In this document: in pieces, positions 1 to 64,000 of the stretch | How positions within the stretch are numbered: position 1 is the first letter of the stretch | Layout of the letters: each line of letters starts with the position of its first letter | Assembly: GCA_036268055.1 (NCBI GenBank) | Contig: DATAUW010000001.1 | Span: 1 to 64,000, forward strand | Source: Verrucomicrobiia bacterium | GTDB lineage: Bacteria; Verrucomicrobiota; Verrucomicrobiia; Limisphaerales; Pedosphaeraceae | Direction of reading: 5' to 3' | Length of the DNA stretch: 64,000 bases | Notes under the pieces: model-generated | What the model was told of the DNA's origin: nothing | Seen by the model: the letters and a program-made list of their open reading frames with translations, nothing else | Database searches by the model: none | Program-made: the position numbers and the translations under genes

Positions 1-746
1 CCATCCGAAGTCTCGCAAAGAAAACTGACAATCTAGTGAATAGTAAGGCGCACCTGCGGCGCGACAGCGCCGCCCACCCCTTTCTCTAACCTGGTAGGGC
101 TGCGCTGCCGCGCAGCCGTCCGAAGTTCTACAGGAACCACCGCTATTTAGCGTGTGATAGAACGACACTCCGCTCCGCCCCCAAAGTCCCGCAGGGACGA
201 CAGAAATTAGCCCAGCAATTTATTGCTGGGTGTTCAAACCATCCAACCAAGTCCTGCTAAGGACGAAAGAAAACTTAATCTCTACACCACACCTCCCGCC
301 ACCCACCGCCCCTTAATTTGGGAGGGCGAACGTACCCGCGAGCCGTAACCCTGTCTTCTCCTCCCAACACACCAACTCAAAACGTGACGGACCGAAACCG
401 CCGTGCCACCGCCGTCCCCTCCGAGAACCTCGAAGTAGGTTCCGCAACAAAGCCCAGGGTTGGTTCGCCCCGAACCTACCCTGGGAAAAATTCCCGCAAA
501 AAAAACTATCCCGAGCGCAGCGAGGCAAGCCCGTACGCCAACACCGAATATAATAAAACTCCCATCCCATTCTACCCGATCCCCGCAACCCGGAGGGTTG
601 ACGGAGATTAGCCAGGCGGTAAAGGCGCGCTCCCGCGCCGACACCTCCGGACCTCCAATCCCGTTTACGTTTGCATCCTGAAAGGATGCCGGAACCACAA
701 CCGATAATTCGTCGCAAGCCGATCTTTTCTGGAACCTCCGCTCCAC
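1..746. repeat. Hairpin-array repeat, unit 1
   Basis: Non-coding unit made of about eleven short perfect or near-perfect hairpins spaced 10-150 nt apart. Arms (stem positions): 56-62/67-73, 98-105/110-117, 125-128/134-137, 186-190/194-198, 211-219/222-230, 251-255/260-264, 453-467/471-485, 586-591/595-600, 624-629/634-639, 673-679/683-689. Similar linkers (GACRGAAATTAGCC-like) follow several of the small hairpins. The same order returns at 747 and in part at 1436. Open frames through this DNA encode low-complexity Arg/Gly/Ser-rich peptides in several frames on both strands and are not credible genes. Function unknown; could be a mobile or RNA-level repeat. Confidence 0.85.
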
Positions 747-1435
747 CATCCGAAGTCTCGCAAAGAAAACTGACAATCTAGTGAATAGTAAGGCGCACCT
801 GCGGCGCGACAGCGCCGCCCACCCCTTCTCTAACTTGGTAGGGCTGCGCTGCCGCGCAGCCGTCCGAAGTTCTACAGGAACCATCCGTATTTAGTGTGTG
901 GTAGAACGACACTTTGCTCCGCCCCCAAAGTCCCGCAGGGACGATAGACCTTAGCCCAGCAATTTATTGCTGGGTGTTCAAACCATCCAACCAAGTCCTG
1001 CTAAGGACGAAAGAATTCTCAAAGTAAAAAGACGCGGACGCATTCACCACCATAAAATTCTACCGCACAGTAGGGCGGCACTCCGCACCACCTCCCATTT
1101 TTTTAGTTCTATCTGAGAACTTCAACGAAGTTCCGCAACCAAGCCCAGGGTTGGTTCGCCCCGAACCTACCCTGGGGAAAAATTCCCGCAAAAAAACTAT
1201 CCCGAGCGCAGCGAGGCAAGCCCGTACGCCAACACCAAATATAATAAAACTCCCATCCCATTCTCCCCACCCCCGCAACCCGGAGGGTTGACGGATATTA
1301 GCCGGGCGGTAAAGGCGCGTTCCCGCGCCGACACCCCCGGGGCACCAATCCCATTCCCGTTTGCATCCTGAAAGGATGCCGGAACCACAACCGATAATTC
1401 ATCGCAAGCCGATCTTTCCTGGAACCTCCGCTCCA
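747..1435. repeat. Hairpin-array repeat, unit 2
   Basis: Second copy of the 1-746 unit, nearly identical over 747-1015 (matches 1-268) and 1098-1435 (matches about 425-746). The roughly 150-nt block at 285-425 of unit 1 is replaced by unrelated A-rich sequence (about 1016-1097). The strong hairpin with the CCCAGGGTTGGTTCG arm and the GCATCCT/AGGATGC hairpin are both kept. Block presence and absence, rather than point mutation alone, separates the units, so the array is a mosaic. Confidence 0.8.
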
Positions 1436-1710
1436 CCATCCGAAGTCTCGCAAAGAAAACTGAAATCTAGTGAATAGTAGGGTCGAACCGCGGCGCGACA
1501 GCGCCGCCCACCCCTTTCTCTAACCTGCTAGGGCTGCGCTGCCGCGCAACCGTCCGAAGTTCTCCCGCCACCCACCCCCCCTTAATTCGGGAGGGAGAGC
1601 GTACCCGCGAGCCGTAACACCGTCTTCTCCTCCCAACACACCAACTCAAAATGTAATGGACCGAAACTGCCGCTCCACCATCCCCTCCAGGAACCTCGAA
1701 GCAGGTCACC
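1436..1710. repeat. Hairpin-array repeat, truncated unit 3
   Basis: Third, partial copy. 1436-1560 matches the beginning of units 1 and 2. The sequence then jumps directly to the block found at about 294-430 of unit 1 (1562-1700), skipping the block between. It ends at the edge of unique DNA just before the terminator of the next gene. Confidence 0.75.
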
Positions 1711-1816
1711 TACTTGAACTCATCATGATCTCATTCACATTGGTTTCCCTCGCCAATTTTTAAAACCCGTAAAATTTTCCGACAACTCAAACGATCTGCT
1801 TCCACTATCGTAAAGA

Positions 1817-1856
1817 TAAAAAAACAAAAACCGCATCTCCCTCGCGGGAGATGCGG
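1817..1856 (-). terminator. Rho-independent terminator of the PDxxST-tail gene
   Basis: An 11-bp GC-rich stem (1831-1841 with 1846-1856, loop TCGC) is followed on the minus strand by a T-rich run (1830 down to 1817). It lies 24 nt beyond the stop codon of the minus-strand gene at 1881. Confidence 0.85.
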
Positions 1857-1880
1857 TTGTAATTTGTGCTCTAACCGCGA

Positions 1881-2570
1881 TTATTTGCGGAAACGGCGGG
1901 AGACCAGGCCCAAACCAGCGAGGGCGAAGGACATCAAGCCCATCGTGGAGGTCGCGTCCGGAGCCGAACCTGTGCCAGCGGTGATCTGAATCGCGTCACT
2001 CGCGACCGATGCGCCGTTTTGCGAGGCAGTCAGAGTGATGTCATAGGTGGCATTCGCATTCGGATCATAGTTGATCGAACCGAAGAATGGGTTCGTCAAG
2101 GTGAAATCCAAGCTCTCGCTGTTGCCGATAGTGCCAGCAGCAGGAGTATGGTTGTCGCCAATGGCCGCCGGGTTATAAGTGGCGGATTGACCAGTGAAAA
2201 CATTCAGCACGGTCAACGTCAAATTATAAGCCGAGAGCTGATCCAAAGAGGACGAAACCGCGAAATCATAGTTCCAGAACGAGCGAAGGTCGCCGCCAAT
2301 ACCAGTGGAAACGCCATAACTGCCAACACCGAGGGTGTTCACTGGAGGAGGATTGAGAGCGAGCGGACTGGAGACGTGCGGCGTGGCATCCAACGCCAGC
2401 GTCACGGTATCCCCGCCAACAGTGGTTTGTGTGTAAGTAGATTGGCTGGGATCAATACCACCGTAAGCGTTAGGAATGCCAGTAACGGTCGGAGGAGTTC
2501 CTAACGTCTGGGCATTACCGGATACAGCAGCAATGAGAATCGCTGCAGCGGGCAAGAGGATTTTTTTCAT
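1881..2570 (-). CDS. Secreted protein with PDxxST (VPDSG/PEP-CTERM-like) sorting tail
   Basis: 229 aa. A Sec signal peptide (MKKILLPAAAILIAAVSGNA, cleavage near residue 20) precedes a Thr/Ser/Asn-rich, cysteine-free ectodomain. The C-terminus carries a PDATST motif, a hydrophobic helix (GLMSFALAGLGLV) and a basic tail (SRRFRK), the three-part layout of exosortase-processed sorting signals, closest to the VPDSG/VPDxxST variants common in Verrucomicrobiota. Such proteins are inferred to be exported, cleaved and anchored or released with extracellular polysaccharide. No exosortase lies in the window. The ectodomain itself resembles nothing I recognise. The gene stands alone with its own terminator and a start preceded by AT-rich DNA without a clear Shine-Dalgarno sequence. 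Confidence 0.8.
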   Translation of the reverse strand: MKKILLPAAAILIAAVSGNAQTLGTPPTVTGIPNAYGGIDPSQSTYTQTTVGGDTVTLALDATPHVSSPLALNPPPVNTLGVGSYGVSTGIGGDLRSFWNYDFAVSSSLDQLSAYNLTLTVLNVFTGQSATYNPAAIGDNHTPAAGTIGNSESLDFTLTNPFFGSINYDPNANATYDITLTASQNGASVASDAIQITAGTGSAPDATSTMGLMSFALAGLGLVSRRFRK

Positions 2571-3016
2571 TGTATTAATATAATTAGGTTTACGTTGACT
2601 TTAAACATCATTCCGATTGCACCATCCAGTCGCAACAGAAGTCGAAGAGGAATCAGCAAACCGTGTACCATTATTTGACACCACATGAATTGCAATCATA
2701 AACTGTTTAATATCAGAATAATATGAATAATTTCCCGCCGCTGATTAAATCACCATTCCACCGAGAAGTGTAAGCGATTCCGACGTTTTTTTACGATTCC
2801 GACAAATCTTCAATAATTCCCAGCGCGTGTGGAAACGAAAAATCTTTCATTTCATTAGGAAATACTGCTTTTTCCCTATCTTTTTTCGAGAAACCCAGCC
2901 TCACGGCACAAATGTCGGTAAAACTGTCAGTGAAAGCATTGTGTTTGTGGCGGTGAAGACCGAGCCTTGGTTCATCCACCTCTTCAGACCCACTCTTCAC
3001 CGCACGCTGCCGCCTC
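2571..3016. other. Intergenic region without a convincing gene
   Basis: AT-rich upstream region of the PDxxST-tail gene (2571-2800), presumably holding its promoter. A 69-codon minus-strand frame at 2791-3000 lacks a ribosome binding site and any recognisable motif, and a plus-strand frame overlaps the next gene antisense. No structured RNA or repeat was seen. Confidence 0.5.
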
Positions 3017-3583
3017 CTATTTCAATTCAATCTCCGCCGCCTTCGCGATCCTCCCGATCCTCGGAAAAATATTCTCCATCGCAAACGCGTGCATCGCCGC
3101 CGAAGCCCCACTCGTCGCATCCTCCGCCAGCACCAAAGCATAACCCAGTTCCCACGCCTGCCGCGCCGTGGATTCCACCCCGATATTCGTCGAAATGCCC
3201 GCCAGCACCATCGTCTCCACCCCGCGCCGCCGCAGTTGCAGATCCAGTTCCGTCCCATAAAACGCGCCCCACTGCCGTTTCGTGACCAACACATCCCCCG
3301 GCTTCGCGAGCCCCTCCACCAACTCGCCAAAATTCGCCGGAAACCCGCCCGGCGGAATCGGCATCGGCTTATCCACTGGTTGCCGCAACGCATCCTTGAA
3401 ATCGCTCGACCACGCCACATTCACCAGCACAACCGTCGCGCCCGCCTTGCGAAATTTTTCAGCCAGCGCCTTCGCCGTTTCAATGACCTGTTCCGACGTA
3501 TAAGGCACGCACTCACGCGCCACCACGCCCTTCTGCAAATCAATCAATACCAGCGCCGTAGTTTCAGGAGAGAGTTGTATCAT
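3017..3583 (-). CDS. Isochorismatase-family (cysteine hydrolase fold) protein lacking the catalytic cysteine
   Basis: 188 aa from ATG at 3583, which begins immediately before the first strand of the fold (MIQLSPETTALVLIDLQ). A longer frame to 3655 adds residues not typical of the family. The Asp (D15, in VLIDLQ) and Lys (K102, in TKRQWGAFYG) of the Asp-Lys-Cys triad are present. The nucleophile position in the GISTNIGVESTARQA segment is Gly135 instead of Cys. A Gly-containing subgroup of this superfamily exists, so the protein may be a hydrolase of a different kind or a non-catalytic homologue. No operon partner. Confidence 0.75.
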   Translation of the reverse strand: MIQLSPETTALVLIDLQKGVVARECVPYTSEQVIETAKALAEKFRKAGATVVLVNVAWSSDFKDALRQPVDKPMPIPPGGFPANFGELVEGLAKPGDVLVTKRQWGAFYGTELDLQLRRRGVETMVLAGISTNIGVESTARQAWELGYALVLAEDATSGASAAMHAFAMENIFPRIGRIAKAAEIELK

Positions 3584-3776
3584 GGAATCTTTCAAATAAT
3601 TAAGTTCACCCGAAGTCTGAATCACCCTCCCAAAACCCGCAACCCATTTCATCAATATTGGCAGGCGTTGTTGCGCCGCCGCGGTCCCTTTCTGTCTTCT
3701 CTTCGCAAACCATCACCAAGCCAAAAAAACCGGACGCGTTTACCCACGCGTCCCGTCGCTCAATAAAATTACAAAT

Positions 3777-4271
3777 CTATTTCATCGCCACATGCGCGTG
3801 CTGCTCCGGCTCAGTCACATTAGGTTTGTTGCCCGTGATATAAGCGCGCGCCGTCTCGAAAAGATATTTCACACTGTTGAAACCGGTGTTGTCCCAGTAT
3901 TCAACTTCCTGGCCGTGAACACGGATCAGCAACAGGTTCGGGTCATCCACGCCACCGGGAAACCACGTCTTGTAACTGCTCTTCCACAATTCCGCAATCG
4001 CCGACCGGTCCGAAACCAGCGACGCCCGCCCCACCAGCGACACATAAGCGCTGTGATCTTTCTGAAACACCAGCAACACCTGTTCATCGTCCCGCAACTC
4101 GTGGGCTTTTTCCGAATCGCGCCCCGTGAAAAACCAAAGCTCGTTGCTCTCCGAAATTTTCGCAATCCCCATCGGCCGCGCCCGCGGATTGCTATCGCGT
4201 CCGTGAGTGACCAGAACCGCCGTGTCAAATTTCGTGAGTAACCCGTGAATTTTTTCTGTCATCGTTTGCAT
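3777..4271 (-). CDS. Pyridoxamine 5'-phosphate oxidase-fold protein (general stress protein 26-like)
   Basis: 164 aa, taking the ATG at 4271 (an alternative ATG lies at 4262; the longer frame to 4403 has no support). The split-barrel flavin-binding pattern is visible: substrate-facing segment with RARPMGI, ELWFFTGRDSEKAHEL and HSAYVSLVGRASLVSD. A central WFPGGVDDPNLLLIRV segment and a C-terminal VEYWDN are typical of the stress-protein-26 subgroup, which binds FMN or another flavin. Substrate unknown. Single gene, transcribed away from the histidine kinase at 4536. Confidence 0.75.
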   Translation of the reverse strand: MQTMTEKIHGLLTKFDTAVLVTHGRDSNPRARPMGIAKISESNELWFFTGRDSEKAHELRDDEQVLLVFQKDHSAYVSLVGRASLVSDRSAIAELWKSSYKTWFPGGVDDPNLLLIRVHGQEVEYWDNTGFNSVKYLFETARAYITGNKPNVTEPEQHAHVAMK

Positions 4272-4535
4272 AATAGATAGTATTTCGCATGAAACATGCC
4301 CGCCTTTGGTCCGCACAATCCTGCTTAAAAACCGCTTTTCCTCCCAATTCCCTTGCAAAATGTGATGCCTGTGAGCAATTTTCCTCGCAATCCGCGATGA
4401 CAATTTCCCCGTCCCGATTTCTTCAAAACCCTGCGAACAATGTCATTTTTGGCATGCTTCTACCTATGATTAATTTGCCAGTTAAGGCGGTCTAACATCG
4501 CCGCGCCGCCGGACACGGCAAATCAGATCATTGTT

Positions 4536-7004
4536 TTGGAACTCGAACTACAAATTGACCGGGAACACATCGTCTCGGATGTCGAATCGTCTCAAGGGCT
4601 GTTATGGGGTGGTCGCGCCTGTTCGCTCGCCACCCTCGCGTTTGGGTTGATGGGCCTCGCCGGCTGGTTTTTTCATCAGCCGGCTTTCCGCTCCTTTGGA
4701 CACAGCGGCGCGGAAATGAAATTCAACACCGCCCTTTGCCTCTCGCTGATTGGCTGCTCGCTGCTGCTGAATTTCAAATCCGGAAAAACCTCCCGCGCGC
4801 TCAGCATCCTCGGCTCCGCCCTCGTCCTCCTCATCGCGCTCCTGACACTTTGCGAATATTTTTTCTCGCAAAATTTCGGCCTCGATGAATTCGTCTATCA
4901 AGACTTTAACCTCATCGGCACCACCTTCGCCGGGCGCATGGCCCCGCAAAGCGCCCTCACTTTTTCGCTCATGGCCGCCGGCGCTTTTGTCCTCAACTGC
5001 CCGATCCCGCGCCTGCGGCGCACCGCACATTGGGCCGCGCTCGGCAGCATGATCTTCCCGGCGCAAGCCATCATCGGTTACCTGCTCGGGCACATGACCA
5101 TCGTCGGCCTCGGCCCGCAAAGCGCCTACATGGCCATGCCCACCGCGCTCGCTTTCCTCGCCGGTTCCATTGCCCTGCTTCTGCGCGATCCTGATCGCGA
5201 CCTCATGGAATCGCTCACCGCGCGCACGCAAGCCAGTTCCGTCTTTCGCCGCTTGCTCGTCACTTCCCTCGTCCTGCCGCTCGCGCTCGGCTGGTTCGCG
5301 CTGCACATCGCCGGCGGCAAAATCCACTCCGCCGAATACAGTGTCGCCACTATCGCCTTCGCCACGACCTTCCTCTTCGTCGGCCTCACCTGGTTCAACG
5401 CCGCTCGCCTCAATGCCGCCGCCCACGCCCTCGCCCAGCGCGAACATCGCTATTCGCAACTCGTCGAAAATATCCCCGACGTCGTCTTCCGCCTCGACCG
5501 CCAATTTCGTTACCTCTACATCAGCCCCACCATCGAAAAATTTTCCAGCCTTCCCCCCGCGCAATACCTCGGCAAAACCATCGCCGAAACCGGCACCACG
5601 CTCGAACTATGCGAGCGTTTTGAAACTGCCTGCCAGCAGGCGCTCAAATCCTTCCACGAACAATCCTTTGAATTTGAATTCGGCGGCCGCGTGACGCTTA
5701 CCCGCATCATCCCCGTTTCCTCCGATAACGAAGGCGAGACCCTCCTCGGCCTCACCAGCGACATCACCCAGCGCAAGGTCGCCGAAGCTGCCTTTCGCGA
5801 TACCCAGGACCGCCTCGAAGCCACGCTCGCCGCCACCCAGGTCGCCACCTGGACCTGGGATGTTCCCAACGACCGCCTTTTCGCCGACAAAAATCTCGCC
5901 CGCTTTTTTTCCGTGTCCGTGCAGGACGCCGCCGGTGGTTCCATCCAAAAATATCTCCACGCCATTCACGCCGAGGATCGTCCAAAAGTCGAAGCGGCCA
6001 TGATCGAGACGCTGCATAATCATCAAAGCCAATATGAAATGGACTACCGTCTCGTGCAGCCGGACAAAACCGTCCGCTGGGTCACCGCGCGCGGCAAAGT
6101 TGAGCGCGACCTCCACGGCAAACCATTGCGTTTCTCCGGCGTCGTCATGGACATTACCGAACGCCAGCGCACCGAGGCTGCTCTTTCCCGCGCGCGCATC
6201 GAACTCGAACAGACCAACCAAAACCTTGAAGCCACCATCGCCGAACGCACCGCGCGCCTGCGCGAAACCGTCCAGGAACTCGAAGCCTTCTCCTACAGCA
6301 TTGCCCACGACATGCGCGCGCCCCTCCGCTCGATGGTCGGTTTCAGCACCTTGCTCGACGAGGAATTCGGCCCCCGCTTTGACGAAACCGGCCGCGAATA
6401 TCTCCACCGCCTCATCGCCTCCGCCACCCGCATGGACCACTTGATAGTGGACATCCTCAATTACAGCAAAGTCGTCCGCGGCGAATTAAACCTCGACTCC
6501 GTGGACGTCGAAAAGCTCACCCTCGAAATCATCGAGTCATACCCCGCACTGCTCCAGGCTCGCTCCGGCATCACCATCGCCAGCCCGATACCTCCCGTCA
6601 TCGCCAACCAGGCCGCACTGACTCAAGTTATCTCCAACGTCCTCGGCAACGCCGTCAAATTCGTCGCCCCCGGCGTCAAACCGCAAATCCGCCTATGGGC
6701 CCAAACTCCGCAAACCTCCGCCACCGACACTAATCCCGTGCCCGCCGGTTCTGTGCGGCTTTGGTTTGAAGACAACGGCATCGGCATCCCCAAAGAATCC
6801 CAGCCACAACTCTTCAAAATATTCGTGCGACTCCATCGGCCCGAAGTCTATGAAGGAACCGGCATCGGCCTCGCCATCGTCAAGCGCGCCGTCGAACGCA
6901 TGGGAGGGACCGTCGGCCTCGAATCCGAACCCGGCCACGGAACCCGCCTCTGGGTCCAACTCCGCCAAGCCACCGAACCTCCGACCTCTCCCGTACTAAC
7001 TTAA
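4536..7004 (+). CDS. Membrane-bound PAS/PAS sensor histidine kinase
   Basis: 822 aa, TTG start. An N-terminal block with about eight predicted transmembrane helices (residues about 26-47, 62-80, 88-110, 134-152, 165-186, 197-217, 240-262, 270-292) precedes two PAS/PAC domains (about 302-415 and 422-545), a short coiled coil (548-585), a HisKA dimerisation domain with the phospho-acceptor His591 in YSIAHDMRAPLR, and a HATPase_c domain with DNGIGIP and GTGIGLAIV boxes (to about 815). No receiver domain and no response regulator adjacent, so it is an orphan kinase. The DMRAPLR box is typical of phytochrome-like and bacteriophytochrome-related kinases. Signal unknown; the integral membrane block and PAS domains suggest sensing of a membrane or redox cue. 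Confidence 0.85.
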   Translation: MELELQIDREHIVSDVESSQGLLWGGRACSLATLAFGLMGLAGWFFHQPAFRSFGHSGAEMKFNTALCLSLIGCSLLLNFKSGKTSRALSILGSALVLLIALLTLCEYFFSQNFGLDEFVYQDFNLIGTTFAGRMAPQSALTFSLMAAGAFVLNCPIPRLRRTAHWAALGSMIFPAQAIIGYLLGHMTIVGLGPQSAYMAMPTALAFLAGSIALLLRDPDRDLMESLTARTQASSVFRRLLVTSLVLPLALGWFALHIAGGKIHSAEYSVATIAFATTFLFVGLTWFNAARLNAAAHALAQREHRYSQLVENIPDVVFRLDRQFRYLYISPTIEKFSSLPPAQYLGKTIAETGTTLELCERFETACQQALKSFHEQSFEFEFGGRVTLTRIIPVSSDNEGETLLGLTSDITQRKVAEAAFRDTQDRLEATLAATQVATWTWDVPNDRLFADKNLARFFSVSVQDAAGGSIQKYLHAIHAEDRPKVEAAMIETLHNHQSQYEMDYRLVQPDKTVRWVTARGKVERDLHGKPLRFSGVVMDITERQRTEAALSRARIELEQTNQNLEATIAERTARLRETVQELEAFSYSIAHDMRAPLRSMVGFSTLLDEEFGPRFDETGREYLHRLIASATRMDHLIVDILNYSKVVRGELNLDSVDVEKLTLEIIESYPALLQARSGITIASPIPPVIANQAALTQVISNVLGNAVKFVAPGVKPQIRLWAQTPQTSATDTNPVPAGSVRLWFEDNGIGIPKESQPQLFKIFVRLHRPEVYEGTGIGLAIVKRAVERMGGTVGLESEPGHGTRLWVQLRQATEPPTSPVLT

Positions 7005-7081
7005 TCCAGTTTTTATCCCTTTCAGTCAAAACCGCCGAGACATCAGTTCGTCGTGGCCGAACGGAGTTATCACTCCGTGTC

Positions 7082-7260
7082 CATTTTTGAGTCCTATCTG
7101 AGAACTTCAACGAAGTTCTGCCTGCAAAGCCCAGGGTTGGCTCGTCCCCGAGCCTACCCTGGGGAAAATCCTGGCAAAAAAAAACTATCCCGAGCGCAGC
7201 GAGGCAAGCCCGTACGCCAACACTGAACACAATAAAACTCTCATCATTCCGCCTCCATCT
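7082..7260. repeat. Dispersed fragment of the hairpin-array repeat
   Basis: Matches 1098-1265 of the array with a few substitutions, including the GAACTTC/GAAGTTC hairpin, the 15-bp CCCAGGGTTGG-type hairpin and the run through CCGAGCGCAGCGAGGCAAG. It sits alone between the histidine-kinase gene and a 49-codon gene, which shows that parts of the array occur as separate dispersed pieces. Confidence 0.8.
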
Positions 7261-7398
7261 CTCCTCCCCGTTCCCCAACACGCAAATTGCCTCCCAGCCC
7301 TCAAAAAACCCTCGCAAACTGCGCCCCCGTCATTTCCCACCACGCACAAACCCGCGAAAACCTCCGCTGGCATTTTCCAAGCTAAAAACTTCCTCGTT

Positions 7399-7548
7399 AT
7401 GATACGAAAACTTGCCAGCGGAAAATTCCGCCTTTACTCCCTCAAGAAAAATCCGGGCACCGGACGCAAGCGCAACCTCGGCACCTTCAACTCCCGCGCC
7501 GCCGCCGAAAAACATGAACGCGCCGTCCAATATTTCAAACACCACTGA
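7399..7548 (+). CDS. Small basic protein (49 aa)
   Basis: Begins MIRKLASGKFRLYS and ends RAVQYFKHH; strongly basic, with segments SGKFRLYSLKK, GTGRKRNLGTF and AAEKHERAVQYFK. I recognise this as a conserved small-protein type found in many bacteria with the pattern L-x-SGxYRLYS...RRNLGTF...AAExHERAVQYFK, of unknown function. It lies 20 nt before another small basic gene, so the two probably form one transcript. Confidence 0.7.
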   Translation: MIRKLASGKFRLYSLKKNPGTGRKRNLGTFNSRAAAEKHERAVQYFKHH

Positions 7549-7568
7549 ACCAAAATCCAACCATACTT

Positions 7569-7808
7569 ATGCCACAAGGTGATAAATCCAGCTATACCGG
7601 CAAACAAAAACGCCAGGCCGAACACATCGAGGAAGGCTATGAGAAACGCGGACTCGGCACCAAAGAATCCGAACGCCGCGCCTGGGCCACCGTCAACAAA
7701 ATGACCCACGGCGGCAAAAAAAGCGGTTCCGGCCGCGGCAAAACCGAGAACCACGCCCCCGCCCGCAAAGGCGGTCGCCTCGGCGGACGCGCCCGTAAAA
7801 AATCCTGA
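7569..7808 (+). CDS. Small basic 'plasmid stabilization'-type protein (79 aa)
   Basis: Begins MPQGDKSSYTGKQKRQAEHI, followed by EEGYEKRGLGTKESERRAWATVNK and a Gly/Lys/Arg-rich disordered tail. The N-terminal pattern (KQKRxAEHIExGYExRGxxxxEAExRAWATVNK) is common in proteins labelled plasmid stabilization protein, though no plasmid role is proven here. The tail resembles DNA- or RNA-binding tails. Follows the 49-aa gene by 20 nt and converges on the oxidoreductase gene ending at 7943. Confidence 0.7.
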   Translation: MPQGDKSSYTGKQKRQAEHIEEGYEKRGLGTKESERRAWATVNKMTHGGKKSGSGRGKTENHAPARKGGRLGGRARKKS

Positions 7809-7817
7809 TTCATTTCA

Positions 7818-7886
7818 GCCACGGATTGAACACCGATCAAACATGGATTCTCCAATTCCGTGTTTCTTCCGTGTTCAATCCGTGGC
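7818..7886. repeat. Large inverted repeat between convergent genes (CCGTGTTCAATCCGTGGC family)
   Basis: Arm 7818-7836 pairs with 7867-7886 with a single mismatch; the spacer also holds an inner copy (TTCCGTGTTTC). Related single arms occur near 16996-17023. The position, 10 nt beyond one stop codon and before the opposing one, would let the hairpin end transcription from both sides, but it is a dispersed repeat family rather than a simple terminator. Confidence 0.65.
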
Positions 7887-7896
7887 AAAAAAACTT

Positions 7897-7935
7897 CCTC
7901 AGTACCTCCGCGCCTCCGCGTCTCCGCGGTTAAAA
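7897..7935. repeat. Short dispersed GC repeat (CCTCCGCGCCTCCGCG family)
   Basis: Three tandem CTCCGCG units ending in GGTTAAAA. This is the same type of element as the CTCTGCGC/GCGCAGAG repeats at 12385-12425 and 12545-12580. It sits immediately next to the inverted repeat at 7818-7886 and just beyond the stop codon of the minus-strand gene. Confidence 0.6.
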
Positions 7936-7942
7936 ACGGCTC

Positions 7943-9412
7943 TTACACTTGCCCCTTTTTTATCTCCTTTAGCCTCGGCGCATCCTCAAAATTTTTGTAA
8001 TACTCATCCAGCGGATAGCATCCCGACCGAAGCCCGTTGCGCGGTGCCGTCGTGCAATCGCTGAATGTGCGGCAGATGAATTTCGCCTCGAGTTTTCCCT
8101 TCGCCGTCGCGTCCGCGAGCATCGCCGGATACGATAACACCGCGCGCCCGAGTCCCACCGAATCCACGTGCCCGTGCCGCACATAATACTCCGCCACCTG
8201 TGGCAAATATTCCTGCAAATACGAGTAACCCGTTCCCACCAAAATCAATTTCGGAAACTTCGCCTTCAATTCCTTCACCACATTGATCTGCCGCGCCACG
8301 CCCACCAGCGGATCTTCTGGCGGCTGATACCCATCCGACGGTGGATAAATCGCCGGACGCTGGATATGCGGATTATAATATGGACTGCCCGCCGTGAGAT
8401 TCACCAGATGAATTCCCAGCGTCTCGAACCAGCGCAGCAACTCCACCGTCTCCGTCAAATCATACTCCACCGGATTGTCCTGCTTCGCGCCGAACGCATA
8501 TTGATACGGCAGACAATTTGAAAAATCCTCCGGCACGCCCGGCCCGAGCTTGCCCGGCTTCGCCTGCGTGGGATCCGGCTTGAACGGCACGAAATCAAAA
8601 GCGCTCAACCGCACACCGATCTCCAGCTTCGGCGACGCCGCCCGGATTCCCGCCACGATCTCGCGCAACATCCGCGTGCGATTTTCAAACGACCCGCCGA
8701 ACATTCCCGCCCGCGTATGCGCGCTCAAAAATTCATGCAGCAGATAACCGTGGCAATGTTTGATGTCCACGAAATCCGCGCCCGCCTCCGCCGCGATTTT
8801 CGCCGCCGCAATATAATTCTCGATCAACCTCTTCAACTCGTCATCCGTGAACATCTGCTCGTCGCTCGTCACGTTGAATTTTTTGTCCAACAGCGGATGC
8901 CGATACGCCACGCGCGGCTCCATTTTTTTCTTGTCGCGCGGCTTGCAGAAACGCCCCGAGTGCGTGAGTTGAAAACCGATCACCAAATCATCCGTGCGGC
9001 CATATTTTTCACGATGCGCCGTCACCAGCGTTTCGCGCAATTTCGCGATGCCTGCCTGGTTCTCCTCATTGAGGATGATCTGGTTCGGATTCGCGCGTCC
9101 ATCGGGATGCACCGCCATCGCCTCGCCGCCCCAGATCAATTTCGCCCCGCTCTCGCCGAACCGTTGCCACCGCCGGATCATCGGCTCCGTCACGCCACCC
9201 GTTTCAGTGCCGTCCCAGCCTTCCATCGGATGAATCGCCCAGCGATTCCCAATCGTGCGGCCCTTGAACGGTATCGGCCTGGTCAACGCCGACTCTGCGC
9301 CGGTGAAAATTTGTTTCTCGAACCGCAAATCAATATTCAGGCTGCGGACGTGTTCGCCAAAAGCCTCGATGCTTTTCAGCGACGGCACGCGAACAATGGT
9401 AATGGGTGGCAT
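7943..9412 (-). CDS. NADH:flavin oxidoreductase (Old Yellow Enzyme family)
   Basis: 489 aa from ATG 9412; the frame extends to 9532 but its first 40 codons overlap the upstream gene. TIM-barrel flavoprotein with family landmarks: GFQLTHSGRFCKP (the Q-x-x-H-x-GR flavin/substrate segment), DFVDIKHCHGYLLHEFLS (normally H-x-AHGYLLxQFLSP) and SFENRTRMLREIV. It is longer than typical Old Yellow Enzymes (about 350-400 aa) and belongs to a divergent FMN-dependent branch; no C-terminal FeS/NAD domain is evident. Last gene of the uronate operon, 17 nt after the GH88-type gene. It probably reduces an alpha,beta-unsaturated carbonyl; substrate unknown. Confidence 0.8.
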   Translation of the reverse strand: MPPITIVRVPSLKSIEAFGEHVRSLNIDLRFEKQIFTGAESALTRPIPFKGRTIGNRWAIHPMEGWDGTETGGVTEPMIRRWQRFGESGAKLIWGGEAMAVHPDGRANPNQIILNEENQAGIAKLRETLVTAHREKYGRTDDLVIGFQLTHSGRFCKPRDKKKMEPRVAYRHPLLDKKFNVTSDEQMFTDDELKRLIENYIAAAKIAAEAGADFVDIKHCHGYLLHEFLSAHTRAGMFGGSFENRTRMLREIVAGIRAASPKLEIGVRLSAFDFVPFKPDPTQAKPGKLGPGVPEDFSNCLPYQYAFGAKQDNPVEYDLTETVELLRWFETLGIHLVNLTAGSPYYNPHIQRPAIYPPSDGYQPPEDPLVGVARQINVVKELKAKFPKLILVGTGYSYLQEYLPQVAEYYVRHGHVDSVGLGRAVLSYPAMLADATAKGKLEAKFICRTFSDCTTAPRNGLRSGCYPLDEYYKNFEDAPRLKEIKKGQV

Positions 9413-9429
9413 GGTTTCTTTCGTTTTCC

Positions 9430-10806
9430 TCAGAGAAAAAATTTGTAATACGGCTGCTCCGTCGCCTCGCGCAAAATCATCAGCGCTAATTCGCGAAGAT
9501 GGTAATCCCCCCACATCGCCGATTCGCCGCAAGGAATCTTTTTACCCGGCGGAACATAATCCCAGCCATTGGGCCGGTGATACACCGTGTGCAACAAAAG
9601 TCCTTCATGATTCGCCTCGCGCGAAAGATACGGCTCGGCAAATAAATTTTTCGCAAGCGTCAACGCAATACCCCGCATCTTCTCTCCTTCCGTTCCGCGC
9701 CCGTGAGCGCAGAAATAATTTCCCAACCGCAAAAATCCCTGCGCCGCAATCGCCGCCGCCGAACTATCCACCGGCTCATGTTCATTATACGGGTCCGCCA
9801 CGCGATTTAAATAATCACCCATCTTCGCGAGCCCCGGCGCGCCTGTGTCCCAATAAGGAATTCCATCCGCCGGCGTCTGCTCCACCCAGAATTGCGCGAT
9901 CGCTTCCGCTGTTTGTGTAAGCCGTTTTAAAACTTTCGCCTTCGGAAAACTTTTCGGAAATTCTTCCGCCGGCAACTCCGTCAAAAATTCCAGTTGCTCC
10001 GCCGCCCCGCACAAAATCCACGCCTGCCCGCGCGTCCACGTCGTAAACGGCGAATAACCCTGCTGCGTGCTCGGGCAGCGATAACTTCCATCGTTCAAAT
10101 TAAAAATGGACTCATGCACCACGCGCCCGGGAACGTCATACGCATCGCGTCCCTTGCCGAAATAAACATTATATTCCACCGTCGCCTCGACGTGCTGCAG
10201 CAGCCGCGCCAGCAAATGAATTCGACTGTCCTTTTCCCCCATCAGGCAATGGCCAAGTTGATGCCCCACCGCCAGCGCGCGCAACGAACGGATCGTATCA
10301 CTGAACAGCGAATGCGGCCCGTTAAATGAATAAATATATCCCCGGTCCGGCGAAAGCTGCGTCCAGCGCGACGCCTGGATCGCCCCCGAAAGTTTCACCG
10401 CCAATTCGTAAAAATTCTGTTCCCACACATTCGACGGAATGCGGTCCTCGCGCATCAGCCGCAATAGATTTCCGTACGTGCTGATGTTGTTGAAGCCGTG
10501 GTCATGCACGCCGATATGACTCACGTGCGATGCCATCTTTTGCACCGTCGCCGCGCGCCCGATTTCCAAAAACTTTTCATCGCCCGTCGCGTCGAATTGC
10601 AAAATCGCCGAGCCGTATTGAAAGCCCTGCGTCCATTCCGTCCAGCCGCGCGCGGTATATTTTCCCTTCACGGTGAAAACCGGCGCGCCGGAATTATTTT
10701 TCCACCGCTTTTCCAGCCGAAGGATTTTCTCCGCCGACAATTCAAAAACTTCCTGCGCTTGCGGCAGCAATTTTTCCGCCGTGAGGCGCGTCTCAATTTT
10801 TTTCAT
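9430..10806 (-). CDS. GH88/GH105-type glycoside hydrolase (unsaturated uronyl hydrolase-like)
   Basis: 458 aa, no signal peptide, so cytoplasmic. The alpha/alpha-toroid pattern is visible: GIHDHGFNN-type segment (residues about 100), YIYSFNGPHSLFSDTIRS, and the WTRGQAWILCG motif (about 280) that is characteristic of the GH88/GH105 fold, followed by DSSAAAIAAQGFLRLG. These enzymes release unsaturated uronate from oligosaccharides produced by polysaccharide lyases. The KDPG aldolase and SDR upstream support a role in uronate catabolism. Exact substrate (pectin, chondroitin, xanthan or ulvan type) cannot be told. Confidence 0.75.
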   Translation of the reverse strand: MKKIETRLTAEKLLPQAQEVFELSAEKILRLEKRWKNNSGAPVFTVKGKYTARGWTEWTQGFQYGSAILQFDATGDEKFLEIGRAATVQKMASHVSHIGVHDHGFNNISTYGNLLRLMREDRIPSNVWEQNFYELAVKLSGAIQASRWTQLSPDRGYIYSFNGPHSLFSDTIRSLRALAVGHQLGHCLMGEKDSRIHLLARLLQHVEATVEYNVYFGKGRDAYDVPGRVVHESIFNLNDGSYRCPSTQQGYSPFTTWTRGQAWILCGAAEQLEFLTELPAEEFPKSFPKAKVLKRLTQTAEAIAQFWVEQTPADGIPYWDTGAPGLAKMGDYLNRVADPYNEHEPVDSSAAAIAAQGFLRLGNYFCAHGRGTEGEKMRGIALTLAKNLFAEPYLSREANHEGLLLHTVYHRPNGWDYVPPGKKIPCGESAMWGDYHLRELALMILREATEQPYYKFFL

Positions 10807-10832
10807 GATGAAATTGTTTGTGCGGATGCGCG

Positions 10833-11621
10833 CTAGAGCCGGCGCAAATGAAAACCGCCGTCGAGGTAAATAACTTCCCCGGTCGCGTATGGAAAACTCC
10901 CCCGCAAAATCGCCTCGACGGCCAGCCCCACATCCTCCGGTTTGCCCCAGCGCTTTTGCGGAATCAAACCGTCGGCGATCAGCTTGTCATATTTTTCCTT
11001 CACGCCCGCCGTCATGTCCGTCTCCATGATGCCCGGCCGGATTTCAAAAACCTGCGCGCCTTCGCCTGCAAGCCTTGTCGCCCATAATTGACTCGCCATC
11101 GCCAGCCCCGCTTTCGACAAACAATACTCGCCGCGATTGACCGATGCCGTGTCCGCCGAAACCGACGTAATGAAAATAATTTTATAACCGCCCGCCAGCC
11201 GGCATTGGTTCGGGTGTTTCAAAAAGTGCCGCGCCGCGAGTTGCGTGAGAAAATATGGCCCCTTCAAATTGACGCCCATTACCTCGTCGTAACTTTCCTC
11301 GCCCACCTCGGTGATGTCCGCACGCACCCGCGGCGCCATGCCCGCATTATTCACCAACGCATCGAGCCGTCCGAATGCCGCAAGCGTCGCATCGAACAGC
11401 CGTGCCCGATCCGCGCTCAAGGCAATATTCCCCTGCACCGGCGCAAACTTCTGCTCGCATATAGCCGCCCGCTCACAAAGTTGAATCGTCTCACGCGCGG
11501 CGGCTTCGTTCCCCTGGTAATGAATCGCGACATCACAGCCAAGCCGCGCGCAACTCTGCGCAATGCCGCGCCCCAGCCCGCGACTCGCCCCCGTCACCAG
11601 AACCACAGGATTCGCGCTCAT
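10833..11621 (-). CDS. Short-chain dehydrogenase/reductase (FabG/KduD-like)
   Basis: 262 aa. Start at 11621 gives the NAD(P)-binding TGASRGLG motif at residues about 11-18 and overlaps the upstream stop codon (ATGA), implying translational coupling. NNAG motif, catalytic Ser (ITSVSADTAS), and YCLSK (Tyr-x-x-x-Lys) are all present, as is the IRPGIMETDM loop. In this operon (KDPG aldolase upstream, uronyl hydrolase downstream) it most plausibly acts on a deoxy-keto-uronate, as KduD does, but a general 3-oxoacyl reductase-like activity cannot be excluded from sequence. Confidence 0.8.
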   Translation of the reverse strand: MSANPVVLVTGASRGLGRGIAQSCARLGCDVAIHYQGNEAAARETIQLCERAAICEQKFAPVQGNIALSADRARLFDATLAAFGRLDALVNNAGMAPRVRADITEVGEESYDEVMGVNLKGPYFLTQLAARHFLKHPNQCRLAGGYKIIFITSVSADTASVNRGEYCLSKAGLAMASQLWATRLAGEGAQVFEIRPGIMETDMTAGVKEKYDKLIADGLIPQKRWGKPEDVGLAVEAILRGSFPYATGEVIYLDGGFHLRRL

Positions 11622-12274
11622 TGATTTTTGCGGGGAACATTTTTCGCCGCCGCCACAAATTCGCCCGCCAGCTTCGTCAGCATCGGCCAATTCGAGTCCC
11701 GCAAAATCTCCGCCGACACCAATGACGACCCCACTCCCAGCGCGCAGCAACCCGCCTTCAAAAATTCCGCGACATTATGCAAATGCACCCCGCCCGTCGG
11801 CACGATGCGTAAGTGCGGCAGCGGCGCGTGCAACGCCTTGATATAATTCACGCCCAAACCGTCCGCCGGAAAAATCTTGATGAAATCCGCCCCCGCCTCG
11901 TACGCCGTCTGCGCCTCCGTCGGCGTATAAGCTCCCAGCATCACCGGCTTGTGCGCCGCCTGCGCCGCCATCACAATTTCCGGCCGCACGATCGGACTCA
12001 CCACAAACTCCGCGCCCGCCGCAATCGCTTCCGTGCAAGTCCGCGCATCCAGCACCGTGCCCACGCCGATCAACGCGCGCGCCCCGAATTTCTGGCTCGC
12101 CTCACGAATTGCCGCCAGCGCATTCGGCGTCGTCATTGTGATCTCAATCGCCATCACCCCGCCCGCCAGCAGCGCCTCAGTCAACGCCGGAATTTGCTCG
12201 GCGGATTTTCCCCGCACCACCGCAATGATCCCCGGATCCAGCAGCCGCGCGACGATTTCATTTTTGGAACGCAT
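11618..12274 (-). CDS. eda: Bifunctional 4-hydroxy-2-oxoglutarate / KDPG aldolase
   Basis: 218 aa, full family length. Class I aldolase of the KDPG family: catalytic Glu in AIEITMTTP (near residue 45), phosphate loops GVGTVLDA and PTGGV, and Schiff-base Lys in DFIKIFPAD (near 135). Cleaves 2-keto-3-deoxy-6-phosphogluconate to pyruvate and glyceraldehyde-3-phosphate, the final step of hexuronate use. First gene of a four-gene minus-strand operon; its stop overlaps the start of the SDR gene. Confidence 0.9.
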   Translation of the reverse strand: MRSKNEIVARLLDPGIIAVVRGKSAEQIPALTEALLAGGVMAIEITMTTPNALAAIREASQKFGARALIGVGTVLDARTCTEAIAAGAEFVVSPIVRPEIVMAAQAAHKPVMLGAYTPTEAQTAYEAGADFIKIFPADGLGVNYIKALHAPLPHLRIVPTGGVHLHNVAEFLKAGCCALGVGSSLVSAEILRDSNWPMLTKLAGEFVAAAKNVPRKNQ

Positions 12275-12850
12275 GAACGGGTTTATAAATAATTATTAAT
12301 TCTTTATAACCGCCCCGCGCGCGTCGCCGCAATCTGTTTTTATTTCTACCTCGGTGTAATCGAAAGCCGTGGGTATTCTATTTTAACGCAGAGGCGCAGA
12401 GGCGCAGAGACGCAGAGGCACAGAGCAAGAAAAGATTAGAACAAATTTAAAGAATGGATTTATGTGACCGGGCTCTCCCAATGGCCCTAAGTTAATCCAA
12501 TTTTTTAAGCCATAATCCTCAAATCCAAAAAAATTCCTTTCCCTCCTCTCTGCGCCTCTGCGCCTCTGCGCCTCTGCGTCAAATCTCCTCCCGAATACCC
12601 AACGCCCAAAAAAAACTCCAGCCGCATTTTCCCATTGCCCCATATCCTTTTTTCGCGGACTATCGCCGCGTGGCGTTCCGAGATCAACATACCTTGCCCG
12701 CCATGCGCGGGCGCGTCGTGGAAAAACTGGCTTCGCCGCCAGCAATGATTTCGCATCGCCACTCGACCATCAGGCATTCTCAACTTTCCGGGCTTCACCA
12801 TTAATTAATATTCAGCAGGACCAAAACCATCACCCTCAGCGTCAACTCCT
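12275..12850. other. Intergenic region with inverted repeat, no gene
   Basis: Divergent region between eda (minus) and tkt (plus). Apart from the paired GCGCAGAG repeats, no credible gene is present: frames of 98-120 codons at 12383-12801 on the minus strand derive from the repeat. The section 12640-12800 is unique and shows no recognised motif; promoters for both flanking genes must lie here. Confidence 0.5.
12385..12580. repeat. Paired inverted GCGCAGAG / CTCTGCGC tandem repeats
   Basis: 12385-12425 holds five 9-10-nt units of the GCAGAGGC type preceded by TTTTAAC; 12545-12580 holds four units of the opposite orientation ending in GTC AAA. The two arms are complementary over more than 30 nt and enclose 119 nt, so the region could form a long stem in either strand. 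A related single array lies at 7897-7935. All copies are intergenic. Confidence 0.8.
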
Positions 12851-14917
12851 ATGAACCAAGCCGAACTAGACATTCTTTCAACCAATACCATCCGAACCCT
12901 GTGCATGGATGCCGTCCAGCAAGCCAACTCCGGCCATCCCGGCACGCCTATGGCCATGGCCCCCGTGATGTACGTGCTCTGGCAGGAATTTCTCCGCTTC
13001 GATCCCGAAGATCCGATCTGGCCGAACCGCGACCGCTTCGTCCTTTCCGCGGGCCACGCCTCGACGCTGCTTTACTCGATGCTCCATCTCACCGGCGTCA
13101 AGGCCGTCAATCATAAGTACGAACAAATCGGCGAACTCTCCGTAAAGCTCGACGATTTAAAACGCTTCCGCCAACTCGATAGCAAATGCCCCGGCCATCC
13201 CGAATATCGTTGGACTTCCGGCGTCGAAACCACCACCGGCCCGCTCGGCCAGGGTTACGCCACCAGCGTGGGCATGGCCCTCGCTGCCCGCTGGCAGGCG
13301 GCGCATTTCAATCGCCCCGGCTTCTCGCTCTTTGATTATAATGTCTATGCCCTCGGCGGTGACGGCTGCATGATGGAAGGCGTCGCCAGCGAAGCCGCTT
13401 CGCTCGCCGCGCATCTCAAGCTCTCGAACCTCTGCTGGATTTACGACAACAACCACATCACCATCGAAGGCAATACCTCGCTCGCCTTCTCGGAAGATGT
13501 CGCCACCCGTTTCATGGGTTACGGCTGGAACGTCCTGCGCTGCGGTGATGCCAACGACCTCGACCGCCTGCGCAACGCGTTCAAGACCTTCCAGAAAACC
13601 ACCGACCGCCCCACGCTCATCATCGTGGACAGCCATATCGCCTTCGGCTCGCCCAACAAACAGGACACCAGCGGCGCCCACGGCGAACCGCTCGGCGAAG
13701 ACGAAATCAAGGGAACCAAGCGCAATTACGGCTGGCCCGAGAACGAAAAATTTCTCGTGCCTGAAGGTGTCACCGAGAATTTCCGCAAAGGCATCGGCGC
13801 TCGCGGCGCGAAGGCCCGCAAGGAATGGATGGATCTGTTCGGCAATTATCAAAAGTCCGAACCCGCCCTCGCCGCACAATCGTTGCAGATGCAGAAGCGC
13901 GAAAATCCCGCCGGTTGGGACAAGGATATTCCCGTGTTTCCGCCCGATGCCAAAGGCATGGGAGGCCGCGATTCCTCTGGCAAGGTGCTCAACGCCATCG
14001 CCAAGAATCTTCCGTGGCTCATCGGCGGCGCGGCGGACCTCGCGCCTTCGACCAAGACGCGCTTGACCTTCGACGGCGCTGGTGATTTTGAAGCCGGCAG
14101 CTATGGCGGTCGCAACCTCCATTTCGGCATCCGCGAACACGCGATGGGCGCGATGCTCAACGGCCTTTCGCTCTCGAAGATTCGCACCTACGGCTCCGGC
14201 TTCCTCATCTTCAGTGACTACGGCCGCAATCCCATTCGTCTCGCGGCGATCATGGAAATCCCGGTCATCTACGTTTTCACGCACGACTCCATCGGCGTCG
14301 GCGAAGACGGCCCCACGCATCAGCCCATCGAGCAACTGCCTTCGCTGCGCTGCATTCCCGGCTTAATCGTCTTGCGCCCCGGCGATGCCAATGAAGTTTC
14401 CGAAGCATGGCGTTACGTCATCGGCCTCAAACATCATCCCGTCGTGCTCATCCTCAGCCGTCAGCCGATGCCCACGCTCGACCGCACCAAATATGCTCCG
14501 GCATCCGGCGTCACCAAGGGTGCTTACGTGCTCTCCGACGCGCCCGGCGGAAAACCCGACGTCATTCTCATCGGCACTGGCAGCGAAGTCGGTCTTTGCG
14601 TCAGCGCGCAGGACGCGCTCAAGGCCAAAGGCATCAACGCCCGCGTGGTCAGCATGCCCTCGTGGGAATTGTTTGAACAACAGGACGCGGCCTATCGCGA
14701 ATCCGTGATTCCGAGCAATATCCATGCGCGCGTGACCGTCGAACAGGCTTCCACCTTCGGCTGGGAACGCTACGCCGGTTTGCGCGGCGAAAGTGTCGGC
14801 ATGCTCTCCTACGGCGCTTCGGCTCCGCTGAAAGACTTGCAGAAAAAATTCGGCTTCACCGTCGAAAATGTCGTCGCGCGCGCCGAAGCCTCCATCAAGA
14901 AAGCTTCCGCGAAATGA
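12851..14917 (+). CDS. tkt: Transketolase
   Basis: 688 aa, slightly longer than the usual 660. Thiamine-diphosphate binding GDGCMMEG and [11 protein letters not shown], the active-site HXXSG-type segment [15 protein letters not shown], and the second-domain catalytic Glu region [10 protein letters not shown] are present, as is [16 protein letters not shown]. Transfers two-carbon ketol units in the non-oxidative pentose phosphate pathway. The ATG overlaps neither upstream feature; its stop overlaps the rpiB start (ATGA), so tkt-rpiB-rhaB form one operon joining pentose recycling with rhamnose use. Confidence 0.95.
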
Positions 14918-15408
14918 AACCCATTGTCATCGGCTCAGACCACGCCGGTTTCCCCTTGAAGGAAACCATCAAGACCTTCCTTGAAGGCAAATTCAAGGTG
15001 ATTGATGTCGGCACTCACAGCGAAGCGTCGGTGGATTATCCCGACTACGCGCAAAAGGTCGGCGAGGCGATTGCCGCCGGCCAGGCGCACTCGGGCATCT
15101 TGATTTGCGGCAGCGGCGTCGGCGCTTCCGTCGCGGCAAACAAGATCAAAGGCATCCGCGCTGGTCTTTGCCACGATCATTATTCCGCGCATCAAGGCGT
15201 GGAGCACGACGATATGAATGTGCTCGTGCTTGGCGCGCGCGTCATCGGCACGGCGGCGGCGCAGGACTTGGTCGAAGCCTATCTCGGCGCCAAATTCACC
15301 CGCGAAGCGCGCCACATGCGCCGGCTGGCGAAGGTCGCCGCGCTCGAAGCTCATTTCAATTACTTGCCAAAAGCGGGTGCAAAAAAGACTCGCGCCAAGT
15401 CGAAGTGA
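14914..15408 (+). CDS. rpiB: Ribose-5-phosphate isomerase B
   Basis: 164 aa. RpiB/LacAB fold: [11 protein letters not shown] at the N-terminus, [13 protein letters not shown], and the catalytic-Cys loop [17 protein letters not shown] followed by [16 protein letters not shown] and [11 protein letters not shown]. Interconverts ribose-5-phosphate and ribulose-5-phosphate; sugar specificity of this superfamily varies and could include a rhamnose-derived or allose phosphate. A basic Lys-rich tail extends beyond the core. Four-base ATGA overlap with tkt. Confidence 0.85.
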
Positions 15409-15412
15409 TTTG

Positions 15413-16909
15413 ATGCCCGAGCAAGTTTATCTGGGAGTGGACCTCGGCGCGGAAAGCGGCCGGGTCATGGCGGGATTGTGGGGCGGCAATCAAATGCGTC
15501 TCGAATCCGTGCATCGTTTTCCGAACGAACCGGTGGCGATGGGCAACGGCCTCCATTGGGACACCGCACGCCTTTGGTTTGAAATCCAGAACGGCCTCAC
15601 CGCCGCCGCCCGCACCTACGGCTCGCGCATCGTTTCCGTCGGCGTGGATACTTGGGGCGTGGATTTCGCCCTGCTCTCGAAAAGTTCCGAACTCCTCGGC
15701 CAGCCGTATCATTATCGCGATGCCCGCACGCGCGGCATGCTGGACGAAGCCTTCGCGCGCGTGCCGCGTGCGGAAATTTTCGCCGAGACCGGCTTGCAAT
15801 TCATGGAGTTGAACACGCTCTATCAGTTGCTCGCTCTGCAAAAAAATTCTCCTGAACTGCTCGCGCAAGCGGATTGCCTCCTCTTCACCCCGGATTATTT
15901 GCACTGGTGTTTGTCCGGCGTGCGTGCCTGTGAATTCACCATCGCCAGCACCTCCCAACTGCTTCATCCCACCGGCGCCTGGTCGAAAAAATTGCTCGAT
16001 CAATTCAACTTGCCCGCAAAAATTTTTCCCGAAGTCGTTCGCCCGGGAACCCGCATCGGCACATTGCGCGACTCCGTCTCCACCCGTACGGGCCTCGGAA
16101 AAATCGCCATCACCGTGCCCGCCGCACACGACACCGGCTCCGCCGTCGCCGCCGCGCCAACGAAACACACTGGCCGCGCGAACTGGGCGTACCTCAGTTC
16201 CGGCACTTGGTCATTACTCGGCGTGGAAGTGGCGAAGGCGCACGTCTCGCCGCGCGTGCTGGAACTCAATCTCACGAACGAAGGCGGCGTGGACGGCACG
16301 TATCGTCTGCTGAAAAATATCATGGGCCTTTGGCTCGTGCAGCAATGCCGCCGTTCATTTGAGAGTCGTGGAAAAAAATTGGATTACGCCGCGCTCATGC
16401 CCCTGGCCGCCGCCGAACCCGCGCTCGTCTCGCTCGTGGACCCGAATGATGCCGCTTTTCTCAACCCTCCCGACATGCCCCGCACCATCCAGGAATTTTG
16501 CCGCGCGACCACTCAGCCCGCTCCGCAATCGGAAGGCGCGCTCGTCCGTTGCGCGCTTGAAAGTCTCGCGCTCGCATATCAAACGACTGTAGCCGCGCTC
16601 GAGGAAGTCACCGGCGAACGCATCGAAGTCATCCACATCATCGGCGGCGGTTCGCGCAACGATCTGCTCAATCAATTCACTGCCGACGCCTGCGCCCGCC
16701 CCGTCCTCGCCGGTCCGGTCGAGGCCACCGCGCTCGGCAACCTGCTCATCCAGGCTCGCGGCTGCGGCGAAATCGGTTCCCTCGCCGAAATGCGCGCAAC
16801 CATCACCCGCTCAGAAGAAATGCGCGCCTTTGAACCAAATCCCGCGACCGCCGACGCCTGGCAACAGGCAAAAGCTCGTTACGCAAAATTGTCGCAACGC
16901 ACGAAGTAG
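15413..16909 (+). CDS. rhaB: Rhamnulokinase
   Basis: 498 aa from ATG 15413, 4 nt after the rpiB stop; the frame upstream of this ATG overlaps rpiB. FGGY/ASKHA sugar kinase with phosphate-1 loop GVDLGAESGRVMAG, substrate-type segment GVDTWGVDFALL, the adenosine segment HIIGGGSRNDLLNQFTAD and ATALGNLLIQA. The LGAESGR and WGVDF patterns match rhamnulokinases, which phosphorylate L-rhamnulose. No rhamnose isomerase, aldolase or regulator is in the window. Confidence 0.85.
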   Translation: MPEQVYLGVDLGAESGRVMAGLWGGNQMRLESVHRFPNEPVAMGNGLHWDTARLWFEIQNGLTAAARTYGSRIVSVGVDTWGVDFALLSKSSELLGQPYHYRDARTRGMLDEAFARVPRAEIFAETGLQFMELNTLYQLLALQKNSPELLAQADCLLFTPDYLHWCLSGVRACEFTIASTSQLLHPTGAWSKKLLDQFNLPAKIFPEVVRPGTRIGTLRDSVSTRTGLGKIAITVPAAHDTGSAVAAAPTKHTGRANWAYLSSGTWSLLGVEVAKAHVSPRVLELNLTNEGGVDGTYRLLKNIMGLWLVQQCRRSFESRGKKLDYAALMPLAAAEPALVSLVDPNDAAFLNPPDMPRTIQEFCRATTQPAPQSEGALVRCALESLALAYQTTVAALEEVTGERIEVIHIIGGGSRNDLLNQFTADACARPVLAGPVEATALGNLLIQARGCGEIGSLAEMRATITRSEEMRAFEPNPATADAWQQAKARYAKLSQRTK

Positions 16910-17120
16910 AAAAATTCTCGCCTCGCTGGACAACAAAATAAGCTTCGTAAGCAGCTAATCCCTTTCAGTGTCCGCCTTTTTGAAGCAAGCCCATTCATTC
17001 CGTGTTCCATCTGTGGCTAAATTTATCCCTGTAACCTTTTGTTGACCGCTCGGTCTATATAAACAGGGAAGGCAGAAGTTTGGTGCCGGATTAACGTCGG
17101 TCAACCAGGAAATCGAACCT
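16910..17120. other. Intergenic region with single CCGTGTTCCATCTGTGGC repeat arm
   Basis: Region upstream of the small lipoprotein gene. Positions 16996-17023 carry one arm of the repeat family seen as an inverted pair at 7818-7886. A GTAACC box with a CGGTC further downstream (17030-17056) and TATATAAA (17055-17062) could be promoter elements, with low certainty. No gene. Confidence 0.4.
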
Positions 17121-17258
17121 ATGAAAAAAATCATCCTACTCTCCTTGCTTCTTACCGCGACGGCTGTTTTCACCGGCTGTCAAAGCACGCCTGACAATGC
17201 CAGCTACGTATCTCAAGAGTTTCCTCCTGCCCAACTCGTGAAACAGCCCAATCCTTAA
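17121..17258 (+). CDS. Small lipoprotein (45 aa)
   Basis: MKKIILLSLLLTATAVFTGC signal with a lipobox (VFTGC, lipidated Cys20) followed by 25 polar residues ending KQPNP. AGGAAA lies 11 nt upstream of the ATG. Shorter than usual gene-finder limits. The strong terminator 20 nt downstream supports an independent transcript. Function unknown; resembles small entericidin-like lipoproteins only in layout. Confidence 0.75.
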   Translation: MKKIILLSLLLTATAVFTGCQSTPDNASYVSQEFPPAQLVKQPNP

Positions 17259-17277
17259 ATGGGAAGTCCTTTCAGTG

Positions 17278-17312
17278 CGCGCGGAGAATCGGACTTTTCT
17301 CCGCGCGTTTTG
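17278..17312 (+). terminator. Rho-independent terminator of the small lipoprotein gene
   Basis: An 11-bp stem (17278-17288 with 17297-17307, CGCGCGGAGAA arm) is followed by TTTTG. It lies 20 nt after the stop codon. Confidence 0.85.
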
Positions 17313-17572
17313 ATTTATTATTGAAACAGGGAGCGGTTAACGAATTTGCCAACGTCATGTACAACGCAAAATGCGTTAGAATTTAACCTATCCGCCGCGC
17401 AAAAAGCAGGAAAAATGCATAAACACCAAGCCATCAACCTGCAATCATTGTTGATTTATAAAAGTTTACAGCAAATTCCGCCGCTGGCACAAATCAAGCT
17501 CTTTACCGAACTACGCTCTCGATCCGTCGAATGCCTTGGCGGTTGGAAACTTGAGCGGTAAGAAAGGTCAAC
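17313..17572. other. Intergenic region, no supported gene
   Basis: Holds a 71-codon plus-strand frame at 17346-17561 with no recognisable domain or ribosome binding site. An AAAGG-type ribosome binding site for the next small gene lies at its end. Nothing else seen. Confidence 0.4.
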
Positions 17573-17794
17573 TTGCATCCGAGTATCTGTCTGTGCTGTT
17601 ACGAGCCCATGCCTGCCGACGGTTATTCTCCGTCTGCCAATCCCAACGTCTGCCCTTCGTGCACGAAACTTCTGAATTCTCTAGAGATCGAACGGGAATT
17701 GGAGGAACAACCAGTTGCCCTCCCGGCCAGCGAAAACATCGAACGGATCGTTCCCCACTCCGCCTCAATGTACGGCGGCACGTTTGTCTGGTGA
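17573..17794 (+). CDS. Small cysteine-rich (zinc ribbon-like) protein
   Basis: 73 aa with a TTG start at 17573 preceded by AAAGGTCAAC. Two cysteine clusters, CLCC near residues 6-9 and CPSC near 27-30, are arranged like a small zinc-binding knuckle. The rest is acidic (EIERELEEQ) and ends MYGGTFVW. I know no family name. The start is uncertain because no ATG precedes the first Cys. Confidence 0.5.
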   Translation: MHPSICLCCYEPMPADGYSPSANPNVCPSCTKLLNSLEIERELEEQPVALPASENIERIVPHSASMYGGTFVW

Positions 17795-17846
17795 CGTGCC
17801 CAAGGCATTGACGATACCTCCATTGCGAAGGCATCCAACTAATTTT

Positions 17847-18059
17847 TTAACGAGCCGCGTTTTTGCGGGTACTGCGATTGGCATCAGCCTTCAGTGAGGA
17901 CGACTCAAAAAATAAGTGCGCCCAAAGCGAATTATCATATTTTGCCACTTGCGCTCCCGTGACGGGAGGATAATGCGCCGCTGCTTTCGCGGCGTCCTTT
18001 TGACGGCACTTCTCAACGAAATCGGAAATCTCGCGCTGCAATTTCTTCGACTGTTTCAT
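17847..18059 (-). CDS. Hypothetical small basic protein (70 aa)
   Basis: A minus-strand frame with ordinary amino-acid composition and a helix-like Lys/Glu-rich N-terminus (KQSKKLQREISDFVEKCRQK). No known motif and no clear ribosome binding site. It occupies the space between the zinc-ribbon-like gene and modA, antisense to weaker plus-strand frames. Listed as possible only. Confidence 0.3.
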   Translation of the reverse strand: MKQSKKLQREISDFVEKCRQKDAAKAAAHYPPVTGAQVAKYDNSLWAHLFFESSSLKADANRSTRKNAAR

Positions 18060-18216
18060 AGTATGGATGTATCGTTCTGTAACGCCCTTCTGTCAACAAG
18101 AAATTCGCAAAAATTGGAAAACCAAATTTCTTATTTCCAAGAATTGGCAAATCCCGCCGCACGAACCCGGCTTTGTCATTGAATTTGAATCGGGAAAAAC
18201 CAAGACTCCTTCAGCG

Positions 18217-18975
18217 ATGAAAAGATTATTATCTCGGCTCCCGGCTTGCCTGCTTGCGCTTTTTCTCGCAAGTTCCTTGCGCGCGGCAGAAATCACCGTG
18301 TTCGCTGCCGCCAGCCTGACCGATTCCCTCAAGCAGATCGCCGCCGCCTACGAAAAGACTTCCGGCGATAAACTCACCTTTAATTTCGCCGCCTCCAGTT
18401 TGCTCGCCCGCCAAATAATCGCAGGCGCGCCCGCCGACCTGTTTTTCTCCGCCGATGAAGCCCAGATGAATTCCCTCGACCACGCCGGTCTGCTCGCGCC
18501 CGGCACCCGTCGCAGTTTGCTTTCCAATTCCCTGGTCATCATCGTCGCCTCGGACAGCGCTTTATCCATCAATTCCGCCAACGACCTCACGAACGCCGCC
18601 ATCAAACATCTTGCCCTCGCCGATCCCAAAGCCGTGCCCGCGGGCGTTTACTCCAGGGAATATCTTACGAAGCGCGGACTCTGGACCGCCATTGCCCCCA
18701 AAGTGATTCCCACCGAAAATGTCCGCGCCGCCTTGGCCGCCGTGGGATCCGGCAACGTCGAAGCCGGCATGGTCTATAAAACCGACGCCGCCATCTCCAA
18801 AAAAGTAAAAGTCGCCTGCGAAATTCCCATCAGCGAAGGCCCCGCGATCAGTTACCCGGTCGCCATCATCAAAGACTCCAAAAATCCCGAAGCCGCGCGC
18901 AAACTTCTTGAATACTTGCAATCACCCGGCGCGACTCATGTATTCGAGAATTATGGCTTCATCCTCGTGAAATGA
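18217..18975 (+). CDS. modA: Molybdate ABC transporter, periplasmic binding protein
   Basis: 252 aa from ATG 18217; the frame continues upstream to 18067 but only the inner ATG yields a signal peptide (MKRLLSRLPACLLALFLASS, cut before AEITVFAA). The ITVFAAASLTDSL motif, FNFAASSLLARQI and GAPADLFFSADEAQM are ModA landmarks; the Ser of AASLT and FAASS contact molybdate or tungstate. First gene of modABC; a 100-nt gap separates it from modB. Confidence 0.92.
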   Translation: MKRLLSRLPACLLALFLASSLRAAEITVFAAASLTDSLKQIAAAYEKTSGDKLTFNFAASSLLARQIIAGAPADLFFSADEAQMNSLDHAGLLAPGTRRSLLSNSLVIIVASDSALSINSANDLTNAAIKHLALADPKAVPAGVYSREYLTKRGLWTAIAPKVIPTENVRAALAAVGSGNVEAGMVYKTDAAISKKVKVACEIPISEGPAISYPVAIIKDSKNPEAARKLLEYLQSPGATHVFENYGFILVK

Positions 18976-19075
18976 AACCGGCGCGCCTAGTCACAGCCGT
19001 CGAAGTGGTCCCGCTTGGCGATCGCGGCGGCACCAACTCCTTGCCACCGTAAGCAAATAATTTTACGCTCGCGCC

Positions 19076-19747
19076 ATGGAAAACGGTGATTGGCAACTCG
19101 TCTGGTTTACCGTTTGGATTTCTGTTCTCAGCACGCTTCTTATTTTGCCCTTTGGCCTCGCCGCAAGCTGGTTGCTGGCCCGGCGTCAATGGCCCGGCAA
19201 ATCGCTGGTCGAAACTTTCATTTCGCTCCCACTCGTCATGCCGCCCGTAGCGACCGGCCTGATTCTTTTAAAAATCTTCGGTCGGCGCGGCGCAATCGGC
19301 GGCTTCCTTCACAACCATTTTGACTTCGACATCGTCTTCACCTGGCGCGCCGTGCTCATCGCTTTATGCGTGATGTCCTTTCCGCTGTTTGTGCGCTCGG
19401 CGCGGGTCGCGTTTGAAGAGATCAATCCGCGCCTTGAAGAAATCGCCCGCACTCTCGGCGCGGGAAATGGTCGCGTATTTTGCACTATCACCCTTCCCCT
19501 CGCCGCCCGCGGCATCGTCGGTGGCCTGCTGCTCGCCTTCGCGCGCGCGCTTGGCGAATTCGGCGCGACCATTATGATCGCCGGCAATATTCCCGGCCAC
19601 ACCTCCACCATCTCGCTCGCCATTTTTCAATCCGTCCAGCTCGGCCACGACGACAACGCCTATCGTCTGCTCGCCGTTTCCGTCGTGCTCGCATTTGCCG
19701 CTGTGTGGGGCAGCGAATGTTTTCTGCGCCGAAAAAAATCGCCATGA
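19076..19747 (+). CDS. modB: Molybdate ABC transporter permease
   Basis: 223 aa, five or six transmembrane helices. Contains the EAA loop (EEIARTLGAGNGRVFCTITLP) and RALGEFGATIMIAGN, both typical of ModB/CysT permeases. Its stop overlaps the modC start (ATGA). Works with ModA and ModC at the inner membrane. Confidence 0.92.
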   Translation: MENGDWQLVWFTVWISVLSTLLILPFGLAASWLLARRQWPGKSLVETFISLPLVMPPVATGLILLKIFGRRGAIGGFLHNHFDFDIVFTWRAVLIALCVMSFPLFVRSARVAFEEINPRLEEIARTLGAGNGRVFCTITLPLAARGIVGGLLLAFARALGEFGATIMIAGNIPGHTSTISLAIFQSVQLGHDDNAYRLLAVSVVLAFAAVWGSECFLRRKKSP

Positions 19748-20820
19748 ATCTGGTGCTGAAAAATATTTCGCTACCGCTCGCGCCCTTCACGCTCGAAGTG
19801 AACGCCGAGTTGCGCGGCCGCCTTACCGTGATTTTTGGCGTTTCCGGCGCGGGTAAAACCTCGCTGCTCGATCTTCTCGCCGGCCTGCGACGCCCCACGT
19901 CCGCGTTCATCGAACTCGCTGGTCGCGTGCTTGAAGACACCTCCCGCAAAATCTCTGTCCCCACTCACGAACGCGCCATTGGTTACGTTCCGCAAGACCT
20001 GGCGTTGTTTCCACATTTGTCCGTGCGAAAAAATTTGCTCTACGGCAAGAAATCTTCGGCCAACGGCAATCCCGAAATCTCCTTCGACCGCGTCATCGAA
20101 ATTTTAGAAATTCAACCGCTCATTTCGCGCGCCGTCACCCAGCTTTCCGGTGGCGAGAAACAACGCGTCGCCCTCGCCCGCGCCCTGCTCGCCTCGCCGC
20201 GATTACTGCTGCTCGACGAACCGCTCGCCAGCCTCAACGCTGAATTGAAAGCCCGCATCATTCCCTACCTCGCGCGCATCCGCGATGAGTTCCGTATCCC
20301 CATGCTCTACGTCACTCACGACCGCCGCGAAATGCTCGCGCTCGCCGATGAATTGGCCATTTTGGCCAATGGCAAAATCGCGCAGATCGGCCCGGTGCAG
20401 GAAGTCTTGAGCCGTCCCGCAAATATCGTCGTCGCGAGCTTGTTGACCGTCGAAACCATTCAACCCGGCCGCATCGTCAACCGCGCCGAAAATCTCGTAA
20501 CCGTCCTCGTCGGCGCCACCCAACTAACCGCGACCGAACAAAATCTTCCCACAAACACCACCGACGTCCACGTCTGCATCCGTGCCGAGGATGTCATTCT
20601 GGTTCATGGTATCGAAGGGGCGAGCAGCGCGCGAAATCGTTTACCCGGCGTCGTGAAATCAATCGCGCATGATGGGTCATTGGTGCGCCTGGAATTGGAC
20701 TGCGGCTTCACCCTGAGCGTGCTCGTCACCCGGCAAGCCTGTGAAGAAATGGCGCTCCAACCCGACAGCAATCTCGTCGCGCTGGTGAAAGCCCCACACA
20801 TCCATTTGATTCCACGTTAA
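19744..20820 (+). CDS. modC: Molybdate ABC transporter ATPase
   Basis: 358 aa from ATG 19744. Walker A GVSGAGKTS, Q-loop YVPQDLALFPHL, signature QLSGGEKQRVALARAL, Walker B RLLLLDEPLASL, H-loop YVTHD. The C-terminal TOBE/Mop-like domain (about residues 280-358) is present and may bind molybdate. Start overlaps modB by four bases. A long frame reaching back to 19480 is a shadow of modB. Confidence 0.92.
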   Translation: MNLVLKNISLPLAPFTLEVNAELRGRLTVIFGVSGAGKTSLLDLLAGLRRPTSAFIELAGRVLEDTSRKISVPTHERAIGYVPQDLALFPHLSVRKNLLYGKKSSANGNPEISFDRVIEILEIQPLISRAVTQLSGGEKQRVALARALLASPRLLLLDEPLASLNAELKARIIPYLARIRDEFRIPMLYVTHDRREMLALADELAILANGKIAQIGPVQEVLSRPANIVVASLLTVETIQPGRIVNRAENLVTVLVGATQLTATEQNLPTNTTDVHVCIRAEDVILVHGIEGASSARNRLPGVVKSIAHDGSLVRLELDCGFTLSVLVTRQACEEMALQPDSNLVALVKAPHIHLIPR

Positions 20821-20946
20821 AAAAATCACCACAACTGGTTTTGGCTTTTCGTTATACTTGACAAAATATATCGCCTCGGTTGCAGTATCGCGTTTTCGGA
20901 ACATAAACAACTAATACGCCTGCCTATCAACCATCAGACACTGACC

Positions 20947-21852
20947 ATGACCTCAAACAACCGCCCCGCATTTACCCGTCGAACCGCCACCGTCGCTCTC
21001 GCCTCGCTGTCGTTGCTCACGAGCCTGCCTCTTTGCCACGCGGACGATTCCGTGCTCGGCACCAGTTCGCATTCATCGAATTGGTTCGAAGATTATTTCG
21101 GCACCTGGTTCAAACGCGTCTCGAAAACCCAGGCCGAGCAACCGCGCTTCGTCACGCCGCTCGTTACCGTCACCCCGCGATTGGAGGAAGAAATTCGTTA
21201 CGATCAAATGTTTGAATCCCTTCCCGCAGGCAAGACCCTGACCAGCTACGGCGGCGGCAAAGGTCTTGAACTGATTCCCTTCGAGCGCGTCGAACTCATC
21301 ATCGGCGTGCCTTCGTGGCAAACCCAAAACACCACGCCGCACAAGAACGGCTGGACCGACCAGAATTTTCTCGTCAAATACCGCCTCCTGTCTGGCAACG
21401 CTGACAATGGAAATTATGTTCTCACCGCGTTCATGGGTTTGACCGTGCCGGACGGCAGCGATAACACGACCTCGCATCATTTCACTTACACGCCGACCAT
21501 CGCCTACGCTCAGGGCTGGGGAGATTTTGATTTTCAAAGCACGCTGGGTTTCGCCATTCCGGACGATGGCGGCGTCCGCACCGGCCCCGGCGAACCAGTT
21601 CTTTTCAACACCGCTCTCCAATATAAACTCGCCAAATATTTCTGGCCGGAAGTCGAAGCCAACTACACCTACTGGACCGACGGCAAACACGAAGGCCTCA
21701 ATCAACTCTTCATCACGCCCGGACTTTTGATCGGCCGCATCCCCATTGTCGGCCGCGTCGGCTTGACCTTCGGCGCGGGCGTCCAGATCGCCGTGACCGA
21801 TCATCCCCTCTATCACCGCAACGTCATCCTCACCGCGCGCTTGCCATTCTGA
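20947..21852 (+). CDS. Outer-membrane beta-barrel transporter-like protein
   Basis: 301 aa. Signal peptide (ALASLSLLTSLPLCHADD, cut near residue 33), then alternating amphipathic strands and a C-terminal aromatic residue (ILTARLPF), the usual signature of an outer-membrane barrel. The motif set (VELIIGVPSWQ, VLTAFMGLTVPDGS, AYAQGWGDFDFQSTLGFAIP) resembles the 'meta-pathway of phenol degradation' transporter-type family. Cargo unknown. It follows modC by 126 nt, so a link to metal-oxyanion uptake is possible but unproven. Confidence 0.65.
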   Translation: MTSNNRPAFTRRTATVALASLSLLTSLPLCHADDSVLGTSSHSSNWFEDYFGTWFKRVSKTQAEQPRFVTPLVTVTPRLEEEIRYDQMFESLPAGKTLTSYGGGKGLELIPFERVELIIGVPSWQTQNTTPHKNGWTDQNFLVKYRLLSGNADNGNYVLTAFMGLTVPDGSDNTTSHHFTYTPTIAYAQGWGDFDFQSTLGFAIPDDGGVRTGPGEPVLFNTALQYKLAKYFWPEVEANYTYWTDGKHEGLNQLFITPGLLIGRIPIVGRVGLTFGAGVQIAVTDHPLYHRNVILTARLPF

Positions 21853-21970
21853 TCCGGCAACGTGCGCCAGCGAATCGCGGAACCCGCCACGCGTCAAAAT
21901 CCATTGACGCTTCCGGTCGCGATATTAATCTGCCTATCAATCGTCTTTCGGGACGGTTGATAAAAAGCGC

Positions 21971-22759
21971 ATGACCGACAATCCGCAACGCCCCGTCGCC
22001 GGAGATTTCGATTACGACAAACACGGCGGCGGTTACGCCCAGCAACGCCGCACCGACCCACGCATTGCCGCCCTTGTCCATCAGGCCTTTGGCAGTGCTC
22101 GCACCATTCTTAACGTCGGTGCCGGCGCAGGTTCGTACGAACCCGCCGACCGCCACGTCATCGCCATCGAACCTTCCGCTGCCATGCGCGCGCAACGCCC
22201 GGCGCACCTCACGCCCGCAATTCATGGTGTCGCCGAAAATCTGCCGTTGGATGATCAATCCGTTGACGCTTCGATGGCCATGGTCACCATCCACCAATGG
22301 CGCGACCTCAAAAAAGGCCTGAGCGAACTTCGCCGCGTCACCCGCGGCCCCATCATCATCCTCACCTTTGACGGCGACGCCCTCGACCGCTTCTGGCTCG
22401 CCGATTACATCCCCGAACTCATGGCCGCCGAGCGCCGCCGCTATCCTACCATGGATTTCCTCCGCGAAAATCTCGGTGGCAACATTCAAATCCAAACCGT
22501 CCCCATCCCTATAGATTGCGTGGATGGTTTCACCGAAGCCTTCTACGCGCGCCCCGAACGCTTCCTCGATCCCGCCGTCCGCCGCAGCCAATCCGCCTGG
22601 GGTTTCGTAGAAAAAACCGCTGAAGACCGCTTCGTGAAAACCCTGACCGCCGACCTCAACTCCGGCGCCTGGGAAAAGCGGTATGCCCACTGGCGGCAAC
22701 AGCCTTTCTTTGAAGGGTCACTGAGATTGATTATAAGGGCTCCGATAGCCGGCATATAA
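21971..22759 (+). CDS. Class I SAM-dependent methyltransferase
   Basis: 262 aa, soluble. Motif I TILNVGAGAGSYEP (glycine-rich SAM loop), acidic motif II VIAIEPSA, and motif IV region ENLPLDDQSVDASMAMVTIHQW place it in the UbiE/Methyltransf_11 type. The substrate is not identifiable. Stands alone, 22 nt upstream of a membrane protein gene. Confidence 0.8.
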   Translation: MTDNPQRPVAGDFDYDKHGGGYAQQRRTDPRIAALVHQAFGSARTILNVGAGAGSYEPADRHVIAIEPSAAMRAQRPAHLTPAIHGVAENLPLDDQSVDASMAMVTIHQWRDLKKGLSELRRVTRGPIIILTFDGDALDRFWLADYIPELMAAERRRYPTMDFLRENLGGNIQIQTVPIPIDCVDGFTEAFYARPERFLDPAVRRSQSAWGFVEKTAEDRFVKTLTADLNSGAWEKRYAHWRQQPFFEGSLRLIIRAPIAGI

Positions 22760-22781
22760 TAAGACTCCGAATAAAAATATA

Positions 22782-23726
22782 ATGAAATCAATCAAGCCCT
22801 TCATTATTCCAGCCATCATCTGGATATATATTGGTTCGGCTGTCTTGGCCGTGAAATATTGGACCACTATATATGACACATTGATAAGGACACTCGATCT
22901 GAGTCCCAATGGAGGATGGATTCTTCCCGTTGTCATTAATCTTTTCTTCGCCGCCTTGGGAATTCCTCAAGTCATTGCTTTCATAACCACGATAAAAAGA
23001 CGAGAAAGAATGGATGTCGCCAAATGCGTCGGAAACGCTTTATGCATATCAGGGACAGCATTAGCCTTCTTCACGACAATTTGGAGCGTCACGTTCGCTC
23101 AAAATAAACTGCGCGCGGCTGCTCACGAATTCCTTGGTGGCGAGCGGCGCGGCGTGTTTGAAGCAGGCACGATCATAAACAATATTTATTCAAATGGCAT
23201 CATCGGGATCACCATGGATCTGCCTCCGGACTGGCACGTATCAAGCCTCAACACCATTCGCCGCAAAAACAATTCAGGCGCTTACTCAATCGCCCAAAAT
23301 GATGAAAAACAAGCCGAGGAATTAGCGAAAGAACGTCCCGGAATTTACCGTCTTCTGGCCTTGTATAAATACCCCTGGAACACGAAAGGATATAATCCTT
23401 CGCTCGCCATCACTGCGGAAAAAAAGAAAGTGCTGGCCACCAATGGCACCACAACATTGCAAGCTTTTGCACTCGGATTTTCTTCACTCAAAGGTCCTTA
23501 CCATACTCTCTCAGGCCCGTCGCCGTTTCATATTGATAATAGTGAAGGGTATGAAGTCCAAGTTGAGGGAAAGTTTACTGATACGGTTCATCAAAATCTT
23601 TATTTGATCCAGACAGATGATTACTATCTTGTGCTTGCGGCTTCTGTGATAGACGACTCAGACCAAGCGCCGATGCAAAGCGCAATCCGCTCCTTAAAAT
23701 TCCTAAAAACTTCATCCGCTCGATGA
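22782..23726 (+). CDS. Hypothetical membrane protein (314 aa)
   Basis: Three or four hydrophobic helices in the first 110 residues (FIIPAIIWIYIGSAVLAVKYW, WILPVVINLFFAALGIPQVIAFI, ISGTALAFFTTIWSVTF), then a soluble domain of about 200 residues beginning ITMDLPPDWHVSS that resembles the short domains often seen on bacterial membrane-anchored proteins. No family name. AT-rich relative to the surrounding genes, with many ATA/AAA codons, so it may have been acquired. Confidence 0.65.
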   Translation: MKSIKPFIIPAIIWIYIGSAVLAVKYWTTIYDTLIRTLDLSPNGGWILPVVINLFFAALGIPQVIAFITTIKRRERMDVAKCVGNALCISGTALAFFTTIWSVTFAQNKLRAAAHEFLGGERRGVFEAGTIINNIYSNGIIGITMDLPPDWHVSSLNTIRRKNNSGAYSIAQNDEKQAEELAKERPGIYRLLALYKYPWNTKGYNPSLAITAEKKKVLATNGTTTLQAFALGFSSLKGPYHTLSGPSPFHIDNSEGYEVQVEGKFTDTVHQNLYLIQTDDYYLVLAASVIDDSDQAPMQSAIRSLKFLKTSSAR

Positions 23727-23789
23727 AGCATTAATTAGAATTGCGTAGCTCGTGGCGTGTTTTATTTATCCTCTGCTTCTATATAAGAA

Positions 23790-24137
23790 CTAATTACGCT
23801 TCAACAAAAACAGTTCGTTAGTCCTATCGTGCCAAGCATCACATCTCCGTTCCGACGATTCATACCCTTGTGCTTCCACTATCAAATATTGATGAAAAGG
23901 TCTGTCAATCGGTAAAGCTGGCGACCATTTGAAAATCGGTGGGAAATCAAATGTCCCGTCCGAAAAAGTATGAATCACGCGCTTCGGATGCCGATCGTAA
24001 TAAAGCCTAGCCCCTGCAATCGGTTGCAGCGTCCCCATATCATACACAACGCCGGTGATATGTGGCGAGTCCCGCACATGAACGCAGCCCGAACCGGCAA
24101 CGAACAGCAAAAAGAAAATGGTCTTGATAAATCTCAT
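23790..24137 (-). CDS. Lipoprotein with carboxypeptidase-regulatory-like fold
   Basis: 115 aa. Signal and lipobox MRFIKTIFFLLFVAGSGC (lipidated Cys18). The body contains ITGVVYDMGTLQPIAGARLYYD and FSDGTFDFPP, the G-x-V-x-D-xx-TxxPIxGAxV pattern of small extracellular beta-sandwich (CarboxypepD_reg-like) domains. Function unknown. Located just downstream of HicBA on the same strand. Confidence 0.65.
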   Translation of the reverse strand: MRFIKTIFFLLFVAGSGCVHVRDSPHITGVVYDMGTLQPIAGARLYYDRHPKRVIHTFSDGTFDFPPIFKWSPALPIDRPFHQYLIVEAQGYESSERRCDAWHDRTNELFLLKRN

Positions 24138-24212
24138 TGGCTTGATGCCTCCGACAATTCAATGGCTAATTGTGTGATTATTCATGTCTGACGTTTTTAT
24201 TTCAAACCCGAA

Positions 24213-24560
24213 TCAAGCTTTGACCAGAGCGCGTATGGCATATTGGTTTAGACTTTCCCCCTCTGCCTGTGCTTTGGCCGCGAGCCGGCGATGTAATGCC
24301 GGTTCAATCCGCAAAAGGATTTTGCCATTGAATTTTTTTCCATCCGGCGGCTCGGGCAATGGTTCGCTGCGATTGTGCAATATCTCGAGATGTTCCTCGA
24401 CCGCCTCGCACAAGTCTTTATAAACCGCAGCTTCGTCGGTTCCATGCACACCGCCCAAAAAAAGCGCGGGGCATTGGCCAATGAAAACTTTGTCTTCGTC
24501 GCTCCACTCAACAAATTTAGGATATTTTGCTGACAGTTCTTTGATCTGTTTGCGAGTCAT
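24213..24560 (-). CDS. hicB: HicB antitoxin
   Basis: 115 aa. The N-terminal HicB fold (DKVFIGQCPALFLGGVHGTDEAAVYKDL, with CEAVEEHLEIL) is followed by a C-terminal ribbon-helix-helix (FNGKILLRIEPALHRRLAAKAQAEGESLNQYAIRAL) that likely binds its own operator. Neutralises the HicA toxin encoded 4 nt upstream. Together they form a type II module in the usual hicA-hicB order. Confidence 0.88.
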   Translation of the reverse strand: MTRKQIKELSAKYPKFVEWSDEDKVFIGQCPALFLGGVHGTDEAAVYKDLCEAVEEHLEILHNRSEPLPEPPDGKKFNGKILLRIEPALHRRLAAKAQAEGESLNQYAIRALVKA

Positions 24561-24564
24561 AACT

Positions 24565-24759
24565 TTATTCTTTCACAAGCGCGATAGCGCGCTTCACATT
24601 TTTTTCCTGATAATGGTGCGCGTCGTCGCCGGGGTTGCCGCTCAACAAAACGTATGGACCTGTGGGATGTTTATAATTGCGATGGCTGCCTTTGCCGCCG
24701 CAGTTTTGAAAACCCGCCTTCTCCAAATCACCCATTAGTTGTCGAATCTTGCGCGGCAT
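24565..24759 (-). CDS. hicA: HicA toxin (mRNA interferase)
   Basis: 64 aa, full HicA length. The dsRBD-like fold with catalytic His26 in CGGKGSHRNYKHP is intact. Cleaves mRNA when HicB is lost. The pair lies just outside the 24-bp direct repeat at 24849 that ends the tRNA-inserted element. Confidence 0.88.
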   Translation of the reverse strand: MPRKIRQLMGDLEKAGFQNCGGKGSHRNYKHPTGPYVLLSGNPGDDAHHYQEKNVKRAIALVKE

Positions 24760-24848
24760 ATTTATGATATCATTATGCTATCAGACGGCTGAAAATTCAA
24801 CTGTTTTAATTCAACGTCTGAATGGAGTTACTTACGAATTGGAAAGAT

Positions 24849-24872
24849 TGGTGCGCGCTGCAGGTTTCGAAC
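24849..24872. repeat. Direct-repeat attachment site, distal end
   Basis: TGGTGCGCGCTGCAGGTTTC followed by GAAC, identical to 28386-28409. It is a tRNA-Val 3'-end fragment (T arm, acceptor, CCA); the rest of the tRNA is absent here. The flanking base differs (T at 24873, C at 28410). Confidence 0.85.
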
Positions 24873-25045
24873 TGTCAATATAGTAGCAATTCAAAGGGGT
24901 TTCCGCAACGTGACACACAGATAAGCACACACGCTGTAGGCTCTCTGCCATTGGTGCGCCTTCTCAAGGCATGACCAGGGTTGCCTGAGCGCGTCAAGGT
25001 CGCACTCGCGGACATTGCCGAATCTTCCAGTAATGGGGGTGCGGC

Positions 25046-26173
25046 GTGAGAGACTACGTATTGAAGCCGTTCGCCGCGACGCGGCCGGGTCGGGATGCGG
25101 CAGCACCCGGCCCGGTTGCGGCGCGTGCCCTGGGCTTGTCTAAGGAGCATATTCCTTCGCGACACAAGCAAGGAGAGTTGGTGTGTTATCGAGGTGCGAG
25201 CCTTTTGGAAGTGCGGCTGCGGTCAAGCGGAGGGGAAGGAACGGGTGGACAACATGAACAGGGCAAGCGGAAGGAAATAACTTCGTTCACCGATGCTTTG
25301 CGCCGTAGGATGCTGCACCTCATGGCGAAGATTCAAGTCTCGGAAATTCCGCTGTTTGTCACCCTGACTTATCCTGACTCATTCCCGCTTTATCACGAGG
25401 AGTTCAAGCGGCATCTGGAAGTGTTCTGTGCGCGATTGCTGCGGCGATGGCCGGGAGCGGCGGTGATTTGGAAACTGGAATTCAAGGAACGCAAGTCAGG
25501 CGAGAACAAAGGCAAGATTGCGCCGCACTATCATTTGTTCGTTTACGGTGTGCCGTAGTCATTTCGATTCGAGCGCGAGCGCGGGCGGTGGTATCGGTCG
25601 GAGCGCAGGCATGTGGACGCAACGGGGGAAATTTGGTGCGAGTTTGTGAAATCGAGTGAAGGCGAGTTCTGCCTTTACGCGGCGCAAGTTGATCCGAAGG
25701 CGCCGGAGGGGAGTGAGACAGGCGATGGCCAAGTTTGGGGAGCAAATTCATTCAAGCGGTGGGTTTCGCGGAATTGGTATGATGTGGTCGGTACTGGCGA
25801 CGGGAAACATTATCGGGCCGGGACGCGGGTTGAACGGTTGCGGAGTGTCAAGGGTGCGTTCGCGTATGCCTCCAAGCGTTACATGGTGAAAAAAGAAGCC
25901 ATGCCTGCGTTTGAACACAAGCCGAGGAGATTCTGGGGTGTGATTGCGCGAAAGAATCTTAAGCTCGGCAAGCGCGAGGCGGTCGAGTTAACGGAAAAGC
26001 AGGCTGTCGTGTTGCGGCGGACAATTCGACGTTATCGTCGGGCAAACACTTCGCCAGAAAGGCGGAAGCTATTGCGAAAAGGAGGCCTGTGGGCGGAGGA
26101 ATTCACCGTGCGATTATTTTGTAGTGTTGAGGTTTGGTACGCTAATTTGACATCGTTGTTGTCCTTTGATTGA
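25046..26173 (+). pseudogene. Rolling-circle (HUH) replication initiator, interrupted by one in-frame TAG
   Basis: One continuous reading frame of 376 codons is broken only by TAG at 25556-25558, directly after the HUH motif. The first half (about residues 100-170) holds PLFVTLTYPDSFP, the FKRHL segment, WKLEFKERK and the metal-binding H161-Y-H163 (APHYHLFVYG). The second half holds the catalytic-Tyr region SRNWYDVVGTGD (Tyr245), RAGTRVE and GAFAYASKRYMVK. These match the Rep family of single-stranded-DNA replicons. The 8-bp inverted repeat GGCCGGGT/ACCCGGCC at 25083-25112 lies in the N-terminal coding part. Annotated as interrupted; readthrough is possible. Confidence 0.75.
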
Positions 26174-26236
26174 ATCGAGTTGGCGTCGTATCGCTGGCAT
26201 GTGTTGCGAAGCAACGGCAACTACGGTTCGTCAGTC

Positions 26237-27170
26237 ATGAGATTGCATTTCACACTCGCAGTGTGCGTGTTCGTCTTCCGAGGGACAACGGAAGCCGGGC
26301 CAATACGAGCATCATTTTTGCAGGATGCTTCCTCTCTCCAATCCACGATCGAGGTGCTAATGGCCAGCGGCTGCACCCATTCGAATGCCTCTAATTTCCG
26401 GCAAGTCGTTCGTCATTATTGCGGATGAACCTTTCAATTTCGATTTTGCCAAATTCCCGAAAGCTACCAACGGGTTTTACGCATTCCCGTCAACGCAAGA
26501 ATTTCTGACCGCCCTCCCGCATCATCTCGGTAAAACCCGCCACTCTTTTGATTTCAATTGTATGGACATGGTTATTGTGACAGCGGATAACCGACTGCGT
26601 ACGAGCCTGAGACCGGATGAGATTTTTGGACCGTTCATGGCCTCCACGTCAACTACGAATGGTGATCGTCTTGGAATTTTTGCCACTCCAAGGGATGCGT
26701 TCACTTGGGGTTATGTCCCTCAATATCGGGAAGCGACAGAATCATTTTTTCCAAAGTCAATTCAGGATGAGCGAATTTGCCTCACTGCCTGCTTGTACCG
26801 ATTGTATGTCTTACCGATGGGAACCACCGAAGAAAATCTGGAAACCGGAACGATGGATGTATTGCGCGCAACGTGGCGGCGAGAAACAATCCAATTTCCA
26901 AACCGATTTGAGGTTGTTCTCGTCCACAGTGCTGATACGAGCCACCACATAATCTCGACAGACCATGCCGGTCTGTTATTTGGCTCGAAAGGAGGCTATA
27001 CCTACCTCGAAAAGGCTGGAGGCAGCGGACCCTTCGTGCGTTTAGACTTTCAAGACAAAACAGACCTCCTGCCTTGGCTGGCGGCGGCCTTCTTGAACCC
27101 CAAGCTATCGTACGTGCAGCGCTACGCCACGTTCAACGCGGACAGCATCGAGAATTTGAATCCGAAATGA
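26237..27170 (+). pseudogene. Secreted protein gene with a one-base frameshift
   Basis: The N-terminus, MRLHFTLAVCVFVFRGTTEA (frame of 26237), looks like a signal peptide and runs to a stop at 26428. The downstream frame (from about 26385, ending 27170) holds the conserved body: PFNFDFAKFPKATNGFYAFPS, HSFDFNCMDMVIV, AGLLFGSKGGYTYLEKAGGSGPFVRLDFQDKTDLLPWLAA. In the intact form the two would join around 26417-26428 (after RHY), requiring a +1 shift. The family is a conserved protein of unknown function that I recognise only by pattern. Could be a true pseudogene, a sequencing error or a slippery site. Confidence 0.65.
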
Positions 27171-27511
27171 AAATCGCGGGTACGCAAGCCCTCATGCTGC
27201 TTGACATGCTGTTCTAAGTGTGCAAGAAGTAGATAGGTTTGAGTGGGTCGCAGCACTCCACCGTGAAACCATAGCGTTCCCAATAGTGGCGCATGGCACG
27301 GGGCGGTCGCTGGATAAGCCGCAATCAACCCAGCCCACCGTGACCGGGGACGGCGAGGGTTATTTTTCTCCCCGAACACCAAACTTTTCCAAGCATCGGA
27401 ATGCGTGCATTCGTGTATGCGGGGACGAACCTGTTTTTAAACACAAATGAAAAAATTAAGTGTTCAAAATGGGTTTGGGAAAACTTGTGCGGGTTGAGCA
27501 TAAATGTGAAG
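27171..27511. other. Intergenic region of the element, no gene
   Basis: 340 nt between the frameshifted gene and higA. It contains a repeated CATGCTG / ATGCTG near 27192-27210 and GGGG-rich patches but no convincing structure. A replication origin for the HUH protein might lie here or inside the rep gene; I cannot identify one. Confidence 0.4.
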
Positions 27512-27943
27512 TTACATAAAATACGTGGCTGCAATGCCAAAGTGCTTTGCCAGTATTTTAATATGCCCGACGGTTAATTGGCGTTCGCCGCGCAGGATCA
27601 TGCCTCCCAAGGTACGATGCACGCCTAACAAACGGGCCAGATCCGCCGCCTTCATCTGCCTTTCATCCATCAGGTGCCGCAAGGATTCCAAGGGAGTAGG
27701 CCGCTTCCTGGGCCATTTGACGTTTTCCCGCTCATACTGCTCAATGAACACAGAGAGCGCCTCAAGATAATCCGCCTGGTCAATGCTCAAGTCGAATCCA
27801 GCCAAGGCGCGGGCCATCTCCTCGGCATTGGCGAGATCTACCGCGTCGCGAATCGGACGCGGCGACAAAAGAGCGATCAGTCCTATATAATCCACAGGCA
27901 AATTCTTGAAACTGTATTTGGGGACAGTCGTTTTGGTTTTCAT
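27512..27943 (-). CDS. higA: HigA antitoxin (XRE family)
   Basis: 143 aa. N-terminal segment of unknown fold followed by a helix-turn-helix: LRHLMDERQMKAADLARLLGVHRTLGGMILRGERQLTVGHIKILAKHF, the standard HigA DNA-binding domain. Start overlaps the higB stop (ATGA). Toxin-first order is typical of HigBA. Neutralises HigB and represses the operon. Confidence 0.88.
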   Translation of the reverse strand: MKTKTTVPKYSFKNLPVDYIGLIALLSPRPIRDAVDLANAEEMARALAGFDLSIDQADYLEALSVFIEQYERENVKWPRKRPTPLESLRHLMDERQMKAADLARLLGVHRTLGGMILRGERQLTVGHIKILAKHFGIAATYFM

Positions 27944-28248
27944 AATTCATTTTTCCAACTATTTTTGCTGTATTCGGCATGGGTCATAAAACAGAGCGCG
28001 AATATTACCTGCGTATTGAAATGTGCCGCGCAAATGAATCGGTAATCATTGCCACACACATTAAAAACCAAAACATTGCGTCCGCTATTTACTCTCACCG
28101 AGTCGGTTGTCGGATAGTGCCGACGCACATCAACCAAACTCCGCCACTCTGCCTCTTCAGCAGTGTGAATCCATTGTTCGAGATATTTAGCCGCCTTGGG
28201 ATATTCTTCTGCCCGCTTTCTGATGAATGTTTTGCTTACCAACCGCAT
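27940..28248 (-). CDS. higB: HigB toxin (RelE-superfamily mRNA interferase)
   Basis: 102 aa. MRLVSKTFIRKRAEEYPKAA, KADV-type WRSLVDVRRHYPTTDSVRV, RNVLVFNVCGNDYRFICA and FALCFMTHAEYSK follow the HigB_toxin family pattern (WxNPxDVxxxYPxAD, FNIxGNxYRL, THAEYDK). Cleaves mRNA at the ribosome. Last gene before the tRNA-Val end of the element. Confidence 0.9.
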   Translation of the reverse strand: MRLVSKTFIRKRAEEYPKAAKYLEQWIHTAEEAEWRSLVDVRRHYPTTDSVRVNSGRNVLVFNVCGNDYRFICAAHFNTQVIFALCFMTHAEYSKNSWKNEL

Positions 28249-28385
28249 AGATACAATATGTATCCACTGATAAAAATGTCAAAATGATTCTTTTCCTAAT
28301 TTTGCGACGGGAAAGCCTCTTGACCAGTCAAATCAAATCAAATTTGTCGTATTCATAATCGGTGGATTTTGCGGCCTTGAGAAGC

Positions 28386-28460
28386 TGGTGCGCGCTGCAG
28401 GTTTCGAACCTGCGACCCCTACCGTGTGAAGGTAATGCTCTACCACTGAGCTAAGCGCGC
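28386..28460 (-). tRNA. tRNA-Val(CAC)
   Basis: Cloverleaf on the minus strand: acceptor GCGCGCT/AGCGCGC (28454-28460 with 28390-28396), D arm GCTC-AGTGGTA-GAGC, anticodon stem TTACC/GGTAG with loop TTCACAC giving anticodon CAC, T arm GCAGG-TTCGAAA-CCTGC, discriminator A and encoded CCA (28386-28388). Anticodon CAC reads the valine codon GTG. The 3' 24 nt are duplicated at 24849, marking an insertion site. Confidence 0.93.
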
Positions 28461-28622
28461 GTTCTGCGACGGAATTTTGATTTCCGTGTCGGATAGTTTT
28501 CTCGCTCGCGCCAAGTTTTGCAAGTCGAAAAGCGGAACTTTCGCTTGTCCGGGATTGACTCCGCCAAAACTCATCGCCACGCTCAATCTCAATAATCTGA
28601 AAGCCCAAAACCGTTCGCTATT

Positions 28623-30071
28623 ATGAACCGGACATCTCACCTCCTCGCATTTTGTGTTTCCTGCCTGTTAGTAATTTCGCCGCGCTGGAGCCAGGCCGCG
28701 TCTCGTCCCAATGTTCTTTTCATTTTGATAGACGACATGGGTTACGCCGATCTTTCCTGCTACGGCGAAACGCGCATTCAAACTCCGCACCTCGATCAAC
28801 TCGCCCGCGAAGGCATCCGCTTCACCCAATTTTACGTCAACGCCCCTATCTGTTCGCCATCGCGCACCGCCTTGATCACCGGGCAATTTCCCGCCCGCTG
28901 GCGCATGACTTCATATCTCGCCGAACGTCAGCTCAACACGGATCGCGGCATGCCTCAGTGGCTTGATCCCGCCGCTCCTACCCTCGCGCGCACGCTTCAA
29001 ACTGCGGGTTACACCACCGGCCATTTCGGCAAATGGCATATGGGCGGCCAGCGCGACGTCGGCGAAGCTCCACTCATCACCGAGTACGGTTACGACAAGA
29101 CGCTCACCACCTTTGAAGGCCTCGGCGACCGCATCCTCCCGCTGCTGGATGCCTTCGACGGCAAGCCCGCCAAAAAATATTCCCTCGGCTCCGACAAACT
29201 CGGCCGCGGCAAAATCACCTGGCTCGACCGTTCACAAGTCACCACGGCCTTCGCCAGCAACGCCCTCGCTTACATCCAGCAAACCGAAAAAACCGGCCAG
29301 CACTTCTACGTTGACCTTTGGCCAGATGACGTTCATTCGCCGTTCTTCCCGCCGAAAGATCTCCGTGGCGACGGTTCCAAGAAGCAACTTTACCTCGGAG
29401 TCGTTAAAGCGACTGACGACCAGTTTGCCCCGATCATTGATTACATCCGCACGAGTCCAACGCTCAGCACGAACACCCTCATCATCGTCGCCAGCGATAA
29501 CGGCCCCGAACCCGGCGCGGGCTCACCCGGTATCTTCCGGGGTTTCAAAGGCAATCTCTACGAAGGCGGCATCCGCGAACCATTCATCGCTTGGGGTCCC
29601 GGCCTGTTGGCTCCGGCCTCGCGCGGCACGGTGAACGACACTTCCGTCATCGCAAGCGTGGACTTGCTTCCGAGCATCGCCAAAATCACCGGCGCACCTC
29701 TTCCCGCAAACACGGATTTCGACGGCGAAGATCTCAGCGACACCATCCTCGGCAAAGCGCATCAGACCCGCACCAAACCGCTGCTCTGGGTTCGTCCTCC
29801 CGACCGTCCCGGCAATGCCAAAGTGCCCTTCCCCGACCTCGCCATCCGCGACGGCGATTGGAAACTTTTGATCATGGAAGACGGCAGCCGCCCGCAACTC
29901 TACAACCTCGCCAATGATCCGCGCGAAACCACCAACCTCGCCGGCAAACAAACTGAAATTCTCGCGCGGCTGAAAACAAAACTTCTCGACTGGCGCAAGA
30001 CCCTTCCGATCGCTCGCCCCTGGCCGTGGAACCCCAAACAAATTCCCGCCACCGACAAAACGCCGTCATAA
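28623..30071 (+). CDS. Secreted formylglycine-dependent sulfatase
   Basis: 482 aa. Signal peptide (LLAFCVSCLLVISPRWSQA, cut near 26), then the alkaline-phosphatase-fold sulfatase domain: metal ligands ILIDDMGYAD (D37, D38), modification motif C77-S-P-S-R81 followed by TALITGQ, HFGKWHMGG, and ASDNGPE. Cys77 must be converted to formylglycine by an FGE or anSME, not present in the window. Hydrolyses sulfate esters of an unknown substrate, probably a sulfated polysaccharide. Stands alone, transcribed away from tRNA-Val. Confidence 0.9.
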   Translation: MNRTSHLLAFCVSCLLVISPRWSQAASRPNVLFILIDDMGYADLSCYGETRIQTPHLDQLAREGIRFTQFYVNAPICSPSRTALITGQFPARWRMTSYLAERQLNTDRGMPQWLDPAAPTLARTLQTAGYTTGHFGKWHMGGQRDVGEAPLITEYGYDKTLTTFEGLGDRILPLLDAFDGKPAKKYSLGSDKLGRGKITWLDRSQVTTAFASNALAYIQQTEKTGQHFYVDLWPDDVHSPFFPPKDLRGDGSKKQLYLGVVKATDDQFAPIIDYIRTSPTLSTNTLIIVASDNGPEPGAGSPGIFRGFKGNLYEGGIREPFIAWGPGLLAPASRGTVNDTSVIASVDLLPSIAKITGAPLPANTDFDGEDLSDTILGKAHQTRTKPLLWVRPPDRPGNAKVPFPDLAIRDGDWKLLIMEDGSRPQLYNLANDPRETTNLAGKQTEILARLKTKLLDWRKTLPIARPWPWNPKQIPATDKTPS

Positions 30072-30092
30072 GACAGCGTTATTTTTTCTCGG

Positions 30093-30740
30093 CTAAGTCA
30101 TCCGTGTTCGTTGAAAAACAAAAAACACGTACCCCATGCCCGCGCCGAAACCGAGCCCATAAAACAGTCCCCACGAAAGTTTTCCCGCAACCGAAAGTTG
30201 CGCCTTGGAAAATCCACTCAACACCCCTCCGCCTCCGCCTCCGGGCGACAAAATCCACCCCATGCATTTTCCGCCCAAAAAATATCCCGCCGAATGGCAG
30301 ACAAACATCACCAGGCAAGCCATCGCAAATCCGCGATAATTTCCAAATCCTCTCCCCACTAACGCCACAAACACCGCACATCCCCCCAACGATCCCGCCC
30401 ATTCCCCCGCACCGAAATGCAATTCAAACCACGCCGCGGACCACACCATCGCGTAAGCCAGAAACGCCGGCGTGAATATTTTATAAAACCGTCCCAGTGA
30501 ATTCGGCCCTAGAACTAAAGAACGCAGCAATAATCCCGACACGCCCAGAAAAATAATCAGGCATCCGATATACAATCCCGCTTCTCCAAAGTTTTGCCCG
30601 AGCCACCTTCCCGCAAACGCCCAAACTGAAAACGCAGCGATGCTCACGATCGCAAACCCAACACTGCCTCGCAACATCGCCCGCAAAACTCCACCCTCAT
30701 TTTTTTCTAATTCGCCAACCGCTGGCAGAGGCACACTCAT
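30093..30740 (-). CDS. Hypothetical integral membrane protein (215 aa)
   Basis: About six hydrophobic helices (VGFAIVSIAAFSVWAFAG, LYIGCLIIFLGVSGLLL, AFLAYAMVWSAAW, GCAVFVALVG, AMACLVMFVCHSAGY, SWGLFYGLGFGAGMGYVFFV) and a GGGGGG loop. No motif recognised. It ends 6 nt before the start of the phosphodiesterase gene on the same strand, so the two may be co-transcribed in the order phosphodiesterase then membrane protein. Confidence 0.65.
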   Translation of the reverse strand: MSVPLPAVGELEKNEGGVLRAMLRGSVGFAIVSIAAFSVWAFAGRWLGQNFGEAGLYIGCLIIFLGVSGLLLRSLVLGPNSLGRFYKIFTPAFLAYAMVWSAAWFELHFGAGEWAGSLGGCAVFVALVGRGFGNYRGFAMACLVMFVCHSAGYFLGGKCMGWILSPGGGGGGVLSGFSKAQLSVAGKLSWGLFYGLGFGAGMGYVFFVFQRTRMT

Positions 30741-30746
30741 TTCGGC

Positions 30747-31988
30747 TCACTTCGCCAAAACCTCTTTCACCAACGTGTCGTCGCCATCGTTATGCGCGGG
30801 CGTAAGTCCGAGCGTGGCGCAAAGCAGATTATAAATGTCCACGTTCGGCCTTGGTGGAAGCGTCACACCATGCCGAAACGCCGGTCCCCAGGCGATGAAC
30901 GTCGCGCCCATGGATTCCAATTCGGGATCGAAGCCGTGAGTCGCGCTCTCAAAATTCCGCGTCGGATCCAGCGGCCGGCGATTGATATACCAGCCTTCGT
31001 CCGCCACCAGCACGACCGGCGGAATGCGCGGGTTATCGGTATAATGATAACGCTCCGGCATGTTCTCGCGGCGATAAACTTTGAAGTGGTTTTCCTTCCC
31101 GGCAAATTGGTTGTAAAGCGCATCCACATTTCCATCGAGCGGACGCAAACCGGCGATGGCTCCCGTCGCATCCACGCGCACAGTATCCAAATTCACATAA
31201 TTGCTCAGGACGATAATGCGGTTCGTGCTCAAATCCGTCATGCCGTGATCGGAGACAATGATGATGTTGGCGATGTTGTCCAGTTGAAGCTGATGCAAAC
31301 CATTCGTCAGCCGCCCAATCGCCTCGTCCACTTGCGCCACCGCCTTTTCGACCTGCGGCGATTCCACGCCATGATGATGCGACTCAGAATCCACCTCGTG
31401 AAAATAAAGCGTCATAAAATTTGGCCGCTGATTCGTTTGCGCCAGCCAGCTCAGCCCCATATCCACGCACGCATCGGGAGAAACGTGTCCATCGTAAGGT
31501 TTCCAAATCGTCGGTCGCACACCTTCGATTTCCGCTTCGGACCCCGGCCAAAATAAACAGTCCGCCACGCGCCCCTGCTTGATCGCCGTCACCCAGATCG
31601 GTTCGCCCTGCCACCAGCGGCCATCGCCGGGCCCGGGATTATTCGAGATATTAAATTCCGCCTTAAAATTCGGATCGTAAATCCGGTTATTGACGATGCC
31701 GTGATGTTCCGGCCACAAACCAGTGACGATGGTGTAGTGATTCGGAAACGTGAGCGATGGAAATGCGGAAATCAATCGCTGCGCATGGACGCCTTCCGCC
31801 GCCAGCGTGTTCAAGTTGGGAGTTTCGTTTTTAAATTTCTGCAAATAATCCCAACGAAACCCATCCAGCGAAATCAAAATCAAAATCCGCTCGCGCGGCG
31901 ACGCCAGGTGCGGTTCATCAGCGCCAGCAACAACCGCCGAAACCACGATAAAAAAACCAACCAGCACACGGCAAAAACGCTCTCTCAT
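30747..31988 (-). CDS. Secreted nucleotide pyrophosphatase/phosphodiesterase (ENPP family)
   Basis: 413 aa. Signal peptide (CRVLVGFFIVVSAVVAGA, cut near 24), then the alkaline-phosphatase superfamily ENPP pattern: ISLDGFRWDYLQ (metal ligand D42), nucleophile Thr80 in PSLTFPNHYTIVTGLWPEHHGI, NNRIYDP, and IVSDHGMTDL. Hydrolyses pyrophosphate or phosphodiester bonds of nucleotides or lipids; exact substrate open. Confidence 0.88.
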   Translation of the reverse strand: MRERFCRVLVGFFIVVSAVVAGADEPHLASPRERILILISLDGFRWDYLQKFKNETPNLNTLAAEGVHAQRLISAFPSLTFPNHYTIVTGLWPEHHGIVNNRIYDPNFKAEFNISNNPGPGDGRWWQGEPIWVTAIKQGRVADCLFWPGSEAEIEGVRPTIWKPYDGHVSPDACVDMGLSWLAQTNQRPNFMTLYFHEVDSESHHHGVESPQVEKAVAQVDEAIGRLTNGLHQLQLDNIANIIIVSDHGMTDLSTNRIIVLSNYVNLDTVRVDATGAIAGLRPLDGNVDALYNQFAGKENHFKVYRRENMPERYHYTDNPRIPPVVLVADEGWYINRRPLDPTRNFESATHGFDPELESMGATFIAWGPAFRHGVTLPPRPNVDIYNLLCATLGLTPAHNDGDDTLVKEVLAK

Positions 31989-32071
31989 AATTGCACCTCA
32001 TGATGCCCAAAGCAGCGTTCATTTCAAGAACTACAAACCCACTAGCCCATCGCTCATGCCGTAAATCTTCC

Positions 32072-32102
32072 CCCTCTCCCGCACCGCCAGTGCGGGAGAG
32101 GG
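32072..32102. repeat. REP-like hairpin between minus-strand genes
   Basis: A perfect 13-bp stem (CCCTCTCCCGCAC, 32072-32084, with 32090-32102, loop CGCCA) followed by GCCGGGGAGAGGG. No T run follows on either strand, so it is more like a dispersed REP-type hairpin than a simple terminator, although it lies 22 nt after the stop of the giant gene (minus). Confidence 0.65.
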
Positions 32103-32123
32103 CCGGGGAGAGGGTCGAGTTTT

Positions 32124-35100
32124 TCAAACTTCTCTCGCGCGCATATTTTTCCCAATAAGCGTAAGCACCACCACCATTGCAAAAATCCCCACCAACACAC
32201 CGATGCGCACCACCCACGAAGCCGCGCCCGCCGCCGTTACTTTCAGGCCGATCTTCAAATCCGCCCAGCGATCCACTGCCACCGCGCGTTTGAAAGTCAG
32301 CACGCGCCCCTGCTCAGGAATGCTCGCGCGAATCGCCGCCGGCGTGCTGACCGCCGCGTCCTGTTGCTGAATGATGCGTTGCGCGAGACGCATGAATGCG
32401 CTGTTGTCGTCGGCCGTGTTGCGGTCAATCATGTCCTTCGCCTGCTGCTGCGAGTAAGCCATTTCCTTGCGCCCGCGCAGGTCACGAAAAATTCCACTGG
32501 CGCCACTCGAATCGCCCACCGCCGCCTGCCGCACATTCAAACCCACCAGCGCCTCCTGCAATTTGAGATTATTCAACTGCACGCGCGCGTCCTCGTTGAA
32601 CGCATCGTCTCCCTGGCTCAAACCGTACGCCGATTGAAACGCGCGCCGCGCCTGTTGTGGGTCGCCGTTCTGAAGCATGTTGTTGCCGAATGCCAGCATG
32701 TCTTCAGCCGCTTTGGTTTTCTCGCGTTGCGCATTCGCCTCATTTTTTAAATATGTGTTTGCGTCCAGCGCGGCCACCGCAGCCACGCCGTCACCCGCTT
32801 GCAACTGAAACGAACCGCCCCAATTTTTCAACCGCCATTTGTCATTCAAACAAACGCGCCAGGTGATGTCTTCGAGCGGCAAATCAAATTTCGGCGCCAG
32901 CAAATCCAAGTCGAGCCGATGTCCGCCCGCGGCTCCCGCTTCGTTCGCGTAAAAAATTTCCACCGGAATCGGTTTGTTGTCGCGCGATTGCTGCTCAAGT
33001 GGAATGAGAATTTGGTCTTCCTCGCGCCACGGCCAGACGCCATTTTGGTTCACGAATGCGAACCAAAACTTTGCCCCCTTCGGCAAGGTCAATTTCAGCA
33101 ATCGCTTGTCACCCGGCAGGATTTCCAACCGAGCCTCTGTGAGCATCGCACCGTTGTCAGAAATCACCGAGGTCAGCGTGACGTTATTAACCTGCGCCTG
33201 CAAAAGTTTCGCCGCTTCATGGCGGTCCAGCGTCAACGCCAGTTGAAAACTTGGTTCCACGAGGCGATACGCAAAATTCGCCGAGGCCGATGGCAAGTCC
33301 TGTTGCAACGCGCGCGGGATGCTCTGCCATTCCGCCGGTTGCAACGCCGCCGGCGGCGAATCCACACGCAGTTGCAGCCGCCCACCCGCCTGTAACGTCA
33401 CAAAACCGCGTTGCAAATTAACATCTGCGACTTGCACGCCGCGCAAAGTGGCCTGTGTGGCTTGCGCCTCCAGCACCGTATTATAACTCGCCTGAAGGAA
33501 GTAAGTGCCGATGACGCGGCGTTGCAATTTGATTTCCCACAACTGCAAGCCATTGGTCACCGCGCCGTGTACCGGGAGAAAGTCAGCCACTTGGTCGCCT
33601 TGAAAATGCACGCTCTCCGCATTCTCCGGCAACCGCACGTGAAAAGTTTTCAAACCCGTGTTCTCAATTTGATATTGCAGGTTCGCGATGACTTTGACTT
33701 GCGCCTCGTTGATCGTCGCGTGTTGGAGGCTCGTCACTTGTATCCACGGGTCCACGCGTTCGGTATCGAGCGCCAGGCTCCATTGTGTCTGCAAAATTCG
33801 AAAAGCCAGCACGCCCTTTTGTTGGATGCCGGACTTCTGTGGATCGAGTTGCGTCACACCGTCGCGCGATGCCACGGATAAACGCATCCCCTGTTCCGGC
33901 GCGATGACCAATGTCCCGCGCTGTTTGCTCGCCTCGCGCAAAACCAGTTGCGGAACCGTCCAGCCATTCGTCGCTTTCACGCCCGGCCCGGAAAGGCTCA
34001 GCGCAAATTGCTGCTGCCCCTCCGTCTTCCCGCGCAGATGCAGCGTGATCACGCTGCCCGCGTCGCCCTTCGATTCCGTCCAGTGACTCAACGCCGCGCC
34101 GCTCACCGATTCCACGTCCATCCCGGCGGGCAGCACGAAGCTCAGCCGAAAAATTCCCGCGCGCGTGATGTCCACCGCCGCGTCCACCGCAAGCACGGTG
34201 CGGTCTTCCCCGAGCGAAAGCGTATTTTGCGTTTCCACGCGCACGTCCGGTTCGACGGCCGACGCCTTGAGCGAAACCACCGCGTTCACCTCCGAATAAC
34301 GAAATGCGCGCCGCACGGTCAGTCCGGGAATTTCGTTTTGCAACGCTGCCGCCAGGTTGCCTGGGAAATCTTCGAGGTTGATCGGTGAAAAATTATTCGC
34401 CGCCACCTTATCGAGTTGCACTTCGTTTCCTGTGGCAATGCCGAGCAAGCCAATTTGTCCCGCGGCATTTTCCACCGAAATCAAGCCCACCGATTTCTCC
34501 ACCGGCAACGGCCCGGTCGCAACCTGCGAGCGAATCATCAACGCAAATGGACGCGACTGTGGCGGATTGAGGCTGACGCGCAGTTTGCGCGCGTCGGGAT
34601 CGAATCGCCACACGGACACAAACGAATTTCCCGATTTTGAATTCACAGCGGCATCGCTCACGTCCGTGATGGTCGCGCTGGGCGGCACGTCGAAAATAAG
34701 TTCGCTCAGTTCGCCTTGAGCGGGGCGGATCGCCGCGAAATGAGCGCCTTCAATGACCCCGGCGCTGGGCACGTCGAGCTGGGAAAGTTCCGCGTAGAAA
34801 ACCGGCTTCTCAAGCTTCACATCGCGACTGCGGGGCTGCCAGGAAATCCACGCGTCAGCGGCGGGCGATAGCACAAGCTTCGCGACGGTGTTGCTGCCCG
34901 AAGTCTCCCGCTGAACGGACACGGCTTGTTGCGAACGCACATCCACGTCGAGATTCATCAGCGTGAGTTGCAGTTGATTCACCAGCGCGAATTGCGTGGG
35001 CAAAGTCACCCCGCTCACGCCGTTGCCTTGTATGATGGGCAGTTCATATTGCACTTCCACGTCGAACGCGCCGCTTTCCTGCGCGAGCAATTCTTCACCG

Positions 35101-38100
35101 CGCCGCCCCGCGCTCTGCTCCAGTTTGAACGCGCGATTCGGAAACGTCACGTGCGTGAGAATCGCCGGCTCGAATAACAGCGGCAGACGATCTCCCCTGC
35201 TCGCCTGCCAATGAATCTTCGCGGTCGCGAAGGCAAATTTTTCTTCGACGCGCATTTGTTGTACGATGGATTGCGCCAGCGGCGTTTCAACTGCCTTCAC
35301 ATTCGGCTTGTCCTTGGCTTGCGCTGGCGTTCCCGCAAAGCAAAACAAAATCAATCCACCGATAAGCCACGCGGCGACGACCGGCGCGCCGCCTGAGTCC
35401 GCTAAACCACCCGCAGACCGGCGCGGCAACTTCCACCATGCACGCATGGCTGGAACAAAAATCTGCCACACGAAAAATACCGCGAGCAGCCACAGAAAAA
35501 TCTCCACCCCGTTATCCGAACGCAATGCCGCCCACGCCAGCAAAGTCCAGCCCGCGGCCTCCAGCCACGCGCGCTTTTTGCCCCGCGCATAAATCCACAC
35601 CCCAAGCGCGGCGAACGCGGGCCACGCCTTCGCCATGACCTCCAAGCCGCTATTTTTTTCGGGCACATTACCCACCTCGGCTTGCAATGCGCTCCCCGCC
35701 TGCTGCACCGGCGCGAGAAAAGTAATATCGTATGGAATCGCATGATGCTGCCGTCGGACGAGGTCGTGAAGATAGGCCAGCGCCAACAGCGCCAGGCCAA
35801 ACGCCACGAAACCCAGCAGCCATTTAAAAATAGACTGGGCGCTGAACTTGCCGGCCTCCTCGCGGCCAGTCCAGCGCCACAGTATTGCGGAACTCCCCAC
35901 CAAAAAAAGTAACGCAATCAATAAAAACATCGCCCGCCCGGCATCGGTGCTGGTCAAAAGCCGCATCAGTTGTCCGAAACCCGAGATGTCCGGCACTCCC
36001 CCAATCGGTGTCAATGAACCGCGGCGATACACCAGCCGCTGGCCGTCGTCGGGCGTCAATTTCCATTCCGCCAGCATCACCGGCGCATTCACCGTTGGCG
36101 TCGCGATACTCAGCAATTTCGCGTCCGTGGAACGCGCCGCCAGTTTCAAATCCAAAGTGAGAACGGCATTGGGATCGGCGCGTTGCGGCAGCGGAATCAA
36201 ATTGGATTTTCCATCGAGCACCGGCACGACCGCCGCGCCGTTGACCGATGCCGACCACAACTCCGTGCCTTCGGGCAGCGTGAGCCGGAAGTTTGGGTTG
36301 CCGCGATTTTTCACGAAGTAACGAACGTCGGTCAACACCTGCCCTTCCTTGGAAATGCGCGATGAAATGGTGGCGCGATCAACCACCTGGCTGAGCGAAT
36401 CACCTTGCGCCAGCGGGCTCAATGCGAGTTTTAAATCGAATGGCCGCGACGTGTAGCGATACGCCGCAAGAATCGGCGCGTCAAAAAACAGGCGATATTC
36501 CGCCGGCACTTCGCCCGTTTCCAGCGGCAGCAAACCCGGCGAAACATTGGCGGGCTTCACTTGAAATTGATACGCGCTGATCACAAGCGTGTAACCCTGT
36601 TCGGTCTGCGCATCCACCGGTCGCGCGCCGGTGAATGAAAGCGTCTCGCCCTGCGCCTTGAACGGACGCTCGTAGGTCGCGAGCAGCGTATAAACCCCCG
36701 AGACCGGCGTATGCAGTTGCACCACATAACCGCCGTTCGTCTTCACCCAGTTCCGAATGTCTTTGCCAGTAAACTCGACGTTGAAATATTCATCCGACAA
36801 ATCCACGCGAAACGCCGACACTGGCGCACCCGACACCGCATAATTCATCACACTGCTGCCGTAAGCGACCCCTTCGCCGATTGAAAACAAATGAAACACA
36901 TCCGCCTGCACGGTTTGGGGAAGACGCTCGACGCGCATGGTCGCTTCCCACGTCGGTTCTTCGAGACGAAACGCCTGCTGGATGCCCGCGACTTTGCGCG
37001 GAAAAAATGCCGTGGCGATTTCCGTCAATGCTTGCGTGCGTTCCGGCGTGAGGCGAAATCCCGCGTCCGACGACACGCTCACATGGCCGCGCACGGACTT
37101 GGCATGCGCGACTTCAATGCGTGGAAGCGCCCAATTCGTCGTGTCCAATGCCTGATTGCGCTCCAATCGCAATTCGATCACTTGCCGTCCCGAAACCGGC
37201 GCGCCGTAAACGATGCGCACATCCGAATCGGATTTGTCCGGCGCATCTGTCACAAAATAATCCGTCATGCCCGCGGCGTTGATGCGCGCAATGGCGTAGC
37301 CCTTCGGCACGTTCAACAAAAGTTCGCGCAACGGCGCTTCGCGCACGTCCAGTTCGAGTTCGGCATCAATCGCCAATTCGCTTTCGCCGAGATGATAATC
37401 GAATAATTCGGATACTGTGAGTTCCGGCAGAATTTGGTCCGCCTGAATTCGCAGCGCAAAATCCGCGCCGGAAAAACGGTAGGCAAATCGTTGTTCGCCC
37501 GTGGCGTGCAGATTACGGATGACATCATTCTCGGGAAATTGTTCGGGCGAAATTTGTGAGAGCCCGCTGGCTTGCGCCACTTCCAATCGCACCGCGCCTT
37601 CGTTGACAATGCGAAAATATCCGGCGAAACGCGTGGCCGATTCCGGCCGCAGTTGCATCACGTCCGCCGTCTGCGGAAACGCGCCCAGCGGCGTCTGCGC
37701 CTGCACGGTAAGCGTGAACTGATCTTTTTGCGGCTGGTTCAGTTGCACGGTAAGCAAACGGTCGGTGGAATTCGTGATGGGCTCGACGTTCCACGCCAGC
37801 ACATGCTCGCCCTGCACACGCGTCACTTCGCCGTCGCCATGCAACACAAGCGTCGCTCGATTCAACTCGCCTTGCATGACCTTGAAATCCATCACCGCGT
37901 CTTGCCGCATCAAACCGGGGCTCACGCTGATTTGCGAAATCATTTCCGCGGCGTAAAAAAGTTTGCCCTCAACTTCCGTCCGCGCTTCCTTCCACGAAAG
38001 TTTTACGTTCCCATCGCTCGGCAGAAAGCTCATGAAATCATTGCCACGGCGTTCCGGCAGCGCCGCGCCGGGAAATTGAAATTGCGTATCTGCGGCGAGT

Positions 38101-38519
38101 CCTTGCAACACAACCGGCAGCAATGTTCCGGGCGCGATATGAAAATCCACGCTGTTGCCATTGTCATCATGCATGACTGCTGCGGCGAATTTGATTTGAA
38201 ACGGAAATTCTCCCTTGCGATCAAAGTCCAGCGCGAATCCATTTTGTTCAACGCGCACTCGCCATTTCGGATTGGTCGGAACATCCATCAACGCGACCGT
38301 CCCTTTCAACAAATCAAGCGAACCCGCATTCTCCACATGCGCAATCGCATTCAGCGTGAACACGGCGCGGTCGTCGCGCAAATCACCCGTGAGTTTGAAA
38401 TCGTGCAACGTCACCGGCGGCGGCGCGTAAGCTTCCGCCCGCGCGCCATTGGGTAATGTTGCTGTCAAAAACGCCAGCATGGTTGCGATTCGCAGACAGA
38501 GTACGGGTGCAAGTTTCAT
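32124..38519 (-). CDS. Giant membrane protein with duplicated ectodomain (2131 aa)
   Basis: Unrecognised family. Signal peptide (MLAFLTATLPNGARA, about residues 13-28). Ectodomain A (30-855), six predicted membrane helices at about 863-885, 894-915, 967-981, 984-999, 1004-1021 and 1046-1063, ectodomain B (1070-2095) and a final helix near 2102-2125. The halves share modules: ELNRATLVLHGDGEVTRV (about 213) parallels ELSELIFDVPPSATITDV (about 1268), and the KEGQVLTDVRYF...LTLPEGTELW segment (about 716-760) parallels DNGAMLTEARLE...LTLPKGAKFW (about 1785-1830). The TPR-like stretch near 1965-2010 may bind partners. Third gene of the sigma/VWA operon, 19 nt downstream; presumably a surface or periplasmic partner of the chimera, role unknown. 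Confidence 0.8.
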   Translation of the reverse strand: MKLAPVLCLRIATMLAFLTATLPNGARAEAYAPPPVTLHDFKLTGDLRDDRAVFTLNAIAHVENAGSLDLLKGTVALMDVPTNPKWRVRVEQNGFALDFDRKGEFPFQIKFAAAVMHDDNGNSVDFHIAPGTLLPVVLQGLAADTQFQFPGAALPERRGNDFMSFLPSDGNVKLSWKEARTEVEGKLFYAAEMISQISVSPGLMRQDAVMDFKVMQGELNRATLVLHGDGEVTRVQGEHVLAWNVEPITNSTDRLLTVQLNQPQKDQFTLTVQAQTPLGAFPQTADVMQLRPESATRFAGYFRIVNEGAVRLEVAQASGLSQISPEQFPENDVIRNLHATGEQRFAYRFSGADFALRIQADQILPELTVSELFDYHLGESELAIDAELELDVREAPLRELLLNVPKGYAIARINAAGMTDYFVTDAPDKSDSDVRIVYGAPVSGRQVIELRLERNQALDTTNWALPRIEVAHAKSVRGHVSVSSDAGFRLTPERTQALTEIATAFFPRKVAGIQQAFRLEEPTWEATMRVERLPQTVQADVFHLFSIGEGVAYGSSVMNYAVSGAPVSAFRVDLSDEYFNVEFTGKDIRNWVKTNGGYVVQLHTPVSGVYTLLATYERPFKAQGETLSFTGARPVDAQTEQGYTLVISAYQFQVKPANVSPGLLPLETGEVPAEYRLFFDAPILAAYRYTSRPFDLKLALSPLAQGDSLSQVVDRATISSRISKEGQVLTDVRYFVKNRGNPNFRLTLPEGTELWSASVNGAAVVPVLDGKSNLIPLPQRADPNAVLTLDLKLAARSTDAKLLSIATPTVNAPVMLAEWKLTPDDGQRLVYRRGSLTPIGGVPDISGFGQLMRLLTSTDAGRAMFLLIALLFLVGSSAILWRWTGREEAGKFSAQSIFKWLLGFVAFGLALLALAYLHDLVRRQHHAIPYDITFLAPVQQAGSALQAEVGNVPEKNSGLEVMAKAWPAFAALGVWIYARGKKRAWLEAAGWTLLAWAALRSDNGVEIFLWLLAVFFVWQIFVPAMRAWWKLPRRSAGGLADSGGAPVVAAWLIGGLILFCFAGTPAQAKDKPNVKAVETPLAQSIVQQMRVEEKFAFATAKIHWQASRGDRLPLLFEPAILTHVTFPNRAFKLEQSAGRRGEELLAQESGAFDVEVQYELPIIQGNGVSGVTLPTQFALVNQLQLTLMNLDVDVRSQQAVSVQRETSGSNTVAKLVLSPAADAWISWQPRSRDVKLEKPVFYAELSQLDVPSAGVIEGAHFAAIRPAQGELSELIFDVPPSATITDVSDAAVNSKSGNSFVSVWRFDPDARKLRVSLNPPQSRPFALMIRSQVATGPLPVEKSVGLISVENAAGQIGLLGIATGNEVQLDKVAANNFSPINLEDFPGNLAAALQNEIPGLTVRRAFRYSEVNAVVSLKASAVEPDVRVETQNTLSLGEDRTVLAVDAAVDITRAGIFRLSFVLPAGMDVESVSGAALSHWTESKGDAGSVITLHLRGKTEGQQQFALSLSGPGVKATNGWTVPQLVLREASKQRGTLVIAPEQGMRLSVASRDGVTQLDPQKSGIQQKGVLAFRILQTQWSLALDTERVDPWIQVTSLQHATINEAQVKVIANLQYQIENTGLKTFHVRLPENAESVHFQGDQVADFLPVHGAVTNGLQLWEIKLQRRVIGTYFLQASYNTVLEAQATQATLRGVQVADVNLQRGFVTLQAGGRLQLRVDSPPAALQPAEWQSIPRALQQDLPSASANFAYRLVEPSFQLALTLDRHEAAKLLQAQVNNVTLTSVISDNGAMLTEARLEILPGDKRLLKLTLPKGAKFWFAFVNQNGVWPWREEDQILIPLEQQSRDNKPIPVEIFYANEAGAAGGHRLDLDLLAPKFDLPLEDITWRVCLNDKWRLKNWGGSFQLQAGDGVAAVAALDANTYLKNEANAQREKTKAAEDMLAFGNNMLQNGDPQQARRAFQSAYGLSQGDDAFNEDARVQLNNLKLQEALVGLNVRQAAVGDSSGASGIFRDLRGRKEMAYSQQQAKDMIDRNTADDNSAFMRLAQRIIQQQDAAVSTPAAIRASIPEQGRVLTFKRAVAVDRWADLKIGLKVTAAGAASWVVRIGVLVGIFAMVVVLTLIGKNMRAREV

Positions 38520-38538
38520 ATTTTCTCCTTAATTAAAA

Positions 38539-41500
38539 TTATTTTCCCGAAATGGACTTCGCCTCGCGGATCATCTCTTCCAATTTTGCCGGGCGCGCAT
38601 CGGCGCCATAAGTCTGCGGCACGCCCGCGAGATAACGGAGTAATTGATCGGGCGTCACTTCAGCCGCGTAAGGACTGTTCGCAAGCCATTCGGCGAATTC
38701 CCCGGCGCTGGCCGCAAGTCGCATCGCGGGACTCGCCTGGTCGAGCGCCACGCCGCTGCCGTTGTAAGGAACTTCCCACGCGTGCTCGCGATATTCGGAA
38801 GTCCCCGGCACGCGGAAACGCACGTGCACGGTGGCGATGGCGCCTTCGCCGCTCGCATCGGTTTCCACGACGTAAAGCGCGTTGCCCGATTCCGCCGCGC
38901 CGATTTCCGCCGCATCCACGGAGTTATCGCGGAACTGTTGCTTGGTAAGTTGATGCTTGGCGTAACCGATCTGGCGATACGCCTTCACGCGTTTGGGATT
39001 AAACTCAACTTGCACTTTCACATCGGCGGCGGCGATGTTCAGCGCACCCGCAAGCTGTCCGGCAAAATCACTCGCCGCTTCGGCGGGCGTGTTGAGAAAA
39101 CCGTAACGCCCGTCGCCATTGCGCGAAAGCGCTTCGAGCAAATCGTCATTGTAACCTTCCCAGCCAATGCCAAAACAATCGAGCGCGATGCCTTGCTTGC
39201 GATTCGCTTCGACTTTTTGGCGAAGCGTAGTCGCGTCCACATTGCCAAGATTCGCCGCGCCATCGGTGAGCAGCACCACGCGATTGACACCGTCCGCGAG
39301 GTAATGACGGCGCGCCGTTTCGTAAGCGAGTCTCATCGCGTCCTCGAGATTCGTGCCGCCTTGCGGAGTGAGGCCGCTGACTTTCTCGAACACCGCGCCC
39401 GCCTGATCGCCCGGCACGCCATCCACCCAAAGCCGCGGCGTGCGCGCAAAAGTCACGATGCTCAATTTGTCCTGCGGTTGAAGCTGCGTCGCCAGCACGC
39501 GCAAGGCTTCGTGAATGATCTGCACGCGATCCGCGCGCTCCATCGAACCGGAATTATCCAGCAGCAAAACAATATTCAACGCCCGCCCCGGCGGACGCCC
39601 CGCAGCCGCCGTCTTCACCGAGAAGCGGAGCAAATCGCGATTGTGTGCGAACGGATCATGCGCACGCTCCCAGGCAAAACCCAGTGGCGCACCCGGCGCA
39701 GGATCGGGATCGCGATAATCGAACGCATTAATAAATTCCTCGCTGCGGATGGATGCCGCATCCGGCATCACGCCCTTATCCAAACTCGCTTCGGCAAGTT
39801 TGAACGAGACATCCGCCACGTTGAGCGAGAAAGTTGAAAAAGCATTTTCGCGCGTGAGAATTTCCGGCATAGGAATAGGAAGCTGCACTGCGGATTTGGC
39901 GAGCGGCAGATCTTTCTGTTGATTGTCCAATTGTTTTTTCAACACAGCCAACTCTTGCATAGTGCGCGCCACCTTTAAGTCCTGTTCAGCCAGTTGAACT
40001 TCGATTTGCTTGACCTTTCCAAAATCAGCGTTGCTGCGTTGTTCGGTCTTAAAATCCCTTACCGCAACGGCAAGTGCATTTGCAATGTTGGCTGCCTCAA
40101 CGGGGTTGTCACTCTTAACGCCAATATCCACTAAACTGGAGTTTTTTTCCGGGCGGACATCCAGGCTCTTTTTCAACCGAGCGCGCGCCTCGGATTCAGT
40201 CAACGGCGCGCCTCCCTTATCGGCCCATACTTTTTTCAAATCCAGCTTTTCAATGACCTTATCAAGCACAGCTTTCGATTGAATAGTCTCAACCTCGCTT
40301 TGCACAAAATGAGGATCGTACGTCTGCGCAGTTGCATTTCCTGAAATTCCACTGATATCCGAAACATCATGGTCAGATTTAATCCGCGCGCGCCTTTCAA
40401 CTGTGCCAGTGAAAAATCCAGTGACTTTTTCAGACAGACTTCGATTGGATGTTGAATTGGTCTCCGCCCGCTCGACGATTTCGACCATTGTGGTATTGGG
40501 CATCTTTGTTTCGACGTTTTCCTGCAAAACTTTCAGTTTCGTCAGATCGCGAGTCGTGGTTAATGATTTTAGCTCTTCCTGTTTTTCCTGGTACGCCAGC
40601 ATTAGGTTGGACGCGTCGGAATCAGACTGCGCAACCGCCGATTGCGATTGCATCGCCTTGTTTATCCAGTTGGGGGTCGAAGCGCCACTCATGGGAACCT
40701 CATCGCGAGTTGCGGGATCGTAACTGAAAGTGACGTTATCCGAAAGTGTGGCCGAATTTAGAGTTGATAAATTGGAACTAGTGTCCTTTGTCCATGCCTT
40801 ATCGACGTTTTTTAATCTGTCGGAATTTTTCAATTCATAAGCGCGCGCGTCATTGGCCATTTTCCGCTGTCGAAAGGCTTGCAGGTCATTATCTATTTTA
40901 TCGCTTTGAAATGAAGGTGTGCGTTCAATCTGACTAGCAACAGTCTGGTCGTTCTTGAAAGCGCCGATGTCGGCAATTCCACCGCCACCGCCACCAGCCC
41001 CTAAAACACCAGGATTATTACCGGCGAGTTTAGCGTACTGCTGAACATTATTGGCGGTATGAGCATTTGAGGCTGGCAAGTTGACATACCCAACGATTCC
41101 TAAATTGTATTCATTACTGTTATCGCCTCCGCCTCCGCCGCCAAAGCCTTGAATAGAACCGCCCACCCCGACTTGGACCTTGTCCTGGCTTCCTGAAACC
41201 GTATCCGCCAACTGAACCGGCGGAGTGATAGCATTCAAATTTCCGTTAGCGGCAACCACGCCTCCCGTCGGCGCGGCAGGTGCGGTCGGCAATCCAAAAG
41301 CAGTTTTTTCGTTTTCGACCAAAGCCGGCGCGGCCATCGGCGCGGGCTCAGATGCTGGCAAAACAATCTCGGATTTTCCGGCGGTGGCTGATTTGTCAGC
41401 CGGTTGCACAAAAATTGCAAAAGGTGAGCCTGCTTGTGGAGGAGTCAAAGGTGTAGTAGATCTGGCAGACCCGGTATTAAACGTCCCCTCTGATTTCAAT

Positions 41501-42273
41501 CCACGCGATTGCGGTTGCAGGCTATCCATTTCCTGTGGTGTCTTCGTTTGAACCAACTGCATTTCTCCCACTGGCACTGTCGCCCCATTCGCATAAATCC
41601 GAACACTTCCACTGGCATCCGCGCTGGATGGCAGATTCACGCCAAGCAATTTCTTTGCCTCACGGCGATCCACTTCCGCGGAAGCCGATTCGCCGACCTT
41701 GCCGATCAAATATCTTTCACCCGCGACCGGTGGAAGTTTTCCCCCGGGAAGATACGGTTTCAAATCTTTGAATGTAGGTGCATCCTCGGCGCCTTTTTTG
41801 TTGTCACCCGCCCACATTTCCTTCGCCATATCCAATTCCCGCAGATTGGAAAGCGTGTTAATCCGCATCGCTTTCGATTTCGACTTTGCGAGCGCGGGCA
41901 AAAACAATCCCGACAGAGCAATAAATATGACCGCGCACGCCGCCAGCAACATCCAATTAATCTTTTGCGGCGCGGACGGCTCCGCGAATTCCTTCGGCAC
42001 AATCGTCTTGAACTGCGCGAGCAATTTTTCGCGGCGATCAGCGGAAAGTTTTAACGGCGCAGCCGGCGCGGCTTCGGCCTGTGCGGCGCGACTGGCAGCT
42101 TCAACCAATTTGATCGTGGGCTTGAGACGGTCGTAAAGTTTCGCCAACTCGGCATTCTCCTCAAGTTCCTGGCGCAACGCGGCGGCCTTGTGCGCGGGCA
42201 ATTCGCCGAGCAGATACGCGGTCAGGCGCGCTTCGAATTCCGCGAGTTGTTCGGGTGGAAGTTCGGGGTTCAC
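38539..42273 (-). CDS. Anti-sigma/pseudopilin/Wzz-like/von Willebrand chimera (1244 aa)
   Basis: GTG start overlapping the sigma stop. Modules in order: (1) anti-sigma-like N-terminus, residues 1-100 (LTAYLLGELPAHKAAALRQE; no zinc ligands); (2) transmembrane helix about 107-127; (3) a pseudopilin-like segment, 122-205 (LFLPALAKSKSKAMR, NLRELDMAKEMWAGD, PTFKDLKPYL), as in verrucomicrobial type II-like pilins but without a prepilin cleavage site; (4) a low-complexity Gly/Asn/Pro region to about 560; (5) a Wzz-like polysaccharide-chain-length domain about 624-750 (ARIKSDHDVSDISG, YDPHFVQSEVETIQSKAVLD, SDNPVEAANIANALAV), then a coiled coil; (6) a YfbK-type pre-domain 808-880, a VWA domain with MIDAS D906-S908-S910 (DNSGSM), GGTNL and LTDGAANLG; (7) a C-terminal DUF3520-like domain to 1240. 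Function unknown; likely membrane-tethered regulator. Confidence 0.8.
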   Translation of the reverse strand: MNPELPPEQLAEFEARLTAYLLGELPAHKAAALRQELEENAELAKLYDRLKPTIKLVEAASRAAQAEAAPAAPLKLSADRREKLLAQFKTIVPKEFAEPSAPQKINWMLLAACAVIFIALSGLFLPALAKSKSKAMRINTLSNLRELDMAKEMWAGDNKKGAEDAPTFKDLKPYLPGGKLPPVAGERYLIGKVGESASAEVDRREAKKLLGVNLPSSADASGSVRIYANGATVPVGEMQLVQTKTPQEMDSLQPQSRGLKSEGTFNTGSARSTTPLTPPQAGSPFAIFVQPADKSATAGKSEIVLPASEPAPMAAPALVENEKTAFGLPTAPAAPTGGVVAANGNLNAITPPVQLADTVSGSQDKVQVGVGGSIQGFGGGGGGDNSNEYNLGIVGYVNLPASNAHTANNVQQYAKLAGNNPGVLGAGGGGGGIADIGAFKNDQTVASQIERTPSFQSDKIDNDLQAFRQRKMANDARAYELKNSDRLKNVDKAWTKDTSSNLSTLNSATLSDNVTFSYDPATRDEVPMSGASTPNWINKAMQSQSAVAQSDSDASNLMLAYQEKQEELKSLTTTRDLTKLKVLQENVETKMPNTTMVEIVERAETNSTSNRSLSEKVTGFFTGTVERRARIKSDHDVSDISGISGNATAQTYDPHFVQSEVETIQSKAVLDKVIEKLDLKKVWADKGGAPLTESEARARLKKSLDVRPEKNSSLVDIGVKSDNPVEAANIANALAVAVRDFKTEQRSNADFGKVKQIEVQLAEQDLKVARTMQELAVLKKQLDNQQKDLPLAKSAVQLPIPMPEILTRENAFSTFSLNVADVSFKLAEASLDKGVMPDAASIRSEEFINAFDYRDPDPAPGAPLGFAWERAHDPFAHNRDLLRFSVKTAAAGRPPGRALNIVLLLDNSGSMERADRVQIIHEALRVLATQLQPQDKLSIVTFARTPRLWVDGVPGDQAGAVFEKVSGLTPQGGTNLEDAMRLAYETARRHYLADGVNRVVLLTDGAANLGNVDATTLRQKVEANRKQGIALDCFGIGWEGYNDDLLEALSRNGDGRYGFLNTPAEAASDFAGQLAGALNIAAADVKVQVEFNPKRVKAYRQIGYAKHQLTKQQFRDNSVDAAEIGAAESGNALYVVETDASGEGAIATVHVRFRVPGTSEYREHAWEVPYNGSGVALDQASPAMRLAASAGEFAEWLANSPYAAEVTPDQLLRYLAGVPQTYGADARPAKLEEMIREAKSISGK

Positions 42274-42824
42274 GGCACGACTCCATTTCTCGCCAGTTCA
42301 TCGGCGATTTCCTTGAGCGCGTGATGCAGCAGGTAACCGACGTGCCCGACTTTCAATCCCGTGCGCGCGCTGATTTCCTTATACGACATGTCCTCGGTGA
42401 ACTTGAGCCGGATCAATTCGCGGCTGCGCTCGTCGAGAGTTTCCAGACTGAGTTGCACCAGACCCACGCCTTCGAGCCGCGAAATCAATTCATCGGGCAG
42501 CGGCTGGGAATCGGCGGTATCGAGTGAAGGCGGAGCGTCAATTTCGGTAAGGCTGTCAAACGAAATGGTTTTTGCGGATTGACGGCGATGATTGAGGGAC
42601 TGGTTATGCACCGTGCGATAAAGCCACTTGCGCGGCTCGCGAACTTCTTTGAACTGGGCGTGCAATTTCATGAAAGCATCCTGGACAGTGTCCTCGGCAA
42701 GGTTGCGATCACCGAGCAAACGGAGGGCATACGCGAGCAGCGGTGATTCGAGGTTGGCGAAAAGCTCCTCGATCGTTTCCCCTGCCGGCGGCTCGCTGAC
42801 TTCTTTTGCTCGCATTACGGCCAT
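42270..42824 (-). CDS. ECF-family RNA polymerase sigma factor
   Basis: 184 aa. Region 2 (about residues 20-90: LLAYALRLLGDRNLAEDTVQDAFMKL, WLYRTVHNQSLNHRR) and region 4 (about 120-180: LSLETLDERSRELIRLKFTEDMSYKEISARTGLKVGHVGYLLHHALKEI) are complete, with the short linker of ECF sigmas. First gene of the operon; its TGA overlaps the GTG start of the chimera gene, so expression of sigma and its probable anti-sigma is coupled. Predicted to direct RNA polymerase to an envelope-stress or surface regulon. Confidence 0.9.
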   Translation of the reverse strand: MAVMRAKEVSEPPAGETIEELFANLESPLLAYALRLLGDRNLAEDTVQDAFMKLHAQFKEVREPRKWLYRTVHNQSLNHRRQSAKTISFDSLTEIDAPPSLDTADSQPLPDELISRLEGVGLVQLSLETLDERSRELIRLKFTEDMSYKEISARTGLKVGHVGYLLHHALKEIADELARNGVVP

Positions 42825-42995
42825 GCTCGGTTCGTCCCGCGCGATTCGTGGCGTTCATCCGCCGCCAACCCTCGCGAGACGGTCCTGTCTCACTAGGTAT
42901 GACACACCACGAGGAAGTTTATTAGACGAAAGATTAGGGAAACGGCCAAGGGCACGATTCCGCTATTGTTCGCCCCTGATTTAGAAGAAATTCGG

Positions 42996-44597
42996 TCAAT
43001 TCACCTTGCGCAGCACATCGTTGCGTTGCGCCCAGGCAGGATCGGGATTTGGGTAATCCAAATTATAATTCAACCCGCGGCTTTCCGGACGATGCAATGC
43101 ACTTGCCACAATCAATTCCGCCACGAGCGCGATATTGCGCAATTCCAACAGGTCACTGGTCACGATGAAATTCCAATAATACTGCTGAATTTCTTCCTGC
43201 AAATTTGCTATTCGCGAACGCGCGCGTTGCAGGCGTTTGTTGGTGCGGACGATGCCGACGTAGTCCCACATGAGCCGGCGGATTTCATCCCAGTTGTGCG
43301 AGATGACCACGAGTTCGTCGGGATTCGTGGCGTTCCCGGATTGCCAGTAGGGAATTTTAAAAATCGTGCCGCTCGCCGGTTGCGTCAAAACTTTGTTCGC
43401 CGCCCGATGCGCGCACACGAGCGCTTCGAGCAATGAATTGCTCGCGAGCCGGTTCGCCCCGTGCAGACCGGTGCAGGCCACTTCACCCACCGCGTAAAGT
43501 CCCGCGATGCCCGTTTCGCCATCCACATTCGTCAGCACACCGCCGCATTGATAATGAGCGGCAGGCACAACAGGAATCGGCTCGCGCGTGATGTCCATGC
43601 CGAATTGCAAACACGTTTTGTAAATATTCGGAAAGCGTTCGATGATGAAATCCGCCGGCTGATGCGTAATGTCGAGCATCACGTGATCCGCGCCGCTGCG
43701 TTTCATTTCGTTGTCAATCGCGCGGGCTACGACGTCGCGCGGCGCGAGCGATTTCAACGGATGATATTTGTCCATGAACTCCACGCCCGCGATAGTCTTG
43801 AGCACGCCGCCCTCACCACGCACGGCTTCAGAAATGAGAAATGATTTCGCCTTGGGATGATACAGGCAGGTCGGATGAAACTGGATGAACTCCATGTTCG
43901 CCACTTCCGCGCCTGCGCGATAAGCCATCGCCACGCCGTCGCCGGTCGCGATGTCGGGGTTCGTGGTATAAAGATAAACTTTTCCGCAACCGCCGGTGGC
44001 GAGCAGCACTGAGCGCGCGGTAAACGTCTCCACTTTTCCGGAACTTTTATCCAGCACATACACGCCGAGGCAACGGTTCGGCCCTGGTTCGCCCAGCTTT
44101 TGGCTGGTGATCAAATCAATCGCGACGTGGTCTTCAAAAATTTTTATGTTCGGTTGCGCGGCCACGGCTGCGAGCAATGCGCGTTCGATTTCGCGGCCTG
44201 TTACGTCCTTGGCGTGGAGGATGCGCCGCTTGGAATGACCGCCTTCCTTGCCCAAATCCAATTCGCGCGCGCCGTGCGATTCAGGAATCTCGCGCTCGGA
44301 AAATTTCATGCCCAGCTCGATCAATTCGGCGATGCGCGCCGGGCCTTCCTGAATGATCGTGCGGACGACGCTTTCATTGCACAAACCCGCGCCCGCCTGG
44401 AGCGTATCGCGCACGTGCATCTCAACGGAATCTTCTTTGCTCGTGACCGCGGCAATGCCGCCTTGCGCGTAATTCGTATTGGACTCCGCGCGATTTTTTT
44501 TGGTGATGATGGCCACGCGCCCGGACGGCGCTACTTTAAGGGCAAAGGTGAGCCCCGCGATGCCGCTGCCGAGAACAATGTAATCGAATGGCTTCAT
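42996..44597 (-). CDS. nadB: L-aspartate oxidase
   Basis: 533 aa. FAD-binding [12 protein letters not shown], the flavin-loop [18 protein letters not shown] and the active-site/dimer segments ([43 protein letters not shown]) are intact. Oxidises L-aspartate to iminoaspartate for NAD biosynthesis. C-terminal helical region present. Not in operon with nadA or nadC here; panC follows upstream on the same strand with about 200 nt between. Confidence 0.92.
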
Positions 44598-44644
44598 TTC
44601 AATTTAGCCAACCCACTGTGCAAACAGGCTTGGATGTCGTCAAT

Positions 44645-44770
44645 GCGGCATTTCAGCGGATCGCGGGTCTATGACCCGCAGCAATACACAATTAAGATTG
44701 CCGCACTAGACTAAGCCGACAGTGGCTTGACCGGCTGGACCTTACTGCGAGTCGCAGACCTGCGGTCCGT
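44645..44770. other. Structured intergenic region between nadB and panC
   Basis: Short hairpins: 44663-44669/44673-44679 (GCGGGTC-TAT-GACCCGC), 44745-44749/44753-44757 nested in 44737-44741/44764-44768. The style, small perfect stems with a following ATTAAGATTGCCGC-like linker, recalls the 1-1.7 kb array but is not an obvious copy. No gene. Confidence 0.45.
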
Positions 44771-44800
44771 TCGGATGTGAACTCCGAGCGCAAAATTATT

Positions 44801-45661
44801 TTACAAAACACCGTTATCAATCAACCGCGTCTTGCCGAAGAAAACCGCCAGCGCCATCTGCGTGCCGCGCGCGACTTGCTCGACGGGTTGCAAAGTTTGT
44901 GCATCAAAGAATTCGAGATAATCGAGCCGCGCTTCCTGCTTGGCCGCGATGATATGCGCGAGTCGTGTCTTGAGTTTTTGCGCGGAGATTTTTTTACCTC
45001 GCACTTCGGCGCGCGCTTGTTTCAAGGCTTGCGAAAGCACGACCGCCTGTTCGCGCTGTGTGGGCGTGAGATATTTATTGCGCGAACTCATCGCCAGTCC
45101 ATCCGGTTCGCGATGCGTGGGTGCGACGATTATTTTCAGCGGGAAATTCAGGTCGCGCACCATCCGTTTGATGACGGCGGCTTGCTGAAAATCCTTGGCG
45201 CCGAACACGGCGGCTTGCGGTTGCACCAGGTTGAATAATTTCGCCACAATGGTGGTCACACCGCGAAAATGCGTCGGCCGCGACGCGCCTTCCATTCCGC
45301 GTGAAAGCGTTTCCTCGACCACATAAGTGCTGTAGGAATCGTGAGAATTTTTCGGATACATTTCACCGTCAGCGGGAGCAAAAATAATATCCACGCCAGC
45401 CTCGCGGCAAAGTTTCTGGTCGCGGGCAAAATCACGGGGATAACGCGACAAATCTTCGTGCGGCCCGAATTGCGTCGGGTTGACGTAAATGCTGACGACC
45501 ACAATGCCCCTCTTGCCCACGGCGCGGCGCGCGCGGGAAACGAGACTGATATGCCCGGCATGCAGGTAACCCATCGTGGGCACAAAACCAACTCGAATAT
45601 TTTGGGTCTGCCAGCGCCGGGCCAATTTCTGCATCGCCGCGGCGGATTTAACAATTCGCAT
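44801..45661 (-). CDS. panC: Pantothenate synthetase
   Basis: 286 aa from the ATG at 45661, matching the family length of about 280; the frame extends to 45748 but the extra residues are atypical. Nucleotidyltransferase fold with the HIGH-like PTMGYLHAGHISL, GAKDFQQAAVIKRMV and the KMSKS-like MSSRNKYLT. Condenses pantoate and beta-alanine. Divergent to the DUF1080 gene. Confidence 0.92.
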   Translation of the reverse strand: MRIVKSAAAMQKLARRWQTQNIRVGFVPTMGYLHAGHISLVSRARRAVGKRGIVVVSIYVNPTQFGPHEDLSRYPRDFARDQKLCREAGVDIIFAPADGEMYPKNSHDSYSTYVVEETLSRGMEGASRPTHFRGVTTIVAKLFNLVQPQAAVFGAKDFQQAAVIKRMVRDLNFPLKIIVAPTHREPDGLAMSSRNKYLTPTQREQAVVLSQALKQARAEVRGKKISAQKLKTRLAHIIAAKQEARLDYLEFFDAQTLQPVEQVARGTQMALAVFFGKTRLIDNGVL

Positions 45662-45750
45662 GCGGAAAAAGTGGTGTACCCGCGGCCAAGTATCAATAAG
45701 ATTGTCATGCGGCGGCAACGGCGTTAGAACGACGGCAGCCATTCCCATAT

Positions 45751-46425
45751 ATGAAACGATCTATTATTCCTGTCTTGCTCGCGGTTTTGTTTTCCGCAGG
45801 CGTCACCCAAAGTTTTGCCCAGACCGATGCCGGCGCGCCTGTGCCGGAGAAACCTGACGCGCATGGCTGGATTCATTTGTTCGATGGAAAAACCTTGAGC
45901 GGTTGGACGGCGCCCGACCCCGGCAAATGGGAAATCAAAGATGGCGTCGTGATCGGGCAAGGTCCGCGCAGCCATTTGTTCAGCCCGGGAACATACACGA
46001 ATTTGGAATTCAAGTCGGAGGTGAAATTAAACCACAGTGGCAACAGCGGCATGTATATCCGCGCAGCGTTGGGACAAGGCTGGCCCAAGGGTTACGAGAC
46101 CCAGGTGGAGAATACGAGCCCGGATCCGCAACGCACCGGAAGCTTGTATAATTTCAGCAAGGTTACGGAGCAACTGATCCCGGACGATACCTGGTGGACG
46201 CAGCATGTAATCGCCATCGGCAACCGCATTATCGTAAAAATCAACGATCAGATCGTGACGGATTTTGTGGATGAAAAAAACACTTACGTTTCCGGCCATC
46301 TGGCATTGCAACAACACAACGACGGAAGCGTGGTGATGTTCCGCAACACCGTAGTGAAGCGTTTGCCCGCCAACGAAAAAGTGGCCTGGGCCATCGCGAA
46401 GAAAGACATGCCGGAGATCAAATAA
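45751..46425 (+). CDS. Secreted DUF1080 (3-keto-disaccharide hydrolase-type) protein
   Basis: 224 aa. Signal peptide (IIPVLLAVLFSAGVTQSFA, cut near 24). Concanavalin-like fold motifs: WIHLFDGKTLSGW, GKWEIKDGVVIGQG, SEVKLNHSGNSGMYIRA, GYETQVEN, NRIIVKINDQIVTDF, GHLALQQHNDGSVVMFRN. DUF1080 proteins are abundant in Verrucomicrobiota and Planctomycetes; some characterised members act on 3-keto sugars. Substrate here unknown. Confidence 0.85.
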   Translation: MKRSIIPVLLAVLFSAGVTQSFAQTDAGAPVPEKPDAHGWIHLFDGKTLSGWTAPDPGKWEIKDGVVIGQGPRSHLFSPGTYTNLEFKSEVKLNHSGNSGMYIRAALGQGWPKGYETQVENTSPDPQRTGSLYNFSKVTEQLIPDDTWWTQHVIAIGNRIIVKINDQIVTDFVDEKNTYVSGHLALQQHNDGSVVMFRNTVVKRLPANEKVAWAIAKKDMPEIK

Positions 46426-46431
46426 AAAGCC

Positions 46432-46456
46432 GAGCGCCGGCATTGCGCCGGCGCTC
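46432..46456. terminator. GC hairpin after the DUF1080 gene
   Basis: 10-bp stem (GAGCGCCGGC, 46432-46441, with 46447-46456; loop ATTGC), 7 nt after the stop codon. No clear T run follows (TCTGGTGC), so it may act as a weak or Rho-aided terminator between convergent genes. Confidence 0.6.
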
Positions 46457-46518
46457 TCTGGTGCTTTTACTATTCGAAACTGAACTTCAGCCTTCTGCCG
46501 AAGCTGAACCCACTGCGC

Positions 46519-47496
46519 TCAGTTTCCCAGATCTCCAAGGACGTTAATGGTGGTTTTTGCCGATGAGCCTTTTTTGCCGCTGTTCGCGTCAACCGCGGTG
46601 GCTTGCACGGTGAAAGCGCCTTTGGCCGTGGTGTTCCATTCAAAAACGTATGGCGCGCTGGTCGCGGTGCCGACGACTTTGCCATTCACGAGGAAGCTTA
46701 CGCTCGCGTTTTCCGTCGGATCAGCGAGGTCGGCCTGCAACGTAACGATTTGACCGAGTTGATACGTGGTTCCGTCTGGCGTGCTTAAGGTCACGACCGG
46801 CGTGGAGGAAATGGTCACGTGAACAGGATCGGACACGCCGGATTTGCCCAACTCGTCTTCAGCACGGGCAAAGATGGCGTAATGACCAACGGCGGGTTTT
46901 TTCCAGGTGACGGAATATGGCGCATTCGTCGCGCGGCCAATCAAAGTGTCGTTCACGAAGAAGCTTACTCCAGCGACGGGAATTTCGGTGTCGTTCACAT
47001 CCGCCTGAATCGTGACAGACGAGGGACTCGTGAAGGAAGAACCATCTGCGGGGCTTGAAATCGAAACTGTGGGCGGCGGCACATCAAAAACATCATCTAC
47101 AATTTTCACGGTGGCATTCCCTTTGCCGGCAATGGTGTAAGCCGCGCTGGGTTCCACGGTAAGGACAACGGTTTTATTGCCCCGATTGACAGTGTCAATG
47201 ATCGGTTGCACAGGAACATCTACGGCGAGATAACCGGGAGGCAACGTGAGCGTCGTGCTGATGGCCTCATAGTCAACGCCGTTCGCAGCGGTGCCGGAGA
47301 TGGTCACATTGACGGTCAGCGTGTCATTGGTGTCACCGTGGCGAATCAATGTGAAAGCGCCGGCGGTGGTGCCTTCAAGAGCCGTGGGATCAGTGGCGCG
47401 CAGACGCACCCGGGGAAGATCCTGGGCTTGCAAAGTGGAACTGAGCATGAGCGTGCAGGCGATCAGACCGAGGGATTTGAGGAGATGTTGAGTCAT
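46519..47496 (-). CDS. Secreted Calx-beta and Ig-like domain protein
   Basis: 325 aa. Signal peptide (LIACTLMLSSTLQA, cut near 24), a Calx-beta domain (about 28-130: AFTLIRHGDTNDTLTVNVTISGTA, GVDYEAISTTLTLPPGY) and two Ig-like repeats (about 138-230 and 232-318) with the shared pattern SVSFFVN/SVSFLVN, GTATSAPYVFEW and KGAFTVQATAVDANSG. These adhesin-type modules usually occur in much larger surface proteins. No sorting signal visible at the C-terminus. Confidence 0.8.
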   Translation of the reverse strand: MTQHLLKSLGLIACTLMLSSTLQAQDLPRVRLRATDPTALEGTTAGAFTLIRHGDTNDTLTVNVTISGTAANGVDYEAISTTLTLPPGYLAVDVPVQPIIDTVNRGNKTVVLTVEPSAAYTIAGKGNATVKIVDDVFDVPPPTVSISSPADGSSFTSPSSVTIQADVNDTEIPVAGVSFFVNDTLIGRATNAPYSVTWKKPAVGHYAIFARAEDELGKSGVSDPVHVTISSTPVVTLSTPDGTTYQLGQIVTLQADLADPTENASVSFLVNGKVVGTATSAPYVFEWNTTAKGAFTVQATAVDANSGKKGSSAKTTINVLGDLGN

Positions 47497-47733
47497 AGTT
47501 GCCTCTATTTTTTCAGGGTTGAAACATGGATTAGTGAGCTTGAAGCTCGCGAGAGGCTAGCGCATGGAACATGCCAAGCGCGTTTTGACAGGCTGCAAGG
47601 CCCACAATCTAGGCAATGCGTCTCAAAACGCGCCTATTTCTGGACACTGTCCACACACGCGAGACATTTTGAGCCACTGACTGTCTATATTGTGGCTGGT
47701 TCGGGGACTAAAAAATTGGAATTTCGCCGTGCG
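47497..47733. other. Intergenic region, no gene
   Basis: Region between the Calx-beta gene start and the glutaredoxin terminator. Only a short 73-codon minus-strand frame (47623-47844) that overlaps the glutaredoxin terminator and end; no support. Nothing else seen. Confidence 0.4.
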
Positions 47734-47764
47734 CAAAAAAATGCGAAGACCGGTTGGTCTTCGC
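47734..47764 (-). terminator. Rho-independent terminator of the glutaredoxin gene
   Basis: 9-bp stem GCGAAGACC (47743-47751) with 47756-47764, loop GGTT; on the minus strand it is followed by seven T residues (47742 down to 47734). It starts 26 nt beyond the stop codon. Confidence 0.85.
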
Positions 47765-47789
47765 ACTTGGCTAAATCGGATGCGCTCGT

Positions 47790-48134
47790 TTAGCGGCGGA
47801 TCTGGAAATCGAGCGGGGAAACGCGCGGCATTTCGTGGTCGCAAGGCTGATTCGTCGGGGCATCGGCTTTGCGCTCTGTGTTGCCGACGAGGCTATTGGC
47901 CAACAGGTAAGCTTCGACTTCGTCACCGCTGACATCGGCCAGCATACGGCCATTGACCTCGACGCATGGGCTAAGCATCTGCCCGCTTTTTTCGATCATC
48001 TCCTGGCGCTGCACCGGGTCGTTAATGATGTCGCGGTCTTCAAAAGGCAGATCGTATTTGCGCATGATAGCGCGGACGCCCTGGCTCCAGCCGCACGAGG
48101 GTTTCAAATAAGCAATGATTTTTGGTTTGTTCAT
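47790..48134 (-). CDS. Glutaredoxin-like protein with CGWS motif
   Basis: 114 aa, thioredoxin fold. Active site Cys14-Gly-Trp-Ser17 (KPSCGWSQGV), so it lacks the second cysteine, like monothiol glutaredoxins but with W in place of the usual F of CGFS. The cis-Pro segment SPCVEVNGRML supplies an additional Cys next to the active site, and a non-conserved C-terminal tail (about 30 aa) carries one more Cys. Function probably thiol-disulfide or FeS handling. Confidence 0.75.
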   Translation of the reverse strand: MNKPKIIAYLKPSCGWSQGVRAIMRKYDLPFEDRDIINDPVQRQEMIEKSGQMLSPCVEVNGRMLADVSGDEVEAYLLANSLVGNTERKADAPTNQPCDHEMPRVSPLDFQIRR

Positions 48135-48267
48135 AATTTAAATCCGCTCCTAAAGTGCCATAGCGAGTGATTTTGGCAACTATTTCCTCCGCATGAAATC
48201 CGCGCTCGCGCGCCCATTCCCATAAATGGGGATTTACACGTCTTGGTTTTAGTTATCAGTATTAGGT

Positions 48268-49527
48268 ATGAACAAATCGTTGATCGTGGGCCGTTATTCT
48301 TTTGGCATCGGCGACCGTTTTGCGCACCAAGCCAGAGCCCAACTCCAGGCATGCCTGCTCGCCAATCAAAAAGGCGTCGAGGTCATCCCCGTCTGGAATA
48401 AATCCAATCGCGAGCACACTACCATCGGCTCTGAACCTTCCACGACCCGCGCCGCTGCCGATGCCGCCGTCAAGGCGCTCGGCTGGACCAAGCCTTACCA
48501 CGTGGATGCCGACCATATCCGCATTGAGACGGTGGACCGCTTCTTGCCGCATTCGGATTTCTACACGATTGACGTGGCCGACTGGATCGGCAAACCCGTT
48601 GCTCCCGCCGCTGTCGCCAAATTCATGGACGCCCACCCCGAATTGGTCGGACAGATTTCCATTCCCGGAATCGCCGAGCCTTTCAAGACGACACGTGCGC
48701 AGGTCGAGGCCATCGCATCCGAATATCTGCTCGCTGTTCAGGAAGCCGGCAAAATTTATCGCTACATTGCCGCGGCGAAGGGCGAGAGTAATTTTATCAC
48801 CGAGGTTTCCATGGATGAAACTGACGCGCCTCAAACCCCGCCGGAATTACTCGTCATCCTCGCGGCGATTGCCGCCGAAGGCATCCCCGCGCAAACCATC
48901 GCGCCCAAATTTACCGGCCGTTTCAACAAAGGCGTGGATTACGTCGGCAACCTTGCTCAATTCGAAAAAGAATTCAGCGAAGACCTTGCGGTCATCTCGC
49001 TCGCGGTGAAACATTACGGCCTGCCCGCGAACCTCAAACTCAGCGTTCATTCTGGCAGCGATAAATTTTCCATTTACCCCGCCATTCGCCGCAGCCTCGC
49101 GAAATTCAATGCCGGCCTGCACATCAAAACCGCCGGCACCACCTGGCTTGAAGAAATCATTGGCCTTGCCGAAGCGGGCGGCAGCGGACTGATTCTCGCC
49201 AAGGATATTTATGGCGAGGCGCTCGATCATCTCGACCAGCTTTGCGCGCCGTACGCCGCGGTGATTGATATTGATGAGAAGCGTCTGCCTCCCAAAGATG
49301 CCGTCAAAGGCTGGAGCGCGGAGCAATTCGTCGCCGCGTTGCGTCATGATCCAAAGAATCCTGAGTTCAATCCTCACGTCCGCCAACTGCTCCACGTCGG
49401 CTACAAAATTGCCGCCAAGCAAGGCCGCCGTTACCTCGACGCCCTCGAAGCCAACGAAGCTTCCGTGTCGCGCAACGTCACGCACAACCTTTACGAGCGC
49501 CATCTCAAGCCGTTGTTTGTGAATTGA
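48268..49527 (+). CDS. uxaE: Tagaturonate/fructuronate epimerase
   Basis: 419 aa, full UxaE length. N-terminal YSFGIGDRFAHQARAQL, the metal/substrate segment TEVSMDETDAPQTPPEL, KFTGRFNKGVDYVG, HSGSDKFSIYP and HIKTAGTTWLEE follow the UxaE family. Interconverts D-tagaturonate and D-fructuronate, joining the galacturonate and glucuronate routes. First gene of uxaE-GH28-uxaC operon; next gene begins 33 nt downstream. Confidence 0.85.
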   Translation: MNKSLIVGRYSFGIGDRFAHQARAQLQACLLANQKGVEVIPVWNKSNREHTTIGSEPSTTRAAADAAVKALGWTKPYHVDADHIRIETVDRFLPHSDFYTIDVADWIGKPVAPAAVAKFMDAHPELVGQISIPGIAEPFKTTRAQVEAIASEYLLAVQEAGKIYRYIAAAKGESNFITEVSMDETDAPQTPPELLVILAAIAAEGIPAQTIAPKFTGRFNKGVDYVGNLAQFEKEFSEDLAVISLAVKHYGLPANLKLSVHSGSDKFSIYPAIRRSLAKFNAGLHIKTAGTTWLEEIIGLAEAGGSGLILAKDIYGEALDHLDQLCAPYAAVIDIDEKRLPPKDAVKGWSAEQFVAALRHDPKNPEFNPHVRQLLHVGYKIAAKQGRRYLDALEANEASVSRNVTHNLYERHLKPLFVN

Positions 49528-49559
49528 ACGCGGCTTCGTTCCGCCAATATCATCGGCCA

Positions 49560-51152
49560 ATGAAAATTATAGCCCGCCAGTTGGCCGTGTCCCTTTTTTC
49601 GGTTGCACTTTGCGGCCTGGCCGCCTGCTCGTCCGTTCACCCGGCGGCACCGTCGCTCAGTTTTTCCAATTCGCCGGTGACTTATGACATTCGCACTTTT
49701 GGCGCCGTGGCGGATGGACAAACCCTTTGCACCGATGCCATCCGCCAAGCCATCGCGGCGGCGAATTCGCGGGGCGGCGGCACGATTTTTTTTCCCGCGG
49801 GCGTGTTCCTCACCGGTCCCATTCATTTGCAAAGTCACATCACGCTTTTTCTCGACTCGGGCTGCCTGCTGAAATTCAGCACCAATTTCGACGATTATTT
49901 GCCGATGGTTCCATCGCGCTGGGAAGGCATTGAAGTCACGAACTTTTCGCCGTTGATCTATGCGCAAAACGCTGAGGACATCGCCATTCGCGGGCGCGGC
50001 ACGCTTGACGGTCAGGGTGAGGCGTGGTGGAAACACATGTCGCAGGTGCGCGCTTCGCGCAACGACGCTGAGCGCGACAAGTGGCAGCAGGAATTCGCGC
50101 ACCTCAATCCGCATCCACTGGTCGCGGAAAATTATAAGACGCTGCAAATGGGTTTTATGCGCCCGCCATTTTTCCAACCATATAATTGCACGAATGTTTT
50201 GGTTGAAGGCGTCACGCTTATCAATTCGCCCTTCTGGACGGTCACGCCGCTCTATTGCGAAAATGTCACGGTTGAGGCTGTGATTATTCACAATCCCGTT
50301 TCGCCGAACACGGACGGCATCAATCCCGATTCCTGCCAGAACGTCCACATCTCGAATTGCCACATCAGCGTTGGCGATAATTGCATCGCGATCAAATCCG
50401 GGCGCGATGCCGATGGTCGCCGCGTCGGCCGTCCCGCCGAGGATTACACCATTAGCAACTGCACGATGGCGGATGGCCACGGCGGTCTAGTCATCGGCAG
50501 CGAAATGTCCGGCGGCGTGAAGAACATCACGATCGCGAATTGCATTTTCGACGGCACAGACCGGGGCATCCGCATCACGTCCGCGCGCGGCCGCGGCGGG
50601 GTGGTGGAAGATGTGCGCATCAATAATATTGTCATGCGCAACATTCACAATGAGGCGGTCATCATCACTACTTTTTATGAAAGCAGCGACGTCGAACCCT
50701 TCAGCGAGCGCACGCCGGTTTTTCGAAATATCCGTCTGAGCGGTTTGACTGGCGACGCCAAGATCGCCGGTGACTTAAGCGGTCTCGATGAAATGCCGCT
50801 CGATGGAATTTCGTTCAGCGATGTCAAACTGGACACAACGACAGGCTTGACCATCAAGGACGCGCGCAACATCAGCCTGCACAACGTCATCATCAATACC
50901 ACCAAAGGCTCGCCCATCGTCACCGACCGAGTCACAAACCTTGAGTTGGACTCCGTCAGCACCACGCAGACGAATGGCGCGCCCCTGATCGTGGTCGGCG
51001 ATGCCAAAAATGTTTTCGTGCATGGTTGCTCCATGCCGCTGGGCACGGCGAAGCCGGTGTTGATGCTCGGAGGCACGGCCACCGATGTGCTGATCGAAGG
51101 GAACCACTTTGGCAATGACCAGCCCGACGTGAAAAAAGACGACACCCGATAA
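49560..51152 (+). CDS. GH28 polygalacturonase lipoprotein
   Basis: 530 aa from ATG 49560 (the frame before it lies over the uxaE end). Lipobox LAAC23 after a short signal. Right-handed beta-helix GH28 landmarks: SPNTDGINPDS (catalytic Asp), VGDNCIAIKSG (the second and third Asp positions, with N in place of the usual second D), GHGGLVIGSE and GIRITSARGRG. The GDN variant occurs in exo-acting members. Breaks homogalacturonan or rhamnogalacturonan; anchored to the outer membrane surface or periplasm. Between uxaE and uxaC in one operon. Confidence 0.88.
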   Translation: MKIIARQLAVSLFSVALCGLAACSSVHPAAPSLSFSNSPVTYDIRTFGAVADGQTLCTDAIRQAIAAANSRGGGTIFFPAGVFLTGPIHLQSHITLFLDSGCLLKFSTNFDDYLPMVPSRWEGIEVTNFSPLIYAQNAEDIAIRGRGTLDGQGEAWWKHMSQVRASRNDAERDKWQQEFAHLNPHPLVAENYKTLQMGFMRPPFFQPYNCTNVLVEGVTLINSPFWTVTPLYCENVTVEAVIIHNPVSPNTDGINPDSCQNVHISNCHISVGDNCIAIKSGRDADGRRVGRPAEDYTISNCTMADGHGGLVIGSEMSGGVKNITIANCIFDGTDRGIRITSARGRGGVVEDVRINNIVMRNIHNEAVIITTFYESSDVEPFSERTPVFRNIRLSGLTGDAKIAGDLSGLDEMPLDGISFSDVKLDTTTGLTIKDARNISLHNVIINTTKGSPIVTDRVTNLELDSVSTTQTNGAPLIVVGDAKNVFVHGCSMPLGTAKPVLMLGGTATDVLIEGNHFGNDQPDVKKDDTR

Positions 51153-51162
51153 CGTCCTATTT

Positions 51163-52620
51163 ATGAAATTTATTCACGAAGATTTTCTATTGCAGACCGC
51201 AACCGCGCGCCGCATTTATCGCCAATTCGCCGCCCCCGAACCCATCTTCGATTATCATTGCCATCTCTCGCCGCACGACATCGCGAACAATCGCCAATTC
51301 AACAACCTCTTTGAAATCTGGCTCGAAGGCGATCATTACAAATGGCGCGCCATGCGCACCAACGGCGTGAGCGAACGCTATTGCACCGGCAAGACCGAAC
51401 CGTTTGAAAAATTTCGCGCGTGGGCCGCGACCGTTCCCCACACACTGCGCAATCCACTATATCATTGGACGCATCTCGAGTTGAAGCGCTATTTCGGCAT
51501 CAACGAATTGCTCGACGAAGCCAGTGCCCGCCATATCTGGCAACGCGCCAACGAACAACTCGCCACTCCGGAATTGACGACGCAGGGCATCCTGAAAAAA
51601 TTTCGCGTCAATGCGCTTTGCACGACCGATTGCCCCACGGACGATCTCAAGCCGCACCAGGCCATCGCCACCTCGAATCTCGCCACGCGTGTGCTGCCAG
51701 CGTTTCGTCCCGACAAGGCGCTCGCGGTGAATCAACCGGAAGCGTTCAAGTCGTGGATCGCGAAACTCGAAAAATCCAGCGATATGGACATCGGCAGTTT
51801 CGGCGATTTCCTGCGTGCGCTTCGCTCACGCCACGATTTCTTTCACGCACAAGGCTGCCGTCTTTCCGACCACGGCATGAACCATTGCTTCGCAGATTTT
51901 TGTTCGGAGAAAGTTGCCGCCGCGATTTTTGCAAAAGGCCATCGCGGCAAGCCCGTCACCTGCGCCGAGCATTCCCAATTCGCCAGTTTCATGATGCTGT
52001 TTTTCGGTCAGCTCGACGCCGAACGCGGCTGGACCAAGCAGCTCCACCTGGGCGCGTTGCGTAACACCAACGCCCGCCTGCTCCATGAACTCGGCCCCGA
52101 CACGGGCTTCGACAGCATCGGTGATTTTCCACAAACGGCGGCGCTCGGCGCGTACCTCAATCGTCTCGAAAAGGAAAAAGCGCTGCCCAAAACCATCATC
52201 TACAATGTGAATCCCTCGGACAATTACGCCTTCGCGACGATGATCGGAAATTTCCAGGACGGTGTGACGCCGGGCAAGATTCAGTTCGGTTCCGGCTGGT
52301 GGTTTCTCGACCAAAAGGAAGGCATGGAATGGCAGATCAACGCGCTCTCGAACCTCGGCCTGCTCTCGCGCTTCGTGGGCATGGTGACGGACTCGCGTTC
52401 GTTCATGTCCTATCCGCGCCACGAATATTTCCGCCGCGTGCTGTGCAACCTGATTGGCCGCGACGTCGAAAACGGCGAACTTCCCGGCGACGATGCGCTG
52501 ATTGGCTCAATGATCCGTAATATCTGTTACTCGAATGCCGAGCGTTATCTCGCCCTGCCCGGCCGATCAACGGCAAGCCTCGCCGCAAAGGCAAGGAAGT
52601 TCCAACGGCAGTGTGATTAA
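51163..52620 (+). CDS. uxaC: Glucuronate/galacturonate isomerase
   Basis: 485 aa, family length about 470. Amidohydrolase-type fold: DYHCHLSPHDIANN (metal-binding H-x-H-like), NNLFEIWLEGDHYKWRAMR, the PTDDL segment, and VGMVTDSRSFMSYPRHEYFRRVLCNLIG. Converts D-galacturonate to tagaturonate and D-glucuronate to fructuronate. 10 nt after the GH28 gene. Confidence 0.95.
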   Translation: MKFIHEDFLLQTATARRIYRQFAAPEPIFDYHCHLSPHDIANNRQFNNLFEIWLEGDHYKWRAMRTNGVSERYCTGKTEPFEKFRAWAATVPHTLRNPLYHWTHLELKRYFGINELLDEASARHIWQRANEQLATPELTTQGILKKFRVNALCTTDCPTDDLKPHQAIATSNLATRVLPAFRPDKALAVNQPEAFKSWIAKLEKSSDMDIGSFGDFLRALRSRHDFFHAQGCRLSDHGMNHCFADFCSEKVAAAIFAKGHRGKPVTCAEHSQFASFMMLFFGQLDAERGWTKQLHLGALRNTNARLLHELGPDTGFDSIGDFPQTAALGAYLNRLEKEKALPKTIIYNVNPSDNYAFATMIGNFQDGVTPGKIQFGSGWWFLDQKEGMEWQINALSNLGLLSRFVGMVTDSRSFMSYPRHEYFRRVLCNLIGRDVENGELPGDDALIGSMIRNICYSNAERYLALPGRSTASLAAKARKFQRQCD

Positions 52621-52676
52621 ATGGCGATGCGATTTTGCATGCCCGCGGTGAAAGGTTGTGGTATTAGTTCCACACT

Positions 52677-53471
52677 ATGTCGCAGCCATTCAAAATCACT
52701 TCGCGAATCAAGCTCAAGGACCTTAATACTGCCTATCACGCCGGTCTCGACAAGGAAGCCACGCGCGCCAAGACCGACAAGCTTTGCCAGCGCATCGGCG
52801 ACCTTCAGCAACTGCTCTACGGAAATCATACCCATTCGATCATCCTGCTTTTTCAAGGCATGGACACCAGCGGCAAGGACGGTGCGGGAAAACGCGTGCT
52901 GCAACACGTCGTTCCCTCAGGCGTCGAGACGACCAATTTCAAGTCGCCATCCTCCGAGGATCTCGCGCATGATTATTTATGGCGTGTTCACAAAGCCACG
53001 CCCCATTACGGCAACATTGGCGTGTTTAACCGTTCCCATTATGAAGACGTGCTCATCGTGCGCGTCCTGAAACTCCAACCGAAGGAAGTCTGGTCCGCGC
53101 GTTACGAACAGATCAACGCCTTTGAAAAAATGCTCAGCCAGAACAACACGATCCTGTTGAAATTTTTTCTTCATATCAGCAAGGCCGAGCAGGCGAAACG
53201 TCTCAAAGCGCGCATTGATGATCCGTCAAAAAATTGGAAACTGGAGATGAACGATTTGAAGATGCGCGCCTATTGGAAGGACTATCAGCAGGCGTACGAG
53301 GACGCGATCAACAAATGCAGCACGGATTATGCGCCGTGGCACGTCGTCCCTGCCGACCACAAGTGGTATCGCGATTATGTGGTCGCCGAGACGATGGCGA
53401 AGGCGTTGGAGAAATTGAAAATGTCCTGGCCAAAACCCAAAATGGATTTGTCCAAGCTGAAGATTTCCTGA
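52677..53471 (+). CDS. PPK2-family polyphosphate:nucleotide phosphotransferase
   Basis: 264 aa. Walker A GMDTSGKDGAGK, lid-region GVFNRSHYEDVLIVRV (Walker B-like), LHISKAEQAKRLKAR, WKLEMNDLKMRAYWKDYQ and APWHVVPADHKWYRDYVVAE match PPK2. Uses polyphosphate to phosphorylate nucleoside mono- or diphosphates; subgroup uncertain (likely class I or III). Its TGA stop directly abuts the TAA stop of atpC on the other strand, with no gap. Confidence 0.9.
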   Translation: MSQPFKITSRIKLKDLNTAYHAGLDKEATRAKTDKLCQRIGDLQQLLYGNHTHSIILLFQGMDTSGKDGAGKRVLQHVVPSGVETTNFKSPSSEDLAHDYLWRVHKATPHYGNIGVFNRSHYEDVLIVRVLKLQPKEVWSARYEQINAFEKMLSQNNTILLKFFLHISKAEQAKRLKARIDDPSKNWKLEMNDLKMRAYWKDYQQAYEDAINKCSTDYAPWHVVPADHKWYRDYVVAETMAKALEKLKMSWPKPKMDLSKLKIS

Positions 53472-53912
53472 TTACGAGTGGGTGCGGCGCTTGACCTTCA
53501 ACTGCGCCACGGAATGAGCGAGCGCCGCTTGCGCCATGGCTGCATCTTCTTCGTTCAATTTTTCGCTCAGGCGCGTCTCGGCGCGGCGGCGGGCTTCTTC
53601 GGCTTTCGCCTCGTCAATGTTCTCCGCCTTGATCGCCATGTCCGTCATCACCGCGACGTGATCGCCGGTGATCTCGACAAAACCTTCGCCGACCGCCAGA
53701 TGAAAATCGCGTCCGTCACGCCGCACGATGATTTCACCCGCCACGATTTGCGTCATCAGCGGAACGTGCATCGGGTAGATGCCCATTTCGCCTTCGGAAC
53801 CTGGGAGCGTGACCATTTCCACGTCGTTCGATTCCGGTTTGCCGTCCGCGCCCGCCGCCGGGAAGGTGCGGCCTTCGGGCGTGACAATTTCAAGTTTTAG
53901 CGTGTTGGCCAT
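53472..53912 (-). CDS. atpC: ATP synthase epsilon subunit
   Basis: 146 aa. N-terminal beta-sandwich (LKLEIVTPEGRTF, GSEGEMGIYPMHVPLMTQI, FVEITGDHVAVMTDMAI) followed by an alpha-helical hairpin (EEARRRAETRLSEKLNEEDAAMAQAALAHSVAQLKV) that can inhibit ATP hydrolysis. Last gene of the atp operon; no terminator fits before the convergent PPK2 gene. Confidence 0.93.
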   Translation of the reverse strand: MANTLKLEIVTPEGRTFPAAGADGKPESNDVEMVTLPGSEGEMGIYPMHVPLMTQIVAGEIIVRRDGRDFHLAVGEGFVEITGDHVAVMTDMAIKAENIDEAKAEEARRRAETRLSEKLNEEDAAMAQAALAHSVAQLKVKRRTHS

Positions 53913-53963
53913 TATGTCAATTACAGTTGAGGAATCGCTTGGCTCTGCCGTTCATCCGTCCGA

Positions 53964-56296
<2,333 letters not shown>

Positions 56297-56328
56297 GGTC
56301 AGTTATTGTTTTTCGTGAACCAGCGTAA

Positions 56329-56355
56329 CTTGAGGTCGCAAATTGCGACCTCAAG
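56329..56355. promoter_or_regulatory. Palindrome between atpA and atpG
   Basis: CTTGAGGTCGCAA and its complement TTGCGACCTCAAG around a single central A (56329-56341, 56343-56355). It is the only large gap in the operon. In RNA it makes a strong stem of about 11 bp with a small loop; no T run follows, so it is better read as an mRNA processing/stability element or protein-binding site than a terminator. Confidence 0.6.
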
Positions 56356-56433
56356 ATTGCAAGAAACTGCATCGCAATCGTTAATGTCGGCTACTGATTC
56401 AATGAACATATCAATTCTCTTAATCCCGGAGAC

Positions 56434-57966
56434 TTATTTATAAGTCTGCTTAAAATCGGTAACGGCTGATTTCAGTTCACCAGCCAGCGCATCCGAAATG
56501 GCTTTTTCCTTCGAGATTTTGCCCATCAAATCGGCTTTGCGGCTCGTGAGATATTCCGTGAGTTTCTTTTGGAAATCCTTGAGCTTATCCACGGCGACGT
56601 CGTCCATAAAACCGTTTTGAACGGTCCAGAGAATTGCGGCCTGCACTTCAACCGGGATCGGGTTGTATTGCGGCTGTTTGAAAACTTCCACGATGCGTTT
56701 GCCGCGCTCGAGTTGCGCCTGGGTTTTTGCGTCGAGGTCGGAACCGAACTGCGCGAACGCCGCCAATTCACGGAACTGTGCGAGATCGCCTTTGATACGC
56801 CCAGCGACTTGTTTCATCGCCTTGATTTGCGCGGCAGAACCGACGCGCGACACCGACAGACCGACCGAAATCGCGGGACGAATACCTTGATAGAACAAAT
56901 CCGTTTCCAGATAAATCTGGCCGTCCGTGATCGAAATGACGTTCGTCGGAATGTAAGCCGAGACGTCGCCCGCTTGCGTCTCGATGATCGGCAGTGCGGT
57001 CAACGAACCGTTGCCATACTTTTCACTCACGCGCGCCGAGCGTTCGAGCAAACGGCTGTGCAAATAGAACACGTCACCGGGATACGCTTCACGGCCCGAA
57101 GGACGCTTCAACACGAGCGACACCTGGCGATATGCCACGGCGTGCTTGGAAAGATCATCAAAAATAATCAAGGCATCCATGCCGTTATCCATGAACCATT
57201 CGCCCATCGCCGCGCCGGCGAACGGAGCAAGATACTGGTTGGTCGCGGAATCGGAAGCGGCGGCCACCACGACGATCGAGTAAGGCATCGCACCGGATTC
57301 TTCGAGGACGTTGATAACGCGTGCGACATTCGATTGCTTTTGGCCGACTGCCACGTAGATGCTGTAGATGGGACGGAAATCCTTGTCGCCCGAGCCTTCG
57401 TTCGCCTTGTTGATGCGGGCCTGATTGATCATCGTGTCCACGCCGATGGTCGTCTTGCCGGTCGAACGATCACCGATGATCAATTCGCGCTGGCCGCGGC
57501 CAATGGGAATCATCGCGTCCACCGCCATGATGCCGGTTTGCAACGGCTGGCTAACGGAACGGCGTTTGATGATGCCGGGCGCAATTTTTTCGACGGGATA
57601 ATTGGCCTCGGCTTTGATCGGGCCTTTGCCGTCAATCGGCTGGCCGAGTGAGTTCACCACGCGCCCGAGCAACCCCTTGCCGACGGGCACCTGAAGCAGT
57701 TTGCCTGTGGTGCGCACTTCCTGGCCTTCGGTGATGGAAGTATAATCACCGAGAATGATGGCGCCGACTTCGTTTTCTTCCAGGTTCAGCGCGAGACCGA
57801 CCACGCCGTTGCCGAAGTCCAACATTTCATTGAGCATGGCGTCGGTCAGACCTTCGATCTTCGCCACGCCGTCGCCGATTTCGCGGACGATGCCGACATT
57901 CTGGCGCGACACCGAAGTTTTGATGCCGGAGATTTGCGCTTCAATTTCTTGCAGTAAGTTACTCAT
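56434..57966 (-). CDS. atpA: ATP synthase alpha subunit
   Basis: 510 aa. Walker [14 protein letters not shown] (usual form is GDRQTGKT), [31 protein letters not shown] and [18 protein letters not shown] are intact. Non-catalytic nucleotide site of F1. The C-terminus ends VTDFKQTYK. 16 nt after atpH. Confidence 0.97.
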
Positions 57967-57982
57967 AAATTAATCAGTCGGG

Positions 57983-58375
57983 TTAAAATGCCTCGCGCAG
58001 GTTTTCCAAACGCGCACGGACGCTTCCATCATAAACATCACTGCCCACCTGGATGCGCAGGCCGCCGAGCAACGCGGGATTTTGGGCAAATGAAATATCT
58101 AAGCCCGCGCCATATTTCTTGCTGAGATCGGACTTCACCGCCGTTTGCTGGTCGGGCGAAAGCACCGTGGCGCTCTCCACCTTCGCGGTGCGGCGTGCGA
58201 TGTCGAGTTTTACCAGTCGCTGCAAATGCGTGAGGATGGACACGTAACCGCGCGGCTTCTGCGCGATGACCAGTTGCACCGCCTGGCGAACACGATTTTC
58301 GTCGAGCAATCCATTGGCCGTGCAACTGTGGAACAGTTGCTTGGCGTCGCGCCGGGCTTGTTTGGAGATTTTCAT
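57983..58375 (-). CDS. atpH: ATP synthase delta subunit (short form)
   Basis: 130 aa, against the usual 170-180. Recognisable by TAKVESATVLSPDQQTAVKSDLSKKYG and NPALLGGLRIQVGSDVYDGSVRARLENLREAF, the C-terminal half of the family. The N-terminal helical half is shortened (KISKQARRDAKQLFHSCTANGLLDENRVRQAV...). Position in the operon makes the call secure. Confidence 0.9.
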   Translation of the reverse strand: MKISKQARRDAKQLFHSCTANGLLDENRVRQAVQLVIAQKPRGYVSILTHLQRLVKLDIARRTAKVESATVLSPDQQTAVKSDLSKKYGAGLDISFAQNPALLGGLRIQVGSDVYDGSVRARLENLREAF

Positions 58376-58385
58376 TTATCCAGAA

Positions 58386-58937
58386 TCACGCGGCCAGTTG
58401 CCGGCTGGTTTCGTCAGCAAGACGTTTCTGGTCGTCCGGCGTAAGCACTTTGCCGGTGACTTTGCTGGTCGTATCCACCACCAGACGTCCGACTTCACGG
58501 CGCAAATCGCCGAGCATGCGGACGCGTTCCTGTTCGGCGGCTTCGCGGGCCTTCGCAATGATCTGCGCGGCTTCGGCGATGGCCTTTTGCGTTTCCTGCT
58601 CCTGCACGCGGGCGGCGGCGGCGCGAGCTTCTTCAATCAATTTATTGGCTTGGACATTCGCCTGATTCAAAACTTCCTGGCGCGAGGCTTCGGTGCGGGC
58701 CAATTCGGATTTGATCTTGTCGGCATTCGCCAAACCATCGGCAATGCGCTGGCGGCGTTCCGCTAAAATTTTCAAAACCGGGCGATACGCGAAAACGGCG
58801 AGCAACGCGGCCACAATGCAAAAGCTGACCGCCTGCGAAATCAAATGCGGCGTGTCAACGGCAAATGTCTTCCCGGTGGACCGTGCCGTTTCGGCCAGGT
58901 CGCTGGCCATATTTGCTAACATGACAAAGTGATTCAT
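58386..58937 (-). CDS. atpF: ATP synthase b subunit
   Basis: 183 aa. One transmembrane helix (FCIVAALLAVFAYRPVL, about residues 39-55), then a long charged helix (AERRQRIADGLANADKIKSELARTEASRQEV... to LRREVGRLVVDTTSKVTGKVLTPDDQKRL), typical of the peripheral stator. 10 nt before atpH. Confidence 0.93.
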   Translation of the reverse strand: MNHFVMLANMASDLAETARSTGKTFAVDTPHLISQAVSFCIVAALLAVFAYRPVLKILAERRQRIADGLANADKIKSELARTEASRQEVLNQANVQANKLIEEARAAAARVQEQETQKAIAEAAQIIAKAREAAEQERVRMLGDLRREVGRLVVDTTSKVTGKVLTPDDQKRLADETSRQLAA

Positions 58938-59005
58938 AGATCAACGCTTTAAAGTGGGTGCGAACCCAACCGGGCCCGCACCCATCAATTATCCACAGTA
59001 AACTC

Positions 59006-59218
59006 TTACTTCACGAGGAAGAGAGCATAGAACACGATGGCTTCAGCGAAGGCGATTGCGAGAATCGACTGCACCAGAATTGGTGTCGCAGCGCCGGGAT
59101 TGCGTCCCACCGCTTCCGAAGCCTTCATGCCAATGAAACCCACGCCCAGCGCGCCACCGAGGGCGGCCAAACCGACGTGAAGATTTCCCGATACTTCTGC
59201 CAACATAGGCGTTAACAT
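59006..59218 (-). CDS. atpE: ATP synthase c subunit
   Basis: 70 aa from ATG 59218, which has an AAGGAAAATAT ribosome binding site; the frame's earlier GTG at 59242 is less convincing. Two helices, with the loop GMKASEAVGRNPGAATPILVQ and the ion-binding Glu59 in AIAFAEAIVFYAL. The AE-A context and lack of a Gln/Ser-Thr network favour a proton ring over sodium. Confidence 0.95.
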   Translation of the reverse strand: MLTPMLAEVSGNLHVGLAALGGALGVGFIGMKASEAVGRNPGAATPILVQSILAIAFAEAIVFYALFLVK

Positions 59219-59283
59219 ATATTTTCCTTTTTTGTTGCTCACCGGCTCCCGCGATTGAACACGGTCAAACCGGCGAAATCGTT

Positions 59284-60195
59284 TTAATGGTGGGCGTGAT
59301 CGTGTCCCTCATCATGCGGCATGATCAACATCGTGAACACCGCCGTCAACAGCATGAACACCAGCGCCTGAATGACTCCGACCAGCAATTCCATGAAATA
59401 AAAGGGTATCGGCAGCAGCCAACCCAGGCCGGGTATGAGGTTGGACATCGTTTCCAGCATGTTTTCACCCGCGAAAATATTGCCGTAAAGACGAAAGCTT
59501 AGCGAAACTGGACGGAACAGGATTGAGAAGATTTCCAGGAACCCGACCGCGAAAAATACCACGATGAGCAGCGGCTTAAGCCAGCCTTGCGGATTGCCTT
59601 TGGGCGCGAAGAGATGTTTGAGGAAACCGATCGGACCGTTCGCGTGCAAAGCCCAGTAAATCCAGCAGGCGAAGAAAACCAGCGCCATTGCCATGGTCAT
59701 ATTAAGGTCCGCATTCGCACCACGAAACCAAGGAATGAAAACTTGCGTTCCATCCGATAGCGTTTCCTTCCAACCAACTGTTCCAAAAAACGGAATCAAC
59801 CCGGCCCAATTTGAAAACAAAATGAAGATAAATATGGTGGCGAAAAACCAGAATGTTCTTTTAACCAGGTCCGAACCGATGATGCCTTCCAAAAAGTTAT
59901 AGAGGCTTTCAACCAACCATTCGCAAAAATTTTGCAAGCCCGACGGTACCGCTTGAATATTGCGCGTGGCCATTTGCGCGAAAATAATCAGGCCCAGCGC
60001 CACAATCCACGTCACCACCATCGAATTGGTAATCGGGAAACCGGCGACGCGGGCAATCTCAGTCGCCGTCGGAGAGACGCCCTTTTCGGCATGGCTCTCG
60101 GCAACTTTTTCAGCCGTCTGGGCGCTGACCGCACTGCGCCCCATCAAGGGAGCGAAGGCCAGCATGAGTATTAGGATTACTTTTACGAACTTCAT
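59284..60195 (-). CDS. atpB: ATP synthase a subunit
   Basis: 303 aa from ATG 60195; the frame runs to 60297 but the inner start gives a signal-like N-terminus (VKVILILMLAFAPLMGRSAVSA). Several membrane helices, with the conserved Arg region (LFRPVSLSFRLYGNIFAGENMLE). N-terminal 60-residue periplasmic/leader part is longer than usual. First gene of the operon, upstream of atpE; no atpI-type gene precedes it. Confidence 0.92.
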   Translation of the reverse strand: MKFVKVILILMLAFAPLMGRSAVSAQTAEKVAESHAEKGVSPTATEIARVAGFPITNSMVVTWIVALGLIIFAQMATRNIQAVPSGLQNFCEWLVESLYNFLEGIIGSDLVKRTFWFFATIFIFILFSNWAGLIPFFGTVGWKETLSDGTQVFIPWFRGANADLNMTMAMALVFFACWIYWALHANGPIGFLKHLFAPKGNPQGWLKPLLIVVFFAVGFLEIFSILFRPVSLSFRLYGNIFAGENMLETMSNLIPGLGWLLPIPFYFMELLVGVIQALVFMLLTAVFTMLIMPHDEGHDHAHH

Positions 60196-60446
60196 CACAA
60201 TCAAAATTCCCGTCGGTTTCGAGGGACACCTATCGCCGTTAATTCGATATTGCGCCTGAAAGCGGGGGGAAAGTTGCCTCATCGTGAAAAATTTCACAAG
60301 CGTTTTTTTCAGAAAACTTGAGGGCGAGGTTCAGAGTTAAATCCCGCCTTAAAAAATGGTTAATAAATGGGGCTCGTCCCGCCGGGTTAACAACTTGAAT
60401 TTCAGCGGTTCGCGCCCGTCCGACGCATCTTGCAAGGCAGACCAGA
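60196..60446. other. Intergenic region between the permease and atpB
   Basis: 250 nt that should hold the atp operon promoter; short frames over it overlap the permease end and have no support. No repeat or structured RNA identified. Confidence 0.4.
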
Positions 60447-61658
60447 TTACGAGCTTGGCGAGAGATATTCCGCCACGTCGGTACGATAGGCTTTCAATGC
60501 GGGCACAATTCCTGCCAATGCGCCGAGCGTAATCAACGCCACCGGAGCCCAAAACATTACCTGATTAAATTTCATCGGCTCAATTACAACACCGGTTTGA
60601 GCACGAATAATATGCGCGGCCACAATCATGATAATGGCATAAAATAAAAACGCGATTGCCATGCCAAGCGCAGAAATACTCGCCGCTTCGAGCAGAATCG
60701 CGCCGAAGATGGTTCGACGCCTTGCGCCGAGCGCGCGCAGAATGGCAATTTCACGACGCCGCTCGTTCATTGAATTATAAATGCTCGCGAGAATCGAAGC
60801 ACTTGTCACCAATGCCACGAGATACGAAACCAATTCCAACACGCTATCCACCCAGCCGATTTTGTTGAATAATTCCACCATCACCTGCCCGATCGGCCAC
60901 GCGAATGTCAGCCGCTTGCCTTCCTTGTTGTACATCGTGTTGAGCCGGAAACCCGCGGCAGCCGCGCCTTCCTTCAACTTCACCAGCACAGCGCTGACTT
61001 CGGTCACATTGTCAGGATTATGGCCGGTCATTCGCTGGATGCCTTCAAGCGGAATCCAGATGACGCGATCGGCCGGCGTGTTCGACGGCATCAAAATCCC
61101 GACGACCACATAGGTCTCCGAGTGCTGGTCTTTCTCATTATAGATCAAACCGTGATACGGATGAAAAACATCGCCGCGATTGAGATTCATTTTTTGCGCG
61201 ACGAAACTGCCCACGACGGCTTCGCGCAAGGTGGGATCAAAAATCCGGCCGCCGGGTTGGAATTCGTAGTGGCGCCCGGGAGCATATTCCGCGCGCTCGA
61301 ATAATTCCGGCAGCGTGCCGACGAGCCGGTAGCCGTGATAATTATCTCCCACCGCAATCGGCACGGCGAGATCCACGTTCGGATTATTTTTGATTTCCTG
61401 GTAATCGCTCCACTCGATATTTCCCGGCGAAGCTTCAAGATGAAATATGGCGTTCAACACCAACTGCAACTTCGCCCCACGCGCGCCCAGCACGGCGTCG
61501 AACCCGCCATTTACGCCCGTAAATACCGCACTGGATTGCGTCTTCACCGCCCACACAGACATCAGCAATCCCCCGCCGAGTGCGATGGACAGCGCGGTCA
61601 CGATAGTCGAGAGCGCGTGCTGTCGCAGACTGCGAAATACTACCAACCACAGCGTCAC
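60447..61658 (-). CDS. ABC transporter permease (FtsX/MacB-type)
   Basis: 403 aa. First helix (TIVTALSIALGGGLLMSVWAV), large periplasmic domain (about 50-270), then three C-terminal helices (VLELVSYLVALVTSASILASIYNSM, ILLEAASISALGMAIAFLFYAIIMIV, VMFWAPVALITLGALAGIVPAL) with the cytosolic ERRREIAILRALGARRRTIF motif of FtsX-type permeases. The ATG overlaps the ATPase stop (61655-61658). Likely exports or extracts a lipid or peptide, LolC/MacB style. Confidence 0.85.
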   Translation of the reverse strand: MTLWLVVFRSLRQHALSTIVTALSIALGGGLLMSVWAVKTQSSAVFTGVNGGFDAVLGARGAKLQLVLNAIFHLEASPGNIEWSDYQEIKNNPNVDLAVPIAVGDNYHGYRLVGTLPELFERAEYAPGRHYEFQPGGRIFDPTLREAVVGSFVAQKMNLNRGDVFHPYHGLIYNEKDQHSETYVVVGILMPSNTPADRVIWIPLEGIQRMTGHNPDNVTEVSAVLVKLKEGAAAAGFRLNTMYNKEGKRLTFAWPIGQVMVELFNKIGWVDSVLELVSYLVALVTSASILASIYNSMNERRREIAILRALGARRRTIFGAILLEAASISALGMAIAFLFYAIIMIVAAHIIRAQTGVVIEPMKFNQVMFWAPVALITLGALAGIVPALKAYRTDVAEYLSPSS

Positions 61659-62338
61659 GTCCGCACCTCTGGCGCGGTGGCGCGGTTTATTTTTGCGAGT
61701 GAATGGACGTGTTCAAATTTGGCGAGCACTTCGCGGTCATGGCTCACAATCAATAAGGCCGCGCCATTTTCCGCGCATGCTTCGCGGATCAACGCCAAGG
61801 CTTCGCCGGCATTTTTGTGATCGAGGTTGCCGGTAGGTTCATCCGCGAGGACAAGTCTGGGATGATTCGCCAGCGCGCGCGCCACCGCAACGCGTTGCTG
61901 CTGGCCAGTGGAAAGTTGCCGGGGATAATGTCGCAGCCGCTGGCCCAAGCCAACGCGTTCAAGCAAGTGCTGGGCAAATTCGCGATCTACTCCCGGGCCG
62001 AACGACATGCCAAGCAAAACATTTTCGAGACAGGTGTAGCCTTGCAAGAGATTGAACGTCTGGAAAATATAACCGACCGTAGTCGCCCGCAGGCGATCGC
62101 GCGCGGGTTCACTCAAAGCCGACATTTCTCGTCCGGCAAGCAGGATTGAACCCGAGTCCGGCTTGAGGATTCCCGCGATGAGATGAAGAAAGGTGGTTTT
62201 CCCCGAACCGCTTTCGCCGCTCAAGGCACATTGCGCCTTTTCGGCGAGGTCGAAGGATTCAATGTCCACAACCGTATGAATTTCGCCGTCCGGGGAACAA
62301 AACGATTTTTTGAGCTGTCTTATCTCTAGCAGCGGCAT
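61655..62338 (-). CDS. ABC transporter ATP-binding protein (LolD-type)
   Basis: 227 aa from ATG 62338 (the frame also starts at 62347 with no better site). Walker A SGESGSGKTTFLHL, Q-loop TVGYIFQTFNLLQGYTCLENVLLG, signature QLSTGQQQRVAVARAL (Thr in place of the second Ser/Gly), Walker B RLVLADEPTGNLD, H-loop IVSHD. Partner of the FtsX-type permease, four-base overlap. Confidence 0.9.
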   Translation of the reverse strand: MPLLEIRQLKKSFCSPDGEIHTVVDIESFDLAEKAQCALSGESGSGKTTFLHLIAGILKPDSGSILLAGREMSALSEPARDRLRATTVGYIFQTFNLLQGYTCLENVLLGMSFGPGVDREFAQHLLERVGLGQRLRHYPRQLSTGQQQRVAVARALANHPRLVLADEPTGNLDHKNAGEALALIREACAENGAALLIVSHDREVLAKFEHVHSLAKINRATAPEVRT

Positions 62339-62570
62339 AATAACCACGATTATGACGACGGAAGTGGTTCCATCGTTCCAATCGCGTCACAGTTAAAAAC
62401 AAATTATCGAGGGTGAATAGAATATTCGCATTCGCGCAAATTATAAGTGGCGCTTCTTGCAAAAGCAGCGTGGATATGCTTGAATCGGAGTGTTCCACGC
62501 GGTGATGCATCTGTGCCGCACCATGCGAGAACCGTGTGAGAGTAACTATAGTCAGATTGAGAGTGAATTC

Positions 62571-64000
62571 GTGAGTTGCAGGCGTTTATCAGGTGGCTCG
62601 GTCGTTTTAGTCCTTCTCTTTTGGGCTGCAACCGCCTTTCCCGCCCAATTAACCAACGCCATCTGGCAATCTATGGACCGCGCGCCGAATGTTGCTGCGG
62701 CCTCTTCCCCTTGGATTCACCCGCAAGTATTTCACAGTTTCAATCTCAACCATGCCGCGTTGCGCGCGCTGCTCAATCGCGTGCCGATGGAATTTTCCAG
62801 CAATGCCGCGCCTTCGGAAATATCTCTGCCAATGCCGGACGGTTCGCTCGCCCGGTTCCACATTTTTGAATCGCCGGTGATGGCGTCCGAACTCGCCGCC
62901 AAGTTTCCCGCGCTTAAAACCTATCGCGGTCAGGGCATTGACGATCCGCTGGCCACGGTGCGATTCGATTACACTCCCGCTGGATTTCACGCGCAGATTT
63001 TATCGCCAAACGGCGCGGTGTATCTGGATCCGCTGGAGAAGGGCGAGACGAATTTCTACGCCTGTTATTACAAGCACGATTATCATCGGACCGCGGATGA
63101 TTTTCATTGCCTCGCCGAATCGCCGAATTCGCCGCTCGCGCTGAATAAGCCTACGCCGCTTGGTTTGGCTTACGGCGATAACATGCTGCGCACTTACCGG
63201 CTCGCCTGCGCCGCGACGGCGGAATACGTCGCATTTCAAAGCGCGCCAGACCCGCCGAATGTGCCCGCCGGCATGGCCGCAATCGTGACGGCGATCAATC
63301 GCGTAGATGGCATTTACGAAACGGAAGTGGCGATTCACATGGTGCTCGTCGCCAGCAATGACGCCATTATTTACACCGACACCACAAACGAGCCTTACAG
63401 CAATGCCGACGGCAATGCCATGCTTTCCCAAAATCAGGCGAACCTCGACAATGTCATCGGCGATGCCAATTACGACATCGGCCACGTTTTCAGCACGGGC
63501 GGCGGCGGCATCGCGGGATTGGGCGTCGTTTGCCAAAGCGGAATGAAAGCCCAAGGCGTGACGGGTTTGCCGATGCCCATTGGCGATGCTTTTTATGTAG
63601 ATTATGTCTCGCATGAAATCGGCCACGAGTTTGGCGCGCATCATCCGTTCAATGGCGTGCAGGGAAATTGTGCCGGCACGCAGCGCAATCCGGCGACGGC
63701 TTACGAACCCGGCAGCGGCTCGACGATCATGGCCTACGCGGGAATTTGCGCCGGGGACGATTTGCAGAAACACAGCGACCCGTATTTTCACTCGGTCAAC
63801 CTCGCCGAAATCATCACTTACACGACTCAAGGCGCGGGCAGCAGTTGTCCGGTCCTGACACCAACTGGACGCACCGGCCCCAACGTGGATGCCGGCTCCA
63901 ACTTCACCATTCCCGTCGGCACACCGTTCACGCTCACCGCGACGGGCAGCGATGCCAATACCAACCTGCTCACCTATTGCTGGGAGGAACGCGATCTCGG
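62571..64000 (+). CDS. Secreted metzincin metalloprotease (partial, cut by window end)
   Basis: GTG start at 62571 gives a signal peptide ([17 protein letters not shown]). The propeptide-like segment (about 25-170) precedes a reprolysin-type domain: zinc site [11 protein letters not shown] (HExxHxxGxxH) at 63612, and the Met-turn [10 protein letters not shown]. After it, [22 protein letters not shown] looks like a PKD/Ig-type domain and the frame is open at 64000. The protein is probably much longer. No frame break upstream. Confidence 0.85.

Follow-up and report, generated by a model that had tools for sequence, protein, structure and literature searches.

A probable conserved sensor operon in Verrucomicrobiota joins an ECF sigma factor and a membrane anti-sigma/YfbK protein to a giant protein of an unnamed family

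The ZAS (zf-HC2) sigma/anti-sigma systems and the YfbK family are among the known systems closest to the locus analyzed here. In ZAS systems, an ECF sigma factor gene with a promoter motif of its own overlaps the next gene, which encodes a single-helix protein with an N-terminal anti-sigma domain, and our locus is alike in these respects. It departs from them in that its clade lacks the zinc ligands, and in the presence of a periplasmic Wzz-like/VWA/YfbK module of ~1100 residues, a pilin-like helix and, as a third gene, a giant of an unnamed family. The YfbK family (PF12450 + VWA + PF12034) supplies the same C-terminal three-part module. On a Rhizobium plasmid, an ECF gene and a YfbK-type VWA gene share the very same 4-nt overlap, but no giant follows and, judged by eye, the N-terminus of the VWA protein has no obvious zf-HC2-like domain. 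Enterobacterial YfbK stands alone; a Salmonella plasmid record places it next to nuo genes, again with no giant. A search of the open-access literature found no paper describing the three-gene system.

The window is a 64,000-nt stretch of a Verrucomicrobiia bacterium genome (assembly GCA_036268055.1, contig DATAUW010000001.1, positions 1–64,000), and all operon features given below lie on its minus strand. The operon comprises an ECF sigma factor gene (42270–42824; 184 aa, ATG start), a gene for an anti-sigma/YfbK-VWA membrane protein (38539–42273; 1244 aa, GTG start) and the gene for the giant membrane protein (32124–38519; 2131 aa, ATG start). In the window's list of open reading frames, the first two genes overlap by 4 nt (42270–42273) and 19 nt separate the stop of the VWA gene from the start of the giant; the sequence-only reading had proposed exactly this arrangement, and every coordinate, the overlap and the gap were borne out. 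An intrinsic terminator scan gave a result at chance level. The three genes probably form a conserved sensor circuit across the phylum Verrucomicrobiota.

The assignment of the first gene to the ECF sigma factors, also made in the earlier reading, holds: Sigma70_r2 (E 3e-11) and Sigma70_r4_2 (E 1.7e-11) both score above their Pfam cut-offs, and TIGR02937 matches above cut-off as well. The protein has regions 2 and 4 and no region 3 within 184 residues, below the ~200 aa mark, its gene neighbors an anti-sigma gene, and a two-block, autoregulatory type of promoter precedes it as a conserved motif at the sequence level. This predicted ECF-type promoter, TCTAATAA-N14-TGTCATA (42898–42926), lies 73 nt before the sigma start codon. 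A common motif upstream of the ECF genes, TCTAAKRA-N14-YGTCDTA, was recognized by eye and then counted; the window promoter matches it exactly, and with at most one mismatch it occurs at 25 of 53 loci against 0.03 expected from dinucleotide shuffles, a ratio inflated by the pattern having been drawn from the same, related loci. A search for the sigma motif upstream of this operon and others had been proposed as a check; its result is positive for the operon itself. The N14 spacer is fixed in nearly all motif-bearing loci, and several of the two-gene ECF-YfbK units described below carry a similar motif. Because the 14-base spacer is near-fixed and the motif also occurs in two-gene units, we regard it as most likely a real ECF promoter, through which the operon probably drives its own transcription.

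The second gene had been called a chimera that begins with an anti-sigma-like segment and ends in a VWA domain with a MIDAS. Its N-terminal 95 residues (41989–42273) constitute a cytoplasmic domain of the zf-HC2 superfamily from which the zinc ligands are gone: the anti-sigma model NF052375 matches weakly (E 2e-4), zf-HC2 reaches E 0.12 only, and the HxxxCxxC zinc motif of ZAS proteins is absent from the window protein. The weak zf-HC2 score and the missing ligands would suit an account in which this region is something other than an anti-sigma domain and nothing but cotranscription unites the three genes, with no sigma/anti-sigma circuit at all. That account is contradicted by the homologous N-termini of relatives, which match zf-HC2 above cut-off in three of the five scanned (E 1e-9 to 4e-11), and by the conserved ECF-like promoter motif before the ECF gene, and we consider it very improbable. 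HxxxCxxC is kept in 17 of 43 giant-type proteins. From these sequence comparisons, the window domain is a homolog of the zf-HC2 family and not a zinc-bearing member, and we infer that it would bind and inhibit its cognate sigma factor.

As in ZAS proteins, hydropathy places the N-terminal domain inside, ahead of a single membrane helix (residues 107–125; 41899–41955; hydropathy 2.49); this single helix is predicted to leave the VWA part outside, in the periplasm. The segment LPALAKSKSKA directly follows the helix and resembles the helices of PVC pseudopilins and of DUF1559, which we take to be a pilin-like family. In many giant-type proteins the helix ends in LLPALxxAKxKA, so that, like pseudopilins and DUF1559 proteins, they combine a membrane helix with this segment; under a strict definition the pilin-like motif is found in 21 of 43 giant-type proteins versus none of seven others. 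In the VWA proteins of two loci (L041 and L049) the helix region matches DUF1559 above cut-off and GspG weakly. Unlike in pseudopilins, the window helix is internal, starting at residue 107 behind the cytoplasmic anti-sigma domain, with no prepilin leader, and pilin models gave no match to the window protein. We take the membrane helix of the giant-type anti-sigma proteins to be pilin-derived, as its sequence suggests.

Between the helix and the VWA part lies a segment resembling the polysaccharide chain-length determinants Wzz/EpsF (residues 644–778; 39940–40344; TIGR03017, E 3.8e-8). The likeness to these polysaccharide co-polymerases extends to this one periplasmic segment and is found only in a subset of relatives; its 32.5 bits fall far below the family cut-off of 423 and no paired membrane helices flank it, so membership in the Wzz/PCP family was rejected. 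The C-terminal end agrees with the chimera as proposed: vWF_A (PF12450; residues 807–883; 39625–39855; E 3.3e-12), the VWA domain (residues 900–1062; 39088–39576; E 5e-16) and YfbK_C (PF12034; residues 1077–1216; 38626–39045; E 4e-28, 99.2 bits against a cut-off of 25) follow each other in the order typical of YfbK, all above cut-off and together spanning residues 807–1216. The MIDAS, DxSxS...T...D, is complete; by alignment count its D, S, S and D are invariant and its T is kept in 34 of 40 loci.

The third gene had been described as belonging to no known family, a description that a known, unrelated function would have undone; no Pfam family matched the giant at E<=1, and a PDB sequence-profile search returned no relative. 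Its anatomy is nevertheless regular. A signal peptide (approximately residues 1–29; 38433–38519; from hydropathy, read from the sequence) is followed by ectodomain 1 (approximately residues 30–845; 35985–38432), a membrane bundle (residues 855–1066; 35322–35957), ectodomain 2 (approximately residues 1095–1910; 32790–35237), a conserved C-terminal segment with weak TPR character (32250–32789) and a C-terminal membrane helix (residues 2104–2122; 32154–32210; hydropathy 2.66). TPR models match the C-terminal segment in 3 of 23 giant members, at best with E 1e-3. Alignment of the two halves with hhalign gave E 5e-96 over 783 columns, by which the giant is an internal tandem duplication of an ectodomain of ~800 residues with the membrane bundle between the copies. 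Hhalign and repeat comparison resolve four recognizable units of ~100 aa in each half: units 1–3 of both halves match one another with E 2e-11 to 7e-24, and unit 4 matches its counterpart with E 8e-28 and the other units at best with 5e-7. Because control segments reach E 6e-4 (the remaining controls being worse), the membership of unit 4 in the repeat rests on these two best matches. The bundle shows four clear helices (hydropathy peaks at residues 863, 897, 1007 and 1044), or six when two weaker segments, read from the sequence, are counted; with either number both ectodomains are predicted to face the periplasm, and the loop charges, as read from the sequence, agree with the positive-inside rule. 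Across 23 sequences, the ectodomains have a mean column identity of 65–68%. Of the signaling-to-surface circuit that had been envisaged for the operon, the sigma circuit is supported and a surface location is not; both ectodomains are predicted to be periplasmic, with anchors in the inner membrane.

When one genome per species was scanned for the giant, 30 loci were returned, nearly all labelled Verrucomicrobiota. Its reading frame is intact in 22 relatives at 53–71% identity; because these keep the frame and also the order of the genes wherever enough DNA is present, the operon is not a chance arrangement. It had been asked whether the gene families adjoin an ECF gene elsewhere, and six-frame profile searches found the order ECF, anti-sigma domain, YfbK, giant in all 43 loci that reach the ECF position, with some hundreds of bases between the ECF gene and the next in a few (e.g., L027 and L060). 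The cultured Chthoniobacter flavus has all three genes (L011). In a draw of 387 genomes from the phylum, 73 hold the giant or a distant relative and 134 hold YfbK_C. For 54 of the 67 giants placed by coordinates in that draw, YfbK_C lies directly upstream on the same strand; contig ends explain several of the 13 others (e.g., G213, G245, G331 and G288), and in G318 the YfbK gene is cut (L066). Pairwise identities across 39 loci covary, with r 0.95 for ECF and YfbK and r 0.81 for either against ectodomain 2, the pattern expected if the three genes travel as a unit, although the species tree alone gives part of this signal.

Exceptions exist on both sides. G149, G175 (both family f11) and G124 carry a giant with neither YfbK nor ECF in the ~9 kb upstream of it (L047, L048 and L052), and YfbK_C had no match anywhere in these three genomes; G106 is probably a fourth such case. 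Distant relatives of the giant from other families (L053–L058) are for the most part split across a pair of neighboring genes and hold the ectodomain in two or three copies; they share an N-terminal motif like YIPYEELxKVFExxxRGVFLPYxEF and have no ECF or YfbK next door; they are a separate, undescribed subfamily. A plasmid search for the giant found none. Conversely, ten of the further YfbK loci that were fetched (L068–L072, L075, L076, L079, L080 and L082) consist of an ECF gene followed by YfbK without a giant. These two-gene Verrucomicrobiota units share the first two genes of the window operon, and an anti-sigma domain was recognized in seven of the ten; they differ in having neither a giant nor, in the seven proteins compared, the pilin-like helix, and their YfbK_C resembles the Pfam family more strongly, with up to 262 bits versus 81 here. 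No common third gene was seen after them. The anti-sigma/VWA chimera thus exists as first read but is not peculiar to this operon, giant-less units being common in the phylum: the ECF and YfbK sensor pair is a widespread module of known type, and the giant is the new, added part. One locus (L077:6531–17022) holds an ECF gene, a two-gene-type YfbK, a giant-type YfbK and then a giant in a row, possibly a record of how the three-gene operon originated. Separately, one genome (G309) has two copies of the YfbK-giant arrangement (L059 on contig 48, and contig 36).

Taken together, the operon is most safely read as a self-regulating switch of an ECF sigma factor and a membrane anti-sigma protein, in control of its own transcription and hence of the giant. 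A fuller model, to which we would give about an even chance, adds that the giant is the envelope protein both controlled and most likely monitored. At rest, the anti-sigma domain at the start of the 1244-aa protein would tether the sigma factor to the inner membrane, and the periplasmic YfbK-type VWA part, its metal site intact, would touch a periplasmic ligand or the giant. Envelope damage or a shortage of the giant may alter this contact, whereupon the anti-sigma protein would be released or cut, and the freed sigma factor would fire its own promoter. All three proteins, giant included, would then rise and the contact would be restored; we read the switch as one that sets the amount of giant. 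Monitoring by the VWA module appears likely because gene order and sequence divergence are linked (r ~0.8, 39 loci). The giants that occur without the switch (G149, G175, G124 and L053–L058) argue that the giant has a switch-independent role besides.

The same exceptions bear on what the giant contributes. Both modules occur alone, and the two-gene units lack a conserved third gene, which would be expected if the ECF/anti-sigma-YfbK pair were a complete sensor and the giant solely its output, a regulated envelope protein of structural, adhesive or transport function. Giants without switches and switches without giants keep this account a serious competitor, and we hold it to be a tentative but plausible alternative; it accommodates less readily that adjacency is near-fixed with covarying divergence, and that the giant-associated anti-sigma proteins are a distinct type as judged by the pilin-like helix (21/43 versus 0/7). 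In FecA/FecR-type systems, an outer-membrane receptor passes a signal on to the anti-sigma side, and the giant might by analogy be the true signal receptor, so that a stimulus bound by it would be relayed to the anti-sigma protein via the VWA part of the latter. Its two large, highly conserved periplasmic arms with a helix bundle would fit such a role, as would the MIDAS, which hardly varies and is typical of sites for protein ligands; giants in genomes devoid of any YfbK_C match (G149, G175 and G124) and the lack of a recognized ligand-binding family in the giant speak against it, and we consider it unlikely. We think it similarly doubtful that the giant founds a new class of periplasmic machines, with the pilin-derived helix and VWA part of the anti-sigma protein reporting assembly of this machine or of a pseudopilin-type complex to the sigma factor; if true, a sigma circuit would monitor the assembly of an envelope machine.

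A nameless, strongly conserved family of ~2100 aa with no known structure, present in about a fifth of the sampled Verrucomicrobiota genomes, thus goes almost everywhere with a single dedicated sigma switch. The promoter motif, the defined anti-sigma domain and the repeat anatomy make its function directly approachable, for instance in Chthoniobacter flavus.

The motif gave little indication of a wider regulon, a search for which had also been suggested: with at most one mismatch, the organism's own genome yielded five matches and the reversed control five. Two matches in this 5.1-Mb genome are exact, one of them the operon. The other (L084:1501–1529, contig 30) precedes a secreted serpin gene (PF00079, E 1e-116), ~6 nt from its start codon; all serpin genes read in relatives lack the motif (4–5 mismatches), leaving it unsupported as a conserved target beyond this genome. 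Exact non-operon matches in 26 relatives numbered four, against three in the reversed control, and three of the four are followed, 3–7 nt on, by a plausible start codon for an exported protein, much as at the serpin site. These positions suggest a few real leaderless target genes, but the matches are no more numerous than chance would give, the targets vary by genome and the serpins of relatives lack the site. Just downstream of the giant, the window itself holds genes for a type I phosphodiesterase/nucleotide pyrophosphatase (30747–31988) and a secreted sulfatase-like protein (28623–30071; read from the sequence).

Follow-up and report, generated by a model that had tools for sequence, protein, structure and literature searches.

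Locus and protein layout

What is the role of a bacterial protein that joins an anti-sigma-like domain, a piece of pilin, a rearranged Wzz co-polymerase domain and a YfbK-type VWA unit in one reading frame? Such a protein is encoded in the window, the whole 64,000-nucleotide stretch of verrucomicrobial DNA analysed here (assembly GCA_036268055.1, contig DATAUW010000001.1, positions 1 to 64,000). A sequence-only reading had proposed the fusion, and the ORF with its fused modules is indeed present, overlapping an ECF sigma factor ORF by 4 nt. The features of the locus are as follows.

42270..42824 (-): ECF sigma factor, 184 aa (NCBIfam sigma70-ECF 2e-22; Pfam Sigma70_r2 and r4_2)
38539..42273 (-): mosaic anti-sigma/VWA protein, ORF of 1244 aa
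41974..42273 (-): anti-sigma-like cytoplasmic domain, residues 1-100 (NF052375 2e-4, family motif, overlap with sigma gene)
41659..41967 (-): pilin-derived segment, residues 103-205 (own-genome pseudopilin matches, PDB pilins, predicted helix/TM)
40645..41658 (-): disordered, hypervariable stretch rich in Gly, Pro and Ala, residues 206-543 (column identity of middles)
40450..40644 (-): C-terminal half of the Wzz module, residues 544-608 (PCP C-part profile 2e-9 at 546-604)
40408..40449 (-): linker between the permuted Wzz halves, residues 609-622 (conserved TLWxRIRG-like core)
39922..40407 (-): N-terminal half of the Wzz module, residues 623-784 (PCP N-part profile 3e-43; Wzc fold match)
38542..39876 (-): YfbK-type VWA unit (vWF_A + VWA + YfbK_C), residues 800-1244 (Pfam)
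32124..38519 (-): downstream membrane or exported protein, 2131 aa, third gene of the conserved operon (homologue context, hydrophobic segments)

The mosaic protein has a single hydrophobic segment, a predicted TM helix (residues 103-126) that follows the anti-sigma-like domain. The 2131-aa protein contains six hydrophobic segments and has no Pfam or PDB match.

The conserved ends

The N-terminus is a putative anti-sigma domain, an assignment that draws on a weak match to NF052375 (2e-4; 21 bits against a curated cut-off of 100) and on gene context; if so, it would hold the sigma factor. The motif LTALLLGEL...LSxxRRxxLL is kept in this domain across the family, and one relative matches zf-HC2 at 1e-5. 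Structural comparison returned RslA with weak scores (E > 6), and a profile search of the PDB gave no anti-sigma match for the domain. The sigma/anti-sigma setting that the sequence-only reading had seen is supported: in 73 of 82 loci the gene immediately before the family gene encodes an ECF sigma factor, usually overlapping it by 4 nt, and a homologue of the giant 2131-aa gene lies downstream in 65 of 80.

At the other end, the YfbK-type VWA/DUF3520 unit previously placed at residues 895-1240 is confirmed by Pfam matches to YfbK_C (4e-28, residues 1077-1216), VWA_2 (5e-16, 901-1005) and vWF_A (3e-12, 807-883). The VWA domain carries a complete MIDAS, whose residues D906, S908, S910, T974 and D1004 are invariant in 43 relatives, and is followed by YfbK_C. 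The vWF_A + VWA + YfbK_C unit is common to the mosaic protein and to YfbK/DUF3520 VWA proteins; alone, these domains make no anti-sigma factor, whereas here they form the C-terminus of a predicted one.

An exchangeable middle slot

Other genomes possess the same domain order: about 100 relatives came to light within a single order of Verrucomicrobiota (100 of 320 genomes), in addition to one in the cultured Chthoniobacter flavus. The union of modules, which had been called unusual, is a real chimera and a trait of a family rather than a one-off, and a single-genome oddity is rejected. Most relatives come from metagenome-assembled genomes, which might raise the suspicion that assembly or gene prediction has fused unrelated genes. 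About 100 independent genomes agree in frame and architecture, as does the cultured isolate C. flavus Ellin428; this already contradicts such an artefact, to which we give practically no credence. Relatives in Planctomycetota, Lentisphaerae and Poribacteria align over the VWA part only. The papers searched contain no description of this anti-sigma/VWA mosaic family.

Both ends of the protein are conserved, and the middle is an exchangeable slot that holds, depending on the genome, pieces of Wzz, Wza, secretin, FliL, LysM, autotransporter or pilin. All 18 NCBIfam families found in 37 middles belong to the envelope or to secretion, and Pfam matches in the slots comprise Poly_export, FliL, Secretin_N, LysM and PATR; in the slot of C. 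flavus, type IV pilus secretin accounts for 450 aa (8e-91). The middles of many relatives contain no recognisable module. The tetrapeptide RYGL is probably a family motif, because it is also present in a divergent anti-sigma/VWA subfamily, and was dropped as a captured snippet. Four of five 'control' ORFs with a secretin signature seem to belong to the family themselves, as paralogues or as split ORFs.

The shortest middles have about 280 aa and the longest about 1180 aa, and their mean column identity is 10%. This variability would suit neutral capture, in which a disordered periplasmic linker tolerates in-frame insertions, fragments of exported families accumulate by ectopic recombination, and inserted modules persist only if exportable, without a sensing role. 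The donor families (pilins, PATR, secretins) are also numerous in these genomes, the pilin-derived segment alone having about 50 matches. The pieces are, however, whole domains or fold-complete permutants and not random fragments; this and the conservation described below make neutral capture unlikely in our estimation, while leaving it the foremost competitor among the alternatives weighed here.

Four of the module types, Wzz, Wza, secretin-N and FliL, build rings. The slot might therefore merely multimerize the VWA/anti-sigma protein, any ring builder being sufficient, and it fits such a scaffold that unrelated folds with a shared ring tendency sit just before the VWA domain. We regard this explanation as very improbable, since the slot can also hold LysM, PATR or pilin, none of which builds rings, and since ring function alone needs no likeness to the machines of the same genome.

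The pilin-derived segment

In the same genome, about 50 pseudopilin-like ORFs match residues ~109-160, a family profile matches PDB pilins at 1e-7, and a long helix is predicted at residues 107-157. The earlier assignment of residues 122-205 to a pseudopilin body without a prepilin site was correct as to homology and the missing site; the segment extends further, comprising the membrane helix, the alpha1 continuation and the pilin body. The residues before the helix are PQKINWMLLAACAV, and no GFTLIE-type prepilin peptidase site is present there.

A circularly permuted Wzz module

Residues 624-750 had been likened to the periplasmic region of Wzz. The homology is borne out, in a module that proves larger (residues 544-784) and circularly permuted. 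The Pfam Wzz score is sub-threshold (0.09); the NCBIfam EpsF family matches residues 644-778 at 4e-8, and the genome's own Wzz/BY-kinase-type PCP matches residues 623-784 at 2e-29. A profile built from own-order PCPs matches the Wzz N-part at 3e-43, and PDB Wzc is matched by profile at 4e-6. The predicted fold of the module matches Wzc, KpsE and Wzz: Foldseek pairs it with KpsE and Wzc at a probability of 1.0 (E about 6e-3; PCP base domain fold), and the N-half superimposes on Wzc 7nhs with VIA Z 12.0 and rmsd 2.3 over 104 residues. Own-genome, profile, PDB and fold matches such as these exclude low-complexity lookalikes for both the pilin and the Wzz segments.

In native PCPs the N-terminal half follows TM1 and the C-terminal half precedes TM2. 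The native order (TM1, periplasmic N-half, helical arm, C-half, TM2) is not found in the mosaic proteins: the C-terminal half stands before the N-terminal half in 16 of 16 cases that have both, the module is without TM helices, and the linker at residues 609-622, with a TLWxRIRG-like core common to the modules, replaces both PCP membrane helices. The fold is preserved despite the permutation. With Wzz, Wzc and EpsF co-polymerases the mosaic protein shares the base domain, the start of the helical arm and a YDPYF...EAAxIAN core; it differs in being permuted and fused to an anti-sigma-like domain, in retaining neither membrane helix and little of the helical arm, and in lacking a kinase.

The permuted layout and linker are kept across about 11 families, and among members of a single genus Wzz modules share 53% identity, close to the anti-sigma-like domain (59%) and well above the 25% of the disordered stretch; both observations speak against neutral capture. 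A single permutation event is suggested by the linker that the modules have in common. These proteins also offer a naturally occurring circular permutation of Wzz, retained during evolution in numerous families.

Resemblance to machines of the same genome

Slot modules usually resemble the corresponding machine of their own genome most closely, as judged by sequence. Among 35 genomes, the own PCP ranked first for 12 of 15 Wzz C-parts and 11 of 17 N-parts (p about 1e-16 and 1e-13, respectively, if independent). For the window protein, the own PCP is the best of 35 for the C-part and only rank 9 of 35 for the N-part. Own-genome resemblance extends to FliL (59%), the Wza domain (72%) and Secretin_N (61%), and for the secretin module it is 70% versus 57%. 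The tree holds own-genome sister pairs and forces at least six label changes, rejecting one Wzz capture followed by vertical descent alone. Neutral capture would also be expected to yield such resemblance, because no source of DNA is closer than the cell's own genome.

Promoter and predicted regulon

The sigma gene is preceded, at a distance of about 100 nt, by a conserved ECF-type promoter.

42898..42926 (-): ECF-type promoter, TCTAATAA-N14-TGTCATA

The sigma-operon promoter can also be written TCGTCTAAGAAA-N12-GTGTCGTA. The conserved -35/-10 element is present in 69 of 75 regions upstream of sigma genes, and TCTAA-17-TGTC in 51 of 75, versus at most 4 in shuffles; the sigma operon is therefore predicted to be autoregulated. 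The promoter search yielded 23 sites, 15 of them in the sigma operon. The only other full match in this genome is 5 nt upstream of a gene for a secreted serpin (Pfam 1e-116), and all eight extra matches (42 genomes) precede, by 3-69 nt, ORFs whose starts resemble signal peptides. At the stringency used, no match was near pilus or polysaccharide genes, and a regulon of such genes was rejected. The motif predicts a regulon of the operon itself and a few exported proteins, here the serpin.

The serpin raises the possibility that the slot is bait: an envelope-attacking protease would cut the self-mimic, destabilizing the anti-sigma factor, freeing sigma and inducing a protease inhibitor. Bait requires imitation of own proteins, and long disordered regions are easily cut. 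Folded modules are poor cleavage sites, however, the lone serpin site could be chance, and the extra targets scanned in other genomes match no Pfam family and include no serpin, so that we consider a protease sensor distinctly unlikely.

A sensor by self-mimicry?

The sequence-only reading had proposed a sensor that monitors polysaccharide chains or pilus subunits and controls the sigma factor. A sigma-controlling sensor is plausible; what it was said to monitor is too specific, because the slots of relatives hold secretin, Wza, FliL, LysM, PATR and other pieces. That these pieces are varied and usually closest to own copies is better read as self-mimicry of envelope machines generally. Our favoured though tentative interpretation, with a probability of roughly 0.45, is that an ECF anti-sigma factor anchored in the membrane uses such mimicry to sense envelope state. 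The N-terminus would hold the sigma factor, while the periplasmic mimic module (pilin-like and permuted Wzz) would bind the partners of the genuine pilin or Wzz, or join its ring. The occupancy of these partners, in combination with ligand binding by VWA/YfbK, may determine whether the protein is cut; cutting would release sigma, which would raise expression of its own operon (the gene for the 2131-aa envelope protein included) and of a small number of exported proteins, here the serpin.

RsgI anti-sigma factors have variable outside modules, and the mosaic proteins likewise form a family of membrane-bound (putative) anti-sigma factors with variable outside modules. In Clostridium thermocellum, several membrane-bound RsgI factors per cell sense different substrates and free sigma by proteolysis (PMC12203970; see also PMC4711584). 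RsgI senses extracellular polysaccharide and controls sigma-I, whereas the partner of the mosaic protein is an ECF sigma factor, not sigma-I; unlike RsgI, the mosaic protein has a diderm host, a YfbK-type VWA C-terminus and modules that imitate envelope machines of the host itself. In Pseudomonas, PilA contacts PilS directly. PilS is likewise a membrane sensor that regulates a surface machine and is concerned with its subunit (PMC6058289); it is a histidine kinase that meets real pilin, whereas the mosaic sensor itself carries a pilin-derived segment.

In plant NLRs with integrated decoys, too, the receptor frame is conserved and one position can be exchanged, holding copies of the plant's own proteins (PMC4246468, PMC10195085). 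By this analogy, which implies no homology, the family could be a bacterial counterpart of integrated-decoy receptors, its slot repeatedly refilled or overwritten with host envelope-machine parts (concerted evolution) and each lineage guarding a machine important to it; we hold this extension to be possible, with somewhat less assurance than self-mimicry itself.

If self-mimicry is true, the family represents a new sensor design, in which a piece of a machine is pasted into a fixed anti-sigma/VWA frame and kept similar to the original, and no separate receptor need evolve for each envelope machine. To our knowledge, ECF inputs in Verrucomicrobiota are poorly known, and the mosaic family provides candidate inputs for these sigma systems. 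It would predict, machine by machine, which lineage senses what, in a form testable in cultured C. flavus.

Mosaic anti-sigma-like/VWA proteins and their operon

The sequence-only reading had described the product of one open reading frame as a chimera of anti-sigma, pseudopilin, Wzz and VWA modules, and the frame itself is confirmed. It lies in the following operon context:

38539-42273, reverse strand: 1244-aa mosaic anti-sigma-like/VWA protein, with 4 nt at its start shared with the upstream ECF sigma gene
32124-38519, reverse strand: conserved third operon gene, encoding a 2131-aa membrane or exported protein with six hydrophobic segments and no relative in Pfam or PDB

The three named modules are genuine, because each is recovered by database or profile matches: vWF_A, VWA and YfbK_C at residues 807-1216 (Pfam); for the Wzz module, which falls below threshold in the Pfam scan, EpsF (NCBIfam, 4e-8), the 723-aa polysaccharide co-polymerase (PCP) of the same genome (2e-29) and an order-wide PCP profile (3e-43); and for the pilin module, about 50 pseudopilin-like ORFs of the same genome, which residues about 109-160 resemble, and solved pilins (1e-7 by family profile). 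The pilin homology therefore stands, but its proposed extent does not, as the membrane helix also lies inside the match. The membrane anchor of this putative anti-sigma protein resembles a pilin alpha1 helix, and at least 31 of 73 relatives have a similar LPALSKAK-type continuation after their own membrane helix. A further pilin-body fusion in the same genome (L003, contig C38, 1519-2208, reverse strand) comprises a membrane helix, a coiled coil and a pilin body, without a prepilin leader.

When 146 relatives and 320 genomes of the order were searched, 100 of the genomes proved to carry this frame (anti-sigma-like N-terminus, membrane helix, variable middle and YfbK-type VWA end); Chthoniobacter has it too, and one carrier there is the cultured C. 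flavus Ellin428. Among the 82 loci that extend far enough, the sigma gene directly precedes the family gene in 73, in most of them overlapping it by the same 4 nt, and the giant membrane protein gene lies downstream in 65 of 80. The VWA end is strongly conserved with invariant MIDAS residues; the middle has a mean column identity of 10%, and in intact members its length spans about 280 to 1180 aa.

Envelope modules in the variable middle

The envelope pieces carried by the middles differ between genomes.

Modules recognized in the middles of family members
Wzz: 19-20 loci
Poly_export/Wza: 7e-13
Secretin_N: 3e-12
FliL: 1e-9
LysM: 2e-13
PATR autotransporter repeats: to 2e-15
Pilin bodies: middles of family members
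Amuc_1098-type type IV pilus secretin (C. flavus), 450 residues: 8e-91

All 18 NCBIfam families matched in 37 middles (E up to 1e-3) belong to the envelope or secretion; the sole unspecific match of the middles is to TPR, in some of them. The short secretin signature LGDxPxxGxxF was recovered from 38 of 93 middles and from none after shuffling. Members without a recognizable module are also common. Short peptides recur as well: LPxPxFxGTPxDLP in the disordered stretch of the middles of L181, L176, L190, L188, L177, L114, L060 and L057, and, in other middles, DPxTGLP, VGYVN and WGDYDxD, of which shuffling predicts hardly any.

A circularly permuted Wzz module

PCPs are ordered TM1, N-half, helical arm, C-half, TM2, whereas all fusions with both halves detected (15 by profile and one more by eye) have the C-half ahead of the N-half. 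A short linker, conserved in its TLWxRIRG-like core, connects the two halves and stands where PCPs have their two membrane helices and cytoplasmic part. The predicted structure of the window's module (mean pLDDT 80) places KpsE, Wzc and Wzz at the top of the Foldseek ranking (E about 6e-3, probability near 1), and VIA-align superposes it on Wzc (7nhs) with Z 12.0 and rmsd 2.3 over 104 residues; long-helix proteins also reach Z of about 10, so it is the match of the alpha/beta base that counts.

When each half was ranked against 35 PCPs, one from each of 35 genomes, the PCP of its own genome took first place with 12 of 15 C-halves and with 11 of 17 full-length N-halves, against a chance expectation of 1 in 35, related genomes not being independent. 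For the window protein, the PCP of its own genome is first with the C-half but only ninth with the N-half. In a tree built from 18 modules and 35 PCPs, well-supported branches require at least six label changes, and own-genome pairs from several families appear as sisters. Because the linker is common to the modules, the simplest history would be one permutation followed by repeated overwriting by the resident PCP (gene conversion) or by close coevolution. Other modules compared likewise are also closest to their own genome: FliL (59% versus 56% for the next of 145 genomes), the Wza domain (72% versus 63%), Secretin_N (61% versus 54%) and the secretin piece of C. flavus (70% versus 57%, among 10 genomes only).

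This likeness is also explained by neutral capture of modules into a tolerant linker, the main rival of the mechanism proposed below. Evidence against neutral capture comes from modules that are fold-complete, from a permuted Wzz layout that persists across about 11 families, and from conservation within one genus, where the module (53% identity) approaches the anti-sigma domain (59%) and far exceeds the disordered stretch (25%).

Promoter, predicted regulon and proposed mechanism

TCGTCTAAGAAA-N12-GTGTCGTA or a close variant lies upstream of the sigma gene in 69 of 75 loci. The full pattern occurs twice in the window's genome, before the sigma gene and before a serpin gene:

Contig C30, 52937-52965 (locus L328, 263-1529), reverse strand: second full promoter match, 5 nt upstream of the serpin ATG

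The serpin (411 aa, secreted, Pfam 1e-116) is a candidate leaderless, sigma-controlled protease inhibitor. Across 42 genomes the strict pattern yields 23 sites versus 3 for the reversed control; it finds no site in 24 of the 42 and misses many true sites, and the regulon is therefore a lower bound. The eight strict sites outside the sigma operon are each followed, at a distance of 3-69 nt, by an ORF whose N-terminus resembles a signal peptide, as judged by eye, and several would yield leaderless mRNAs. The matches in other genomes (L330, L332, L347, L337, L339, L349 and L340) lie just upstream of such ORFs; a Pfam scan of the six non-serpin targets other than L332 found no family.

Sequence supports ECF sigma linkage, a single membrane helix, mimic modules beyond it, an invariant MIDAS and a conserved self-promoter. 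In the proposed mechanism the N-terminus would inhibit sigma, and the modules may engage partners of the real machines, an engagement that would gate proteolysis. The serpin behind a sigma-type promoter suggests a version in which the protein serves as protease bait. Anti-sigma factors sensing diverse outside substrates are already known from RsgI (PMC12203970), as are plant receptors with integrated copies of the plant's own proteins (PMC4246468); a literature search of partial coverage returned no report of an anti-sigma family carrying copies of its own envelope machines, or of a permuted Wzz inside a regulator.

Candidate second family members occur in C. flavus (contig C52, 171955-172623), where a 1625-aa frame includes the secretin piece, and in genome G041, where a 669-aa anti-sigma-type ORF (L050, 1-2007) adjoins the member at that locus. 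Divergent VWA proteins (L076-L089) are 25-37% identical in the VWA part, and several have an anti-sigma-like N-terminus and an RYGL motif; in genome G058 (contig C15, 15525-15794) the VWA match of a divergent VWA protein is closely followed by a FliL-like stretch.
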